The notes beneath the pieces are model-generated. The model saw only the letters and a list, made by a program, of their open reading frames with translations. It did not search any database and was not told the DNA's origin. This document shows, piece by piece, positions 1 to 57,816 of a DNA stretch of 57,816 bases (its first letter is position 1; each line of letters begins with the position of its first letter). Location of the stretch: the NCBI GenBank assembly GCA_030427935.1, contig JAUICI010000007.1, positions 1 through 57,816 of the forward strand, in the 5' to 3' direction. The DNA is from Bacteroidia bacterium (lineage in GTDB: Bacteria; Bacteroidota; Bacteroidia; Flavobacteriales_D; Crocinitomicaceae). The position numbers and the translations under genes are program-made.

Positions 1-1361
1 CGGGTCAATTCAACACAGGAACAGGTGTTTTTGATGCCAATGGGTTAGCTGGAGGAGCTTACACATTTACCTATACCATTTCTGGAGCAGCACCTTGTGG
101 TGACGATGTTGCCTCATTCGTAATTAACGTGACAGAGCAACCCAATGCAGGTGCAGATGGAAATGCAACCTTGTGTAATACAACGGGAACTAACATCGAC
201 CTAAATACACTCCTAGTCGGAGCTGATCAGGGAGGTAACTGGACAGAAACTTCAGCTTCTGGGCAATTTAATGCGGGCACTGGAGTATTTGATGCTTCTG
301 GACTTGCTGGAGGAAATTATACGTTTAATTATACAGTACCCGGTATTGCTCCTTGTGCCGATGATATTTCAACTTTTACAATTACAGTAACTCCTGCACC
401 CGCTGCACCTGGACTTTCTGGTGGGGGAACATTCTGTGAAAACGATAATATTACCTTGAATGCAAACGGAACAGGCGGAACAATTACTTGGTATACGGAC
501 CCAGGGTTAAACAATGTATTCCAAACGGGAACATCCGCTACATTTACTGTCCCAATTGGAACAACAGTTCTTTATGTTCAAGAAGATAACGGATGCCCCG
601 GGGAAATTGATTCGATTGTTGTCATCGGTATTAGTGGTCCAACTTTATCGGTTCCTCTAATCGTAAATGGTTGTGAAGGGGATCTTTTGACAATAACGGC
701 GACCTCTAACGCCCCTTTAATTTGGAGCACAGGAGACACCACTTCAACTATTGAATTAACAGCTACAACCGACACTTTTGTTGTTGCTTCAGTTTTTACA
801 AGCTGTGACACACTTATCGATACGACATTCATCAATGTTTATCCAGGATTTACAATTGATGCTGGACCAGATCAAACAATTCCTCTTGGTGGTTCTACGA
901 CGATCGAAGCGACTTCAACTGGTTTGATAAACTCTATTAGCTGGAATCCACCAACATTTTTGGATTGTTCAACTTGTACCATGACGGAAGTTTATCCGAC
1001 TCAAGATGTGACCTATGTTGCGACCGCAATCGACGAGAATGGATGTATTGCTACAGATAATGTTACGATTACACTAGAAGGTGAAATTACGGTTTACATT
1101 CCGAATATCTTCTCACCAAATAAGGATGGAGAAAATGATGATTTTGGACCTTATGGACCAGAGTTTGAAACCTTTAAAATGGAAATTTATAATCGATGGG
1201 GAGGGCTTATCTGGCAGACAGATATCCCTGGTGGAAGATGGACTGGAAACCATGAAAATGGCGAACAATGTCAACAAGGAGTTTATGTTTATAAAATATG
1301 GGGAGTATTCCTTACTGGACAAACATTTGAAAGATCTGGGACAGTTATGATTACCCGTTAG
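1..1361 (+). CDS. T9SS type B sorting domain-containing repetitive surface protein (3' part)
   Basis: C-terminal part of a large secreted protein; the frame is open through base 3, so the start lies outside the window. The visible part begins with two copies of an 86-residue repeat (period 258 bp, units starting at about 3 and 261) carrying GQFN-GTGVFDA, AGG-YTF and an APC-DD cysteine motif, followed by Ig/PKD-like beta domains. The last roughly 90 residues (from about base 1081) are the gliding-motility-associated C-terminal domain (type B T9SS signal): IPNIFSPNKDGEND, IYNRWG, GVYVYKIWG. By family knowledge such proteins cross the outer membrane by T9SS and are anchored or released, often as adhesins. 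The stop codon overlaps the stop of the convergent gene. Confidence 0.9.
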   Translation, partial: GQFNTGTGVFDANGLAGGAYTFTYTISGAAPCGDDVASFVINVTEQPNAGADGNATLCNTTGTNIDLNTLLVGADQGGNWTETSASGQFNAGTGVFDASGLAGGNYTFNYTVPGIAPCADDISTFTITVTPAPAAPGLSGGGTFCENDNITLNANGTGGTITWYTDPGLNNVFQTGTSATFTVPIGTTVLYVQEDNGCPGEIDSIVVIGISGPTLSVPLIVNGCEGDLLTITATSNAPLIWSTGDTTSTIELTATTDTFVVASVFTSCDTLIDTTFINVYPGFTIDAGPDQTIPLGGSTTIEATSTGLINSISWNPPTFLDCSTCTMTEVYPTQDVTYVATAIDENGCIATDNVTITLEGEITVYIPNIFSPNKDGENDDFGPYGPEFETFKMEIYNRWGGLIWQTDIPGGRWTGNHENGEQCQQGVYVYKIWGVFLTGQTFERSGTVMITR

Positions 1362-2254
1362 TCCTGAAAACGCATTAATTGATCCAATTCGAATGACCAC
1401 TCTGGTGTTTCCAATTGACCTTCAAGGTCCTTGACAAAATACCATGGAGATCGATCATTCGATTGGGGATTAACCAAAACCTGCGTTTGCTGAGCAGGCA
1501 TATAAGATTGAGCCAATAAAAAGGCTTTATCTCCTTGATCATTTTGAACCACATCTAGAACAATAACCGCATGACCCGGATGTCCACCCAGAATAAAAAT
1601 ATCTCCTGGGAGAATGTCTTTTAATTCAACCTTCTTTAACTCTTTAGAAAGAGAAGCGGTTCCGCAGTATGAGTAAATCAAATTCATGTATTTCCTGAAT
1701 GTTTTCTCAGAATAATCTCGATTAGCTGTTTTGACCCAATTCACTTTAGATCCTTTGATGGAAGCGCGATAACCTTCGGCATATTTCTTATATTCTGCTC
1801 GATGTCCAGAAGTGAAATTGAAATGAATTTTGTCGTATTCCTTTCTTCCATAATGATAAGTCGCTTTTAAGTTCATGACAGCATCTGCACATTGATGCAA
1901 GTCTTTGGAGCCAATATTCTGATCAAAAACGGCACAGTAAACCGAAGGAGCAATTTTCTCTGATCCATCAAAATAATTCACTGGAGAACCATCTGGTTTT
2001 AAAGGGTGTGAAATCAAATACTCATGAAAACTACCCGCTTTCACATCTATTCTTTCGTATCCTTCCGGCAATAGAATTCTTTGGGAAACACCTTTGCCTT
2101 CTGGGTTAATCCAGCCTATCGTTTTTACTTCAGATCCCTTTTCAACTGACGATGTATCGGGCTTTGCTTTATTTACTTCAAGGTCATTGCCGGACTGACA
2201 AGAGGCCAATTGAGCCACAATAAAAAATAGAATGAGATTCACAGCAGATTTCAT
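1358..2254 (-). CDS. DUF4846 family lipoprotein
   Basis: 298 residues. The N-terminus is a lipoprotein signal with lipobox LASC (Cys at about residue 19), so the protein is probably membrane-anchored. The body resembles DUF4846: INPEG, LLPEGYERI, GSFHEYL, PLKPDGSPVNYFDG. The C-terminal half holds a cysteine (SYCGTASL) and, about 30 residues later, GDIFILGGHPGHAVIV, a spacing and style that recall papain-like NlpC/P60 or CHAP enzymes; this is my inference, since I know no assigned function for the family. It is convergent with the preceding T9SS gene and their stop codons overlap by 3 bases (TAA against TAG). Upstream is a shared divergent region with the M42 peptidase gene. Confidence 0.8.
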   Translation of the reverse strand: MKSAVNLILFFIVAQLASCQSGNDLEVNKAKPDTSSVEKGSEVKTIGWINPEGKGVSQRILLPEGYERIDVKAGSFHEYLISHPLKPDGSPVNYFDGSEKIAPSVYCAVFDQNIGSKDLHQCADAVMNLKATYHYGRKEYDKIHFNFTSGHRAEYKKYAEGYRASIKGSKVNWVKTANRDYSEKTFRKYMNLIYSYCGTASLSKELKKVELKDILPGDIFILGGHPGHAVIVLDVVQNDQGDKAFLLAQSYMPAQQTQVLVNPQSNDRSPWYFVKDLEGQLETPEWSFELDQLMRFQD

Positions 2255-2366
2255 AAACTTTTCTTTTGTAATGCTGTTTTAAAGATAAGTAACATTGGTC
2301 AGATTGATTATGCCGTAAAATTGACGTAATTTTAGGGTCTTAAATCGAAATTAAAATATTCTAGAT

Positions 2367-3431
2367 ATGGGCATCAATAAAAAATTACTGAAAAACATTT
2401 GTACAACACCAGGAGCTCCAGGATTTGAGCAAAAGGTACGTGAACTAGTTATCAAAGAAGTTAAGGGTCTCGTAGATGAGATTGAAACAGATAACATGGG
2501 AAATGTTTATGCGATCAAAAGAGGAACCAACAAAGGTAAAGATGCGAAGAAAGTCATGATTGGTGCACATATGGACGAAATCGGATTCATCGTTACACAT
2601 ATCGATGATAATGGATTCATTCGATTCCATACTTTAGGCGGATTCGATCCAAAGACTTTAACCGCTCAGAGAGTCATCATACATGGAAAGAAAGATGTTA
2701 TCGGAGTAATGGCATCTAAGCCAATCCATGTAATGTCTCCAGAAGAAAGAAATAAAGTAGCTAAGATTAAAGACTACTTTATCGATACAGGATTACCGGG
2801 AAAAGAAGTGAAAAAACTGATTAAAATTGGTGATCCAATTACTAGAGAAAGAGAATTCATCGAAATGGGTGAATGTGTAAACTCGAAATCATTGGATAAC
2901 AGGTTAGCTGTTTTCATTTTGATTGAAACTTTGAAGAAACTTAAAGGCAAAAAGATTCCTTTTGATTTATATGGGGTTTTCACCGTACAGGAAGAAGTCG
3001 GAATCCGAGGAGCAAATGTCTCTTCCATGCGAATCAATCCTGATTTTGGATTTGGATTGGATACCACAATTGCCTTTGATCTTCCGGGAGCAGCTGAACA
3101 TGAAAAAATCACGAAACTTGGAGAAGGAACCGCGATTAAAATCATGGATGCTTCAACAATCTGTGACTATCGAATGGTAGATTACATGAAGAAAACTGCA
3201 GATAAAGCAAAAATCAAATGGCAACCGGAGATTTTAACTGCTGGTGGGACAGACACCGCTGGAATTCAAAGAATGACTGAAGGTGGGTCAATTGCAGGTG
3301 CAGTTTCCATTCCAACAAGACATTTACATCAAGTAATCGAGATGGCGCATTGCGACGATATTCAAGGATCCATTGATTTACTTACCGCTTGTGTTCAAGG
3401 CTTAGATAAATACGATTGGTCATTTAAATAA
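2367..3431 (+). CDS. M42 family metallopeptidase (glutamyl aminopeptidase-like)
   Basis: 354 residues, the normal length for cytoplasmic M42 aminopeptidases, which form large tetrahedral complexes and trim peptides with a two-metal site. Visible ligands: H68 and D70 in GAHMDEIGF, D177 in SLDNRL, catalytic/metal E209-E210 in VQEEVGIRG, D232 in GFGLDTT, and H321 in the PTRHLHQ motif. There is no signal peptide. The TAA stop is immediately followed by the ATG of dxs, so the two genes are co-transcribed. A possible weak promoter is ATTG (2303-2306), 20 bp, TAATTTTA (2327-2334), one mismatch in each box. Substrate specificity cannot be read from the sequence. Confidence 0.92.
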   Translation: MGINKKLLKNICTTPGAPGFEQKVRELVIKEVKGLVDEIETDNMGNVYAIKRGTNKGKDAKKVMIGAHMDEIGFIVTHIDDNGFIRFHTLGGFDPKTLTAQRVIIHGKKDVIGVMASKPIHVMSPEERNKVAKIKDYFIDTGLPGKEVKKLIKIGDPITREREFIEMGECVNSKSLDNRLAVFILIETLKKLKGKKIPFDLYGVFTVQEEVGIRGANVSSMRINPDFGFGLDTTIAFDLPGAAEHEKITKLGEGTAIKIMDASTICDYRMVDYMKKTADKAKIKWQPEILTAGGTDTAGIQRMTEGGSIAGAVSIPTRHLHQVIEMAHCDDIQGSIDLLTACVQGLDKYDWSFK

Positions 3432-5378
3432 ATGAATAAATACAAGATTGGACATAAACTAGCTCAAATTGACACTCCCAAAGACCTAAGGGAGAAATTT
3501 GAATTGAGAGATCTTCCGGAAATTTCGGAAGAACTTCGAGACTATATTGTTGAAGTTCTTTCTGATATTGGGAATTCTCATTTTGGTGCCAGTCTTGGAG
3601 TAGTTGAACTCACGGTCGCTTTGCACTATGTTTTCAATACACCAGACGATCGAATTATTTGGGATGTCGGTCACCAAGCTTATGGACATAAAATTCTAAC
3701 AGGAAGAAGAGATCAGTTTCACACCAATCGTTTGAAAGGTGGCATTTCTGGCTTCCCAAAAAGAAAAGAAAGTGAATACGATGCTTTCGGTACAGGTCAT
3801 AGTTCAACCTCTGTCTCAGCTTCTTTGGGACAAGCTGTAGCCAATAGCTACCAAGGAAAAAACGCCCAACATGTAGCCGTAATCGGAGATGGAGCACTAA
3901 CGGGAGGAATGTCCTTTGAAGGCTTAAACCATGCAGGTGCTTTGAATAGCAACATGCTAATCATCTTGAATGACAATTGCATGTCCATCGACCCAAATGT
4001 GGGGGCTTTAAAAGAATATTTAACAGATATTACGGCTTCGAAAACTTATAACAAAGTCAAAGATGATGTTTGGAAAGTTTTAGGAAAAATTTCCAAGTTT
4101 GGTCCGAATGCACAAAGCATTGCCGCTAAAGTTTCAAAGACCGTGAAAGGCTCCTTCCTGAAGCAAAGTAATTTCTTTGAATCTTTAAACTTTAGATATT
4201 TTGGTCCGATAGACGGGCACGATGTGGTGGCTTTAACCCAAGTCTTGGGGGATTTGAAAGAAATTAAAGGGCCAAAAATATTGCACATCCTAACTAAAAA
4301 AGGAAAAGGCTATGAGCATTCAGAGTGGGGAGATCCTACACTTTGGCACGCACCCGGTGTTTTCAATAAAGATACAGGTGAAATTGTAAAAGTGAGTCCG
4401 GCTTCTCCTGAACCTCCGAAATTTCAGGACGTATTTGGACATAGTATCGTAGAATTAGCTGAGAGAAATCCGAAAATCATGGGAATTACTCCAGCCATGG
4501 CTACAGGTTGTTCATTGAATATCATGATGAAAGCCATGCCCGAAAGAACATTTGATGTGGGCATTGCTGAGCAACACGCCGTTACCTTCTCAGCTGGACT
4601 GGCCAGTGAGGGTATGATTCCTTTTTGCAATATCTATTCTAGTTTCATGCAGAGGGCTTTTGATCAGATTATTCATGATGTGGCTATTCAGAATCTGAAT
4701 GTCGTTTTTTGCTTGGATCGAGGGGGACTGGTTGGAGCAGATGGAAGTACACATCACGGAAGTTTCGATATTTCTTATATGCGAATGATTCCGAACATGA
4801 CCGTTGCAAGCCCTTTGAACGAAGAGGAGTTGCGAAACCTCATGTACTCGGCTCAGTTAGAAGACAAAGGTCCTTTTTCCATTCGTTATCCTAGAGGGAA
4901 AGGTGTGATGATCAACTGGAAAACTCCCTTCAAAGAGATCAAAATTGGTACTGGACAAAAATTAAGAAATGGAACCGATTTGGCCGTTTTGACTTTTGGT
5001 CCAATCGGAAATGAAGCCATCAAAGCCATTGAAAAAGCCGAAGAAGACGGCAAATCAATAGCGCATTACGATCTAAGGTTTGCAAAGCCACTGGATGAAA
5101 TCTTATTGCACGAAGTCTTTTCAAAATTTGATTCCGTCATTACTGTTGAAGATGGTAGCTTAATGGGAGGCATTGGATCTGCTGTATTAGAATTCATGTC
5201 TACGAATGGTTATAAAGCTGAAGTACTTCGTTTGGGTATACCAGATAGATTCATCAGTCAGGGAACACAAGAAGAATTGTGGAAGGAATGTGGGTATGAC
5301 TCGGAAGGAATTTATAAGGCTATTACTCATCAAATCAATAGCTCCACTAGTGAAAAGTCCAAGAAAAGAGTACTTTAA
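3432..5378 (+). CDS. dxs: 1-deoxy-D-xylulose-5-phosphate synthase
   Basis: 648 residues. Condenses pyruvate and glyceraldehyde 3-phosphate, the first step of the MEP isoprenoid pathway, and also feeds thiamine and pyridoxal synthesis. The thiamine-diphosphate binding motif GDGALTGGMSFEGLNHAG is split by a line break but intact, followed by LNDNCMSIDPNVGAL; GHQAYGHKILTGR and the catalytic glutamate in VGIAEQHAVTFSAG are also present. The transketolase C-terminal domain covers about residues 500-630. It starts on the base after the stop of the M42 gene with no gap. No terminator is visible after it before the cold-shock gene. Confidence 0.97.
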   Translation: MNKYKIGHKLAQIDTPKDLREKFELRDLPEISEELRDYIVEVLSDIGNSHFGASLGVVELTVALHYVFNTPDDRIIWDVGHQAYGHKILTGRRDQFHTNRLKGGISGFPKRKESEYDAFGTGHSSTSVSASLGQAVANSYQGKNAQHVAVIGDGALTGGMSFEGLNHAGALNSNMLIILNDNCMSIDPNVGALKEYLTDITASKTYNKVKDDVWKVLGKISKFGPNAQSIAAKVSKTVKGSFLKQSNFFESLNFRYFGPIDGHDVVALTQVLGDLKEIKGPKILHILTKKGKGYEHSEWGDPTLWHAPGVFNKDTGEIVKVSPASPEPPKFQDVFGHSIVELAERNPKIMGITPAMATGCSLNIMMKAMPERTFDVGIAEQHAVTFSAGLASEGMIPFCNIYSSFMQRAFDQIIHDVAIQNLNVVFCLDRGGLVGADGSTHHGSFDISYMRMIPNMTVASPLNEEELRNLMYSAQLEDKGPFSIRYPRGKGVMINWKTPFKEIKIGTGQKLRNGTDLAVLTFGPIGNEAIKAIEKAEEDGKSIAHYDLRFAKPLDEILLHEVFSKFDSVITVEDGSLMGGIGSAVLEFMSTNGYKAEVLRLGIPDRFISQGTQEELWKECGYDSEGIYKAITHQINSSTSEKSKKRVL

Positions 5379-5451
5379 CCCCGATTTAACGTAGAATTAT
5401 TCTTTTATTCAAATATAAAACCCTACTTTGCAAAGAATTTAAATTTTTAGA

Positions 5452-5643
5452 ATGAGTAAAGGAACAGTTAAGTTCTTTAATGAGACAAAAGGATATGGTT
5501 TCATTAAAGACGATGAGAACGACAAAGAGTATTTCGTTCACATTACAGGAATTATCGACAAAATCAAAGAAAACGACACTGTCGAGTTTGAACTCCAAGA
5601 AGGTAAAAAAGGATTAAATGCAGTGAACGTTAAAGTGTGCTAA
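5452..5643 (+). CDS. cold-shock domain protein (CspA family)
   Basis: 63 residues forming one complete cold-shock domain: GTVKFFNETKGYGFI (RNP1 region) and EYFVHITGI (RNP2 region). It binds single-stranded nucleic acids; family members act as RNA chaperones and antiterminators. It is slightly shorter than the usual 64-70 residues, with no extension. A strong intrinsic terminator follows 26 nt after the stop. Upstream, TACTTTG at 5424-5430 resembles a sigma-A -7 box but is one base short, so the promoter is not certain; read-through from dxs is also possible. Confidence 0.95.
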   Translation: MSKGTVKFFNETKGYGFIKDDENDKEYFVHITGIIDKIKENDTVEFELQEGKKGLNAVNVKVC

Positions 5644-5668
5644 AATTAAAACTTTATAAGATTACCAA

Positions 5669-5697
5669 AGGCGAACAGCAATGTTCGCCTTTTTTAT
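5669..5697 (+). terminator. intrinsic terminator of the csp gene
   Basis: 9-bp perfect stem AGGCGAACA (5669-5677) with TGTTCGCCT (5682-5690), GCAA tetraloop, followed by a T run. It ends transcription from csp and probably from dxs. Confidence 0.93.
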
Positions 5698-5809
5698 TTT
5701 CCAATAACGTATTTTTACTCTACACGCATAAGAAAAAAGCCTTTATTCATTGAATAATAAAAGGGAAATATTAAAATCTGATTTTCTGTGAGTTAGGAAA
5801 TATTGTTGA

Positions 5810-5844
5810 TTTGTAATTTTTATCAATATTCTTTCCTATCTTTG
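5810..5844 (+). promoter_or_regulatory. sigma-A type promoter of the candidate small RNA
   Basis: TATCTTTG at 5837-5844 is a perfect TAnnTTTG -7 box. TTTG at 5810-5813 lies 23 bp upstream, slightly longer than the 18-20 bp spacing of the other good promoters in this window. It faces a 400-bp stretch without a protein gene. Confidence 0.5.
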
Positions 5845-5849
5845 AAACT

Positions 5850-5990
5850 CCTCACACTCAGGAAAAGTTTATCACCTTATTTTTTGTTTGTCATTATTGA
5901 TGCTTATACAACGCCTCAATATACTTGTAACTAGTCTAGCCCGAAAAATCTTGTGAAACCTTCTTTCTGAATTCAGGGAGAGGGTTTTTT
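5850..5990 (+). ncRNA. candidate small RNA, possibly 6S-like
   Basis: The 408-bp gap 5644-6051 holds no credible protein gene. Within it a consensus -7 box is followed about 110 nt later by a strong terminator. The 5' part of the predicted transcript (ACTC, CUC, then CAGGAA) can also pair with the 3' arm (GAG-A-GGGU, UUUCUG), giving a rod with an internal loop, the general shape of 6S RNA. Bacteroidota have divergent 6S-type RNAs, so this is a reasonable hypothesis, but I cannot run a covariance model. The rest of the gap (5698-5800 and 5991-5998) shows nothing recognisable. Confidence 0.45.
5957..5990 (+). terminator. intrinsic terminator of the candidate small RNA
   Basis: Self-complementary 30-mer 5957-5986: two 15-nt arms meeting at GAATTC, all positions paired if G-U wobbles are counted (practical loop AATT), followed by six T (5985-5990). 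Confidence 0.75.
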
Positions 5991-5998
5991 GATGGAAT

Positions 5999-6028
5999 AA
6001 AAAAAGCCGCTCCCTCCAGAGCGGCTTT
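5999..6028 (-). terminator. intrinsic terminator of the 6052-8802 gene
   Basis: 10-bp perfect stem AAAGCCGCTC (6003-6012) with GAGCGGCTTT (6019-6028). On the minus strand it is followed by seven T. It can also work on the plus strand. Confidence 0.93.
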
Positions 6029-6051
6029 AAAAAATTAAAGGTAGGTATGAA

Positions 6052-8802
6052 TTACTTTTTGATTAGCTTCTCTTGGAAACTACCTTCTTGATTGATTACT
6101 TGAATTGTATACATACCAGACACTTCTCTCGTAATATCAATATTAAACTTCGTTCCGAAAGTTGTGGTTTGAAGCACGAGTTCTCCTCTTAGGTTATAAA
6201 CCTTAACTTCATTCTCTGCATCTCTCGAAGCTCCTTCCAACTCGATGTTGAAGATTCCTGTTGATGGGTTAGGAGAAGCTTTCATTCTTTGAACAGGAGG
6301 CTCAAATGAATAAACTGCAAAATCAAATAACTCGCATGACCCTTGACAAATAACATCATCTATAGTCACTTCAATTCTTCTTATTGAATTTGATGAAAAC
6401 GCCCTATTAAAATTGAGAACAGGTGCAGTTGTAGAAGTTGTCCATGGAGTCCCAAGAACTTGATTATTTGCATCATAATTAGTAATCGTCCAATAATAGG
6501 TACTATTTGGACAAATACCTGAATTATCTGCAACCATGCTAAATCTCCAAACATCTACTTGAGGATTGCCATAAGAAAACAGAATATAAGGGGTTGGGCT
6601 ACTAGACAATCCTTTTGAAATAACGGACGTGGAATTTGTAACTACATAGTCTTTTTCGAATACACCACAATCCGTTGTCATTACTAAAGTAAATGTTGAT
6701 GTAGCTCCAGCATTAACAGTAGCATACATAGAAAACCCTGTTTGACCTGCTAAAATATTCCCGTTTTGATCTTCCCAATGATAAGAGTATACAGCAGGAG
6801 AACCTAACAAGAATAAAGGATCTACTGAGAAACCAATTTGAATTCCCAAACTTGTCAACCCACAATAAGATATGTTTTCAGTACTCAAGTCTAAGGAAGC
6901 TGGATACCTTTGCTCAATAGTAATTTGCTCTTCTTTAATAGTACCGCAATCATCTGAAATCAATAATGTATATGTTCCCGGTTGATTAACTATATATGAT
7001 GATCCATTTTGAGTTGTAGTTCCGTCAGACCAAATATAAGTATGATTAGGATCGAAAGGAGCAACCGTAAGCGTCTGAGGTTCAAATCCTGTAAAAGTTG
7101 AATTTGGACATAAATAAGCACTTCCTACGATGACCTCAGAAGGTGTTCCATTGTCGCAACCTGTGCAAGAAGCCCCTGGTTGAACATTAGCCACATTAGT
7201 TTCGAAATAATTAGTGTTCTCAATTGTATTGATTTGACAAATAGACAACTCATTGGAATAGAATCTTTGTACAGAAGGAAACCTAAAAACACCAAAATCA
7301 CTTGATTTTTCAAATTGACAATTCTGACCTAATACATTAAAAGTTCCATATTTAAAATCATCCGCTGGATTAGAAGGGAAACTGTTAGCTGGATTATCAA
7401 CTCTTGGATAAAAGATGTATAGTTTATTATTTGTAAATAAAGCATTGCTAAAATCCCTTTCATCTTCAGACCAATTTCTACCAAAATCTGATTTAGTTTT
7501 ATTTTCATAAACTATATTTCCACTCGAAAGGTCTACAGACATTGTATAAATATCATTTTCTCCTCCATAAGTACCGTACGGCGTGGCTCCTCCATACTCC
7601 CATTTGGCAGAACCCATCATTAAAAACAGCCTATTGTTATCAGTAAATTGAGCTGATTTAATAAAATGACTAATCGTTGGTAAACTACCGTCTTGAAATT
7701 GTGAATTATAGACAGTTAGTTGATTTGCCACACCTGAAAGGCTTCTAATTTGATCTGATGTTGAATTTAATTGGGGGATATATTCACATACAAATGGAGA
7801 CCAATAGTTATCGCAGTTTGAGCCGGTCGAACCATTTAAACCAATATCACCAATCAAATATAATTTATCGTTAAACTCATTCTTCATTATTCTTCTAATA
7901 TTAAAGTAATCAGTTATTCCAGATACATTTTGACATAGTGGTGGAACATAATTTTGATTTAACTTCAATTGAGTATAGTCAACAAAGGATCCATTAGTAT
8001 TAAAGTGAATCAAAAAGTGAGCTGTTGAAAAATCGACATTATTTGGTGCTCCACCTGTTTCAAACCTTTGCATCGAGGCCGATACTATATATTGTCCTTG
8101 TGCCTCTATCACTGAAGTTCCTTTGCAATTTTGATATCCCGCAGGAAAGGTGTGTTGTACTTCACAACCAGCATTTCCAGCCCATACGCTATTAAAAAAA
8201 ACAACATTCCCAAAAGAATTTAACTTTAATAATGAAACTTCGCCAGTACCTTGGTTATTCCAGTTTAGAACGAATAACGCGCAATTATCTGAAGTCTCTA
8301 TAATTTGTGAACATGTCATTAATTTAGGATTTTTCTTGTCGTCTTGAAGTAAATGAGTTCCGATTAGTTTAAGGTTTAAATTAAACCTAAAAATAACCGA
8401 TTGGTTATTCATTGTGCCATAAACAAAATATCCGGTGGCTTTCCTATCTAGTCTGGGATTGGATAAAAACTGGACCTGTTCAACGATTAAACCAGAAAAG
8501 TCTTGAGATAAATCGACATTTTTAGTTACTAATACAGTTGATCCGTCAATCGAAACTTTGCTTAAAATTAATGACACATTATTGTCATCATACGAAACTA
8601 TTAGCCGGTCCACTGGATTTCCATTTTTGTCCAAAGTGGTGGTTGAAATATCTCTATTGGTTGTTGAATAGAATACACTTGGCATACCATTCGGTGCTAC
8701 CGCAGTGTGCCCAGGAACCTCATAGTCGTAAGAAGATAGATTTTGTGCTTTGCCCCACAATGCTCCTAGCATCATCGTGGCTACTAAAACGATTTTTTTC
8801 AT
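6052..8802 (-). CDS. secreted protein with T9SS type A sorting domain
   Basis: 916 residues. The N-terminal signal peptide is about 20 residues (KIVLVATMMLGALWGKAQ). The middle is long, beta-rich and without a catalytic motif that I recognise; there is a cysteine-containing stretch around GASCTGCDNGTPSEV and an Ig/PKD-like part (YIWSDGTTTQ, GTYTLLISDDCG). The last about 75 residues form a type A T9SS domain: SPNPSTGIFNIEL, VYNLRGELV, SGMYTIQV, ending in KLIKK. It is exported by Sec, then by T9SS to the surface or medium. Single gene with its own terminator. Two 13-bp direct repeats lie 90-123 bp upstream. Role unknown; adhesin or structural protein is a guess. Confidence 0.88.
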   Translation of the reverse strand: MKKIVLVATMMLGALWGKAQNLSSYDYEVPGHTAVAPNGMPSVFYSTTNRDISTTTLDKNGNPVDRLIVSYDDNNVSLILSKVSIDGSTVLVTKNVDLSQDFSGLIVEQVQFLSNPRLDRKATGYFVYGTMNNQSVIFRFNLNLKLIGTHLLQDDKKNPKLMTCSQIIETSDNCALFVLNWNNQGTGEVSLLKLNSFGNVVFFNSVWAGNAGCEVQHTFPAGYQNCKGTSVIEAQGQYIVSASMQRFETGGAPNNVDFSTAHFLIHFNTNGSFVDYTQLKLNQNYVPPLCQNVSGITDYFNIRRIMKNEFNDKLYLIGDIGLNGSTGSNCDNYWSPFVCEYIPQLNSTSDQIRSLSGVANQLTVYNSQFQDGSLPTISHFIKSAQFTDNNRLFLMMGSAKWEYGGATPYGTYGGENDIYTMSVDLSSGNIVYENKTKSDFGRNWSEDERDFSNALFTNNKLYIFYPRVDNPANSFPSNPADDFKYGTFNVLGQNCQFEKSSDFGVFRFPSVQRFYSNELSICQINTIENTNYFETNVANVQPGASCTGCDNGTPSEVIVGSAYLCPNSTFTGFEPQTLTVAPFDPNHTYIWSDGTTTQNGSSYIVNQPGTYTLLISDDCGTIKEEQITIEQRYPASLDLSTENISYCGLTSLGIQIGFSVDPLFLLGSPAVYSYHWEDQNGNILAGQTGFSMYATVNAGATSTFTLVMTTDCGVFEKDYVVTNSTSVISKGLSSSPTPYILFSYGNPQVDVWRFSMVADNSGICPNSTYYWTITNYDANNQVLGTPWTTSTTAPVLNFNRAFSSNSIRRIEVTIDDVICQGSCELFDFAVYSFEPPVQRMKASPNPSTGIFNIELEGASRDAENEVKVYNLRGELVLQTTTFGTKFNIDITREVSGMYTIQVINQEGSFQEKLIKK

Positions 8803-8891
8803 AAATAAGATAAATTAAGAATTTCGACAAAGTTCCGTCAAATACTACACTTAATCTTATTATGCAAGGAATAAGTAATGTGAAGGTGGAA

Positions 8892-8925
8892 TTTTGTCAT
8901 GAAATGCCCGTTTTTTGTCATGAAA
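8892..8925. repeat. two 13-bp direct repeats, 21-bp period
   Basis: TTTTGTCATGAAA occurs at 8892-8904 and again at 8913-8925, exactly two helical turns apart, each with a TCATGA palindrome in the middle. They sit upstream of the T9SS gene 6052-8802, behind a weak promoter-like pair (CTTG 8865-8868, TAGTATTTG 8839-8847, minus strand). This geometry suits a dimeric activator, but no regulator can be assigned. Confidence 0.45.
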
Positions 8926-8978
8926 ATTCAATTCCAATGAAAATTTGATTTTATACAGGTCAAAGGTGAAACTTTTGT

Positions 8979-9524
8979 TTACCTCTTCTTAAAAACAGGA
9001 ACACTCGAACAAGCCTCCCCAAACATGATGGATTTGGCTACTTTTTGGACTTTCTGTACGAATAAAGTGTAAATATTCTCATCTAGATTGTAATTCCCAC
9101 AGCCTTTGATGATCATTCTTGCATCTTGGTATTCGGATAAGTCCAGGTTCATTATTTTTTGCAGAATAAAATAATTGTAATAATTCGTTCGCTCCCCAAA
9201 GTAAAATTCTCCTCCTGCTTTTTCTACTTCTGAAGCGATTAACATTAAGGACCAAGTAGTAATGATGGCCTCATCTTTATTGGTTAGAATAAGTGTCTGA
9301 TTTTCAAATTGCGACCAATCGAAGTCTTTGATCTTTTGTCTAAAGTCTTTTTCTCTCAAAATAAAGCCCTCAAACAAAAACTCAGAGATATCCAATTCTA
9401 TCAATGAAAGATCTTTCAGCCAGTCTTCCATATCAAACTGAATCAATCCCGATTGGGCCACTTTATTTACAATTTCATCTGACATATTAATTACTGTGTA
9501 ATCCTTAGCTTTTTTGGACTCCAT
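8979..9524 (-). CDS. DUF2480 family protein, last gene of the suf operon
   Basis: 181 residues, matching the Bacteroidota-specific DUF2480 family: DEIVNKVAQSGLI, LFEGFILREKDFR, DWSQF, MNLDLSEYQDARMIIKGC, AKSIMFGEACSSVPVFKK. No function is established; two conserved cysteines (KGCGN and EACSSVP) could bind a metal or cluster. It is soluble, without signal peptide. It follows the DUF59 gene by 27 nt and closes the suf operon, which suggests a role linked to Fe-S assembly. The start ATG at 9524 gives 13 residues before the usual family start; ATG at 9485 (MSDEIVNK) is an alternative. No terminator is seen after it. Confidence 0.88.
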   Translation of the reverse strand: MESKKAKDYTVINMSDEIVNKVAQSGLIQFDMEDWLKDLSLIELDISEFLFEGFILREKDFRQKIKDFDWSQFENQTLILTNKDEAIITTWSLMLIASEVEKAGGEFYFGERTNYYNYFILQKIMNLDLSEYQDARMIIKGCGNYNLDENIYTLFVQKVQKVAKSIMFGEACSSVPVFKKR

Positions 9525-9551
9525 AGCTCACGCGGAGGAGTCAGCGAAGGA

Positions 9552-9872
9552 TTAGAGAAATCCTAATTCTAATTTCGCTTCTTCGCTCATCATGTCTCTG
9601 TCCCAAATAGGTTCCCAGACAATATTTACTTTAACTGAATCAACACCTTCAACGGCATTAACCTTTTCCTCTACTTCTACCGGTAAAGATTCTGCTACTG
9701 GACAATGCGGGGATGTTAAGGTCATGTCTATCTCGACTCCACCATTATCGTCCAATTTCACTTCATAGATCAATCCCAATTCATAGATATCTACTGGAAT
9801 CTCTGGATCTTCGACTGTCTTTAAAGCTGCAACAATCTCTTTTTGTAAACTCTTCTTCTCGCTCGTTTTCAT
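9552..9872 (-). CDS. SUF-associated Fe-S assembly protein (DUF59/MIP18 family)
   Basis: 106 residues, a single DUF59 domain: VEDPEIPVDIYELGLIYEV, MTLTSPHCPVAESLP with the family's reactive cysteine, and VNIVWEPIWDRDMMSEEAK. Family members help in maturation or delivery of Fe-S clusters (SufT/MIP18/PaaD-like). The start ATG overlaps the TGA of sufE (ATGA), so translation is coupled. Its place inside the suf operon is the usual one in Bacteroidota. Confidence 0.92.
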   Translation of the reverse strand: MKTSEKKSLQKEIVAALKTVEDPEIPVDIYELGLIYEVKLDDNGGVEIDMTLTSPHCPVAESLPVEVEEKVNAVEGVDSVKVNIVWEPIWDRDMMSEEAKLELGFL

Positions 9873-10285
9873 GCCGCTACGTTTTGAAGTGCTAATAATT
9901 TGATTTGTTTTACCATGCTCAACAAACCATTGGCTCTGGTCGGACTCAAATGTTCCTGCAGACCAATTTCCTTAATGAATCGAAGATCCGATTTCGCGAT
10001 ATCTTCGGGTTTTTGACCAGAAAAAACACGCAATAAAAGCGAAATAATGCCTTTGGTGATGATCGCATCTGAATCAGCATAAAAGTTAAGAATCTCCCCA
10101 TCTTTCTCAGAATCCAACCAAACCCTGGATTGACAACCCTTAATTAGTTTGTCATCGGTTTTATTCTCTTCTTTGATTAAGCTTAAATCCTTTCCTAATT
10201 CAATGATGTATTCGTATTTGTCCATCCAATCATCATAGATGGCAAACTCATCAATAATTTCGTTTTCTATCTCCTCAATTCTCAT
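9869..10285 (-). CDS. sufE: cysteine desulfuration protein SufE
   Basis: 138 residues, the normal SufE length. It accepts the persulfide sulfur from SufS and passes it to the SufBCD scaffold. The acceptor cysteine is C51 in LIKGCQSRVW. The conserved helices EFAIYDDWMDKYEYIIELG and SPTRANGLLSM are present. It begins directly after the stop of sufS with no gap and ends in an ATGA overlap with the DUF59 gene. Confidence 0.96.
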   Translation of the reverse strand: MRIEEIENEIIDEFAIYDDWMDKYEYIIELGKDLSLIKEENKTDDKLIKGCQSRVWLDSEKDGEILNFYADSDAIITKGIISLLLRVFSGQKPEDIAKSDLRFIKEIGLQEHLSPTRANGLLSMVKQIKLLALQNVAA

Positions 10286-11506
10286 TTATCCTAACATGTT
10301 TAGTGCTCTTTCTAAAGCACCGATAAAAATATCTACTTCTTCTTTTGTATTGTAAAAAGCAAAACTTGCTCTAACCGTTCCATTAATCCCAAAATAATCC
10401 ATTACGGGTTGGGTACAATGGTGACCAGTTCTAACAGCAACTCCCTGCTTGTCTAATAATGTTCCAACATCAAAATGATGGGCGCCTTCTACTACAAAAG
10501 ATAGGACACTCACTTTGTTCTCTGAAGTTCCAATAATTCGGACACCAGGAAGCGCTTTTAACTTTGTTTCTGCGTATTCTAGCAACTCTTTCTCATGAGC
10601 TTCTAATTCGCTTAAATCAAACTCCGTAAAATAGTCAATTGCTGTTTTCAAAGCAATCCCTCCAGCAATATTGGGTGTTCCTGCTTCAAATTTATGAGGC
10701 AATTCGTTGTAAGTGGTTCCCGACATTTTCACTTCTTTGATCATGTCTCCACCACCTTGATAAGGCGGTAGTTGCTCTAAAGCTTCTTTCTTTCCGTAAA
10801 GGACTCCAGTTCCAGTTGGACCAAATAATTTATGACCTGAAAAGACATAAAAATCAGCATCCAATTGCTGAACATCAACCTTAAAATGTTGCAAAGATTG
10901 CGCTCCATCGATCAAAACTTTTGCCCCAACTGCATGTGCTTTCTCAATGAGCATTTCAATTGGGTTGATCGTTCCTAAAGAATTTGAAACATGCGTAACC
11001 GCTAGTATTTTCGTTTTGGAATTGATCAACTCATCAATATTCGATAAGTCCAACTCTCCTTTTCCATTTAAAGGAATATATCTGCAGGTTGCACCCGAAT
11101 ATTCGCAGGCCATTTGCCAGGGTACAATATTCGAATGATGCTCCATTTCCGTGATTAAGACCTCATCACCTGCTTTTAGTAGTTTTGAATAACCGAATGC
11201 AACCAAATTGATGGAATCCGTGGTCCCTTTGGTCATGATGATTTCTTCTTCATGCTTCGCATTCAAAAAAGATTGAATGGTTTTTCTGGCTTCCTCATAT
11301 AAATCCGTTCCGACTTGACTCAAATGATGCACTCCTCGGTGGATATTGGCATTTTCTGAAGAATAATACTGTTGGATTCGATCAATGACGATTTGAGGTT
11401 TTTGAGCAGTTGCTCCATTATCGAAATAGACCAATCGCTTCCCGTAAATTGTTCTTTCAAGTAAGGGGAAGTCCTTTCTTACTGTATTGATCTCAAATTT
11501 TCTCAT
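10286..11506 (-). CDS. sufS: cysteine desulfurase SufS
   Basis: 406 residues, class V aminotransferase fold. PLP-dependent; removes sulfur from L-cysteine as a persulfide. K226 in SGHKLFGPTG binds PLP; the active-site cysteine is C364 in RTGHHCTQP, the short-loop (group II) type that needs SufE, which is encoded next. The other PLP-site motifs MEHHSNIVPW and IDGAQS are intact. Its ATG overlaps the end of sufD by 4 bp. Confidence 0.97.
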   Translation of the reverse strand: MRKFEINTVRKDFPLLERTIYGKRLVYFDNGATAQKPQIVIDRIQQYYSSENANIHRGVHHLSQVGTDLYEEARKTIQSFLNAKHEEEIIMTKGTTDSINLVAFGYSKLLKAGDEVLITEMEHHSNIVPWQMACEYSGATCRYIPLNGKGELDLSNIDELINSKTKILAVTHVSNSLGTINPIEMLIEKAHAVGAKVLIDGAQSLQHFKVDVQQLDADFYVFSGHKLFGPTGTGVLYGKKEALEQLPPYQGGGDMIKEVKMSGTTYNELPHKFEAGTPNIAGGIALKTAIDYFTEFDLSELEAHEKELLEYAETKLKALPGVRIIGTSENKVSVLSFVVEGAHHFDVGTLLDKQGVAVRTGHHCTQPVMDYFGINGTVRASFAFYNTKEEVDIFIGALERALNMLG

Positions 11507-12735
11507 TCGTGATCCAAAAGTTGGATTCTGGAAACCATTTGGCTTACCACATAGTTCTTTAATTCATCTTCTGGTAAAGTCTCTATCACTTCCTCCAAAA
11601 AAGATGAAACCAACATCTTTTTTGCTCTTTCCTCAGAGATTCCTCTCGCTTTCAAATAGAATAATGCTTTCGCATCCAACTGACCAGTAACTGAACCGTG
11701 TGAACATTTTACATCATCGGCATAAATCTCCAACTCAGGCTTTGAATTGATTGTGGCTTTTTCGGAAAGAAGAATATTTGAATTTTGTTGATAAGCGTTG
11801 ATTCTTTGAGAATCTTTTCGAACGATGACACGACCATTAAACACGCCTGTCGATTGTCCATTCATCACCCCTTTGAATAATTCGTTGGACTCACAATCCT
11901 CCGATGCGTGATCTATAAAAATGTGATTATCGATATGTTGCTTTTCCTCTCCGTAATACATGCCGTTTACATGCGTATCACAGCCTTTTCCATTTTGTCT
12001 AATATTGACATTATTTCGAATCAAATCCGCTCCAGAAGAAAAGTTCCAAACTGAAATTTTCGAATCTTTTTCTTGAGTTCCGTTAACTGATTGAATATGA
12101 AAAGTTCCCGCTTCTTCAGCCTGAAGATTAACTAATTCAATATTGGAATTCTCATCTGCTTCCAAATTGAAATAAGTATTGGTAAAACCAACTCCAGCAC
12201 CTTCACTGATGTAATTGCAAATGATTCTGGCATTGGCATTTTTCGAGGCTTTAATCTTGATTAGCGTATTTGCGATTGCGCTATTTCTCGTATTTACAAA
12301 AACAATCTGAAGTAAATCTCTTTCCTTTTGATTATTGAAATCAATTACCAAAGCATCTTCAGCATAAGCTTTGCTAATCATGGAGAAAATTTGATCGTCT
12401 CCAGCATTGATATTGTCATTTTCTTTGATCTCACCTTCGATGGATTGAATTCCTTTGGATATCGATAAATCATATTTGGAAGCAGATTCATCTATTTTCC
12501 CGTTCACAATCACTAATCGATTGGAATAATCTTCTTTCCATACTCCAGATAGATCGCTGGAAAAATCCTTTCCGGACTGAGTAAATTCGTTCTTGGTCAA
12601 TTTTCTCAATCTCGTATATTTCCAATACTCATCTCTTGTAGTTGGAAAATCTTTTCCTTCTAATAAAGAAGCAGACTTTTTTCCAAAAGCTGAATTATTG
12701 GCTTGAAGATTTTTTACAAACTCTGTAACACTCAT
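11503..12735 (-). CDS. sufD: Fe-S cluster assembly protein SufD
   Basis: 410 residues, a SufB/SufD-type right-handed beta-helix protein that pairs with SufB and SufC in the scaffold complex. Recognisable by the C-terminal core: SEKATINSKPELEIYADDVKCSHGSVTG followed by a helix with ARGISEERAKKMLVSSF (each read in separate pieces). N-terminal helices and PTTRDEYWKYTRL are also typical. Located 11 nt after sufC, overlapping sufS by 4 bp. Confidence 0.96.
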   Translation of the reverse strand: MSVTEFVKNLQANNSAFGKKSASLLEGKDFPTTRDEYWKYTRLRKLTKNEFTQSGKDFSSDLSGVWKEDYSNRLVIVNGKIDESASKYDLSISKGIQSIEGEIKENDNINAGDDQIFSMISKAYAEDALVIDFNNQKERDLLQIVFVNTRNSAIANTLIKIKASKNANARIICNYISEGAGVGFTNTYFNLEADENSNIELVNLQAEEAGTFHIQSVNGTQEKDSKISVWNFSSGADLIRNNVNIRQNGKGCDTHVNGMYYGEEKQHIDNHIFIDHASEDCESNELFKGVMNGQSTGVFNGRVIVRKDSQRINAYQQNSNILLSEKATINSKPELEIYADDVKCSHGSVTGQLDAKALFYLKARGISEERAKKMLVSSFLEEVIETLPEDELKNYVVSQMVSRIQLLDHE

Positions 12736-12746
12736 CTTTCTAAAGT

Positions 12747-13499
12747 TTATTGACCAATTTCTTCTTTGATCCAGTCGTATCCTTTTTCTTCTAATTCTAG
12801 AGCCAATTCTTTTGGACCCGATTTTACGATTTTCCCATCATACAATACGTGTACATAATCTGGAACGATATAGTCCAAAAGTCTTTGATAGTGGGTAATC
12901 ACGATGGAAGCCGTATCTTCTTTCTTCAACTCATTTACCCCTTTTGCTACAATTCTTAATGCATCAATATCCAAACCTGAATCTGTTTCATCCAAAACAG
13001 ATAATTTCGGCTCTAACATGGCCATTTGGAAGATCTCATTTCTTTTCTTTTCCCCTCCTGAAAACCCAACATTTACTGATCGATTCGCCAATTTGGAATC
13101 CAGTTCTACCAATTTTGATTTCTCTCTGACCATAGCCATGAAATCTTTAGCTGAAATCGCTTCTTTTCCTTGGTATTCTCTTTTCTCATTAATCGCCGTT
13201 TTCAAGAAATTGATATTTGATACACCTGGAATCTCCACGGGATATTGAAAGGCTAGAAACAATCCTTCTTTCGCTCTTTCGTCCGTTTCCAATTCTAAAA
13301 GATCTTTTCCTTCAAAATCTACCGAACCATCGGTTACCTCAAAATCTTCATTTCCAGCTAAAACAGAAGCCAAGGTCGATTTTCCCGCTCCGTTTGGACC
13401 CATGATCGCATGAACTTCTCCAGCTTTAACTTCAAGGTTTAACCCTTTTAATATCTCTTTGCCTTCAACTTGGGCATGTAAATTATTGATCTTTAGCAT
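12747..13499 (-). CDS. sufC: Fe-S cluster assembly ATPase SufC
   Basis: 250 residues, ABC-type ATPase without membrane partner that drives the SufBCD scaffold. Walker A GPNGAGKST (about 34-42), signature SGGEKKRNE, Walker B LSVLDETDSGLDID, and the switch histidine in IVITHYQRLL. The SGGEKKRNE signature and DETDSGLDID are specific for SufC rather than for transporters. It lies 7 nt after sufB. Confidence 0.97.
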   Translation of the reverse strand: MLKINNLHAQVEGKEILKGLNLEVKAGEVHAIMGPNGAGKSTLASVLAGNEDFEVTDGSVDFEGKDLLELETDERAKEGLFLAFQYPVEIPGVSNINFLKTAINEKREYQGKEAISAKDFMAMVREKSKLVELDSKLANRSVNVGFSGGEKKRNEIFQMAMLEPKLSVLDETDSGLDIDALRIVAKGVNELKKEDTASIVITHYQRLLDYIVPDYVHVLYDGKIVKSGPKELALELEEKGYDWIKEEIGQ

Positions 13500-13506
13500 A
13501 ACTTGT

Positions 13507-14952
13507 CTATCCTACACTTCCCTCTAGGGAAATCGTTAATAATTTTTGCGCTTCCACAGCAAACTCCATTGGAAGCTTATTTAATACATCTTTACAATAT
13601 CCATTTACGATCAGTCCGATCGCTTTTTCCTCATCAATTCCTCTTTGCAAACAATAAAAGATTTGATCTTCTCCAATCTTAGAAGTTGTTGCCTCATGCT
13701 CCAGTTGAGCCGTTGGATTTTCACATTCGATATAAGGAAATGTATGTGCTCCTGATCTGTCGGTCATCAACAAACTATCGCACTGAGTGAAGTTTCTTGC
13801 ATTGTCCGCTTTTCTGTCAATTTTGACCAATCCACGATAAGAATTTTCAGACTCACCAGCTGAAATACCTTTAGAAATGATGGTACTCTTCGTATTCTTT
13901 CCAAGGTGAATCATTTTCGTACCAGTATCCGCCATTTGATGGTTATTGGTAACTGCCACCGAATAAAACTCTCCGGTTGAATTATCTCCTTTCAGAATAC
14001 AAGAAGGATATTTCCATGTCACTGCAGAACCTGTTTCCACTTGTGTCCAAGAAATTGTAGAACCTGTATGGCAAATTCCTCTTTTTGTAACAAAATTGAA
14101 GACCCCACCTTTTCCGTCTTTATCGCCTGGGAACCAATTCTGAACGGTTGAATATTTTATTTCTGCTCCATCAAGTGAAATCAACTCTACAACCGCAGCG
14201 TGTAGTTGATTTTCATCTCTCTGCGGAGCTGTACACCCTTCTAAATAGCTTACATAAGAATCTTCATCGGCAATAAGAAGCGTTCTTTCAAACTGTCCCG
14301 TCCCAGCTTCATTAATTCTAAAATAAGTGGATAATTCCATTGGGCATCTTACTCCTTTTGGAATGTAACAAAATGACCCATCTGAAAATACCGCTGAATT
14401 CAATGCCGCATAGAAGTTATCTGTTTGCGGAACTACCGTTCCTAAATATTTCTTTACAAGTTCTGGATGATCTTGAACAGCTTCAGAAAAGGAGCAAAAA
14501 ATGATACCCAATTCGGCCAATTTTTCTTTAAACGAAGTGGCTACTGATACAGAATCCATCACAAAATCGACTGCAACACCTGTCAATCTCTTTTGTTCTT
14601 CTAATGAAATACCCAATTTATTCATGGTTTCTTTCATTTCTGGATCCACATCATCCCAAGATTCGTATTTCTGTTTCTTCGGGGCCGCATAGTAAGAGAT
14701 TGCCTGAAAGTCAGGTTTCTCGTATTTCACATGTGCCCAGTCCGGTTCCACCATTTCCGACCAGATCTGAAAAGATTTCAATCTAAATTCAAGTAACCAT
14801 TCCGGTTCATTCTTCTTAGCTGAAATCATACGAATAACATCCTCATTCAATCCATTTGGGATTTTCTCTGATTCGATATTGGTTGTAAAACCATATTCGT
14901 ACTCTTTATTTTCAAGATCCTTCGCTAATTCGTTCTCTGTATATTCCGCCAT
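13507..14952 (-). CDS. sufB: Fe-S cluster assembly scaffold protein SufB
   Basis: 481 residues, the expected length. Main scaffold subunit on which the cluster is built. Typical blocks: [66 protein letters not shown], and the C-terminal [19 protein letters not shown] with the conserved region used for cluster assembly. Located 9 nt after sufA in the operon. Confidence 0.98.
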
Positions 14953-14961
14953 AAGTAATTC

Positions 14962-15285
14962 TTAAAGTGAAAAGCTTTCTCCACATCCACAGGTTCTGTT
15001 GGCATTCGGATTTACAAAAATGAATCCTTTACCATTCAACCCCCCGGAATAATCTAATGTCGTTCCCACCAAATAGAGGTAACTCTTTTTGTCAACAACG
15101 ACCTTCATTCCATTATCTTCGAAAACCTTGTCGTTTTCTGATTCCGTATTATCAAATTCAAGATCATACATCAATCCTGAACATCCACCTCCTTTTACGC
15201 CTACACGAATAAAATATCCATCTTTATTGTCTTCCGACATAAGCTGAATTGCCTTATTCTTAGCGTTGTCTGTTACTTTGATCAT
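14962..15285 (-). CDS. sufA: A-type Fe-S carrier protein, first gene of the suf operon
   Basis: 107 residues, HesB/IscA family. The three cluster-binding cysteines are present: C35 in GGGCSGL, and C99 and C101 in RTCGCGESF. It carries clusters from the SufBCD scaffold to apo-proteins. It leads the operon sufA-B-C-D-S-E-DUF59-DUF2480; a consensus promoter lies 47-78 bp upstream. No IscR or SufR-type regulator is encoded nearby. Confidence 0.95.
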   Translation of the reverse strand: MIKVTDNAKNKAIQLMSEDNKDGYFIRVGVKGGGCSGLMYDLEFDNTESENDKVFEDNGMKVVVDKKSYLYLVGTTLDYSGGLNGKGFIFVNPNANRTCGCGESFSL

Positions 15286-15331
15286 CCTAAATCTTATTTA
15301 GATTAAATATAAATAAGCTCAAATTGTTCAG

Positions 15332-15363
15332 CAAATTTACCAAAAATGTGGTATTGACCCAAA
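15332..15363 (-). promoter_or_regulatory. suf operon promoter
   Basis: Read on the minus strand: TTTG (15360-15363), 20 bp, TAAATTTG (15332-15339), a full match to the Bacteroidota sigma-A consensus. Predicted start about 15327, leaving a leader of about 40 nt before sufA. Confidence 0.78.
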
Positions 15364-15414
15364 GAAAATAATGTTTATTCCCCTTATCCAATTCCTAGAT
15401 TTATAATTATCCCC

Positions 15415-15422
15415 TAAATTTG
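15415..15422 (+). promoter_or_regulatory. -7 box just before the 15430 lipoprotein
   Basis: TAAATTTG, perfect TAnnTTTG, ends 7 nt before the ATG at 15430, so the transcript would have almost no leader. No clear TTTG at -33. Confidence 0.5.
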
Positions 15423-15429
15423 CCCTCCA

Positions 15430-15654
15430 ATGAAGTTTTTAAAGGTTTTAGTGCTTTTCGGCTTATTCCTTGGTTGTGAGACAGATGAAGGAAGAGAACT
15501 CGGTAAAGAATATTGTAAATGCATTACCGAGGCAAAAGGAGATGTCCTTTCTGTTGGCGAATGTGAGGACCATTTCAAAGACGAAATCGATCAGATAGAA
15601 AAAAAACCGCGTATATATAAAAACTTCATGGAGGAACTAGAAAATTGTCAATAG
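15430..15654 (+). CDS. small cysteine-containing lipoprotein
   Basis: 74 residues. Short hydrophobic signal followed by lipobox FLGC (Cys 16), then a charged helical domain with cysteines in the pattern YCKCI, GECEDHF and ENCQ. No family recognised. Its stop is directly followed by the start of a second protein of the same design, and a third lies at 35630-35911. The ATG is 7 nt after a TAAATTTG box, so the mRNA may be leaderless. Confidence 0.7.
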   Translation: MKFLKVLVLFGLFLGCETDEGRELGKEYCKCITEAKGDVLSVGECEDHFKDEIDQIEKKPRIYKNFMEELENCQ

Positions 15655-15924
15655 ATGAATAAAATCATATTCCCTTTAATGGCTTCTGTTTTGATCTCAT
15701 GTGGATCACTTGAAGACAAAATCGCTGAGGACATGCAAGAACATTGCGAATGTGTTTCAGAGAAAGGAATGAAAGACGAAAGCTGTCGAGAACTCTTGAA
15801 ATCCATCATCGAAAAATATGAAAAAGAGGAAGGTGCAGCTTTATTGATTCAAGATCATAATGTGAAATGTGGAGAAAAATTAATTGAAGATGGGAAACAT
15901 GACGCCTCTATCCGAGTTAGGTGA
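15655..15924 (+). CDS. small cysteine-containing lipoprotein
   Basis: 89 residues, starting on the base after the stop of the previous gene. Lipobox LISC (Cys 16), then a helical charged domain with HCECV, ESCREL and VKCGEK, closely parallel to its neighbour (a CxC pair, then two single cysteines). Probably a membrane-anchored periplasmic protein of unknown function. Its 3' end overlaps thiL by 35 bp, indicating translational coupling. Confidence 0.7.
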   Translation: MNKIIFPLMASVLISCGSLEDKIAEDMQEHCECVSEKGMKDESCRELLKSIIEKYEKEEGAALLIQDHNVKCGEKLIEDGKHDASIRVR

Positions 15925-16930
15925 ATTCGGACTAATTGAAGAATTAACAAAGGATATCAAGATACATCATGACTCAACCATTAAAGGTGTGGGAGATGAC
16001 TGTGCGGTTATAAAAAAGGAAAAAGAAACCCTTTTAATTACATCAACGGACACCTTAATGCAGGGAATACACTTTGATTTGATGTATCAACCTCTCAAGC
16101 ACCTGGGCTATAAGGCTATTACTGTAAACCTTTCTGATATTTACGCGATGAATGGTCATGCAAAACAAGTTCTTGTAAACCTGGCCATCGGAAATAAGTT
16201 TTCAGTTGAAGCCATTAAGGAGATTTACAGTGGAATGAAATTAGCTGCTGAAAAATACAATGTAGATATTGTCGGAGGCGACACAACCTCCTCTTATGCA
16301 GGTTTGGGTATAACGGTTACCGTAATAGGAGAAGTCGAAAAATCCAAAATCACCTACAGATCAGGAGCAAAAGAAAATGATCTTATTGTTGTTTCAGGAG
16401 ATTTGGGTGGAGCCTATATCGGGCTACAACTATTGGAAAGAGAGAAAGAAGTCTTTAAAGCAAATCCTGATGCACAACCTGAATTTGAAGGTAAAGATTA
16501 TCTATTGGAAAGACAATTGAAACCTGAAGCAAGAAAAGATATCGTGGAGCTGTTGGAAAAGATGGACTTGGTGCCCACTTCCATGATCGATATTTCAGAC
16601 GGACTCGCCTCAGAATTGCTTCATATTTGTAAAAATAGCGGTGTTGGAGCAGCGATTTATGATGAAAAAATCCCTATAGATCCCGATACCTATCATACAT
16701 CGGTTGATTTTAATTTGGATCCTTATACTTCAGCGCTAAATGGAGGCGAGGACTATGAACTCCTCTTTACCATAAAACAAGAAGATTACGATAAAGTGAA
16801 GGGAAACCCTAACCTTACTGTAATAGGGCATATTACAGATCAATCAAACGGGACATATCTGATGACGAAAGAAGGCAATGCAGTACCCATTGAGGCCCAA
16901 GGTTGGAATCATTTTAAACAAGAATCTTAG
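15890..16930 (+). CDS. thiL: thiamine-phosphate kinase
   Basis: 346 residues. Phosphorylates thiamine monophosphate to thiamine diphosphate, the cofactor used for example by Dxs. AIR-synthase-like fold: LGEFGLIEELTKD, KGVGDDCAVI, STDTLMQGIHFDL, NLSDIYAMNG, DIVGGDTTSS, MIDISDGLASEL, NGGEDYELLFT are all conserved. The start is ATG 15890; ATG 15899 is equally possible, while an upstream TTG at 15884 is less likely. It overlaps the preceding lipoprotein gene. The end is 2 nt from the convergent stop of the next gene. Confidence 0.95.
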   Translation: MGNMTPLSELGEFGLIEELTKDIKIHHDSTIKGVGDDCAVIKKEKETLLITSTDTLMQGIHFDLMYQPLKHLGYKAITVNLSDIYAMNGHAKQVLVNLAIGNKFSVEAIKEIYSGMKLAAEKYNVDIVGGDTTSSYAGLGITVTVIGEVEKSKITYRSGAKENDLIVVSGDLGGAYIGLQLLEREKEVFKANPDAQPEFEGKDYLLERQLKPEARKDIVELLEKMDLVPTSMIDISDGLASELLHICKNSGVGAAIYDEKIPIDPDTYHTSVDFNLDPYTSALNGGEDYELLFTIKQEDYDKVKGNPNLTVIGHITDQSNGTYLMTKEGNAVPIEAQGWNHFKQES

Positions 16931-16932
16931 TT

Positions 16933-18453
16933 TTAATGAAATAGAGAGGCAAACTCCTTGTTTTTCGCTTTGGCTTCGACCCAATAATCAAACCGAAAGT
17001 ATTCCATGGGAATGGCGTGTTTTTCTGAGCTTGTTTGAATATTTTCATGCAAATCGTAAAACAATTCTTTCTTATTGATTTCTTTCTCCTTTTTTATAAT
17101 CTTTTTGAAATAGTTCAGAAATAATTTCTCAAAAGATTTTTCTTCATCTTTTCGGCCATACAATCTTTCAACAGACTTTAATGTGTAGGGCAATAGACGG
17201 CTATTTTCAAGCTCGTAATGGAGGATTAGATTAAATAAATTTGCATAACCAAAGAGTTCGTCTTTATCCGAGGTATTTGAGTTTAGGATTTTATTGACCC
17301 ACTTCAAACTCTCTTTAAACTGACCATTTCCGAAATAAGCATAGGCGATCTGAAAGTATAAAAATGATTTACGAACAGTGTTAATCTTGGAATCAAATTT
17401 TTCAAGAGAGCTCTCTATTTCCGGGATCAAAATCGCTGCTTTCTCAAACTCACCAGAATTGATCATAATAGATAATTCCAAAGAAGCCGTTGAAGAAAAC
17501 ATTTTAATTTCAATGTCTTCAGTTAATTCAATCTTATAGCGATCTGAAAAGTTCTTTAACTCATTCAAACTATCTCTAAAGACTATCTTTTTCCCGGTTT
17601 TATGCGCGATAAATACCGTATTTACCAATACGGACACATAATTGGTTGGGTCCAGTTTAATTCGATTCGGAGATTCCTGAAATAAATCAATGTTTTTAGT
17701 CAAATAGTTTAGGCTACATTCGAAATCACCTATATAAAAGCAATAGGCCGAATTTATATGGTTTTTTAAATACATAGAGTCGAAGAACAAACTTGAATCG
17801 GGCAAATTATCAAACTGCTTTATTTGCTCTTTTAAAGACTGAATTTCAGATTCATTTTCAGTTCTATTCTTTTTGTTTATGATGTAAAACAACTCACTTT
17901 TGGTGCTCCATAGATGCATGTAGTTTTTCAATTTCTCTAATCTCTCAGCATCTTGGTGCAGGAAATCCTCAAGCTCTTTTGGCTTAATGTCGGCATAATT
18001 CTGCTTTTCTAACAGGCGCTTTCTTTTCAAACTAATTTCCATTAGAATGGAATAGCGATCATTTTTAACCGCTAATTTCTCAGCTGACCTAAGTAATTTA
18101 TGAGCTTGCTTATAGAGCGTTTTATTTTGCAGAATATCCACACAATTCAACAAGTTATATATCTGAGCATCCACTGAATGAGATGAATGAAACTGTTCCA
18201 AGCTTTTCAATATATGATCATAGAGTCTAGATTTTGTAATTGAAAACTTATTCAAAAAGGCTTCCCCCTTAAAATGTTCCATTATCAATTTTTCGTCATA
18301 ATAATCCATGTCATCGATAAAATCGAATAATTGGATATACTTATTTTCTTCTCCAATTACATGCTTTGAAGAAAGGACTTTGAAATATCTCTTCTCTGAT
18401 TTCGATAGAGACTGAATCAATTCAAATAGATGTGAAGATGCTTTATTCGACAT
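16933..18453 (-). CDS. tetratricopeptide-like helical protein of unknown function
   Basis: 506 residues, all-helical, no signal peptide or membrane segment. N-terminal block SLSKSEKRYFKVLSSKHV is typical of a Bacteroidota family of cytoplasmic helical proteins that I know only as uncharacterised. Degenerate TPR-like units (FQIAYAYFGNGQFKESLKWVNKIL; LYKQAHKLLRSAEKLA) cover the middle. It is convergent with thiL and lies downstream of the 18616 lipoprotein but beyond its terminator, so it has its own promoter, which I could not pick out. Confidence 0.65.
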   Translation of the reverse strand: MSNKASSHLFELIQSLSKSEKRYFKVLSSKHVIGEENKYIQLFDFIDDMDYYDEKLIMEHFKGEAFLNKFSITKSRLYDHILKSLEQFHSSHSVDAQIYNLLNCVDILQNKTLYKQAHKLLRSAEKLAVKNDRYSILMEISLKRKRLLEKQNYADIKPKELEDFLHQDAERLEKLKNYMHLWSTKSELFYIINKKNRTENESEIQSLKEQIKQFDNLPDSSLFFDSMYLKNHINSAYCFYIGDFECSLNYLTKNIDLFQESPNRIKLDPTNYVSVLVNTVFIAHKTGKKIVFRDSLNELKNFSDRYKIELTEDIEIKMFSSTASLELSIMINSGEFEKAAILIPEIESSLEKFDSKINTVRKSFLYFQIAYAYFGNGQFKESLKWVNKILNSNTSDKDELFGYANLFNLILHYELENSRLLPYTLKSVERLYGRKDEEKSFEKLFLNYFKKIIKKEKEINKKELFYDLHENIQTSSEKHAIPMEYFRFDYWVEAKAKNKEFASLFH

Positions 18454-18562
18454 ACCAAAAAGTTTAGGTTTAAAGATTATCCTAATTTAGGGAATGTCCT
18501 TCGCACTAGCATTACCAAATGCTCAACCAAACTGACCGTTCAGTAGTTCATAAAATATTGGA

Positions 18563-18593
18563 GAAAAAAAAAGGCGTTCAAAAAGAACGCCTT
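18563..18593 (-). terminator. intrinsic terminator of the 18616-18870 lipoprotein gene
   Basis: Stem AAGGCGTTC (18571-18579) with GAACGCCTT (18585-18593), loop AAAAA; ten A on the plus strand at 18563-18572 give the T run on the minus strand. Confidence 0.9.
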
Positions 18594-18615
18594 CATATGA
18601 AATATCATTTAAATT

Positions 18616-18870
18616 TTAATCAAAATCAAGATCGTTTTCTGGATCAGTGATGTCGCCATCTCCTTCTTCATAGACATCGAAATCACCATCCTTATTGTCA
18701 CCTTTTCCGTCTTTTCCGTCTCCTTTACCAACATTAATATTCGTGTCAGAAGATCCGCTTTTCTTGGTCACAACACCGTTGTTTCCAGCAGGAATAATCT
18801 CCTCCTTAGCACAACTGGCAACTAGTCCAATCATGAAAACAACTACAAATATGTGTTTGAAAAACTTCAT
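18616..18870 (-). CDS. small acidic lipoprotein
   Basis: 84 residues from ATG 18870. The start is chosen because a longer frame to 18921 runs through the promoter boxes. Signal peptide MKFFKHIFVVV with lipobox VASC, then a low-complexity Gly/Asp/Lys tail (GKGDGKDGKGDNKDG) ending in acidic residues. No family recognised. Monocistronic: own promoter (18879-18910) and own terminator. The Asp/Gly-rich tail could bind calcium, but I see no regular repeat that proves it. Confidence 0.65.
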   Translation of the reverse strand: MKFFKHIFVVVFMIGLVASCAKEEIIPAGNNGVVTKKSGSSDTNINVGKGDGKDGKGDNKDGDFDVYEEGDGDITDPENDLDFD

Positions 18871-18878
18871 CGTAATGT

Positions 18879-18910
18879 CAAATATACTTAATTTCCTCCT
18901 ACATTCCAAA
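18879..18910 (-). promoter_or_regulatory. promoter of the 18616-18870 lipoprotein
   Basis: Minus strand: TTTG (18907-18910), 20 bp, TATATTTG (18879-18886), both boxes perfect. The ATG follows 8 nt after the box, so the leader is nearly absent. It lies at the end of the preceding sensor kinase gene. Confidence 0.78.
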
Positions 18911-18913
18911 TGT

Positions 18914-21853
18914 TTACTCAATTTTTAGAAAAATTTCTACTATCGTTCCGACCACCTTACCGGCTTGATCGTAGGATTCTCGAGGACCAACAATCTTCAA
19001 ATCCTTCCTCAATACCCTTTTTAGAATATCCACTCGGTTGGCCGTTATTTCCATTCCTTTCGAGTCGTGTTCGCTATCATAATTTTCCTTGATTTTCTGA
19101 CTCTCTTTGATTCCAATACCATCATCTTTTATTTCAAAAACCACGAAGGAATCCTGAATGAAAATTTTGATGTCTATGTGACCTTTCTCTTTCTTGGGTA
19201 GAATTCCGTGTATGATACTGTTTTCAACAAAGGGTTGTAGCATCATTGAAGGCACTTCTAACATTTCGATGTCCACTGATGGATCAACCTCAATACGATA
19301 CTCAAACTTACCAGAGAAACGCATACTTTCCAGCGAAAGATATAATTCCAATCGACTAATTTCATCACTAAGAATAACCATATTATTCTCATTGGTTGTA
19401 CTATCGAGATTTTTCCGAATTAATTTGGCAAAATTTGTCAGGTATTTATTAGCCGAAATCTTATCTGAAATATTGATGAAATATTGAATGGAATTCAGTG
19501 AATTAAAAATAAAATGTCGATTCATACTCGCATTCAAACTTTGCTGTTCTAATTGCAATAATTTTGATTTATAAACCAGATTTTCATTGTCTTTCTTCTG
19601 CTTAATTACCTTGGTCCTGTAATTAATAATAAAAGTAACCACACCGATTATTCCTACAAGGGAAAGCGTGATAAACCACCAGGTTAGCCAAAAAGGGGGC
19701 AAAACTTCAAAAGTGAATTCAGCAACTTCAGAAACCAATCCACTTTTATTGATCGCTCGAACTTTGAAGGTATAGACTCCTGGTGACATGGAGGTAAATG
19801 TTGCAAAATCATTCTTTAATAATGGGGTCCATTCATCTCCGAATCCTTCAAGCTTATACTGATATTTTACTTCTTTGGTATTTTTAAAGCTGATTCCAGC
19901 AAATTCAATCGTTACATAATTATATCTATACGGCAGTTTTAAGTTTATTGGAAGTCCATTTTCATCATTCCCCTCACTGAATTCTGATAAATCCATTTCT
20001 TCCAAGAAAATCTTCAAATTTGTAATCGAGAGTTTAGGTTCAATAAAATCCTCCAAGTCTGAAATATGATCAGATCGAAATTTAACCAATGCCTCTTCCA
20101 TACCGAACCAAATCGCTTTGTCTTCAACGTAAACAGAATTCAAATTCACCTCAGAACCTGGCAAACCATCTTCCGCTGAGAATCTTTTTACATCATAAAT
20201 TTTCATCTGATCCGGATCGATTTTTCCTATATAGATCCCAGAATTGGTTCCAAAACAAACAGTTGAACCAAAATATTTAACCATATTAACCTCTTTCGAG
20301 GTTTTAGACAATTGAATACCCGATTCGAAAATTCTATCATTTTCAATTAAGTAGACTCCCTTATCTGAACCAATTAAGGCTTTTTTTTCAGAAATTAAAT
20401 CAAGTGAATTCACCTCGGAAAAACCATAATCATTTTTGAGCTTTTTTAATTCACCATTTGAATAAACATATACACCCGATAAGGTTGCAAACCAGATTTC
20501 TCCAGAATTCGCAATTTTAATCTGACGAATCCAAGTTCGCAGTTCCACCCCATAAAAAGTAGAATCAAACCGCTCCCCATCAAAAACGGACACACCCTCT
20601 GGTCCTCCAATTAAATACTTATTGGGACTAAGTTCCGCAATTGTTGTGATCTTATCTGACAGTAAACCATCAGACTTAAAGTAGTTTTTTAATTTTCCAT
20701 TTTTGTAGATAGAGAGTCCTTGTTGCGTCCCAATCATGAACTCTTCTGGACTCTTGACATGCATGGTCCATACCGTATTTGATGGCAATCCGTTTTCCGC
20801 ATTAATAATTTTTGAATATCCATTTCTCGACCATACCGTAACTCCATTATTGTATGAACCCAGATAAAAAATGGAGTCTTTCTTATGGATATACATGATT
20901 TGATTACTCCCAATTCCCTCTTTTTTTGAAAAACTCACAAAGGTTTCCCCCACAAAGCGAGTCAAACCTTTCCCATCAGTCCCAATCCAGAGATTTCCTT
21001 CTCTATCCTTGAAGGTTCTGAGAAGTTGACCTTCTGGTAAACCATTTTCTACCGAAATCTCAAATTCTTTTTGCTGACTTATTCTATTGTAACAAACCAA
21101 AAGGGATTTTGTAATCAAACAAATACTCTCCCCCATCGGTTGAAAATCACGAATAGTTTCACTTGAATTGATATAATTCAAATGTTTTAATTTCCCTTTC
21201 GAATACCTGTAAATATTGGTTGGTTTATAGGTCCCAACATAGACTTTGTCATTCTCTACTTTGATGCGTCCAAATGATACATCAGGATGCAGATGCTTCA
21301 TTTTACCGTTTAAATGCTTAACGAATAAACCTCTCTTTGTTGAAATAAGTAGTTCTTCTTCTGTAGCATACAAATCTCTAATTTTAAGACCTTTATCAAT
21401 TTTAGTATATGGAACCAGCGCTTTTCCATCAACATAAAAAACCGATTCTCCATTTGTACCTACAAAAACCGTATCATTAAAATATTGAATACAATCAACC
21501 CTTCTGTTTTCGAATTCTTCTGGGAATAAAACCTGACTAAATTTCTTTTCAGAAAAAATGCATATACCTCCTTTAGATCCAGCATATAGTTTATTTCCTA
21601 AAACAAATAGTGAGCGAATGTCATCCTTGATTAAGCCATCTTCGGAAGTGTAAATTTTAAAGCTATTACCATCAAATTTGTTTAGACCACCTTCAGTTGC
21701 AACCCAAAGGAAACCATTTTGATCCTGCTCAATATCATAAACCTGAGATTGACTTAAACCGTTGTTCGTCGAATAAGAATCAAAACTATACTGCTGTAAA
21801 TAGCATGTATGAGATAAGAAGACAAGAAAAAAGAGGAGTACTGATCTTCTCAC
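18914..21853 (-). CDS. beta-propeller sensor histidine kinase (LytS-type kinase domain)
   Basis: 979 residues. Signal peptide, then about 600 residues of Reg_prop propeller repeats (QNGFLWVATEGGLNKFDG, REGNLWIGTDGKGLTRF, YLGSYNNGVTVW), a Y_Y_Y domain (YQYKLEGFGDEW, PGVYTFKVRAINKSG), one membrane helix (about 720-745), a His_kinase domain with the phospho-acceptor in NRHFIFNSLNSIQ and an ATP-binding domain (EIKDDGIGI). It senses an unknown periplasmic signal and should phosphorylate the LytTR regulator encoded just upstream. The start is GTG at 21853, overlapping the regulator's TGA (GTGA), so the two are translationally coupled. Confidence 0.9.
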   Translation of the reverse strand: MRRSVLLFFLVFLSHTCYLQQYSFDSYSTNNGLSQSQVYDIEQDQNGFLWVATEGGLNKFDGNSFKIYTSEDGLIKDDIRSLFVLGNKLYAGSKGGICIFSEKKFSQVLFPEEFENRRVDCIQYFNDTVFVGTNGESVFYVDGKALVPYTKIDKGLKIRDLYATEEELLISTKRGLFVKHLNGKMKHLHPDVSFGRIKVENDKVYVGTYKPTNIYRYSKGKLKHLNYINSSETIRDFQPMGESICLITKSLLVCYNRISQQKEFEISVENGLPEGQLLRTFKDREGNLWIGTDGKGLTRFVGETFVSFSKKEGIGSNQIMYIHKKDSIFYLGSYNNGVTVWSRNGYSKIINAENGLPSNTVWTMHVKSPEEFMIGTQQGLSIYKNGKLKNYFKSDGLLSDKITTIAELSPNKYLIGGPEGVSVFDGERFDSTFYGVELRTWIRQIKIANSGEIWFATLSGVYVYSNGELKKLKNDYGFSEVNSLDLISEKKALIGSDKGVYLIENDRIFESGIQLSKTSKEVNMVKYFGSTVCFGTNSGIYIGKIDPDQMKIYDVKRFSAEDGLPGSEVNLNSVYVEDKAIWFGMEEALVKFRSDHISDLEDFIEPKLSITNLKIFLEEMDLSEFSEGNDENGLPINLKLPYRYNYVTIEFAGISFKNTKEVKYQYKLEGFGDEWTPLLKNDFATFTSMSPGVYTFKVRAINKSGLVSEVAEFTFEVLPPFWLTWWFITLSLVGIIGVVTFIINYRTKVIKQKKDNENLVYKSKLLQLEQQSLNASMNRHFIFNSLNSIQYFINISDKISANKYLTNFAKLIRKNLDSTTNENNMVILSDEISRLELYLSLESMRFSGKFEYRIEVDPSVDIEMLEVPSMMLQPFVENSIIHGILPKKEKGHIDIKIFIQDSFVVFEIKDDGIGIKESQKIKENYDSEHDSKGMEITANRVDILKRVLRKDLKIVGPRESYDQAGKVVGTIVEIFLKIE

Positions 21854-22626
21854 AGACTTTTGAGCATTTGAGTGAAGTTCGTAATTCGATTTCTTGCGAT
21901 TGGAATTTGTTTACCATTTTTCAAAACGGCATAATGGCCATCCTCATTTAAATACTCCTTGAGTTGGTTTAAATTGATAATGTAGGATTTATGTACGCGA
22001 TAGAATTTTTCCGAATCCAATAGGTTCTCATAGATTTTCAAAGTTCTCGTATCCAAATATCGACTTCCATCTTCAAAATAAAGCATTGTGCAGTTCCCAC
22101 TTGCTTCTAGGTAAGTAATATCTGTGTCTTCAACAATCTTTAGTCCTTTTGAATGTGAAATAACAACTTTACCGGAAGACTTTCCTTTCACTAATTTATC
22201 GGATAGATTTCTTAAAGACTCAAAATAGACGTCGTAATTCTCTGGTTCTGTTTTAAAATTATTGAAGGCTGTTCCAATTTTTTCAGCAGCTGCCTTTAAA
22301 TCGTCAATATCAATTGGTTTCAGTATATAATACACTGCATTTGCATTAAAGGCTTTCACTGCATAATCTTTGAAAGCAGTAACAAATACGACAATAAAAT
22401 TTCGGTGATCAACTTCTTCAAGAATTTCAAATCCTTCGGCTCCAGAAGGCATTCGAATATCTAAGAACACAACATCGGGTTTATCATTATTAATAATGTC
22501 AATTGCGGATTCTTTTCCATCGGCTTTAGCTATGACTTCTAAATCTGGACAAAATTCCCCTATCAGCATTTCCAGGTTGTTTCTTGCCAATTCTTCATCA
22601 TCAACGATAAGTGTTCTCAATTTCAT
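21850..22626 (-). CDS. LytTR-family response regulator
   Basis: 258 residues. Receiver domain with D10/D11 in IVDDEE, phospho-acceptor D56 in VFLDIRMP, T83 and K103 (ILKPID); C-terminal LytTR DNA-binding domain about 160-258 (DITYLEASGNCTMLYFEDG, FYRVHKSYIINL, IPIARNR). First gene of the pair with the propeller kinase. LytTR proteins bind direct repeats about two helical turns apart. The 266-bp gap upstream (22627-22892) has only a one-mismatch -7 box TATCTTTA (22689-22696, minus strand) and no other clear signal. Confidence 0.94.
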   Translation of the reverse strand: MKLRTLIVDDEELARNNLEMLIGEFCPDLEVIAKADGKESAIDIINNDKPDVVFLDIRMPSGAEGFEILEEVDHRNFIVVFVTAFKDYAVKAFNANAVYYILKPIDIDDLKAAAEKIGTAFNNFKTEPENYDVYFESLRNLSDKLVKGKSSGKVVISHSKGLKIVEDTDITYLEASGNCTMLYFEDGSRYLDTRTLKIYENLLDSEKFYRVHKSYIINLNQLKEYLNEDGHYAVLKNGKQIPIARNRITNFTQMLKSL

Positions 22627-22892
22627 AATAACTAGTTTGTAAGGTTTAAAAGAATCTTAGTAAGACTCCAAGCAACAATCAATTAAGGTAAAGATACAAA
22701 ACTGCTACTTATGAATCATTACACAAGAATAAATCTTCTATACACTTAGCTCTTTAGGTCAAAATTGAACAAAGGAAAGTCCGTAAATTGTGATTAAGTC
22801 GAAAAATTAAATACGTTATTATGAATAAAAATTTACCCTTAAAAGCTAAAAATGATATCTGGATCTTTATCGACTGCGGAGGTTAATGCCGT

Positions 22893-23657
22893 CTAGTCGT
22901 TTAAGATTTTGGATAAGATCCTAATTGTTGCTTTAGGATTTTCCCAAATAGACATATGACCCGAGTTCTCAATTTCATGGTACTCGGGTTTTTTATGAAG
23001 TTTATTTACCTCTTGCTCCATTTCTTTTACCGGGATAATTGGATCATTTTCAGCTTGAATAACGATCATGTTATCCGCTTTTTCAATTACTATAGATTGG
23101 TTTTGATTTCGATCTCTTAGTCCTTTGGTTGTTTTGATTATTTCATCGGATTCCATCCTTGCAGCTTTTTGAATCAGGTCATTGATGACCAAGTCTAGTT
23201 GCTCACTTTTTAGATGAAATAAATTTCGAATGGCTTCTAAGAGAAAAACGGATTTATTCTGCTTAACGATTTCAAGAACTCGATTCCGATTGGATCTTCT
23301 TTCATCAGAATCCGCCCAAAAATTTGAGTTAAGCAGAATCAATTTCTCCAATGCTACATTTTTTATAAGCTCTAAACCAACATAACCTCCCATTGAGTGA
23401 CCCATAAGAATTGGATTCGAAATAGTTTCATACTCCAAAACTTCCTGAACTTTTTTTGCCATGAACTCCATGGAATAGGCTTGTTGATCATAAGCTGTAC
23501 TGTTTCCATGACCAGGCAAATCGATCAATAAAACTTTGTGTTTAGGAAAAACTTCAAGAATAGAATCCCACATGCTTGAGTCTTCAAGAAAGCCATGAAG
23601 AAGAACCAAAACTTGACCGGAATTGAGGTCTGAGTTATAATAGGAATAGTTTAGCAA
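22893..23657 (-). CDS. alpha/beta-fold hydrolase
   Basis: 254 residues. Nucleophile S88 in MGHSMGGYV, oxyanion region LLHGFLEDSSMW, DLPGHGNS, and the catalytic histidine near residue 236 in NSGHMSIWENP. Cytoplasmic, no signal. The sequence is like general esterases and MenH-type enzymes, but nothing fixes the substrate. It follows the M24 peptidase gene by 12 nt and is probably co-transcribed with it. Confidence 0.88.
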   Translation of the reverse strand: MLNYSYYNSDLNSGQVLVLLHGFLEDSSMWDSILEVFPKHKVLLIDLPGHGNSTAYDQQAYSMEFMAKKVQEVLEYETISNPILMGHSMGGYVGLELIKNVALEKLILLNSNFWADSDERRSNRNRVLEIVKQNKSVFLLEAIRNLFHLKSEQLDLVINDLIQKAARMESDEIIKTTKGLRDRNQNQSIVIEKADNMIVIQAENDPIIPVKEMEQEVNKLHKKPEYHEIENSGHMSIWENPKATIRILSKILND

Positions 23658-23669
23658 AAAAGAAGCTTT

Positions 23670-24962
23670 TTAAGAATTCATGAGCTCTTCGATCTCATCC
23701 GCCTCAATAGGAATATTTTTCATGAGGTTCATTGGTTCTCCCGATTCTTGAACCACGAGATCATCTTCTAAACGAATTCCTAGGTTTTCCTCTGGGATGT
23801 ATATTCCCGGCTCACATGTAAAGACCATTCCAGCTTTAATCGGTTCTGTCCAAGAACCTACATCATGGGTATCCAGCCCGATGTAATGTGAAGTTCCGTG
23901 CATGAAATACTTCTTATATGCGGGCCAATTTGGATCTTGATTTCTTATGTCTGTTGCATCAATCAGTCCTAACTTCAGCAATTCTGCCTCCATGAGTTTC
24001 CCCACTTCAACATGATAATCACTCAACTTAATTCCTGGCTGCAAAAGCTTTTCTGCTTCTTTCTTGACATGTAAAACTGAGTTGTAAACTGCTTTTTGTC
24101 TATCCGTAAACCTTCCGTTAACTGGAAAAGATCGTGTCAAATCCGAGGCGTAATTCGCATATTCCGCACCAAAATCCATTAATATAACATCTCCGTCCTG
24201 ACACTGCTGATTATTTTCTATGTAATGCAGCACGCACGCATTCTTACCGGAAGCGATAATAGGTGTATAAGCAAACCCTTTGGAGCGATTTCGAATGAAT
24301 TCATGTGTTATCTCAGCTTCGATTTCATATTCCCATACTCCAGGTTTAATAAAATCTAAAACTCTTCGAACTCCTTTTTCCGTTATATCACATGCTTTTT
24401 GCATTAAGTCTATTTCGATAGGATGCTTAATTGATCGTATCTGATGCATGATCGGTGCCGATCTTTCATAGTGATGTATTGGGTATTTTTCTTTGCACCA
24501 TGAAATAAAGCGATCTTCTCTTGTTTCAGCCTCTGTATTCGCTCTTAAGTGTTCATTTGTATTTAAATAAACATGTTCTGCTTCTGCCATTAAATTGTTG
24601 AAAATCGTTTCAAATTGATCTAACCAATAAACTGTTCGGATGCCTGAAACTTCAAAAGCTTTTTCTTTTGTTAGTTTTTCTCCTTCCCAGATTGCAATGA
24701 GCTCCGAAGTTTCCTTTAGAAAAAGAATCTCTTTATGTTTCTCACTCGAAGCATCTGGAAAAAGAACCAAAATACTCTCTTCTTGATCGACCCCGGATAG
24801 GTGGAAAATATCTCGATGCTGTTGGAAAGGCATCGTGCTATCCGCCGAAGTCGTGATGATATCATTCGAATTAAAGATCGCTAAGGAACTTGGCTTCAAA
24901 TGTTTCACATACTCTGCTCTATTTCGGATAAAAAGCGCGTTATCAATAAGATCGTATTTCAT
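23670..24962 (-). CDS. aminopeptidase P family protein (M24B)
   Basis: 430 residues from ATG 24962. The start is MKYDLIDNALFIRNR; a further 50 upstream residues in the same frame are hydrophobic, poorly conserved in style and cross a possible promoter, so I left them out. It removes N-terminal residues before proline, using two metals: ligands visible in MDFGAEYANYASDLTRSFPV (two Asp), HGTSHYIGLDTHDVG (His), FTCEPGIYIPE (Glu) and IRLEDDLVV (Glu). The N-terminal creatinase-like domain covers about 1-170. AAAATTTG (24968-24975) 5 nt before the ATG resembles a -7 box with one mismatch. Confidence 0.92.
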   Translation of the reverse strand: MKYDLIDNALFIRNRAEYVKHLKPSSLAIFNSNDIITTSADSTMPFQQHRDIFHLSGVDQEESILVLFPDASSEKHKEILFLKETSELIAIWEGEKLTKEKAFEVSGIRTVYWLDQFETIFNNLMAEAEHVYLNTNEHLRANTEAETREDRFISWCKEKYPIHHYERSAPIMHQIRSIKHPIEIDLMQKACDITEKGVRRVLDFIKPGVWEYEIEAEITHEFIRNRSKGFAYTPIIASGKNACVLHYIENNQQCQDGDVILMDFGAEYANYASDLTRSFPVNGRFTDRQKAVYNSVLHVKKEAEKLLQPGIKLSDYHVEVGKLMEAELLKLGLIDATDIRNQDPNWPAYKKYFMHGTSHYIGLDTHDVGSWTEPIKAGMVFTCEPGIYIPEENLGIRLEDDLVVQESGEPMNLMKNIPIEADEIEELMNS

Positions 24963-25071
24963 AGCTACAAATTTTGGTCTAAAGTAAGAAAAACAAGAAA
25001 ATATAAAAATAAAATCACCTCGTAAATACTTTACGGACTGCTGAGCTAACATTGTATAAAAATCGTCGGTA

Positions 25072-25392
25072 ATGAAAAGAGAAAAAAGAAATTTGAAGAA
25101 TGTCGAGATCAACTATATCACTTTTGAATCAGGTGATAACGAAGCACTAATTGACTGTAAAATTAAGAATAATCAAAAGTCAAGTGAATCCAAATTGATT
25201 ATTTCCATGTCGGATTTGAACAAGCTAATTTCAGCTATTAAAAAGGTAATCAATTCTGATCTCAATATTGAATGTCACAAATTGAATTCGGATTCAAGCT
25301 TTTATCAGATTGACATGAAAAAAACGGGAATCTCAAAAATTGATTTGAGTAGTTTTTTCTTCTCAGGTGGAATCAGACAAATCATATCTTAA
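25072..25392 (+). CDS. hypothetical protein
   Basis: 106 residues, strongly charged, without signal peptide. N-terminal basic stretch (MKREKRNLKN), then predicted alternating strands and one helix (MSDLNKLISAIKKVIN). No family recognised. It lies 12 nt before another small gene in the same direction and divergent from the M24 peptidase gene. Codon use looks like the neighbours. It may be a partner of the following HIRAN-like protein. Confidence 0.5.
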   Translation: MKREKRNLKNVEINYITFESGDNEALIDCKIKNNQKSSESKLIISMSDLNKLISAIKKVINSDLNIECHKLNSDSSFYQIDMKKTGISKIDLSSFFFSGGIRQIIS

Positions 25393-25404
25393 AAAACAAA
25401 TAGT

Positions 25405-25680
25405 ATGAAAATCATTAGCAAAGTCAATAATTTAACAAGACACGATCTGATTTACGTTTACGATAAACTTAAGATTGGGGAACAGGTTGAAATCAGTGAA
25501 GACGAAAATGGAAAGTGTATTTGGGTCATGTACCAGAATAAAAGAATAGGTACACTTGAGAATTTCGATCTTGGTTTTTGGGGATTGGGTGGCAAACTAA
25601 AAGCTCGAATTAATTCCATATCAAAAAATAAATACCTCCCATTTGAAAATCTAGATATCGAAATCAAGCCAACTTTTTAG
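25405..25680 (+). CDS. small protein, possibly HIRAN-like domain
   Basis: 91 residues. The order of motifs resembles a HIRAN domain (a small DNA-end binding domain): a short N-terminal helix, LKIGEQVEI, an acidic loop, VMYQNKRIGTLENFD in the place of the typical AVYxxGxKxGYLP, then KLKARINSISKN and a final NLDIEIKP strand. The Asn-Pro loop motif of classical HIRAN is not clear, so this is only a structural guess. No membrane segment or signal. Confidence 0.5.
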   Translation: MKIISKVNNLTRHDLIYVYDKLKIGEQVEISEDENGKCIWVMYQNKRIGTLENFDLGFWGLGGKLKARINSISKNKYLPFENLDIEIKPTF

Positions 25681-25738
25681 AGTTTTTTTCGTTTTCATAG
25701 AAAAGTGTTATTTTTACTGATTACTTAAACATTATACT

Positions 25739-26413
25739 ATGACCGTTACTAAGAATACTCTATTTGCTGTGTTGGGATTAACTCTGATTGGTTTTGCTTG
25801 TCAGAGACATCAAGTTGTTCCTCCACCAGAACCACCAATTGATCAAGTTGAAGTTGATTGTATGTTTGATGGACTTGTTAACTCTATTCAGTACAGTCTT
25901 CAAGAAGGAACAAATGATTACGAATGTAACATGCTTGTTACTAAGAACATTCAACCTTCACCATTAACTTCCACAGCGATTTATACAGACTCTTTAGGAA
26001 GTACTTCTCCTTCTGTAATACCTGGAATCAGATTAGATCTAGGAAGTTTTTCTTGGATTGATGATGGATCGAATAACCCTACAATCTCTGAATTTCAAAC
26101 TTTCTTTTCAGGAGCTAATTTAATGTCTCAGTTTGGAGACTCTGTTAATTTGCCTTATTCAGATTTTGGTGCAAGTGGAGTTCAAATCACTTGGGTAGAC
26201 TCTGCTGGAGTTGCTTATTATTCTAGAGACACATCAACTTATTTAGGAACAATTTTCTTATTGAATAACGTGACTTATGAAGCTGACAATGACAATGAGT
26301 ATGTTAAATGGTCTGCTTTATTCACTTGTCAACTTTGGGATGCGAGTGGAACGGCATCTGTTGTTATTAGTAACGGCGTATTCAATGGAGCATTTAGAAG
26401 ACGTACACAATAA
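25739..26413 (+). CDS. putative lipoprotein
   Basis: 224 residues. Signal peptide with a cysteine in GFACQRHQ that fits a lipobox; then a Pro-rich linker (VVPPPEPPIDQ) and a beta-rich domain with little charge (FSWIDDGSNNPTISEFQTFF; VQITWVDSAG). No family recognised. It ends with a strong terminator. Probably an outer-membrane-attached protein of unknown role. Confidence 0.65.
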   Translation: MTVTKNTLFAVLGLTLIGFACQRHQVVPPPEPPIDQVEVDCMFDGLVNSIQYSLQEGTNDYECNMLVTKNIQPSPLTSTAIYTDSLGSTSPSVIPGIRLDLGSFSWIDDGSNNPTISEFQTFFSGANLMSQFGDSVNLPYSDFGASGVQITWVDSAGVAYYSRDTSTYLGTIFLLNNVTYEADNDNEYVKWSALFTCQLWDASGTASVVISNGVFNGAFRRRTQ

Positions 26414-26454
26414 TGTTACCTAAGATTTAAGACAATTTTAAGATATTCTTATAC

Positions 26455-26488
26455 AAGACCGAATCTTTTGATTCGGTCTTTTTTTTTG
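26455..26488 (+). terminator. intrinsic terminator of the 25739-26413 gene
   Basis: 11-bp perfect stem AAGACCGAATC (26455-26465) with GATTCGGTCTT (26470-26480), TTTT loop, then ten T. Confidence 0.95.
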
Positions 26489-26511
26489 CTAAATTGCTTA
26501 AAATTAGTAAA

Positions 26512-27201
26512 ATGAATGCGTCAATTAAAGTAGGGATTGTGGGTGACTTCAGCTTTATGTACAATGCGCACCATGCAACGAATCACGCCTTAGAACATTC
26601 CAGAAAATTATTTGAAGCAAACCTTGACTATTACTGGATTCGAACATCTGAAATAGCCGATGGGTCTGACGATGTATTTGAAAATTTCGATGGTATTATC
26701 ATTGCTCCAGGACCTTATACCAATGAGTTTTTCATGAAATTGGTCATCAAAAAATTAGCGGAGAAAGAAATACCCGTTTTAGGAACTGGAGAGCCCTTTA
26801 AATTGTACCTGGAATATCTAGGAAACAATATGTACTCGGAATCTGTAACGGATATAATCTCCGAGAATCAAAATAAGAGTAATCACTTTGAAAAACTCTA
26901 TTTAAATGATCCCAACGGTAGTTTATTGAAAATGTACGGATCCAGGCCCTTAGTAGAATATTCTTCTGTACGATATTCGCTTAACCCTGAAATACAAAAG
27001 TTCTTTGTACATAATGCGATTAATGTATTGGCCAATGAAGAGGATGGAAATCTAATTGCTTTTGAAGATAAGGCTAAACCTTATTTTAAATTTACGATGT
27101 TTTGTCCCCAAGTACTTTCTTCAGAAGCCATGCCGCATCCAATTATCACCACCTTCATTGAAGACATTCTCAAATCAAAACTAATTCCTAAAGTGGTTTA
27201 G
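26512..27201 (+). CDS. glutamine amidotransferase-fold protein without catalytic cysteine
   Basis: 229 residues from ATG 26512 (a TTG at 26494 is unlikely). The fold resembles the C-terminal domain of CTP synthase: VGIVGDFSFMYNAHHATNHALEHS, DYYWIRTSEI, FDGIIIAPGPYTNEFFM, IPVLGTGEPFKLYLEYLG and a C-terminal MPHPII region like the HPEF segment. Where active enzymes have GxCxGxQ with a nucleophilic cysteine, this has GTGEPFK, so glutaminase activity is not expected. It may bind a ligand or protein. Its stop overlaps the end of rnhA (convergent) by 4 bp. Confidence 0.65.
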   Translation: MNASIKVGIVGDFSFMYNAHHATNHALEHSRKLFEANLDYYWIRTSEIADGSDDVFENFDGIIIAPGPYTNEFFMKLVIKKLAEKEIPVLGTGEPFKLYLEYLGNNMYSESVTDIISENQNKSNHFEKLYLNDPNGSLLKMYGSRPLVEYSSVRYSLNPEIQKFFVHNAINVLANEEDGNLIAFEDKAKPYFKFTMFCPQVLSSEAMPHPIITTFIEDILKSKLIPKVV

Positions 27202-27656
27202 TTTTCTTCTTCATACCCTTCGTCTACCAATAAATCATTTGATTCTGCTGCCTGAACGGCCAATTGATCACACATTTCATTATAATAATGACCATCATGA
27301 CCTTTTACCCAATGAAACCTGAGGTGATACCCTTTAGAAGCTTCTAAATACCTTTTCCACAAATCGATATTCGCCTTTCCTTTGAAGTTCTTCTTGACCC
27401 ATCCATCCAGCCATTTTTTATTGATGGCATCAACCACATATTTGGAATCACTGTAAATATCAATGGGATATTTTGCGCTTTTGATATTTTCCAAGGCGAC
27501 AATCACGGCCAATAATTCCATTCGATTATTGGTTGTTTTTCGAAAACCTTGATTGATTTTTTTTAGCTTATCACCGAATTTTAAAACTATGCCATAGCCT
27601 CCATTACCTGGGTTTCCTTGCGCTGCACCATCTGTATAAATTTCGATTCTCGCCAT
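27198..27656 (-). CDS. rnhA: ribonuclease HI
   Basis: 152 residues, normal length. Cleaves RNA in RNA-DNA hybrids. Metal-binding acids D9 (YTDGAAQGNPG), E47 (NRMELLAV), D70 (YSDSKYV) and D134 region (CDQLAVQ) are present, with the basic protrusion WVKKNFKGK. The start is ATG 27656; a TTG two codons earlier falls inside the -7 box. That TATATTTG box ends 3 nt before the ATG, so the mRNA should be leaderless. Confidence 0.95.
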   Translation of the reverse strand: MARIEIYTDGAAQGNPGNGGYGIVLKFGDKLKKINQGFRKTTNNRMELLAVIVALENIKSAKYPIDIYSDSKYVVDAINKKWLDGWVKKNFKGKANIDLWKRYLEASKGYHLRFHWVKGHDGHYYNEMCDQLAVQAAESNDLLVDEGYEEEN

Positions 27657-27659
27657 GAA

Positions 27660-27667
27660 CAAATATA
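27660..27667 (-). promoter_or_regulatory. -7 box of rnhA
   Basis: TATATTTG on the minus strand, 3 nt before the ATG. No clear -33 TTTG. It decides the start codon of rnhA. Confidence 0.55.
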
Positions 27668-27728
27668 CTTTTAATTTATTATGAATTCAGAAGAAACGAA
27701 ATAAACTTAGGAAACGTTTTACATTTTT

Positions 27729-27760
27729 TTTGTTTCCTGTGTAAAAATGATATACATTTG
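27729..27760 (+). promoter_or_regulatory. promoter of the TetR/efflux operon
   Basis: TTTG (27729-27732), 20 bp, TACATTTG (27753-27760): both boxes perfect. The box ends 4 nt before ATG 27765, so transcription should start at or next to the start codon. Confidence 0.8.
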
Positions 27761-27764
27761 CCCC

Positions 27765-28382
27765 ATGGATGAAAAATATGCAGACATAATAAAGCGCGCA
27801 ACCGACATCTACATGCGCTATGGAATCAGAAGTGTAACCATGGATGACATGGCTCGACACCTTGGAATTTCAAAGAAAACACTGTACAAATATGTTTCAG
27901 ATAAAAATGATTTGGTAAATAAATCCATTCAAGATCAATTGGAAACTGAAATGTGCAGAGTTAATGAAGGAATTCAAAATGCTAAAAATGCAATTGACGA
28001 ACATATCTCTATTTCGAGAAGTGTGGTTAATCAGATGAAAAATGTTCAACCCGCTGTGTTTTATGATTTAAAAAAGTACTATCCGGAAGCTTGGAACATG
28101 TACCAATGTCATAAAAATGAAGAGATTTACGCGACAGTTAAAAACAATATTGAAAATGGTATAAAAGAAGGATTGTATCGTGAAGACATTAATCCTGCAA
28201 TCACCTCAATGCTCTACATACAGAGTGTTGATGTCATGTTTTCGGATGAGATGATTAAGATTATGTCGACTTATGATTTTAGAACCATCATCATTGAAAA
28301 AATTAAATACCATATCTACGGAATAGCTGCCGAAAAGGGAATAATTGAATTTAAAAAACAATTAGAATCGCTTTATGAATAA
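27765..28382 (+). CDS. TetR/AcrR family transcriptional regulator
   Basis: 205 residues. The N-terminal helix-turn-helix MRYGIRSVTMDDMARHLGIS / KKTLYKYVSDKNDLV is typical; the C-terminal ligand domain is helical (FYDLKKYYPEAWNMYQ is shared by TetR proteins of Bacteroidota efflux operons). The start is ATG 27765 because the longer frame from 27747 runs through the -7 box. First gene of a TolC-MFP-RND efflux operon, which it probably represses; the next gene starts 8 bp before its stop. Confidence 0.92.
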   Translation: MDEKYADIIKRATDIYMRYGIRSVTMDDMARHLGISKKTLYKYVSDKNDLVNKSIQDQLETEMCRVNEGIQNAKNAIDEHISISRSVVNQMKNVQPAVFYDLKKYYPEAWNMYQCHKNEEIYATVKNNIENGIKEGLYREDINPAITSMLYIQSVDVMFSDEMIKIMSTYDFRTIIIEKIKYHIYGIAAEKGIIEFKKQLESLYE

Positions 28383-29727
28383 CCAAATTACACTACTAGG
28401 ACTTTTCTTAAGTCTCAATTTACTGTCCTTCGCCCAAGAAGACTCAACTAAGTTTTCTTTACAAGAGGCATTGGAATATGGACTGCAAAAACATGAGTCC
28501 ATCAAGAATGAAGAATTAGAATATGAATCTGCAGAAAAACAAGTTTGGGAAGCAACTTCTTACGGTTTACCACAAGTAAGTGCTTCTGGCCAATTTAGGC
28601 ATAACATTATTATTCCAAAATCAATTGTACCTGCAAACGCCTTCAACCCGCAGGCGCCGGAAGATGAACTCGTTGCGCTTGAATTTGGAACTAATTTTAA
28701 TGTTGATTTTGGCTTTCAAGTCAATCAATTGCTTTTTGAAGGCTCTTATATTGTAGGTATTCAAGTTTCGAAGTATTACAAACAATTTGTTTCTACTTCC
28801 ATAGACGTTGCCAAACAAGATGTTATGTACAACATTTCTCAAGCCTACTATCTTGTATTGATTGCAAAGGAAAATTTGGATCTAGTGGATTCAACTGTGC
28901 TAATTACAACTTCACTTTTAGAAGATACCCGAGAGCTTTTTAAAGCAGGATTAATAGATGAAACGGAAGTTGATCAATTGGAACTCTCCTTATCTCGAGT
29001 TGAAACTCAAAAGATCTTAGCAAAAAGACAATTTGATAATTCCAAGAATCTATTGAAGATGTCGATGGCCTATGACATGGATAAAGACATCGAACTAACA
29101 GACGACCTTTATGAAATTTTAAAGGGATTGTATGATAATAACCCAACTCAGCAATTACTAAATGTTGAGAACAATCTAGATTATATCCTATTATCCAGAA
29201 AGCAGAAATTGGATGAATTCAATGTGAAAAATGAGAAATTTAAAAACTTACCTTCCATTGCCGCTTTCTTTCAGTTGAATACAATGGCAGGGAGAAATGA
29301 ATTCGATTTTTTCAGAGATCGACCTTGGTTTCCAAATTCTATGTGGGGAATTAGTTTGAATATACCTATTACCAGTTCAGGTAACAGATGGGCCAAAGAA
29401 CAAAGAGCAAAAATCGTTGTAGAGCAAACGAAAAACCAAAGAGATTTACTCGTTCGTAGTTTAAAATACCAGGAAGTTCAAGCGAAAACCCAGTACAATG
29501 ATGCCTTTGATCAACTACTAAGGGAAAAGGACAATGTAGATCTTTCCAAGAAGATTTATGAAAGAATGATTATCAAAAGAAATGAAGGGATGGCAAACTC
29601 CTTAGAAGTTAGTCAAACCCAAAGTCAGTATATCAGTGCTCAGGGAGCCTATATTCAAGCCATTTTGGACGTCCTTCAATCTAAGACCAATCTGGATAAA
29701 TTATTTAACAATTACGTGAAGAAATAG
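28375..29727 (+). CDS. TolC family outer membrane efflux protein
   Basis: 450 residues. Signal peptide ending in LLSFAQ, then two TolC-type repeats of long helices with strands: SLQEALEYGLQKHESIKNEELEYE, YNISQAYYLVLIAKENL, RNEGMANSLEVSQTQSQYI. It forms the outer-membrane exit duct for the RND pump encoded downstream. It overlaps the end of the TetR gene by 8 bp and is followed 26 nt later by the adaptor gene. Confidence 0.93.
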   Translation: MNNQITLLGLFLSLNLLSFAQEDSTKFSLQEALEYGLQKHESIKNEELEYESAEKQVWEATSYGLPQVSASGQFRHNIIIPKSIVPANAFNPQAPEDELVALEFGTNFNVDFGFQVNQLLFEGSYIVGIQVSKYYKQFVSTSIDVAKQDVMYNISQAYYLVLIAKENLDLVDSTVLITTSLLEDTRELFKAGLIDETEVDQLELSLSRVETQKILAKRQFDNSKNLLKMSMAYDMDKDIELTDDLYEILKGLYDNNPTQQLLNVENNLDYILLSRKQKLDEFNVKNEKFKNLPSIAAFFQLNTMAGRNEFDFFRDRPWFPNSMWGISLNIPITSSGNRWAKEQRAKIVVEQTKNQRDLLVRSLKYQEVQAKTQYNDAFDQLLREKDNVDLSKKIYERMIIKRNEGMANSLEVSQTQSQYISAQGAYIQAILDVLQSKTNLDKLFNNYVKK

Positions 29728-29753
29728 AAACTAAATTATTCAAAGTATACATA

Positions 29754-30962
29754 ATGAAAACTAAAAGAAATCTAATATTTATTCTGTTTGCAGGAGTTTT
29801 GATCTCCTGTTCTACCGGTGGATCTGAACTGGAGGCGAAACAAGCTAGAAAGAAAGAGATTCTATCCAGAGTTGAAGAACTCAACACAGAATTGGCAGAG
29901 CTTAAAGAAGAGCTTGCTATATTAAATGAAGAATTGGATGAATTGGATACGGTTACAACAGTTGCCACTCTAAATGTATCCTATGTGAATCCGACAATCC
30001 AAGACTTTACGCACAAAATCGAAGTTCAAGCCAATATTGAAACAGATTTAAACGCTCTTGTAGTGGCTGAGTCACAAGGAGTAATCCGCAGAATCGTTGC
30101 TACTGAGGGTCAGATGGTGAAAAAAGGTCAGACTTTGGCTGTAATTGATTCTGAAATTCTTCAAGACAACATCAATGAATTGAAAAAAGCTTTGGAACTT
30201 GCTGATTTCGTTTATGAAAAGCAAAAAGCCCTTCGTGAAAAAGGTATTGGTTCTGAATTGGATTATGAATCTGCCAAGAATCAAAAAGAATCCTTGGAGA
30301 AGAAATTAATCACTTTGAAATCTCAACAAGGAAAAACGGTTGTCAAAGCTCCAATATCTGGGGTTGTAGATGAAATCTTCTTAAATCTCGGAGAGATGGC
30401 ATCTCCTCAACAGCCTTTTGCAAGAATTGTGAATGCAGATAATGTAAAAGCCATTTCTGACATTTCGGCGAATCACCTTGCAAACATTAGAAAAGGTACG
30501 GAAGTGGAACTTGTGATTCCATCTTTCAATGATACCGTGATTAAAAGTGAGTTAACCAATATTGGAAATTACATTAATCCAACAAATAGGACATTGAAAG
30601 TTCAAACGGAAATCAAAGGAAACACTTTCTTGATTCCGAACATGGTCGCGATCATGAAGATTGTAGATTTTCAAAAGGCAAATGCGCTTACAATTGATCG
30701 ACGCGTGATTATTCAAGACAGAGAAAACAACTATTTCATCTACTTGATTGATGAGAATGCACCTGAAGGGGAGTCCAACATTACAAAAGTTGATGTGGAA
30801 ATTCTAAGCACCTATAAAGAAATCAGTGTAATTAAGGTCTTGGATCCTAATATTGATATCAATAACAATTCGAAAATCGTGGACAAAGGAGCTAAAGGTA
30901 TTACTCCAGACGATAGAGTTGTACTCATTGAAAATAAAAAAGAAGCCCAAACTAAAGAATAA
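29754..30962 (+). CDS. efflux RND periplasmic adaptor subunit (MFP/HlyD family)
   Basis: 402 residues. Lipoprotein signal (LISC, Cys about 20). Directly after it there is a short heptad coiled coil (EILSRVEELNTELAELKEEL) before the usual barrel-sandwich and lipoyl parts: SQGVIRRIVATEGQMVKKGQ, hairpin about 120-200, VVKAPISGVVDEIFLNLGEM. It links the inner-membrane pump to TolC. Its last A is shared with the ATG of the RND gene (TAATG). Confidence 0.93.
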   Translation: MKTKRNLIFILFAGVLISCSTGGSELEAKQARKKEILSRVEELNTELAELKEELAILNEELDELDTVTTVATLNVSYVNPTIQDFTHKIEVQANIETDLNALVVAESQGVIRRIVATEGQMVKKGQTLAVIDSEILQDNINELKKALELADFVYEKQKALREKGIGSELDYESAKNQKESLEKKLITLKSQQGKTVVKAPISGVVDEIFLNLGEMASPQQPFARIVNADNVKAISDISANHLANIRKGTEVELVIPSFNDTVIKSELTNIGNYINPTNRTLKVQTEIKGNTFLIPNMVAIMKIVDFQKANALTIDRRVIIQDRENNYFIYLIDENAPEGESNITKVDVEILSTYKEISVIKVLDPNIDINNNSKIVDKGAKGITPDDRVVLIENKKEAQTKE

Positions 30963-33900
30963 TGAAAGAAGAGAACAAGAAAGTTGAAAAGGAATTTGGA
31001 CTGTCCAATTGGTCAGTATCCAACCTTAAAACGGTTTTCCTGATTGCTGCGATCATCATTCTTGGAGGATACATTTCCTATACGGGGATGCCGAAAGAAA
31101 ACTTTCCAGAATTACAAATTCCTGAAATTTATGTGGGGATTGCAAAACCTGGAAGTTCACCAAAAGTGATCGAAAAGGAAATCACTAAACCGATAGAAAA
31201 AGAGATCAATACATTAAAGAATATTGATGAAATCAGTTCCACTTCCATTTATGGATATGCTACGATTCGAATCAAATTTGATTTTTCTGTAAATGTTGAT
31301 GAAGCATTAAGAAAAGTTAAGGATGCCATTGATAAGGCAAGATCAAAACCCGAGTTCCCAGAATTACCGGTGGAACCAAATGTTTTTGAATTAGATCCGT
31401 CGGATATGCCAATTTTGAATATCAATTTGAGAGGGGCTGATCCTAAAATCCTGAAAGATGTAGGAGAAGAATTGGAAGATCGTATTGAAGACCTTCCAGA
31501 AATCTCGGAAGTTGATATCAGAGGTGTGCAAGAAGAAGAAATGCGCATTGAAGTAGATCGTTTAAAAGCAGAAGCGGTAAATGTTTCTCTCGATGATATC
31601 CAAAATGCCATTTCTCAGGAGCACATGACGGTTTCTGGAGGAGAGCTATTGGCTTATGGTATGCGAAAATCCATCCGAATTGAAGGTGAATTTGAGGATG
31701 CTAATGATCTGAAAGAAATCATCGTAAAACAGGATGACTATGCACCGGTTTACTTGAAAGACATTGCTGAAGTCTATTTCGGAAACGCAGATACCACCTC
31801 TTATGCAAGAGAATGGGGTCAAGATGTGATCATGCTTGACATCAAGAAGCAAGCTGGAAAGAACTTATTGGATGCTGCAGATAAAATTAGAGCACTTGTT
31901 AAAAAGGCTCAAGCAGATGGAACAGTTCCAGCCAACGTAAGTGTGAGTTTCACCAACGATCAATCGAATAAAACCAGAACCATGGTTTCGGATCTTGTGA
32001 ACTCTATCATTTTCGGAATTATTCTGGTTGTAATGGTCCTTTTATTCTTCCTAGGGTTGCGAAATGCAGTGTTTGTTGGTATTGCCATTCCTCTATCCAT
32101 GTTTATGTCATTCCTGATCTTATCTGCAATGGGCGTTACCTTAAACGTAATGGTACTTTTCTCTCTGGTACTGGCACTTGGAATGTTGGTGGATAATGGA
32201 ATTGTGGTTATTGAAAATATTTATCGATTACAGGATGAGGGGCTGGACCCGATTCAAGCGGCGAGAAAAGGTGTTGGGGAAGTTGCTTGGCCGATTATCG
32301 CTTCTACGGCAACAACTTTAGCAGCCTTTATTCCTTTAGCTCTTTGGCCAGGATTGATGGGTGAATTCATGAAATACTTACCGATAACTTTGATGATCGT
32401 ATTAGGTTCTTCCTTATTCGTAGCCTTAGTTATTAATCCAGCTATTGCTGCTGTATTCATGAGAAAAGGTGAGAAAAAAGTCAATAAAAAGAAAGTCATA
32501 ATTATTTCGGGCTCAATTGTACTCCTTGGAATTCTTGCTCATATTGGAATTGGCGCTACAGCTGGAAACATTCTTATTGTAGGAGGTATTTTTGGTCTTT
32601 TGGAAATCTTTGTTCTTTCTCCTGCGGCCAACTATTTCCAGAATAGAGTGCTACCAGTACTGGAGAATTTCTATGATAAATTTTTAGGGTTCACTCTAAA
32701 AGGAAGAAACCCTCAATGGTTTTTCCTTGGGACTTTAGGATTGTTGATAATGTCATTTGTATTGATGGCGGTTATCCCTCCAAAAGTTCTATTCGTTCCA
32801 GAAAACGAACCCAATTATGTGAACATTTTTATCACCCATCCTATTGGGACAGATATCAAAGAAACCAATAAAACGACTTTAGAAGTTGAAAGAAAAATTA
32901 ATGAAATTCTTGCTGATTATTTGAAAGCGGATTCTTCTGCTGTGGATGATGATCACAGAATGATTCAATCCATCATTGCGCAGGTTGGAGATGGAACAAG
33001 TGATCCTGCTCAAGGTGTTTCCATGGGAAATACACCACACAAAGGAAGGGTAATTGTGCAATTTGCCGAATTTCAATTTAGAAATGGTGTTTCGACATCG
33101 GACATTCTGAATGAAATCATCAAAGTAAAAGACGATTTTCCGGCAGATATTCAAATTTCAGCTATCAAGAATAAGGAGGGTCCGCCACTTCCTCCGGCGA
33201 TTAATATTGAGGTTTCAGGATCGAAACCCTATGAAGAATTAATCGAAGAAGCTGATAAAATTCGAAAATTCCTGGATCGAAAAAATGTAAAAGGAGTTGA
33301 AAAGCTAAAGCTAGATGTGGAAACAGGTAAACCCGAAATTCCAATTTTTGTGGATCGTAAAGAAGCTAGAAAACTAAATGCTTCAACCGGTCAAATCTCC
33401 ATGGCAATCAGAAAAGCGCTTTTTGGACAAGATGTAAGTGTCTATAAAAAAGGGGATGATTCCTACGATATCGTCGTTCGATTTGATGAAGAAAACAGAA
33501 ATAATATCGATGCACTATTGGATCAGAAATTAATCTTTAGAAATAATAAGGGACAATTACTAAGAATTCCAATTCGTTCAGTTGTATTGCCTCCAAAAGA
33601 GATTAACTCCTATTCGGCAGTGGTAAGAAAGGACTTGGTTCCAATGGTGACGATCGTATCTGATGTAATTGACGCCAATCCAGATGAAGTGATCAAAGAG
33701 TTAAAAGGTCACATGCAACAATACGAGTCCGAAGAAGGGCTCCCAGAAGGTATCAGTTTTAAATTCACAGGTCAGCAAGAAGAACAGCAAAAAGAAATGG
33801 CCTTTTTAAGTAAAGCCTTGCTAATTGCAGTTTTCCTGATTCTATTGATTATTGTAACGCAATTTAACTCCTATTCTACCCCAACGATTATCATGTTCTC

Positions 33901-34414
33901 GGTAGTATTTAGTTTGATCGGAGTATTGCTCGGACTTCTAATTACTGGTGAAGAATTCGTAATTATCATGACCATGATTGGTATTATTTCGCTGGCCGGA
34001 GTCGTTGTAAACAATGCCATCGTATTAATCGATTATACCAACTTGATTATTGATCGAAAGAAGGCAGAACAAGGTCTTGCGGAAAGACAAAGACTTCCGA
34101 TGGATGATGTTATTGCTTCAATTGTTGAAGGAGGTAAAACGAGATTACGTCCAGTATTATTAACGGCAATTACTACCATTTTAGGTTTGATTCCATTAGC
34201 CCAAGGGATCAATATCGACTTTGAAAGTTTATTCGCTGGTGGAGGTGCAAATTTCTATATCGGTGGAGATAATAATATGTTCTTTGGACCGATGTCTAAG
34301 ACGATTATTTACGGACTTACATTCGCGACATTCCTTACACTGGTAATTGTACCAGCTATGTATCTGATGCTTTACAAATTTAAAATTTGGGTATTCAGAA
34401 GGAAAGCACATTAG
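30962..34414 (+). CDS. efflux RND transporter permease subunit
   Basis: 1150 residues, AcrB-like pump of the inner membrane driven by protons. Twelve core helices expected; proton-relay acid in the fourth helix motif LGMLVDNGIVVIEN, and VVVNNAIVLIDYTN in the tenth. After the sixth helix there is a basic loop (RKGEKKVNKKK) and about two extra hydrophobic helices before LPVLENFYDKFLG, which makes it about 100 residues longer than typical AcrB. It forms a complete tripartite pump with the two preceding genes; substrate unknown. Confidence 0.93.
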   Translation: MKEENKKVEKEFGLSNWSVSNLKTVFLIAAIIILGGYISYTGMPKENFPELQIPEIYVGIAKPGSSPKVIEKEITKPIEKEINTLKNIDEISSTSIYGYATIRIKFDFSVNVDEALRKVKDAIDKARSKPEFPELPVEPNVFELDPSDMPILNINLRGADPKILKDVGEELEDRIEDLPEISEVDIRGVQEEEMRIEVDRLKAEAVNVSLDDIQNAISQEHMTVSGGELLAYGMRKSIRIEGEFEDANDLKEIIVKQDDYAPVYLKDIAEVYFGNADTTSYAREWGQDVIMLDIKKQAGKNLLDAADKIRALVKKAQADGTVPANVSVSFTNDQSNKTRTMVSDLVNSIIFGIILVVMVLLFFLGLRNAVFVGIAIPLSMFMSFLILSAMGVTLNVMVLFSLVLALGMLVDNGIVVIENIYRLQDEGLDPIQAARKGVGEVAWPIIASTATTLAAFIPLALWPGLMGEFMKYLPITLMIVLGSSLFVALVINPAIAAVFMRKGEKKVNKKKVIIISGSIVLLGILAHIGIGATAGNILIVGGIFGLLEIFVLSPAANYFQNRVLPVLENFYDKFLGFTLKGRNPQWFFLGTLGLLIMSFVLMAVIPPKVLFVPENEPNYVNIFITHPIGTDIKETNKTTLEVERKINEILADYLKADSSAVDDDHRMIQSIIAQVGDGTSDPAQGVSMGNTPHKGRVIVQFAEFQFRNGVSTSDILNEIIKVKDDFPADIQISAIKNKEGPPLPPAINIEVSGSKPYEELIEEADKIRKFLDRKNVKGVEKLKLDVETGKPEIPIFVDRKEARKLNASTGQISMAIRKALFGQDVSVYKKGDDSYDIVVRFDEENRNNIDALLDQKLIFRNNKGQLLRIPIRSVVLPPKEINSYSAVVRKDLVPMVTIVSDVIDANPDEVIKELKGHMQQYESEEGLPEGISFKFTGQQEEQQKEMAFLSKALLIAVFLILLIIVTQFNSYSTPTIIMFSVVFSLIGVLLGLLITGEEFVIIMTMIGIISLAGVVVNNAIVLIDYTNLIIDRKKAEQGLAERQRLPMDDVIASIVEGGKTRLRPVLLTAITTILGLIPLAQGINIDFESLFAGGGANFYIGGDNNMFFGPMSKTIIYGLTFATFLTLVIVPAMYLMLYKFKIWVFRRKAH

Positions 34415-34472
34415 TGCCATGCACTATGTTTTGAGTACTATGATTATTTCATAGTTCTTTGGTTTTAGGTTG

Positions 34473-34502
34473 AAGCCCCGCAGTAAAAAGCGGGGCTTTT
34501 TA
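34473..34502 (+). terminator. intrinsic terminator of the efflux operon
   Basis: 9-bp perfect stem AAGCCCCGC (34473-34481) with GCGGGGCTT (34490-34498), then T run. A separate ACTATGA/TCATAGT inverted repeat at 34437-34455 precedes it. Confidence 0.92.
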
Positions 34503-34592
34503 GTTGAGAGTTTTGAGCAAGAGCAACAGATTTCCAAAATTCCATGTGGAAAATATCTGAAAACAGCAACGAAATCAAGCAATTCTCGCTAT

Positions 34593-34600
34593 TAACTTTG
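34593..34600 (+). promoter_or_regulatory. -7 box of the amidase gene
   Basis: TAACTTTG, perfect TAnnTTTG, 4 nt before ATG 34605; predicts a leaderless mRNA. No good -33 box. Confidence 0.5.
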
Positions 34601-34604
34601 TAAG

Positions 34605-35528
34605 ATGAAGTGGATTTTGGTAAATATCATTTTTGTGTCCTTAGTTGGTTTTTCACAAAAACCGGTAACAATCGTTATTGACCCTGGTCATGGCGGGAAT
34701 GACCCGGGTCATCTTTCACATGATGGTAAGCATTTGCAAGAGAAAGACATCAATTTGAAAATTGCTAAAAAATTGGGCTATTATCTCGAGCACAATATTC
34801 AAAATGTCAAAGTCATTTACACAAGAACAAAAGATGTTTACCCTTCATTGGATCGAAGAGTTGAAATCGCCAATCAAAAAGGAGTTGATTTATTTTTAAG
34901 TATTCACTGTAATGGAAGTCCTACTAAAGCAACAAGAGGAACAGAAACTCATATTTTTGACCGTAGCTCTAAAGAATCTCTAAAGTGGGCTAAGATTATC
35001 GAAAAAGAATTTAAAACGAGAGCGGGAAGGCATTCAAGAGGTATCAAAACGAATAAAGATCGAGGACACTCTTTACAGTTACTGAAGTACACACGTATGA
35101 CTTCCGTATTGATTGAATGTGGTTTCTTGACAAATCCCACCGAAGCTATTTATTTGAACAGCTCAAGAGGTCAGGACTTGATTGCTTCAGCGATATTTAG
35201 ATCCACCAGAACTTATCTTCAAAAAAAATATCCAAAGATTAACTTTATTCCCTCGAAGAGCAACCCTCCTAAACCAATGAATGAGGAACAACCAGTCGCG
35301 AATTCAAATGGAAAATACAAAGTACAGATTTGCTCTTCTGCTAGAAACTACGAACCCAATGGGGACAAATTCTCTCACTTAAAGTTTAAAGTACATAAGG
35401 TAGAAGTTTCTGGAAGCGTGAAATACAAATACTATTTAGGTCCGTTCAGTAATAAGAGTGAAGCAGAAGAAGCGAGACAAAATGCGGCTAAAGGCGGGTA
35501 TAAAGATGCCTTTTTAGTTAAAATGTAG
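34605..35528 (+). CDS. N-acetylmuramoyl-L-alanine amidase with C-terminal SPOR domain
   Basis: 307 residues. Short signal peptide (MKWILVNIIFVSLVGFS), Amidase_3 domain (about 22-205) with zinc ligands in DPGHGGNDPGH (His), LQEKDIN (Glu), LSIHCNGS (His) and catalytic Glu in VLIECGFLTNP; linker; C-terminal SPOR domain (KYKVQICSSA ... YYLGPFSNKSEAEEARQ), which in family members binds glycan strands lacking stem peptides at division sites. It splits peptidoglycan for daughter cell separation. Monocistronic. Confidence 0.94.
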   Translation: MKWILVNIIFVSLVGFSQKPVTIVIDPGHGGNDPGHLSHDGKHLQEKDINLKIAKKLGYYLEHNIQNVKVIYTRTKDVYPSLDRRVEIANQKGVDLFLSIHCNGSPTKATRGTETHIFDRSSKESLKWAKIIEKEFKTRAGRHSRGIKTNKDRGHSLQLLKYTRMTSVLIECGFLTNPTEAIYLNSSRGQDLIASAIFRSTRTYLQKKYPKINFIPSKSNPPKPMNEEQPVANSNGKYKVQICSSARNYEPNGDKFSHLKFKVHKVEVSGSVKYKYYLGPFSNKSEAEEARQNAAKGGYKDAFLVKM

Positions 35529-35629
35529 TTCTAAGTACACCCGATTTAATTCGGCGTGCATATAAATTTTAGTGAATCTAATCGTATTCAAAATCAAATA
35601 TTTATATTGGTCCAAATTAAAAATCTATC

Positions 35630-35911
35630 ATGAAAAAACTAATTCTATTTATGACTATCCCAGCACTTATGGTGGCTTGCGGAGGTGAAGACAAAAAGGA
35701 CGACAAAAGTGGAATGTCCGAAAAAGAAAAATGTGAGTGCTTACATGCAAACATGGAAGATCAATCCAAGGAGTGCATTCAGTATGAACAAGAGGTATAT
35801 ACGTCCATTAAGAAAGATCTGAATATCGATCCTGAATCTGCTGATTTATCTAAAGCTGATATGGATGCGATCAAACAAGAAATGGAATCTATTAAGGCAA
35901 AATGTAATTAG
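35630..35911 (+). CDS. small cysteine-containing lipoprotein
   Basis: 93 residues. Signal with lipobox MVAC (Cys 17), charged linker (GGEDKKDDKSG), then KCECLHANMEDQSKECIQ and a final KCN. The pattern CxC, about 12 residues, C, and a C-terminal C is the same as in the two lipoproteins at 15430-15924, so this is probably a third paralogue. Monocistronic with its own terminator. Function unknown. Confidence 0.7.
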   Translation: MKKLILFMTIPALMVACGGEDKKDDKSGMSEKEKCECLHANMEDQSKECIQYEQEVYTSIKKDLNIDPESADLSKADMDAIKQEMESIKAKCN

Positions 35912-35934
35912 TATTTGGTCTTAATACTTGTATT

Positions 35935-35964
35935 AGCACTGTACTTGAATACAGTGCTTTTTTT
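35935..35964 (+). terminator. intrinsic terminator of the 35630-35911 gene
   Basis: 9-bp perfect stem AGCACTGTA (35935-35943) with TACAGTGCT (35950-35958), then eight T. Confidence 0.93.
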
Positions 35965-35988
35965 GTACCTATTGAAACAGTTTTGAAC

Positions 35989-36014
35989 AAAAAAAGCCCC
36001 ATAATTGGGGCTTT
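35989..36014 (-). terminator. intrinsic terminator of rimP-nusA-infB
   Basis: 8-bp perfect stem AAAGCCCC (35993-36000) with GGGGCTTT (36007-36014); a seven-A run at 35989-35995 gives the T run on the minus strand. Confidence 0.92.
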
Positions 36015-36034
36015 CCTTTTATCATTCTTTTTTC

Positions 36035-38695
36035 CTAAAGTTTCTTTTCAACTTCTACTTCTTCGAATGCTTCAACTACATCGCCAACTTTGATATCGTT
36101 GAACTTATCGATATTCAATCCACATTCGTATCCGTTTTTCACTTCTTTCACGTCGTCTTTGAAACGTTTCAATGAACCAAGTTCACCCGTGTAGATCACA
36201 ATGCCATCTCGAATTACACGAACTTGTGAATTTCTATTGATTGTTCCTTCAGTCACAAAACATCCTGCAATTGTACCCACTTTCGTAATCTTGAATGTTT
36301 CTCTGATTTCTGCAGAACCTGTAATTTGTTCTTGAATATCTGGAGAAAGCATTCCTTCCATCGCCGCTTTAATCTCTTCGATGGCTTTGTAGATCACAGA
36401 ATACATTCTGATATCGATTTCTTCGTTCTCAGCAAGTTTTCTCGCCGATGCCGAAGGTCGAACTTGGAATCCAATAATAATCGCATCAGAAGCTGTTGCA
36501 AGAAGTACATCAGACTCAGAAATTTGTCCAACCGCTTTGTGAACAATATTCACTTGGATTTGATCCGTAGACAATTTCAATAAGGAATCTGAAAGTGCTT
36601 CAACTGAACCATCCACATCACCTTTCACAATCACATTTAACTCTTGGAAGTCTCCGATAGCTAAACGTCTTCCAATTTCATCAAGCGTAATGTGCTTCTG
36701 AGTTCTTAGACCTTGCTCTCTGAATAATTGTTCTCTTTTATTTGCAATTGCTTTGGCTTCCTTCTCATCATCAAAGACGTGAAATTTATCACCTGCATTT
36801 GGCGAACCATTAAGACCAAGCATGGAAACCGGACCAGCAGGACCAACTTTCTGTACTCTCTTACCTCTTTCATCCTGCATCGCTTTCACTTTACCTGAGA
36901 ATCTTCCAGCAAGGAGAATATCTCCAACCTTTAAAGTTCCAGCTTCGACTAATACAGTAGTAACATACCCTCTTCCTTTATCCAAAGAAGATTCAATTAC
37001 TGTACCTAATGCATTTTTATTTGGGTTTGCTTTTAATTCCAATAATTCCGATTCAAGAAGTACTTTTTCAAGTAATTCTTCAATACCGGTTCCTTGTTTT
37101 GCAGATATTTCTTGACACTGGTACTTCCCACCCCAGTCTTCAACTAGGATATTCATTCCAGATAATTCTTCTCGAATTTTATCTGGATTTGCACCTGGCA
37201 TATCAATTTTGTTAATCGCAAAAACCATAGGAACACCAGCTGCTTGTGCATGGGAGATTGCCTCTTTTGTTTGAGGCATCACACTATCATCAGCAGCAAT
37301 AATGATAATCGCCACATCGGTAACATTCGCACCACGAGCTCTCATCGCTGTAAAGGCTTCGTGACCTGGTGTATCCAGGAAGGTAATTACTTTTCCATCT
37401 TCCAGAGTTACCTGATAAGCCCCAATATGCTGGGTAATTCCTCCCGCTTCTCCAGAAGTAACATCCGCTTTACGAACATAATCCAATAAAGAAGTCTTAC
37501 CGTGGTCAACGTGTCCCATTACCGTCACAATCGGCGGTCTTGGTTTCATATCTTCTTCCGAATCTTCCACTACTGGAATCGATTCCTGTACCTCGGCACT
37601 AACGAACTCGGCTTCGTAACCATAATCTTCTGCTACCATCGTAATGGTTTCAGCGTCCAATCTTTGGTTGATCGAAGCGAAAATTCCAATCGACATCAAA
37701 GTTGAGATAACCTCTGTAGGCGAAACATTCATCATCGAAGCTAACTCAGAAACTGTTACGAATTCCGTAAGTTTCAGGATGTGCTTCTCTGCTTCTGCTT
37801 TCTGAAGTTCTTCTTCTTTCTTTGCGGCGATAGATTCTCTTTTCTCTCTTCTTAACTTGGCCGCCTTGGATTTCCCGCCTTGACCACTTAATCGAGCAAG
37901 AGTTTCTTTAACCTCTTTTTGAATATCAGCTTCGGAAACTTCAGCTTTCTCTTGCCTTTTCTTGCCTCCTTTTTGCTGGTTTTGCTTAGCGAACTTGGCT
38001 TGTTTTTCAACATTTACCTTTTTGATTCGCTTTCTTTTTCTCTTATTATCGTGGTCTGAATCTTTAGAATCCTGCTTCGGTTTTTCCTTTTCAACCGGTA
38101 GTTCAATTTTTCCAACGACTGTAGGCCCACTTAACTTTTTCGTTTGAACCTTAATTGTTTCCACGTCAGCTTCTGGAGTAGACTCTTCCTTTTCAGAAGG
38201 TTTTTCAACAGGCTTCTCTTCTGATTTAGGTTCTTCTTTTGGCTCCTCTTTGACTTCTTCCTTTTTCTCTTCTTCTTTCTCTTCAGATTTCTTGGAAGGA
38301 CGTGTTTTTTGGTTAATCGATTCCAAGTCTATTTTTCCGACAACCTGTACTTTTGGTTTTTCCTCCTCGGCAGGTGGAGTTTCAACCGCTGGTTCTTCTT
38401 CCTTAGACTCTGGATCTGGAGTAGGTTCCGGAGTACTTTCTTCCTCCTCTTTATTGTCTTTTAGAGAAACTGTTTCTCTTTTCTCTCTCTTGATTACAGT
38501 TGCTTTTACCTTTTCTTTCAAATTAAGGTCCGCACCAAATTCATCCAACAAAAGATCATACACCTCTGGTTCGATCTTGGTGTTTGGACTCGAATCGATC
38601 TCGACTTCCTTGCTTGAGAGAAACTCAACGATAGTCGAGATTCCCACATTCATTTCTCTTGCAACTTTACTGAGTCTTTTTACTTTTCCTGCCAT
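36035..38695 (-). CDS. infB: translation initiation factor IF-2
   Basis: 886 residues. GTPase that places initiator tRNA on the ribosome. N-terminal IF2_N-like helix ([22 protein letters not shown]), a long Glu/Lys/Pro-rich linker (about 75-230), a second IF2_N segment ([22 protein letters not shown]), G domain with [20 protein letters not shown] and NKID, then domains II-IV. Last gene of rimP-nusA-infB, the conserved order, 51 nt after nusA. Confidence 0.98.
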
Positions 38696-38746
38696 AAATA
38701 TTTCGCCTGTTTCCTTTGTTCTTTACGTTTTTTAAGTTAAAAGGTT

Positions 38747-39982
38747 TTATTCAAACTCTGCTTTGAAAATCTTAAGCACTTCATCAATTGTTTCTTTTTC
38801 AAGATCCGTTCTTTTTTCAAGATCTGCAGAAGTCAATTCAAGTACTGATTTTGCCGTATCACAACCGATAGCTTTCAATTCATCTAAGATCCATCCATCG
38901 ATTTCATCCGCAAATTCTTCTAAATCCACATCATCGATATCTTCTGCCCCTTCTCTATACACATCTAACTCATACCCCGTTAGCTTACCTGCTAATTTGA
39001 TATTGTGTCCACCTTTACCAATTGCCAATGAAACTTGGTCCGGCTTTAAGAACACATCTGCTCTATCTTCATCCTCATGAATCTCAATAGAAGAGATTTT
39101 TGCTGGAGAGAGCGCTCTTTGAATAAACAATTGAGGATTTGCTGTATAATTAATTACATCAATATTCTCATTTCTCAACTCACGAACAATTCCGTGGATT
39201 CTTGCACCTTTCATTCCGACACATGCTCCAACTGGATCAATTCGATCATCGTAAGATTCTACAGCTACTTTAGCTCTTTCACCTGGTTCACGAACAATTT
39301 TCTTAATGGTAATTAATCCATCAAATACTTCAGGAACTTCTAATTCAAATAGTCTTTCCAAGAATTCTGGAGCTGTTCTAGAAAGGATAATTACTGGGTT
39401 GGAGTTTCTCATATCAACTTTTGAAACCACAGCTCTTACCGTTTCACCTTTCTTGAAGTAATCAGATGGAATCTGCTCAGACTTAGGAAGAATTAACTCA
39501 TTACCTTCATCATCGATAACCATGATCTCTTTTTTCCAAACCTGATAAACCTCAGCAGCAACGATATCACCGATTCTTTCTCTATATTTCTTGTAGATAT
39601 GATCTTTTTCCAATTCAAGAATTCTTGAGATCAAGTTTTGTCTCAAAGAAAGAATATTTCTTCTTCCAAAATCATCAAAATAAACTTGTTCAGACACCTC
39701 TTCACCTACTTCAAAATCAGGCTCAATTTTAATCGCATCCGAATAAGAGATTTCAATATTTGGATCTTCCACTTCACCGTCATGAACGATTTCTCTGTTT
39801 ACCCAAATTTCAAGGTCACCTTTATCAATATTGATTACAATATCAATATGATCATCTGTTCCATATCTTTTCTTCAACATCGATCTGAAAACATCTTCAA
39901 TAATGTTCATCATCGTCTCTCTGTCGATGTTTTTAAACTCTTTGAATTCCGAAAACGATTCAATAAGATCTAAACTGTTCAT
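38747..39982 (-). CDS. nusA: transcription termination/antitermination factor NusA
   Basis: 411 residues. NusA N-terminal domain, S1 domain (about 130-200, GDIVAAEVYQVWKKE ... ILPKSEQIP), two KH domains (DPVGACVGMKGARI and SLAIGKGGHNIKLAGKLTGY), and a helix-hairpin-like C-terminus. It binds RNA polymerase and nascent RNA and modulates pausing and termination. It lies 6 nt after rimP; NusA often controls its own operon through a leader terminator, and a hairpin of this type precedes rimP here. Confidence 0.97.
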   Translation of the reverse strand: MNSLDLIESFSEFKEFKNIDRETMMNIIEDVFRSMLKKRYGTDDHIDIVINIDKGDLEIWVNREIVHDGEVEDPNIEISYSDAIKIEPDFEVGEEVSEQVYFDDFGRRNILSLRQNLISRILELEKDHIYKKYRERIGDIVAAEVYQVWKKEIMVIDDEGNELILPKSEQIPSDYFKKGETVRAVVSKVDMRNSNPVIILSRTAPEFLERLFELEVPEVFDGLITIKKIVREPGERAKVAVESYDDRIDPVGACVGMKGARIHGIVRELRNENIDVINYTANPQLFIQRALSPAKISSIEIHEDEDRADVFLKPDQVSLAIGKGGHNIKLAGKLTGYELDVYREGAEDIDDVDLEEFADEIDGWILDELKAIGCDTAKSVLELTSADLEKRTDLEKETIDEVLKIFKAEFE

Positions 39983-39988
39983 TTTTGT

Positions 39989-40465
39989 TTATTTAAATGA
40001 TATTACCACTTTTGCTTCGCCAATCTTCTCGTAAGGCAAAACTATATTTTCAATTACTTTAATTTTCTTTTTCTTTCCTTCCACTCGTTCTCTTCTTTCG
40101 GTCTCGAGTGTAATTTGAGATTCGTCTGCTTCAATTAACTTCCCTTCTACTTTTCCGTTTTCAGTCAGCTTTACTTTTAAGCCTCTTCCTACGTTCTTCT
40201 TAAATTGTCTGAAATCCCTCAATGGTTTATCCAAACCAGCAGAAGACACCTCTAACTGAAAGTCTTCAGCTTCTCGATCCAAATTGTGTTCAATATTTCT
40301 TGACACTGATACACAGTCTTCAATCGAAACTGACTCCACTTCATTATCTATTTCTACAAAAATGTGATTGGCAGAAGATATCGTTATATCCACAACGTAC
40401 AGTGGCTTTCCCAACTCTTCCATGCGTTGTTCGGCTAACTCCTGTACTCTACTTTTTGCTATCAT
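39989..40465 (-). CDS. rimP: ribosome maturation factor RimP
   Basis: 158 residues, needed for 30S subunit assembly. Conserved blocks SIEDCVSVSRNIEHNLD, FQLEVSSAGLDKPLRDFRQFKKNVGR and a C-terminal Sm-like domain. First gene of the operon with nusA and infB. Good promoter about 54-84 bp upstream and a GC-rich hairpin 13 nt before the ATG. Confidence 0.94.
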   Translation of the reverse strand: MIAKSRVQELAEQRMEELGKPLYVVDITISSANHIFVEIDNEVESVSIEDCVSVSRNIEHNLDREAEDFQLEVSSAGLDKPLRDFRQFKKNVGRGLKVKLTENGKVEGKLIEADESQITLETERRERVEGKKKKIKVIENIVLPYEKIGEAKVVISFK

Positions 40466-40473
40466 TTTTGTAT

Positions 40474-40498
40474 AAAAAGAGGGGACTCGCGTCCCCTC
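40474..40498 (-). terminator. terminator-like hairpin in the rimP leader
   Basis: 8-bp perfect GC-rich stem GAGGGGAC (40479-40486) with GTCCCCTC (40491-40498), GCGA tetraloop on the minus strand, then five T. It lies between the rimP promoter and the rimP start, so it can act as an attenuator; it can also terminate transcripts from the upstream hydrolase gene. Confidence 0.75.
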
Positions 40499-40518
40499 AC
40501 TATTAAATTATTTCGTTG

Positions 40519-40549
40519 CAAATATACGACATTAATCCTGATTTACAAA
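40519..40549 (-). promoter_or_regulatory. promoter of rimP-nusA-infB
   Basis: Minus strand: TTTG (40546-40549), 19 bp, TATATTTG (40519-40526), both perfect. Predicted start about 40514, leader about 49 nt containing the hairpin. Confidence 0.78.
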
Positions 40550-40551
40550 TA

Positions 40552-41298
40552 CTATGCTTCCAAGATTTCATATAAAACAGGTTTACTTGGAGCGGCATCA
40601 TTTTCAAAAGAAGCAATTTGAAGATTCATAAAATACCTTCCATCAGGAACTTCGTCTTCAATATACACCATCTCCGTAATCGTTTTATGAAAATGAACTT
40701 CTTGCGACGGATAATTCCAGAATGCATGGTGTTCTTGCAAAGCACCATCATCAAACTCTTTATCAACAGAAGGCAAATCAATTAAAAAATGATCAACGCC
40801 AATGGAATTCAAATAGGCCATAACCCCTTTCTCAAGATATGGTGGATTCGTATTGGAATATTGAAAATCCTTTTTCTTTGTCTCATTTGGAAGTGTTCGA
40901 ATTACAATCGCTGCGGCATTGAAATTAGAGGTTTTATCTTTAATTTGTTTTAAGTCAATTACTTGATCCTCGCCAATTGTGATGGGTTCAACAGTTATCA
41001 ATTCAGCAAAAAAATGGAATTCCTTTAAATGTTGATTGATACTCTCTACATTTTTAGAAATATGTCCCACGCATTCGGTATGCGTTCCGTTTCCGTGTGG
41101 ATTGAAATGAATATTTCGAAAGTTGACTGTTCCTCCCTCTGCAACTGATCCTACAAAATGTTCTGTTCGCACTGGTTCGATTTTGACTGGATCAACATAC
41201 CAGGCATTTACGTTGTGCCTTCCAGCTCTGAGTGGAATGCTAATATCAATTCCCTTTGAAGTATCAATTTTTTGGCCTGAATCTAGAGTTAGTATCAT
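40552..41298 (-). CDS. cyclase family protein (kynurenine formamidase-like hydrolase)
   Basis: 248 residues. Metal-dependent hydrolase of the cyclase/KynB-like family: the ligand motif HGNGTHTECVGHI corresponds to the family's HxGTHxDxPxH with Glu for Asp. Other blocks: GIDISIPLRAG, FLIDLPSVDKEFDDGALQEHHAFWNYP. The start is ATG 41298 rather than TTG 41307. ATG follows the deacetylase stop by one base. Substrate not determinable; the atypical motif argues against calling it kynB. Confidence 0.82.
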   Translation of the reverse strand: MILTLDSGQKIDTSKGIDISIPLRAGRHNVNAWYVDPVKIEPVRTEHFVGSVAEGGTVNFRNIHFNPHGNGTHTECVGHISKNVESINQHLKEFHFFAELITVEPITIGEDQVIDLKQIKDKTSNFNAAAIVIRTLPNETKKKDFQYSNTNPPYLEKGVMAYLNSIGVDHFLIDLPSVDKEFDDGALQEHHAFWNYPSQEVHFHKTITEMVYIEDEVPDGRYFMNLQIASFENDAAPSKPVLYEILEA

Positions 41299-41299
41299 A

Positions 41300-41914
41300 T
41301 CAATCAATTCTTGAAAAGGACCATCCTTGATCCTTTACATATTTCACAAATGAAGGTAACATTTTTTTCAAATTTGAAAAGGACTTTTGAGAATCATGAA
41401 AAACGACAACATCTCCCGGTTCAACTTTGGATAAAACATTTTTCAATTGTTTCTCGACATCTAAATCTTGCTCAAAATCATAAGATAATAAGGACCACAT
41501 CACCGTTGTCATCCCCATATTTTCGACTTCTTTTACAATCTTATTTGAGATCTTTCCATAGGGAGGACGGAAGTAATTCGATTGAATCACCTCTTTTGCT
41601 TTTTCTACGTCTTTCAAGTAATCTTCTGTAGGTGTTTTCCAGGCATTTGGATGGGTATATGAGTGATTCCCCACTTGGTGACCTGAATCTAAGATTCTTT
41701 GATAAATTTTAGGGTTTAAGGCCACATTATTTCCCACACAGAAAAAAGTAGCCTGAATATTCTCTTGATCCAGTAAATCCAATACCCACTCTGTCACTTC
41801 TTCTTGAGGACCGTCATCGAAAGTCAAGAAAATGGATTTACTAGAAACAGAAAAGTCCCAAATGCGATCAGATTTTGATTTTCTAATCCAATTTGGGACT
41901 CTTGTTAATTTCAT
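41300..41914 (-). CDS. polysaccharide deacetylase family protein (NodB domain)
   Basis: 204 residues. Carbohydrate esterase 4 motifs: FLTFDDGPQ (catalytic Asp and metal Asp), HQVGNHSYTHPNAW (two metal His), YFRPPYGK, and DVVVFHDS. It removes acetyl groups from N-acetylglucosamine polymers. No obvious signal peptide, so the site of action is unclear. It follows the GT117 gene by 6 nt and is probably in one transcript with it. Confidence 0.92.
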   Translation of the reverse strand: MKLTRVPNWIRKSKSDRIWDFSVSSKSIFLTFDDGPQEEVTEWVLDLLDQENIQATFFCVGNNVALNPKIYQRILDSGHQVGNHSYTHPNAWKTPTEDYLKDVEKAKEVIQSNYFRPPYGKISNKIVKEVENMGMTTVMWSLLSYDFEQDLDVEKQLKNVLSKVEPGDVVVFHDSQKSFSNLKKMLPSFVKYVKDQGWSFSRID

Positions 41915-41920
41915 TTCAGT

Positions 41921-44900
41921 TTATTGTCCGACGTTCGGAACTGGTTGTCCACCATTTGGTTGGGTTGGAACCGGCTGTGGACTCATCATTTGTTGTTCTG
42001 CATTTCTAAGATCCAAAAATCTTTGCATCACATTTGAAACTAGTTGGACATCTTTTGAGCTTTGTAGAGATGACAACTTATCCCCAACAGCTGCATTGTA
42101 TTTCTGTCTTAAATCCATCACCTTATTAAAGAAAGCATCACCTTCCGTAATTCCAAATGATTGTAAGAAAGTTAATCCTTGATATACTTGACCATAGGCA
42201 TCAAAGAAATACTGCAACAATTCTCCATGATAGAATTTATCTTCAATATTGGTGAAGTAGTTTAATTTCTGATCAGCGAATTCCATGATCTGAACTCCGA
42301 AATTAGCAGCTCTTTCATTCTCATCAACTTGATAAAGAACTCCTACCAATGATATCATGTAGGATTCTGGTGCGATTTTCTCAAGCGGCATCATTTCCAA
42401 ACATTTATCGATCAAAGCAACTGTTCTTTCCTTTGCTTTTGTCATTGTTTGTTGATCTCCAGCTTGCTTCGCCTTCACGTATTCATCCGCATAAGCCTCA
42501 GCTAAAATCCAATACTGTAAACGGTAATTGTTGATGTGTCTTCTATTGTAGTAATCCACCAATACTCCTGGCTTTTCTAGATTACCAAATGTCCAAACTT
42601 CCATTAAGTTGGTATACATAACCTCCTTATTCACTCCTCCTCTTACATAAGGGTTTCTTACTTTCTCCACTGCAACAGGCGAAAGTTTGTAAGACAATCC
42701 TTCTAACAATAGATATCTATCCAAACCAACGTAAGAATCGGATCCACCAGAATTTGCAAAATGGATTTGTCTTTCCCAATTATTATTGGCAATAATCTCA
42801 AGCTGAATAATTCCTGCTTTCATTAATTGACCACCTGGAGGGCTCACTGTAAATCTCATTTTATCTACAATTTTGTCCTTATTTGATTCGTGGACATAAT
42901 TGTTTTTCATAACTGCTTCCTTGTCAACATTGATTAAGAAATTCACACCAGGAGATACATAAAATTGCTGTCCTGACTGCGCGTTCGAGGCAAGGTTTGC
43001 TTCATTCTTTAAGAATTCATTCATGAACCAATCTAATGGGATGTAGTTCATTGAAGTCCATACCTGCTGATACAATCTGATTACAGATTCTTTTTCCTGA
43101 TCAGTCATTTTTGATCCTACTTTCTCAAGAATCTCGTTCACGATTAACTTCTCAAATTGGAAGAAGCTGTTTTCGTTGATATTCTCTGCTAGTGATCGGA
43201 CAACCGCAGTTTTTGATGAATCACCACCGTAGAATTTCGCAGTTAGATATCCAGAAATTTGATCAATCGCTTGCTTGAATGTAGGATCAAAAGAATCTCT
43301 ATTGTTATTTAACAGCATTCTTACATAGTCCTTATACTGCTCTTCATTCCAACTCATATATTGAGTTAAAATTTGTTTTGGATACTGTGGATTACTGCTC
43401 ACCTGTTGGTCTGTCATTTGCGACCCACCTACTTTCATTACAATCGCATCCAAATAGCCTTTTTGCTGTAAGTATTGATCCAAAGTAAACTTGATTGGCA
43501 ATGCTTCAGAATCATTTTGCTTCTCCGCCATTTGCTTCGTATACCAATCCGTATTCAATAAGGATAAGTTACAAACTCTCACTGCAGTTTTCTTTCCTTC
43601 AACCTCTTGTAAATACCACAATGGGAAAGTATCATTATCTCCATTTGTGAAGATGATTGCACCATCCGGAAGTGGATTCAAATAATTTTCTGCCAATGCT
43701 CTTGCTGAATATCTATTTGATCTGTTATGATCATCCCATCCATCAATCATCATGACAATCGGTGCTGGAAGTGCAATGAGCAAGGCCACCACAGCAGCTT
43801 GCATCTCTTGCTTTACTTTCCCTTTCATTAAGAACATCACGCCCAACATGATCAAGGCAACAACTGACATGTACAATAAGGACATACCAAGAGCCATGCC
43901 TCCAGCAAAACTAATTATTGTGGCAACACCCAGTGAGACCGCGATTGACATATAATCTTTCTTGGTAATCTTCACATAGGATTCATAAAGTGCAATCACA
44001 CTCAATCCAATCCATATGGCAAAAGCGTAGAAAGAAGCTGCATATGCATAATCTCTTTCTCTCGGTTCCAATGGTTTCTGATTCAGGAATACGATAATTG
44101 CTATTCCCGTCATGATAAATAACAAGCTGACTACCCAAGCCGTCTTCTTATCTCTCAAGAATTGGAAGGCCATTCCAATTAGACCAAGAATTAAGGGTAG
44201 GAAGAAAAACTTATTGTTTGATGGGTTGTTTTTCTGATAGTCTGGCAGAAGCGTTTGATCTCCTAATCTATGCTTATCAATAAAATTCAAACCAGACTGC
44301 CAGTTTCCATCGTAAACATTTCCATGACCTTGTTCATCATTTTGTCTCCCGGCAAAGTTCCAGAAGAAATAACGCAGATACATCCAATTAATCTGATAAG
44401 AGAAAAAGAATCTCAAATTCTCCGTCATCGTAGGTAAGTATTCCGACTTCCCACGGAAGGTTACCGGAATTTGTTTGTTTCCTTTATAATTCGACCACAT
44501 CTTATAACGAGAAACATGCCTTTGATCAGGTGACCACATTCTTGGGAAGAAAGTTTTATGTTCTTCTTTGTATTCCGGCCGTGCATTCTTTCCGTCGAAG
44601 GTCTGATAATACTTTTCTATGATATTCAGTTCCGATGAATACTTCCCCTTATTCGCCTCTTTCCAGGCTTCAGCAGATTCTTTTTCTTCAAATCCTTTAA
44701 TATCATCTTCCCCATTTTGAACTACCCATTTTCTTAGATAAATTGGTGAAATATCTTTCCCTTTCGTTTGATCTCTTTCAGAGTTCCAATATGGACCTTT
44801 TAAAATCGGCCAGTCTCCGTATTGCTCCCTTTTCAGGTAAGAAGTTAAAGCTACCAAGTTCTTAGGTGCATTTTCATTTAAAGGTGTATTGGCGTTGGAT

Positions 44901-45862
44901 CGAATTATGATCATGGCAAAACAGGCATATCCTACGAATAAAGTTGCCAATCCAAGGAAGGCTGTATTCACATAAGGCCAGTTTCTTTTTCTTGAAATAA
45001 TAATACCCGCTACGATCAACCCGATTACTAATAGGAAGAAAAACAAGGCACCTGTAAAGAACGGCATACCCATTGAATTTCTGAATGAGATTTCAAAAAC
45101 AGAAGCCCACTCAATAGTTTTTGGAATAATCACATCTTGAATCACAACCAATGTAAACAAACCTGCAATTCCTGTAATTACGAAACCAAGCGCTGTTGTT
45201 TTTAAATATTTCTGGAAATAAATGATGAAGGCAAATGATGGAATTACAAGTAATGACAAAAGGTGAACACCGATTGACAATCCGAACATGAACATGATAA
45301 AAACCATCCATCTTAAATCCGAGCTCGAATGATCAATTAAGTTGTTCTTTCTGAGGGTAACTTCTTCGTCCCATTTCAAAGCTGCCCAAAATACCACAGC
45401 AGTAAAGAAAGATGACATTGCATAAACCTCACCTTCTACCGCAGAGAACCAGAAAGAATCCGAGAACGTATAAGCCAATCCTCCGATGACACCTGACCCC
45501 AAAATTGCGTAAGTCTGCCCTTTATTGAATTCAAAAACACCTTCGTTTGTGTAGATTTTCTTCGCCACCATGGTGATGGTCCAGAACAAGAATAAGATGG
45601 ATAAACTACTTGAAAGTGCCGACATGAAGTTAATCATGAAAGCTGCAGATTCCGGAGCTACGAAGAAGGAGAACAAGCGTCCTAACATCATAAATAAAGG
45701 TGCTCCAGGAGGGTGACCAACCTCTAATTTATAAGCTGTAGTAATATATTCCCCACAATCCCATAAACTCACAGTTGGTTCTAGAGTTAAAAGATAAACC
45801 AGAGTTGCAATAGCGAAAACCGCCCACCCTGTGTAATTATTTAGCTTTTTATAATCCATCAT
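41921..45862 (-). CDS. DUF2723 / GT117-type membrane glycosyltransferase
   Basis: 1313 residues. N-terminal half with many membrane helices in the style of GT-C transferases; the first loop has LWDCGEYITTAYKLEVGHPPG, with the Asp/Glu pair typical of O-mannosyl-transferase-like enzymes. A large soluble C-terminal part follows, ending in a Pro/Gln-rich tail (PQPVPTQPNGGQPVP). Likely transfers a lipid-linked sugar to proteins in the periplasm; Bacteroidota glycosylate many exported proteins. Two ATG codons in tandem at the start. Upstream of the deacetylase and cyclase-family genes. Confidence 0.88.
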   Translation of the reverse strand: MMDYKKLNNYTGWAVFAIATLVYLLTLEPTVSLWDCGEYITTAYKLEVGHPPGAPLFMMLGRLFSFFVAPESAAFMINFMSALSSSLSILFLFWTITMVAKKIYTNEGVFEFNKGQTYAILGSGVIGGLAYTFSDSFWFSAVEGEVYAMSSFFTAVVFWAALKWDEEVTLRKNNLIDHSSSDLRWMVFIMFMFGLSIGVHLLSLLVIPSFAFIIYFQKYLKTTALGFVITGIAGLFTLVVIQDVIIPKTIEWASVFEISFRNSMGMPFFTGALFFFLLVIGLIVAGIIISRKRNWPYVNTAFLGLATLFVGYACFAMIIIRSNANTPLNENAPKNLVALTSYLKREQYGDWPILKGPYWNSERDQTKGKDISPIYLRKWVVQNGEDDIKGFEEKESAEAWKEANKGKYSSELNIIEKYYQTFDGKNARPEYKEEHKTFFPRMWSPDQRHVSRYKMWSNYKGNKQIPVTFRGKSEYLPTMTENLRFFFSYQINWMYLRYFFWNFAGRQNDEQGHGNVYDGNWQSGLNFIDKHRLGDQTLLPDYQKNNPSNNKFFFLPLILGLIGMAFQFLRDKKTAWVVSLLFIMTGIAIIVFLNQKPLEPRERDYAYAASFYAFAIWIGLSVIALYESYVKITKKDYMSIAVSLGVATIISFAGGMALGMSLLYMSVVALIMLGVMFLMKGKVKQEMQAAVVALLIALPAPIVMMIDGWDDHNRSNRYSARALAENYLNPLPDGAIIFTNGDNDTFPLWYLQEVEGKKTAVRVCNLSLLNTDWYTKQMAEKQNDSEALPIKFTLDQYLQQKGYLDAIVMKVGGSQMTDQQVSSNPQYPKQILTQYMSWNEEQYKDYVRMLLNNNRDSFDPTFKQAIDQISGYLTAKFYGGDSSKTAVVRSLAENINENSFFQFEKLIVNEILEKVGSKMTDQEKESVIRLYQQVWTSMNYIPLDWFMNEFLKNEANLASNAQSGQQFYVSPGVNFLINVDKEAVMKNNYVHESNKDKIVDKMRFTVSPPGGQLMKAGIIQLEIIANNNWERQIHFANSGGSDSYVGLDRYLLLEGLSYKLSPVAVEKVRNPYVRGGVNKEVMYTNLMEVWTFGNLEKPGVLVDYYNRRHINNYRLQYWILAEAYADEYVKAKQAGDQQTMTKAKERTVALIDKCLEMMPLEKIAPESYMISLVGVLYQVDENERAANFGVQIMEFADQKLNYFTNIEDKFYHGELLQYFFDAYGQVYQGLTFLQSFGITEGDAFFNKVMDLRQKYNAAVGDKLSSLQSSKDVQLVSNVMQRFLDLRNAEQQMMSPQPVPTQPNGGQPVPNVGQ

Positions 45863-45997
45863 TCTTTAGTTTGAGTTGCGAATATAAAGCTATTTTAATT
45901 AGGTTTCTAATTTCGATATCTTAAATTTTCTAAATCAAAAGACCCATAGTTCAAGCCAAAAGAAAGCCATTTCCTTCGATTTTTTTTCATGAGCCTT

Positions 45998-46027
45998 TTT
46001 GCGTTTAGAAAAAATAGTTTATTTTTG
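45998..46027 (+). promoter_or_regulatory. promoter of tRNA-Gln
   Basis: TTTG (45998-46001), 18 bp, TATTTTTG (46020-46027), both perfect; predicted start about 46033, 12 nt before the tRNA. Confidence 0.72.
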
Positions 46028-46044
46028 CATCCGCGTTAAGCAAT

Positions 46045-46117
46045 TGACCCATGGTGTAACTGGCAACACGTCTGGTTTTGGTCCAGAAGAGTCTAGGTTC
46101 GAGCCCTAGTGGGTCAA
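46045..46117 (+). tRNA. tRNA-Gln (anticodon TTG)
   Basis: 73 nt. Acceptor TGACCCA with TGGGTCA (U1-A72 pair typical of tRNA-Gln), D stem GTGT with ACAC, anticodon stem TCTGG with CCAGA around loop TTTTGGT giving anticodon TTG, T stem CTAGG with CCTAG and loop TTCGAGC. CCA is not encoded. Own promoter and terminator. Confidence 0.97.
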
Positions 46118-46132
46118 CTCGGAATGAAAATG

Positions 46133-46163
46133 AGAGCGGAGAATGAATCTTCGCTCTTTTTTT
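46133..46163 (+). terminator. intrinsic terminator of tRNA-Gln
   Basis: 10-bp stem AGAGCGGAGA (46133-46142) with TCTTCGCTCT (46148-46157), one G-U pair, loop of 5, then nine T (46155-46163 including stem T). Confidence 0.9.
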
Positions 46164-46246
46164 ATGCCCAAAAATTTGTTCTAGCTTGTACTGATAGATT
46201 GAAACTTACCGGAATGCAATGCATGTTTAGTTGAAACTCATCAGTA

Positions 46247-46300
46247 TGGGTCAACAAGAGTGAAGAGCAAGAGTCTTGAGTTTCGAGGCTCTTTTTTTTT
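46247..46300 (+). other. second tRNA-like 3' end followed by a terminator
   Basis: TGGGTCAAC (46247-46255) repeats exactly the last bases of tRNA-Gln plus one (46110-46118). A second terminator follows: AGAGTCTTGA (46270-46279) with TCGAGGCTCT (46283-46292, three G-U pairs) and nine T. No complementary TGACCCA or tRNA arms precede it, so this is at most a decayed copy. The remaining gap 46301-46488 shows nothing recognisable. Confidence 0.5.
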
Positions 46301-46488
46301 ACTAAACGTTGGGGTGAACGTTGTTCTGAGAGTGTCGAACTATATGTTTCCAAAGTTTATCCAAGCTAAATGGAAGTGAATCAATAGACTCATAGGCCGA
46401 GAAAATTGCAAAAACCATTACCTTTTCATCGATTTTTCAAGTAATTTTAGGCGAATACTTTAAACCATAATCAAAAAATACAATTAAC

Positions 46489-46911
46489 ATGTACAAATTA
46501 GCAATCGTCGCATTTTTAATCACAGGTTTAGCATTGGCGAAACCTGCGGAAAGAACAGAAATCAAAACAGAAGTTTCATCAAAAGGGTTGCCCACAACGA
46601 CATATCGATCTGATCAATTTAGTCCTGGGGTCATAAGTGAGTACCTTCGAGTTACGCGTAGCAGTGACCGGAGTAAAATCGTTAAAATGGAATATTGGTA
46701 TGTTTATAGAAATGGGAATAATACCGATCAAACAAAGCCTGTGGAAATTAAATTTCGAAAAGGGGCGAAATATGAAAACGAAGAAGTAGGTTATGCTGGG
46801 GAACTATTGCTTCCTGAAAGTGATACTTATCTTTCTTTTAGAATTGCAGAAGGCATGCTTGATTTAACTCATAGCAAAGACCGTATTCAGACTTTTGAAC
46901 CGGAACAATAA
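46489..46911 (+). CDS. small secreted protein of unknown function
   Basis: 140 residues. Signal peptide MYKLAIVAFLITGLALAKP, then a basic beta-rich domain (SEYLRVTRSSDRSKIVKMEYWYVYRN). No cysteine except none in the mature part, no family recognised. Monocistronic, with its own terminator. It lies between tRNA-Gln and the DUF1456 gene. Confidence 0.65.
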   Translation: MYKLAIVAFLITGLALAKPAERTEIKTEVSSKGLPTTTYRSDQFSPGVISEYLRVTRSSDRSKIVKMEYWYVYRNGNNTDQTKPVEIKFRKGAKYENEEVGYAGELLLPESDTYLSFRIAEGMLDLTHSKDRIQTFEPEQ

Positions 46912-46932
46912 TAGAGAAATTAAGATATTTCG

Positions 46933-46964
46933 GAGCGGTCTTATCTTTAGGCCGCTCTTTTTTT
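46933..46964 (+). terminator. intrinsic terminator of the 46489-46911 gene
   Basis: 8-bp stem GAGCGGTC (46933-46940) with GGCCGCTC (46950-46957), one G-U pair, then a run of T. Confidence 0.88.
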
Positions 46965-47012
46965 ATCTTCATTTTACCGCATTCATTTCAGTTCAAGAGC
47001 TATCTTTAGACC

Positions 47013-47492
47013 ATGAATAACAACGACATCATGAGAAGGGTCCGCTATATTTTTGATATCAAGGACACCGAGATTATCGAGTATTTTGGAACCTACGAAA
47101 AAGAGATTAGCAGATCTCAATTGGATAAATGGTTGTTAAAAGATGATCATCCTGATCAGGTGAGTTTGTATGATATTGATCTGGCTATTTTCCTGAATGG
47201 ATTTATTTCAGCAAAGAGAGGACAAAAGGAAGGCGAATTACCAAAACCGGAAAAAACATTGAACAATAATATTATTCTTCGAAAACTAAAGATTGCATTA
47301 AACTTGAAGGATGTGGATGTCATTGAAATTATGGATCTGGCCGACATGCGCATCAGTAAACCTGAGCTGAATGCTTTTTTTAGGCGAGAAGACCACAAGC
47401 ATTACCGGAGATGTTTGGATCAATTTTTAAGATCTTTTTTGCAGGGGTGTCAAATGAAATACAAACCTTCCAGCACAAATAAATATCATTAA
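47013..47492 (+). CDS. DUF1456 family protein (YehS-like)
   Basis: 159 residues made of two DUF1456 repeats of about 70 residues: NNNDIMRRVRYIFDIKDTEIIEYF ... SRSQLDKWLLKDD in the first, and NNNIILRKLKIALNLKDVDVIEIM ... SKPELNAFFRREDHKHYRRC in the second. Function of the family is unknown. TATCTTTA (47001-47008), a -7 box with one mismatch, ends 4 nt before the ATG. Its end overlaps the convergent gene by 4 bp. Confidence 0.9.
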   Translation: MNNNDIMRRVRYIFDIKDTEIIEYFGTYEKEISRSQLDKWLLKDDHPDQVSLYDIDLAIFLNGFISAKRGQKEGELPKPEKTLNNNIILRKLKIALNLKDVDVIEIMDLADMRISKPELNAFFRREDHKHYRRCLDQFLRSFLQGCQMKYKPSSTNKYH

Positions 47493-47983
47493 AAATCGGT
47501 ATCCAATAAATCATCCGAACCAGCCTCAGGAGTATCCATAGATTTCACACGTTTGGTAGCTTGAACAAGCTGCGACCAAAAAATGATCCAAGTTGTTAAT
47601 GCTACCAATCCTGCTATCATATTCACGATGGAAAGGGTTCGTAAAAATCCTATATCAGCCCCCGTGTTCGAACCAATCGTAAATGAAATAATAGTTGGGA
47701 TAAACCCCGCAATTGTGAAAACGTAAGCCAATGTGGTTGGCGCAATTTCTTGCTGTGCCCTTTTATTAATTCCTTTACAGGCGGTTATCCCGAAGAGCAT
47801 GGTCCAGATCTGACCCCAAAATGGAAAAGGAATCAAATTGAGCCATATCAAACCGGGTTCACCCGTTTTACGATCCTTAGGGTGCACTTCTCTCATGGCT
47901 TTTTGCAAGCTAATATTGAAAAAAATAAATGCAATAATTGCACCTAAACCGACAATTAAAAAAAGTAATTGAAAGGGTCCCAT
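47489..47983 (-). CDS. integral membrane protein of unknown function
   Basis: 164 residues with about four hydrophobic helices: an N-terminal one (LLFLIVGLGAIIAFIFF), one around PFPFWGQIWTMLFGI, and two in the second half (YVFTIAGFIPTIISFTI; IVNMIAGLVALTTWIIFW). It ends in an acidic tail (GSDDLLDTDF). I do not recognise the family. Convergent with the DUF1456 gene. Confidence 0.7.
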   Translation of the reverse strand: MGPFQLLFLIVGLGAIIAFIFFNISLQKAMREVHPKDRKTGEPGLIWLNLIPFPFWGQIWTMLFGITACKGINKRAQQEIAPTTLAYVFTIAGFIPTIISFTIGSNTGADIGFLRTLSIVNMIAGLVALTTWIIFWSQLVQATKRVKSMDTPEAGSDDLLDTDF

Positions 47984-48027
47984 CTTGAAGTAGTTTAAGT
48001 TTTAATCCAACTCAAAGTTAATAAAAA

Positions 48028-48432
48028 CTACTTTTCAAGAACCGTAATTTTAATCTCACTAGTACTTAAGACATCTCCTCTAAACATATTGCTAATCGTT
48101 ACATTATAAGTTCCTGGTTTAAGGGCCTCGTATACCACGGTTTTTGTTCCACCATCACCACCACTCATTTCTGACTTTTTGATATTGTCATAGGTAAAAT
48201 GGCTATCTACTTTTTTAAACCCACTACTAGAACAGCTCAAGCTATATGTTTCCCCAACTGAACCATGGGTATGTCCGGAATAATAAAACTTCTGCCCAAC
48301 TTTTATTTTCTGTTCTCCCGAAAGAACATTCAACTTAACTATTCCTTTTCCAGGTTTGAATTTTGGGTTCTTTTGATTGAACGCAAAACTTGCAATCATC
48401 AGACTTAATGTAAAAACTAGGTATTTTATCAT
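48028..48432 (-). CDS. small secreted beta-sandwich protein, chagasin-like
   Basis: 134 residues with a signal peptide (MIKYLVFTLSLMIASFAF). The domain resembles chagasin-type cysteine-protease inhibitors (I42): a loop SGHTHGSVGETY where the family has NPTTGYxW, a GGDGGTKTVVYEALKPG stretch like GxGGxxxFxxxAxxxG, and FRGD where the family has RPWE. It is a paralogue of the preceding gene, with ATGA overlap. The inhibitor role is inference only. Confidence 0.6.
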   Translation of the reverse strand: MIKYLVFTLSLMIASFAFNQKNPKFKPGKGIVKLNVLSGEQKIKVGQKFYYSGHTHGSVGETYSLSCSSSGFKKVDSHFTYDNIKKSEMSGGDGGTKTVVYEALKPGTYNVTISNMFRGDVLSTSEIKITVLEK

Positions 48433-48806
48433 TTTATAAGTTTTAGTTTAATATCATACTCTCCTTGCGTTTCTCCTCTAAAATCTTTGCGAATATGGAT
48501 CTTTGTTTCCCCTTCAGCAATAACTTCATAATAATAAGTGACCCATCCTCCATCTCCACCATTTCCAGCAGTTTCTTGATCATGCTCGTAAGTCATTTCC
48601 GATTTTAAATATTTAAGATACTTGGAGTCTGCATCAATTTCGAAGCCGATTCCAACAGAAGCATGCTGAGTTCCTGTGTAGGTGATGATATCTCCTTTTT
48701 TAGCTGTAAAATTTGCTTCTAATTCATTTACGTCTAATGTATCTTTTTGCCCGAAAAGGCTAATCGAGAAGACTAAAAAGAAGATTGTAAAAAGCGCGTG
48801 TTTCAT
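48429..48806 (-). CDS. small secreted beta-sandwich protein, chagasin-like
   Basis: 125 residues, signal peptide ending near SLFGQ. Same layout as the next gene: GTQHASVGIGFEI in the first loop, GNGGDGGWVTYYYEVIAEG in the middle, FRGETQGEYDIKLKL at the end. First gene of a two-gene unit; its TGA overlaps the ATG of the second. The pair looks like a tandem duplication that has diverged. Confidence 0.6.
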   Translation of the reverse strand: MKHALFTIFFLVFSISLFGQKDTLDVNELEANFTAKKGDIITYTGTQHASVGIGFEIDADSKYLKYLKSEMTYEHDQETAGNGGDGGWVTYYYEVIAEGETKIHIRKDFRGETQGEYDIKLKLIK

Positions 48807-48903
48807 ATAGTTTAGTTTTATGGTTTGAATATCATCATTCTGTACATATTATGAAAACAATAGTTCATTTTTAATTTCGTTTGATAATTGTAATTTGCTG
48901 AAC

Positions 48904-50082
48904 ATGAAACTACTTCTTACCTTATTTTGCATTGTTACACTATTGAATATTCAGTGTCAAAACTGGATGCAAATTTCGGATTATTCGGGAACAGCTATTG
49001 ATGATGGTGTGAGCTTTACCATTGGTGATACGAGCTATGTGGGAACTGGATTAAGTCCCTGGTGGTCGGAAATGAGTGAATTTCATGCTTTTGATAAGGT
49101 AAGTGAAAGCTGGAATGTAATTAGCTCGATCCCTTCAGGAGAAGAAAGGCAATATGCTAATGGATTTTCTGCTAATGGCAAGGGTTATGTTTTCGGAGGA
49201 ATCCGTGGAGGGCAATTTTTGAATGATCTATGGGAATACGATCCTAATACAGATTCGTGGGCAAACAAAAGCCCCCTTCCTACTGATGGCCGTTCTGGGA
49301 GTTCTTGTTTCGTTATTGGAGACACTGCTTATATCGTCGGTGGTAGAACCAATAATCTGAGTGCAATAGATGAGTTCTGGGCATATTGTATTTCCCAAGA
49401 CAATTGGACTCAAAAAGGGAATGTTCAAGAAGAAGCGGTTTGGAGAGGTTCAGCTGTCTCCGATGGAACTTTTGGTTATCATCTTTTTGGTATTGACGAT
49501 GGGGGTTTATTTCATCAGACTTTGACTCGGTACGATCCTTCAAATTCAACATGGACTATACTCTCGATTTTCCCCTCTGATGGAAGAGCCTATAGTCAAA
49601 TGATCTATAAGGATAGTGCTTTATATATTCTTTTTGGATCGGATTCCTTGAATCAATTTTATGTAGACTTTTGGAAATTTGATCTCATTAATCTACAGTG
49701 GAATTCTCTAGAAAATTTACCTTCATCCCCGAGAAGAGGAGGTCAAGCATTTGTGCACGACGAGGTCATCTATTATACAACTGGACTAGACAGCAGTATG
49801 AATCGCACGACGGAAACCTGGAAATTTAATCCCAATCTGTCCATACAAGAAGCTATTTCTTTTAAACATTTGTGTTATCCCGTTCCAGCTGTTGAAACCG
49901 TTTACTATGATTTTGATCAAAATCAAACTGTTGAAACCACAATCTATAATGCACAGGGTAATTTAGTCTTTAAAGAAATGACCAAAGGAGAAATCAATAT
50001 TGATGGTTTCAGTCCCGGAGTATTTTGGGTCCATTTCAAAATTGGCGATTCAATTTATAAATCTAAGATTGTAAAAGAATAA
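48904..50082 (+). CDS. kelch-repeat protein with T9SS type A sorting domain
   Basis: 392 residues from ATG 48904 (a TTG at 48895 falls inside a TAATTTG box). Signal peptide MKLLLTLFCIVTLLNIQCQ; then about five kelch repeats forming a propeller (GYVFGGIRGGQFLNDLWEYD; AYIVGGRTNN; YILFGSDSLNQFYVDFWKFD); final about 75 residues a type A T9SS domain (YPVPAVETVYYDF, IYNAQGNLVFKEM, SPGVFWVHF). Exported to the cell surface or medium. The stop is 2 nt from the convergent DUF3109 gene. Confidence 0.88.
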   Translation: MKLLLTLFCIVTLLNIQCQNWMQISDYSGTAIDDGVSFTIGDTSYVGTGLSPWWSEMSEFHAFDKVSESWNVISSIPSGEERQYANGFSANGKGYVFGGIRGGQFLNDLWEYDPNTDSWANKSPLPTDGRSGSSCFVIGDTAYIVGGRTNNLSAIDEFWAYCISQDNWTQKGNVQEEAVWRGSAVSDGTFGYHLFGIDDGGLFHQTLTRYDPSNSTWTILSIFPSDGRAYSQMIYKDSALYILFGSDSLNQFYVDFWKFDLINLQWNSLENLPSSPRRGGQAFVHDEVIYYTTGLDSSMNRTTETWKFNPNLSIQEAISFKHLCYPVPAVETVYYDFDQNQTVETTIYNAQGNLVFKEMTKGEINIDGFSPGVFWVHFKIGDSIYKSKIVKE

Positions 50083-50084
50083 TG

Positions 50085-50651
50085 CTAAACATCTTCCTTG
50101 ATTTGAACCAATTCTCTGTAGAAATCTTCACCAAATCGATTGATAATTGGATCTTTTAGGAACTCAAAAACAGAAAGGTTAGTTTCCTGCCCAAATTCTC
50201 TTGCATCTTCGCAGATATCCCATTGATGGTAATTAAATGCGGTAAACTTTTCATACTTCTTGATTCTAATCGGATACAAATGACAAGAAACCGGTTTTTT
50301 ATAGGCATATTCTCCGTTCTCAAATCCTTTTTCGATAGCGCATTTGGCTATCCCTTTATCATCAAAATAAACGAATACGCATTCCTTTCCATTGATAATT
50401 TGAGTCACCGGTTCATTTTCCCAATCCAAATAAGAAACACCCATTTCGTCGACATAATCAATGGCTTCTGGACGCATGTACGGTTTAACTTTGGGTAAGA
50501 TATTTTGGATGGTTTTGACCTCTTCTTCCGACAAGGGTGCACCATCTGTTCCTTCTACGCAGCAAGCTCCTTTGCATTTATCGAGATTGCAAGTAAACTT
50601 TTCTTTTAGAATGTCTACACTTAATATTTTATCGTCTAATTCGAGAAGCAT
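50085..50651 (-). CDS. DUF3109 family protein
   Basis: 188 residues from ATG 50651; a TTG two codons earlier is within the T run of the atp terminator. Cysteine-rich: CNLDKCKGACCVEG near the N-terminus, KCAIEKG, SCHLYPIRI, DICEDA, a pattern like YkgJ-type zinc or Fe-S cysteine clusters. Function unknown. It follows directly on the terminator of the atp operon, so it depends on read-through or on a promoter that I do not see. Confidence 0.9.
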   Translation of the reverse strand: MLLELDDKILSVDILKEKFTCNLDKCKGACCVEGTDGAPLSEEEVKTIQNILPKVKPYMRPEAIDYVDEMGVSYLDWENEPVTQIINGKECVFVYFDDKGIAKCAIEKGFENGEYAYKKPVSCHLYPIRIKKYEKFTAFNYHQWDICEDAREFGQETNLSVFEFLKDPIINRFGEDFYRELVQIKEDV

Positions 50652-50655
50652 GGTC

Positions 50656-50684
50656 AAAAAAAAACCCTGACATCAGCCAGGGTT
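50656..50684 (-). terminator. intrinsic terminator after atpG
   Basis: 7-bp stem AACCCTG (50663-50669) with CAGGGTT (50678-50684), loop of 8; nine A (50656-50664) give the T run on the minus strand. The T run reaches to 5 nt from the ATG of the DUF3109 gene. Confidence 0.9.
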
Positions 50685-50704
50685 CTTAAGATAAACAAAT
50701 ATTA

Positions 50705-51574
50705 TTAATTATTTAGGGCTTCAGCACCACCAACGATCTCAAGAATCTCATTGGTAATTGCAGCCTGTCTTGCTTTGTTATATGATAATGTAAGCTCTTT
50801 CTTAAGTGCATCCGCATTATCAGTCGCCTTGTGCATTGCTGTCATTCTAGCTCCATGTTCTGATGCCCATGAATCCAAAACAGCTTTATACAATTGCGTT
50901 TTCAAAGATTTAGGGATTAGCTCATCCACGATTTCTTCTTTAGAAGGCTCGAAGATATAATCCGCTGTCGTTGTTTTCTCTTCAGACTCTGCTTGCTCCA
51001 CTGGTAAGAACTGTTCGTTCATTACGATTTGAGTTGCTGCATTTTTAAACCTGTTGTAGAAAACCAGAATCTTATCAAACTTTGCTTCCTTGTATGACTC
51101 CATCAGATACTCACCAAAGTCTTCAATGTTTTCAAATTTGATATCGTCGTAAACCTTGGTTAAATCTTCCGAATAATCTGTGTGGTAAAAATCGGTTCGT
51201 TTGTAAGCATCTTGGGCTTTCTTTCCCAAACCAATTACTTGAACCTTTTCACCAGGATTATCCTTTATGTATTGATTTGTGCTTTTGATGATGTTGTTGT
51301 TAAACGCACCACAAAGACCTCTATTCGAAGTCACCGCAACGATCAATACATTCTTAACTTCACGGTTTTGAGAATATTGATTCTCGGACATATCAAGGGA
51401 AGAAGTCAAATTAGATAGAATCTCCTGTAGTTTCTCAGAATAAGGTCTCATTTGCGTGATTCCATCCTGAGCTTTTTTCAATTTAGCAGCCGATACCATT
51501 TTCATGGCAGAAGTAATCTGCATTGTTGAAGCAACAGAGGTAATTCTATTTCTTATTTCCTTAAGATTTGCCAT
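50705..51574 (-). CDS. atpG: ATP synthase F1 subunit gamma
   Basis: 289 residues. Central rotor shaft of F1. N-terminal helix NLKEIRNRITSVASTMQITSAMKMVSAAKL and C-terminal ARQAAITNEILEIVGGAEAL are the conserved coiled-coil halves; TSNRGLCGAFN is the Rossmann-like segment. Last gene of this atp cluster: atpD (beta) and atpC (epsilon) do not follow, and a terminator comes next. In Bacteroidota these two are commonly elsewhere. Confidence 0.97.
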   Translation of the reverse strand: MANLKEIRNRITSVASTMQITSAMKMVSAAKLKKAQDGITQMRPYSEKLQEILSNLTSSLDMSENQYSQNREVKNVLIVAVTSNRGLCGAFNNNIIKSTNQYIKDNPGEKVQVIGLGKKAQDAYKRTDFYHTDYSEDLTKVYDDIKFENIEDFGEYLMESYKEAKFDKILVFYNRFKNAATQIVMNEQFLPVEQAESEEKTTTADYIFEPSKEEIVDELIPKSLKTQLYKAVLDSWASEHGARMTAMHKATDNADALKKELTLSYNKARQAAITNEILEIVGGAEALNN

Positions 51575-51588
51575 CTTATTTATTCTTT

Positions 51589-51610
51589 AAAAGAGGACCG
51601 AAGCCCTCTT
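51589..51610 (-). other. UUCG-capped hairpin between atpA and atpG
   Basis: On the transcript AAGAGGGC (51610-51603), UUCG, GUCCUCUU (51598-51591), 8 bp with one G-U pair, followed by only two more U before A. It is 4 nt after the atpA stop; too weak a U run for a full terminator, so mRNA stabilisation or partial termination. Confidence 0.6.
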
Positions 51611-51614
51611 CATT

Positions 51615-53195
51615 TTACATATCGTATTTATCCGCAATTTCAGCAGCAGCTTTCTCTAATACCGAAGTCTGCTCATCTGTATACTTCCCAGATTTCAACT
51701 GATCCAAAGTATCTCTATGCTTCGCATTCAAATAGTGAAGGTACTCTGCTTCGAATTCCTTAACTTTTTCAACAGGAACTTTACCAAGAAGTCCTTTTGT
51801 ACCGGCATAAATAATTGCGATTTGATTCTCAACAGTATAGGGATCTCCTTCTTTCTGCTTCAAGATCTCCACGTTTTTCGCACCTTTATCAAGTACCGCT
51901 TTAGTAGCCGCATCCAAATCAGATCCAAACTTAGCGAAAGCCTCAAGCTCTCTATACTGTGCCTGATCCAATTTCAAGGTACCTGCTACTTTCTTCATCG
52001 ACTTAATCTGAGCAGATCCACCTACACGAGATACTGAGATACCTACGTTAATCGCTGGTCTTACACCTGCGTTAAACAAGTTCGACTCCAAGAAAATCTG
52101 TCCGTCCGTAATCGAAATAACGTTTGTTGGGATATAAGCAGAAACGTCACCTGCTTGTGTTTCGATAAGTGGAAGTGCCGTAAGCGAACCACCACCTTTT
52201 ACTTTTCCTTTCAATGATTCTGGAAGGTCATTCATTTGTGCAGCAATCTCATCTGAATCGATCACTTTTGCAGCTCTTTCCAATAATCTTGAGTGAAGAT
52301 AAAATACATCACCAGGGTAAGCCTCTCTTCCCGGAGGTCTTCTAAGAAGCAGTGATACTTCTCTATAGGCAACAGCTTGTTTTGATAAATCATCATAAAC
52401 AATCAAAGCTGGTCTACCCGTATCTCTGAAATACTCACCAATTGCAGCACCTGCAAATGGAGCATAAAACTGCATTGGAGCAGGGTCAGATGCATTCGCA
52501 GCTACAACAGTAGTATAAGCCAATGCTCCGGCTTCTTCTAGTTTCTTTGTAATTCCTGCAACTGTAGAAGCTTTTTGTCCAACAGCAACATAAATACAAT
52601 AAACAGGCTCACCTGCATCATAAAATTCTTTTTGGTTGATGATTGTATCAATACAAACGGTTGTTTTACCAGTTTGTCTATCTCCAATTACCAACTCTCT
52701 TTGTCCTCTTCCGATTGGAATCATGGAGTCAACCGCTTTAATTCCAGTTTGAAGTGGTTCGTTTACCGGCTGTCTGTAGATTACAGAAGGGGCTTTTCTT
52801 TCGATTGGCATTTCGAACATCTCTCCTTGGATTGGTCCTTTACCATCGATTGGCTCACCTAATGTATTTACAACTCTACCTACAACACCTTCACCAACAT
52901 TGATAGATGCAATTCTTTTTGTTCTTTTAACAGTTGAACCTTCTTTTACACCTTCAGAAGAACCTAAAAGTACAGCACCCACATTGTCTTCTTCAAGGTT
53001 CAATGCGATTCCTTCGACACCACCATCGAATTCAATCAACTCACCGTAACCTACACCGTTAAGACCATAGATTCTGGCAACACCGTCACCTACTTGAAGT
53101 ACTGTTCCTACTTCTTCTAATTCAGATTCAGATTTGAATCATGAAAGCTGTTCTCTTAAAATTGCAGAAACTTCTGCTGGTTTGATATCAGCCAT
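51615..53195 (-). CDS. atpA: ATP synthase F1 subunit alpha, interrupted by an in-frame TGA at codon 19
   Basis: 526 codons from ATG 53195, the usual length. The first 18 codons ([18 protein letters not shown]) and everything after codon 19 ([19 protein letters not shown]...) read as normal AtpA, but codon 19 (53139-53141) is TGA where the family has Gly (GGA). One base change, G to T on the coding strand, explains it. Later parts are intact: P-loop [38 protein letters not shown], arginine finger region VGGSAQ. Restart at TTG 53039 would delete about 52 residues of the N-terminal barrel. UGA is a normal stop elsewhere here (sufE, deacetylase). Confidence 0.93.
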
Positions 53196-53215
53196 AACTT
53201 AAATTTTAAAGTTTG

Positions 53216-53232
53216 AGTTTGCTGGGCAAACT
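53216..53232 (-). other. hairpin at the atpH/atpA junction
   Basis: 7-bp perfect stem AGTTTGC (53216-53222) with GCAAACT (53226-53232), loop of 3, overlapping the TAG stop of atpH (53231-53233). No T run, so not a terminator. Confidence 0.5.
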
Positions 53233-53767
53233 ACTGTAATAATATTTGTTTATAATCATTAATCTTTCTCGAAATCGTCATGTCAATTTGTTCATGACCA
53301 ACTCTTAGAATGAAACCACCAATCACTTCTTTGTTGATTGTTTCTTTAATATCAAATGTTCCAGAGTATTTTGCTTTTACTTTTTCCATTACGGAATCCA
53401 AAGTCTTTTTATCTAGTTTGATGGCTGAAACAACCTCAACATCGATAATTCCTTTGTACTCTTTATACTGAGCAATATAAGAATCAGCAATTTCGTGCAA
53501 ATACTGTTCTCTATTATGCTTAATAATCAAATTGATAAAGTTATCCGAGATCTTCTCTACCTTACCTGAAAAGATTTTATCTGTAACTGCAATCTTTTTA
53601 GATGCATTGATAATCGGGTTTTTCAAAAGAACATTGAAATCTTTCGACTCTTTGCAAATAGAGCTCACAGCTTCCATGTCTTTTAGAACTTTGTCTTCCG
53701 ACTTTTGCTCAATCGCAAGTTCCAAAAGAGACTTGGCAAAACGTGTTGCTACTTTTGTTCCTTTCAT
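53231..53767 (-). CDS. atpH: ATP synthase F1 subunit delta
   Basis: 178 residues. Connects F1 to the stator. N-terminal helical bundle (ATRFAKSLLELAIEQKSEDKVLKDM) and the C-terminal signature IKETINKEVIGGFILRVGHEQIDMTISRKI in pieces. 7 nt after atpF in the standard F-H-A-G order. Confidence 0.94.
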   Translation of the reverse strand: MKGTKVATRFAKSLLELAIEQKSEDKVLKDMEAVSSICKESKDFNVLLKNPIINASKKIAVTDKIFSGKVEKISDNFINLIIKHNREQYLHEIADSYIAQYKEYKGIIDVEVVSAIKLDKKTLDSVMEKVKAKYSGTFDIKETINKEVIGGFILRVGHEQIDMTISRKINDYKQILLQ

Positions 53768-53774
53768 CCCTTTG

Positions 53775-54269
53775 TTAGTTTAAATTGATGTCCTCAGCTA
53801 ATTTATCAGCAAGTGCTTTCTGCTTTGCATCTGAAGCCAATTCACCTTCTAAAATTCTTTCTGCGATTTCCAATGAAATTGAAGCCACTTGAGATTTCAA
53901 TTCTGCAATTGCAGCAGATTTTTCAAGTTCGATTGAACTTCTGGCATCTTCAATAATTTTTGCAGCTTCTTGCTTCGACTTCGATTTTGCTTCTTCGATA
54001 AGTCTAGTTGCAGCCTCTTTAGATTCTTTCAACATGGCATCTCTTTCAGCTCTTGCTTCCTTTAGAAGATCTTCATTCTTCGACTGCAATTCCTGCATGT
54101 CTTTCTGAGCTTTCTCAGCAGCTTCTAAAGCATTGTTAATCTTTTCTTCTCTGGCTTTTACAGCTCCTAAGATTGGCTTCCACGCAAATTTTGCCAAAAG
54201 AAACAATAAGATTGCAAACACCAAAGTTGTCCAAAACATCAATCCTATTGAAGGTAATACTAAATCCAT
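53775..54269 (-). CDS. atpF: ATP synthase F0 subunit b
   Basis: 164 residues. One N-terminal membrane helix (IGLMFWTTLVFAILLFLLAKFAW), the KPI motif, then a long charged coiled coil (KAREEKINNALEAAEKAQKDM). Forms the peripheral stalk. Preceded by a strong hairpin in the atpE-atpF gap. Confidence 0.95.
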   Translation of the reverse strand: MDLVLPSIGLMFWTTLVFAILLFLLAKFAWKPILGAVKAREEKINNALEAAEKAQKDMQELQSKNEDLLKEARAERDAMLKESKEAATRLIEEAKSKSKQEAAKIIEDARSSIELEKSAAIAELKSQVASISLEIAERILEGELASDAKQKALADKLAEDINLN

Positions 54270-54309
54270 TTTATATCCTTTTTATTTAATAACTATTCAT
54301 TCTAATTAA

Positions 54310-54346
54310 AAAGAAGGTTGCAGGCAATCCCTGCAACACTTTCTTT
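54310..54346 (-). other. strong hairpin between atpE and atpF
   Basis: Stem GTTGCAGG (54317-54324) with CCTGCAAC (54330-54337), extended by AAAGAA (54310-54315) with TTCTTT (54341-54346) across a small internal loop. It starts 2 nt after the atpE stop and is followed by a short U-rich stretch, so it can act as a partial terminator or 3' stabiliser of atpB-atpE mRNA. Confidence 0.8.
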
Positions 54347-54348
54347 AA

Positions 54349-54543
54349 TTACTTAGAGATCATGGCAACAACCACACCGAAAAGTGCAACACCTTCTACA
54401 AGTGCAGCAGCGATAATCATTGTTGACTGAATTTTACCATGAGCTTCTGGCTGTCTAGCGATAGCATCCATCGCAGATCCACCAATTCTTCCGATACCAA
54501 GACCTGCTCCAATTACTGCAAGTCCAGCTCCTATTCCTCCCAT
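54349..54543 (-). CDS. atpE: ATP synthase F0 subunit c
   Basis: 64 residues, two helices with the conserved polar loop ARQPEAHGKI. The ion-carrying glutamate is in AAALVEGVALFG; the Thr/Ser after it found in sodium-type rings is absent, so protons are the expected ion. It is on the short side of the family but both helices are complete. Many copies are needed per complex; the hairpin right behind it may raise its mRNA level. Confidence 0.95.
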   Translation of the reverse strand: MGGIGAGLAVIGAGLGIGRIGGSAMDAIARQPEAHGKIQSTMIIAAALVEGVALFGVVVAMISK

Positions 54544-54582
54544 AATTTAACTTATTATAGATTATTAATTAATTTACTTAAA

Positions 54583-55683
54583 CTAGTGATGGTCATCAAC
54601 TGCTTGTCCGATAAACAAGGCTGATAACATCGTAAAAATATAAGCCTGAAGCGCTGCAACCAGCAACTCAAGCGCAGAGATAAACAAAGTCATTGGAACT
54701 GAAAGCCCCGCCCATGCTACGCTCTGTTTAATAAATATGATTCCTATTAAAGAAATCACAATAATATGACCTGCAGAAATATTCGCAAACAAACGAATCG
54801 TCAAAGCTGCAGCCTTAATAAAAATCCCTAAAAATTCAATTGGAATAAGAATTATCCATAAAATTTTTGGCATGCCAGGAGGCATAAAAATATGACTCCA
54901 AAAACCTCTATTAGCATTTATTAATTGAATCACAAGAGTAAACAAAGCTAATGTTAAGGCAACAGAAATTGAACCTGTTAAGTTCGGGCTTGAAATCAAT
55001 GGTATCAAACCTAACAGATTACCAATCCAAATAAAGAAAAACACTGTTAACAAGTAAGGCATGAACTTCGCATATTTAGACTTCCCAATGTTTGGAATTG
55101 CAATATCATCTCTCACAAATACAACCAATGGCTCCATCCATCCAGCCAAACCTTTTGGCGCTTTATCATTCTTCTTATACGACTTAGCAACTGATATAAA
55201 AATTAAAAGTATCAGAACAGCTAGTACGAAAAGCGTGAACACATTCTTCGTAATTGAAAAGTCTAGTGGTCTAACGGCATTAGCCACCTCAAGTTGACCA
55301 GACTCTTTATTCATTTTTGTCTTCAAATGTGACTCTCCATCCTTTAGTTGATAAACCTTTTCGTGAAAGTTAACAAACTTCATCCCGTTCTTTTCAACGA
55401 CATGGTGTCCATGATGATCATGATGAAACTCAGAAGATGAAAAAACTACTAAACCCTTATCCGTCCACAGGATTATTGGAAGAGGAAGTGTGATTGCATC
55501 TTCACCCTCTCCTAGCAAATGATATCCATATGAATCTTTAATATGGTGCTTAGCAAACTCTGGGAGATTAAACTCCTTTTCTTCTTTTCCTTCCTCACCG
55601 TGATCAGAAGCAATTACTCCGTTTGAAAGTCCGAAGACAAAGACTATTAGAACTAGTCTGTTAATGAATGTATTTAAGGTCAT
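54583..55683 (-). CDS. atpB: ATP synthase F0 subunit a
   Basis: 366 residues, longer than the E. coli protein because of a Bacteroidota-type N-terminal extension: a signal peptide-like segment, a His/Glu-rich stretch (SDHGEEGKEEKEF, FHHDHHGHH) and a periplasmic domain before the first core helix. The proton-channel arginine lies in AAALTIRLFANISAGH, and the last helix has ELLVAALQAYIFTML. First gene of the atpB-E-F-H-A-G cluster, with a -7 box about 40 bp upstream. Confidence 0.96.
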   Translation of the reverse strand: MTLNTFINRLVLIVFVFGLSNGVIASDHGEEGKEEKEFNLPEFAKHHIKDSYGYHLLGEGEDAITLPLPIILWTDKGLVVFSSSEFHHDHHGHHVVEKNGMKFVNFHEKVYQLKDGESHLKTKMNKESGQLEVANAVRPLDFSITKNVFTLFVLAVLILLIFISVAKSYKKNDKAPKGLAGWMEPLVVFVRDDIAIPNIGKSKYAKFMPYLLTVFFFIWIGNLLGLIPLISSPNLTGSISVALTLALFTLVIQLINANRGFWSHIFMPPGMPKILWIILIPIEFLGIFIKAAALTIRLFANISAGHIIVISLIGIIFIKQSVAWAGLSVPMTLFISALELLVAALQAYIFTMLSALFIGQAVDDHH

Positions 55684-55723
55684 TGCAATAATTCGTTTAT
55701 AATGTCCTCCTAAAAATTTCGGG

Positions 55724-55731
55724 CAAAGGTA
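55724..55731 (-). promoter_or_regulatory. -7 box of the atp operon
   Basis: TACCTTTG on the minus strand, perfect TAnnTTTG, predicted start about 55719, 36 nt before atpB. No good -33 box. Confidence 0.5.
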
Positions 55732-55836
55732 TATAATTAATGCTTATTAACCTGAGAAAAAAACCAAGAAAATGAAGAAAATGTAAAATTAAAATGAAGA
55801 CAGCGATAACTCAATGAAAATCATAGATAAAGCGAG

Positions 55837-56217
55837 TTAAACCTTCGATAAATAAAATCGAATAAATATCATCGCTTCAGTCCCTAAATAAAGAAAGTAG
55901 ACTACGAAAAACTCAATGATAAAAGGAAATTGATACGCATCATCTGAACCAATCCAGGGAATTAAAAATATAATGCCTGCGATCATTTTAAAAGTAGAGA
56001 ACCCTACGAAAGCTTTGCCGATCTGTTTATCATCAATCTTCTTTACTTTATTCAAAATAAAATCGAGAATGAGTGCAAAAAGAAAGAGGCCTCCATGTGC
56101 ATAAAAGATCTCGTATTGCTGGTATTTCTCTGGCAAGTATTCGAAAAGTGCCACATGCATGCCAATCAATACTAAAAAAACTGAGGCGAAATTTTTAAGA
56201 TTTGGAATCGTCTTCAT
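55837..56217 (-). CDS. DUF6168-like membrane protein near the atp operon
   Basis: 126 residues with four hydrophobic helices (ASVFLVLIGMHVALF; GLFLFALILDFIL; MIAGIIFLIPWI; FFVVYFLYLGTEAMIF). Resembles the small membrane proteins (DUF6168) found between AtpZ and AtpB in flavobacteria; possibly takes the place of AtpI. Its start overlaps the AtpZ-like gene by 23 bp. Confidence 0.75.
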   Translation of the reverse strand: MKTIPNLKNFASVFLVLIGMHVALFEYLPEKYQQYEIFYAHGGLFLFALILDFILNKVKKIDDKQIGKAFVGFSTFKMIAGIIFLIPWIGSDDAYQFPFIIEFFVVYFLYLGTEAMIFIRFYLSKV

Positions 56218-56428
56218 CTTCTTTTGTGAGCTGTTTGACTTCTTTTATGACCAAATACAAGGCCACAAAAACGGACAGCAAAGATAGAATAATCGTATAG
56301 AGTTTGTGCTCATTCGGGTATTTTTCATCCAATTTACTTCCACCCCATACACCTAAAAAAATGACTATACCCATTTGGAAGCCCATTCCTGAGAATCGCA
56401 CCCACTTGTTTAGTCCTTTTTTAGGCAT
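56195..56428 (-). CDS. AtpZ/AtpI family protein
   Basis: 77 residues, two membrane helices with the family pattern FSGMGFQMGIVIFLGVWGGSKLDEKYPNE in pieces and LYTIILSLLSVFVALYLVIKE. Members of the family assist F0 assembly or transport Mg/Ca for the synthase. 2 nt after the bactofilin gene. Confidence 0.88.
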   Translation of the reverse strand: MPKKGLNKWVRFSGMGFQMGIVIFLGVWGGSKLDEKYPNEHKLYTIILSLLSVFVALYLVIKEVKQLTKEDEDDSKS

Positions 56429-56430
56429 GA

Positions 56431-56868
56431 TTAATAAACCACTGAAGGCTCTTCTTCCGTAATATTATTTTCTGGAAGATCTTTAGATAATTCTGAAACG
56501 TCTTTTCCGTTCGACATTTTGCAATTTCCGTCAAACTCGGCACCATTTTCAACGACGATTTTTCCAGTTTGGATATTTCCTTGAATTTTTGCTGTTGATC
56601 TAAGAGCTAAAAGATTTGCAATTCGAATATTGCCTTCAATAGATCCTTCTACATCCGCATCCATGCATACAATCTCTCCTTTGATCAAGCCCGCTGGACC
56701 AATCACTAATCGACCACGAGTTTCTAGATTTCCGTACAACACACCATCAATTCGGATATTGGATTCCGTTTTGATATTTCCTCTCACCTCTGTACCTTCA
56801 ACGATTCTGTTTAGCCGGTCGGGTGAATTATTATCTGAGGGTTTTACTTGATTTCCGTTTTTAAACAT
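56431..56868 (-). CDS. bactofilin (polymer-forming cytoskeletal protein)
   Basis: 145 residues. Bactofilin beta-helix repeats of about 17 residues: IVEGTEVRGNIKTESNIRI, GVLYGNLETRGRLVIG, ADVEGSIEGNIRI, STAKIQGNIQTGKI, NGAEFDGNCKM. Flexible tails at both ends. Polymerises without nucleotide and organises cell-envelope processes. Lies between a SprE-like gene and the AtpZ-like gene, a common flavobacterial order. Confidence 0.92.
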   Translation of the reverse strand: MFKNGNQVKPSDNNSPDRLNRIVEGTEVRGNIKTESNIRIDGVLYGNLETRGRLVIGPAGLIKGEIVCMDADVEGSIEGNIRIANLLALRSTAKIQGNIQTGKIVVENGAEFDGNCKMSNGKDVSELSKDLPENNITEEEPSVVY

Positions 56869-56972
56869 TTCCTCTCAATTTTAATTCTTTAGCTAAAATA
56901 GGGCATTTTTCAGGGATAGAAAAATTTATTATCCCAACAAAGGTTAATTTTCGACGAATCAGGAGAATAGAC

Positions 56973-57816
56973 CTATTTGTACTTCTCTTCGAAGAAGTCG
57001 ATGTAATGTTTTACATCTTTGTCTACATAAAGCTTTGTAAAGTTTGATTTCGAAATGATAAAATAATCAAACTCACTTTTGATTGGGAAATGTTTCGTGT
57101 CTTGCTTAAAGGTTGTGTAATAATCCATGGCACTTTCCGGAGTTTCAAAACTCGACACCAAATAGATTTGTTTACTTCCTGTTAGGATGGAAGAAGTCAC
57201 TTTAATTGGTAATCTTCTAAAATTCTCTCTATTGAAGTTCGACAATTTCATTTTTGTTGCATTGTCATCCACTTCATCTAAACTGACCATCATGAAATAC
57301 TGCACTTGCTCCATGTTTTCATCGTAAACCATGGTTGATTTAATCGCAGCGTTTTTCTCATCGATCTCTTTCTTTTTACCCATTCGATCGATCAATTCCT
57401 GTGCTTTCTTGGCTTCCGGTGTACCTGGGAATTTTTTTATTAAATCCTCCAAAGGAGATTTCAAGGCCGATTCCGTGTTCTGACTTGTTTTCCCAACAGC
57501 AAAAGCCTTTAAGAGATAATATTTTGGCAAATAGGCATTGGTTGTGTCCGAGGCAATAATTTTATTACACTTGGCAATGACCAAACCATACATTTTGTTT
57601 CTATATCGATCATACAGCTTGGAATACTCCTGTTCGTCTTCATTTGCCTTCTCTTCCTTGTCTTTAAAATAGTCTGGGTCACGAATGATATTCGCATAAT
57701 CCGAATTCGGATAATTGTTTAGAATATAATTTTTATACTCTTCTTTTTCCGCACTCCCTTTGTCGGCATAAATTCGATAGAGCTGATAAGCCGTTGGTAA
57801 AACCAATTCGTGCTTA
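56973..57816 (-). CDS. sprE: SprE/PorW-like T9SS-associated TPR lipoprotein (C-terminal part)
   Basis: 280 codons in the window; the frame is open to the last base, so the N-terminus lies outside. Helical TPR-like segment (YKNYILNNYPNSDYANI; YYLLKAFAVGKTSQN; LIKKFPGTPEAKKAQELI), then a compact C-terminal domain (VQYFMMVSLDEVD, LPIKVTSSILTG, FDYFIISKSNFTKLY). The style and the neighbourhood (bactofilin, AtpZ, atpB) fit SprE/PorW, a component needed for gliding and T9SS secretion. Assignment rests on context and the C-terminal part only. Confidence 0.65.
   Translation of the reverse strand, partial: KHELVLPTAYQLYRIYADKGSAEKEEYKNYILNNYPNSDYANIIRDPDYFKDKEEKANEDEQEYSKLYDRYRNKMYGLVIAKCNKIIASDTTNAYLPKYYLLKAFAVGKTSQNTESALKSPLEDLIKKFPGTPEAKKAQELIDRMGKKKEIDEKNAAIKSTMVYDENMEQVQYFMMVSLDEVDDNATKMKLSNFNRENFRRLPIKVTSSILTGSKQIYLVSSFETPESAMDYYTTFKQDTKHFPIKSEFDYFIISKSNFTKLYVDKDVKHYIDFFEEKYK

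What the first reader, a model, noticed from the sequence alone, without database searches (positions are those of the whole stretch)
5837..5990. Candidate small RNA with 6S-like folding between csp and a T9SS gene
A perfect TAnnTTTG box, about 140 nt without a protein gene, and a strong terminator form a complete independent transcription unit. The 5' segment pairs with the 3' arm (ACTC-CUC and CAGGAA with UUUCUG and GAG-A-GGGU) to form a rod with an internal loop, as in 6S RNA.
Basis: partly seen in the sequence, partly recalled or inferred. Interest (0 to 1): 0.6.

Follow-up and report, generated by a model that had tools for sequence, protein, structure and literature searches.

The report
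Genus-specific bacterial small RNA gene
This is most likely a real small RNA gene of about 140 bases, kept by selection in the two held species of one bacterial genus, but it does not look like a 6S RNA and its job is still unknown.

Summary
The transcription unit looks real; the 6S-like fold is not supported. Window 5837-5990 has a TAnnTTTG box, about 142 nt without a credible protein gene, and a terminator hairpin (5957-5990), after dxs-csp. The only other held genome of the genus (G001) has the same element, same strand, same place (195 nt after csp, against 193). Although four-fold sites of dxs are only 41% identical, the unit aligns at 113 of 146 positions (z 12.6; upstream flank z 2.3) and shares an invariant 27-mer. 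The terminator keeps its helix through four double base-pair changes. Differences fall evenly on codon positions in all three forward frames, unlike csp. Found in 2 of 240 family genomes, the window's own included. Best reading: a genus-restricted, sequence-conserved, probably trans-acting small RNA. No conserved target was found. Ordinary kind, new member.

The parts
5810..5813 (+). possible -33 TTTG element, 23 nt before the -7 box
   Evidence: sequence; neither TTTG nor TTG in the 40 nt before the G001 box, so weak
5837..5844 (+). -7 promoter box TATCTTTG (TAnnTTTG)
   Evidence: exact match; TATATTTG at the same place in G001
5849..5990 (+). predicted small RNA, about 142 nt; start placed from the -12 to -5 position of the box given in a passage of PMC9723704
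   Evidence: 5837-5990 against G001: 113 of 146 aligned positions identical, z 12.6
5868..5957 (+). conserved body, TTTATCACC to CTTGTGAA
   Evidence: 71 of 84 aligned positions identical (which compared 5869-5957)
5931..5957 (+). 27-mer CTAGTCTAGCCCGAAAAATCTTGTGAA, identical in G001
5957..5990 (+). terminator: 13-bp stem (5957-5969 with 5974-5986) and a four-T tail
   Evidence: z -4.0; four double changes that keep pairing, two of 13 pairs missing in G001
5452..5643 (+). csp, cold-shock domain protein, upstream neighbour
   Evidence: PF00313
5667..5692 (+). terminator-like hairpin after csp, which separates csp from the small RNA
6003..6028 (-). terminator-like hairpin of the convergent gene
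6052..8802 (-). convergent gene with a type 9 secretion sorting tail; not at this place in G001
   Evidence: PF18962; layout of L002

Best explanation
A genus-restricted, independently transcribed intergenic small RNA of about 142 nt (149 nt in G001). Shown by comparison of two species: a conserved promoter box, conserved primary sequence that ends in an identical 27-nt block, and a covarying terminator stem. Inferred: sigma-A RNA polymerase starts near 5849 and stops at the hairpin; the RNA then acts in trans through the conserved block, most likely by pairing with mRNAs, otherwise by binding a protein.
For: Same element, strand and place after dxs-csp in G001 (193 and 195 nt after csp). RNA unit 113 of 146 aligned positions identical, z 12.6; the stretch between csp's terminator and the promoter gives z 2.3; dxs four-fold sites 84 of 204 identical. 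Terminator strong in both, with four double changes that keep pairing. Differences by codon position 7,7,6 / 7,6,7 / 6,7,6 in the three forward frames, against 2,3,23 in csp: not coding. Conservation lies in sequence and not in body structure, as one would expect of a pairing or binding RNA (inference). TAnnTTTG-driven intergenic RNAs with intrinsic terminators are known in Bacteroidota (passages of PMC7366714 and PMC9723704).
Against: Only two sequences in the collections searched. No transcript data. The flank, aligned with gaps, also reaches 67 of 98 identical positions, so raw identity is a weak measure and the z-scores carry the argument. No conserved target: complements of the block gave no pair of related genes between G000 and G001. 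The first complement is rarer than its reversed control (8 against 34 in G000, 3 against 38 in G001, the RNA gene itself included); the second is commoner (17 against 2, 11 against 6), but 12 of 16 G000 hits and 7 of 10 G001 hits besides the gene itself lie, by their longest ORF, on the strand opposite to a gene, where they could not serve as targets. Pairing with csp and dxs is at shuffle level. The T tail is short.
Confidence: 0.55

Rival explanations
1. It is the 6S RNA of this lineage, or works like one: a long rod with a bubble that mimics an open promoter and captures RNA polymerase.
For: In single-sequence folds both species share UCAC/GUGA, AUUUUU/AAAAAU and an inner UAUUG/CAAUA hairpin, pair probabilities mostly 0.78 to 0.97, lowest 0.52.
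Against: No 6S family among the 31 Rfam hits at E up to 10. Body fold z 0.0 and 0.8 (242 and 409 of 500 shuffles as good); two-sequence consensus of the body as good or better in 455 of 500 column shuffles, of the rod alone in 471 of 500. The rod pairs named are invariant, so no covariation. No 5'/3' closing stem beyond chance. Found in 2 of 240 family genomes, where 6S would be expected widely (own knowledge). Another 6S candidate at G000:C162.
Confidence: 0.05
2. A short mRNA, for instance for the 18-aa frame that starts with ATG in G000 and ends at TGA 5954-5956.
For: The last 23 codons before the shared TGA have no indel, and 11 of 23 are identical.
Against: 10 non-synonymous against 2 synonymous changed codons; differences 6, 7, 6 over codon positions; the other two forward frames are no better, 11 to 0 and 8 to 2. 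No ATG in that frame in G001; 1- and 2-nt indels shift the frame upstream.
Confidence: 0.08
3. A small RNA that binds or titrates a protein through the conserved sequence and is not an antisense regulator.
For: Sequence conserved without body structure; no conserved complementary target found.
Against: No protein site recognised; not testable here.
Confidence: 0.25
4. Conserved non-coding DNA (a regulator's site, or a hairpin that serves the convergent gene) and not a functional transcript.
For: No transcript data; in G001 the convergent DUF2480 gene's stop abuts the hairpin.
Against: Conservation spans the stretch between box and hairpin (71 of 84 in the body), and in G000 the convergent gene has its own terminator-like hairpin.
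Confidence: 0.07

Closest known systems
High-confidence intergenic sRNAs of Bacteroides thetaiotaomicron, such as GibS (PMC7366714, passages seen)
   Same: Intergenic, own start site, intrinsic terminator, TAnnTTTG-type promoters common; 27 of 49 are strain-specific in that paper
   Different: No sequence comparison made; targets and expression unknown here
Independent transcripts of Flavobacterium psychrophilum, such as Rfp18 (PMC9723704, passages seen)
   Same: Flavobacteriales, TAnnTTTG promoters, short non-coding independent units
   Different: Different family; no sequence comparison made; no expression data here
6S RNA: RF00013, 6S-Flavo RF01685, Bacteroidales-1 RF01693
   Same: Size range; a rod can be drawn
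   Different: No model match, no closing stem or rod beyond shuffles; a separate 6S candidate exists in the genome

Membership tests
6S RNA | match to a 6S covariance model | tested here: not met
   the only Rfam match of the window at gathering score is a tRNA; no 6S family among 31 hits at E up to 10 for 5640-6060
6S RNA | 5' and 3' ends closed by a stem | tested here: not met
   pairing at shuffle level in both species; terminator hairpin preferred
6S RNA | conserved rod with a central bubble | tested here: not met
   a short rod is predicted in both but the body fold is at shuffle level, z 0.0 and 0.8, and the consensus is not better than column shuffles
6S RNA | no better 6S gene in the genome | tested here: not met
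   G000:C162:2146-2271 matches RF01685 (30.7 bits, cut-off 85) and RF01693 (24.1 bits, cut-off 60) at one place; both below cut-off
6S RNA | binds RNA polymerase and templates pRNA | not testable with these tools
   needs RIP-seq or an in vitro assay
intergenic trans-encoded sRNA | own promoter | tested here: met
   TAnnTTTG box kept in G001; sequence evidence only; no -33 element in G001
intergenic trans-encoded sRNA | own intrinsic terminator | tested here: met
   z -4.0 and -5.0, covarying stem; short T tail, not listed by the scan
intergenic trans-encoded sRNA | no protein coded | tested here: met
intergenic trans-encoded sRNA | conserved target mRNAs | tested here: inconclusive
   no related pair for two complements of the block
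intergenic trans-encoded sRNA | expressed transcript | not testable with these tools
   no RNA data

The most novel reading that the evidence does not exclude
A new, lineage-born small RNA in which selection acts on a 27-nt sequence and not on a fold, tied to one protein partner or one group of mRNAs; it would show that genera of this family carry private regulators that structure-based searches miss.
Probability: 0.15. Interest if true: 0.45.

Novelty: new member of a known kind. Interest (0 to 1): 0.27.

Why it matters
It is a conserved small RNA gene without any Rfam match, in a family for which the one literature search made ('Crocinitomicaceae' with 'small RNA') found 0 papers in the held library. 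It shows how one related genome can separate a real unit from a wrong fold. The side result, a candidate 6S gene far below Rfam's cut-offs, would help annotation of this family if confirmed.

Tried and rejected
6S membership: rejected. RF00013 gave nothing over its cut-off in 39 genomes (own included), one weak hit in G004 (E 0.167), while 5 of 14 control genomes rang; it also gave nothing in the two f3 genomes it included, f3 being the family in which 6S-Flavo rang, so this model says little here. 6S-Flavo over 120 order genomes at E 0.001, with stricter filters: 3 weak hits, all in f3, none over the cut-off; its first run on the own genome at E 0.001 found nothing and no control rang.

Wider homologues: 27-mer with up to 3 mismatches in 240 family genomes, 2 with a match, own included; model R1 in 240 family genomes, stricter filters, 2; R1 with laxer filters in 39 genomes at E up to 10: 28 with a match, that is 26 besides G000 and G001, the best at 27.8 bits. 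That best one (L132) overlaps the start of a protein gene and was taken as chance; of the other weak hits only the alignments printed were seen. Downstream of csp in other genera: 28 loci held out of 60 genomes searched, 27 printed and read by eye (L082 gave no output), no look-alike seen. Downstream of dxs: three short Csp motifs found in 0 of 28 other-genus loci held, some of them truncated.

Targets: complements CGGGCTAGACTAG (2 mismatches) and TTCACAAGATTTTTCGGG (3 mismatches) in G000 and G001. Hits near a start: L097 (G000, 23 nt before), L123 (G000, 60 nt before), L105 (G000's relative G001, 33 nt before a 68-codon frame that lies opposite a longer one). Comparison of the longest ORF at each hit by blastp at E 0.001 gave no pair; shorter ORFs were not compared. 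Block against csp and dxs: shuffled blocks pair as well in 99 of 200 (G000 csp), 35 of 200 (G001 csp), 114 of 200 (G000 dxs), 77 of 200 (G001 dxs) (the G001 csp row was empty through a bad anchor and was redone). Peptide: rejected.

MAFFT misplaced the terminator arms of the two sequences. One search used an alignment made by hand and drawn to favour the shared helices, one letter shorter in one row and padded; the whole unit then beat all 500 column shuffles (z -5.1), owing to the terminator, but the body did not.

Full report
What is there. Window 5837-5990 (+) starts with TATCTTTG, an exact TAnnTTTG box, and ends with a 13-bp hairpin and four T. Upstream lie dxs (3432-5378) and csp (5452-5643) with a terminator-like hairpin at 5667-5692; downstream is a convergent 916-aa gene with a type 9 secretion sorting tail. 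In F. psychrophilum the box sits at -12 to -5 (passage of PMC9723704), so the start would be near 5849 and the RNA about 142 nt.

Is it real? Of 59 genomes searched with the DNA, the window's own included, three had a match: G000 itself, G001 (same genus, E 1.3e-13), and G024, a 31-bp match inside a gene, taken as chance. G001 has the element on the same strand at the same place after dxs-csp, 195 nt after csp against 193. The two species are far apart: dxs proteins 529 of 648 identical, 84 of 204 four-fold sites identical. Yet the RNA unit is identical at 113 of 146 aligned positions (z 12.6 against 300 shuffles) and its body at 71 of 84, while the stretch between csp's terminator and the promoter gives z 2.3 (67 of 98 aligned positions; gapped alignment of A+T-rich DNA inflates identity, so I rely on z). 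A 27-mer, 5931-5957, is identical. The hairpin keeps pairing through four double changes, with two of 13 pairs missing in G001.

Is it coding? The frame that runs to TGA 5954-5956 has 11 identical, 2 synonymous and 10 non-synonymous codons, differences 6, 7, 6 over codon positions; csp has 37, 22, 4 and 2, 3, 23. The other two forward frames give 7, 7, 6 and 7, 6, 7. So coding is unlikely; two sequences only.

Is it 6S-like? Single-sequence folds give both species a short rod, which alone looks like support. Controls remove it. The body without the terminator folds at z 0.0 (G000) and 0.8 (G001), and the two-sequence consensus of the body is matched or beaten by 455 of 500 column shuffles. The terminator carries the significant structure (z -4.0 and -5.0; whole unit z -5.1). 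Rfam gives no 6S family at gathering score or at E up to 10.

Where is the 6S RNA? A search of G000 with 6S-Flavo at E up to 10 gives one hit, G000:C162:2146-2271 (-), 30.7 bits, E 0.0226 per genome, under the cut-off of 85. At that threshold 4 of 14 control genomes also rang, two of them archaea, so the threshold alone proves nothing. But the same place and strand also matches Bacteroidales-1, '6S-Bacteroidales RNA suggested', at 24.1 bits, E 0.87. It lies between ssb and a fatty acid desaturase gene, folds at z -2.7 (2 of 200 shuffles as good) with a 13-bp stem that joins its ends, and has a TACATTTG box upstream. I take it as the likely 6S gene; it is not proven, and in G001 only chance-level hits were found (E 4.39 and 7.2).

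How far does it spread? 2 of 240 family genomes, own included, by pattern and by model, and 1 of the 18 stretches of a genome-contig scan, which is G001 again. It is restricted to the genus as far as these searches reach; a diverged homologue could be missed, since the model rests on two sequences.

How does it work? Shown: conservation and the terminator stem. Inferred: transcription. Action in trans is inferred from the lack of a cis partner: the next gene is convergent in both species and differs between them, csp has its own terminator, and pairing with csp and dxs is at shuffle level. The stretch CUAGUCUAGCC is partly unpaired in G000 (0.48 to 0.99), but its last bases are paired in G001 (0.01 to 0.98 over the stretch), so the contact site is a guess, and no conserved target was found. 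I put mRNA pairing first and protein binding second.

Verdict. Very likely a real, conserved small RNA gene of an ordinary kind, a new member, function open; the 6S reading is rejected on present evidence.

Noticed in passing
L129:1472-1649 (-), G000:C162:2146-2271 (-): Candidate 6S RNA gene of this genome between ssb and a fatty acid desaturase gene; it matches 6S-Flavo and Bacteroidales-1 at one place, far below Rfam's cut-offs, so annotation at those cut-offs would miss it.
   Followed up: partly
window 6052-8802 (-) and L002:969-1478: The 916-aa T9SS-cargo gene lies between the small RNA and the DUF2480 gene in the window but not in G001, where the homologue of DUF2480 abuts the small RNA's terminator.
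   Followed up: partly
L006:1398-1518 (-), L007:1501-1623 (+), L008:1501-1619 (+): Three genomes of one other family carry 6S-Flavo matches of 38 to 46 bits, under the cut-off of 85; in the two whose ORFs I listed (L006, L007) a gene that looks by eye like an ABC-transporter ATPase lies next to it (no family search).
   Followed up: no
G000 and G001 whole genomes: CGGGCTAGACTAG with up to 2 mismatches is much rarer than its reversed control (8 against 34, 3 against 38), whereas TTCACAAGATTTTTCGGG with up to 3 is commoner (17 against 2, 11 against 6); base or codon composition is a possible cause, not tested.
   Followed up: no
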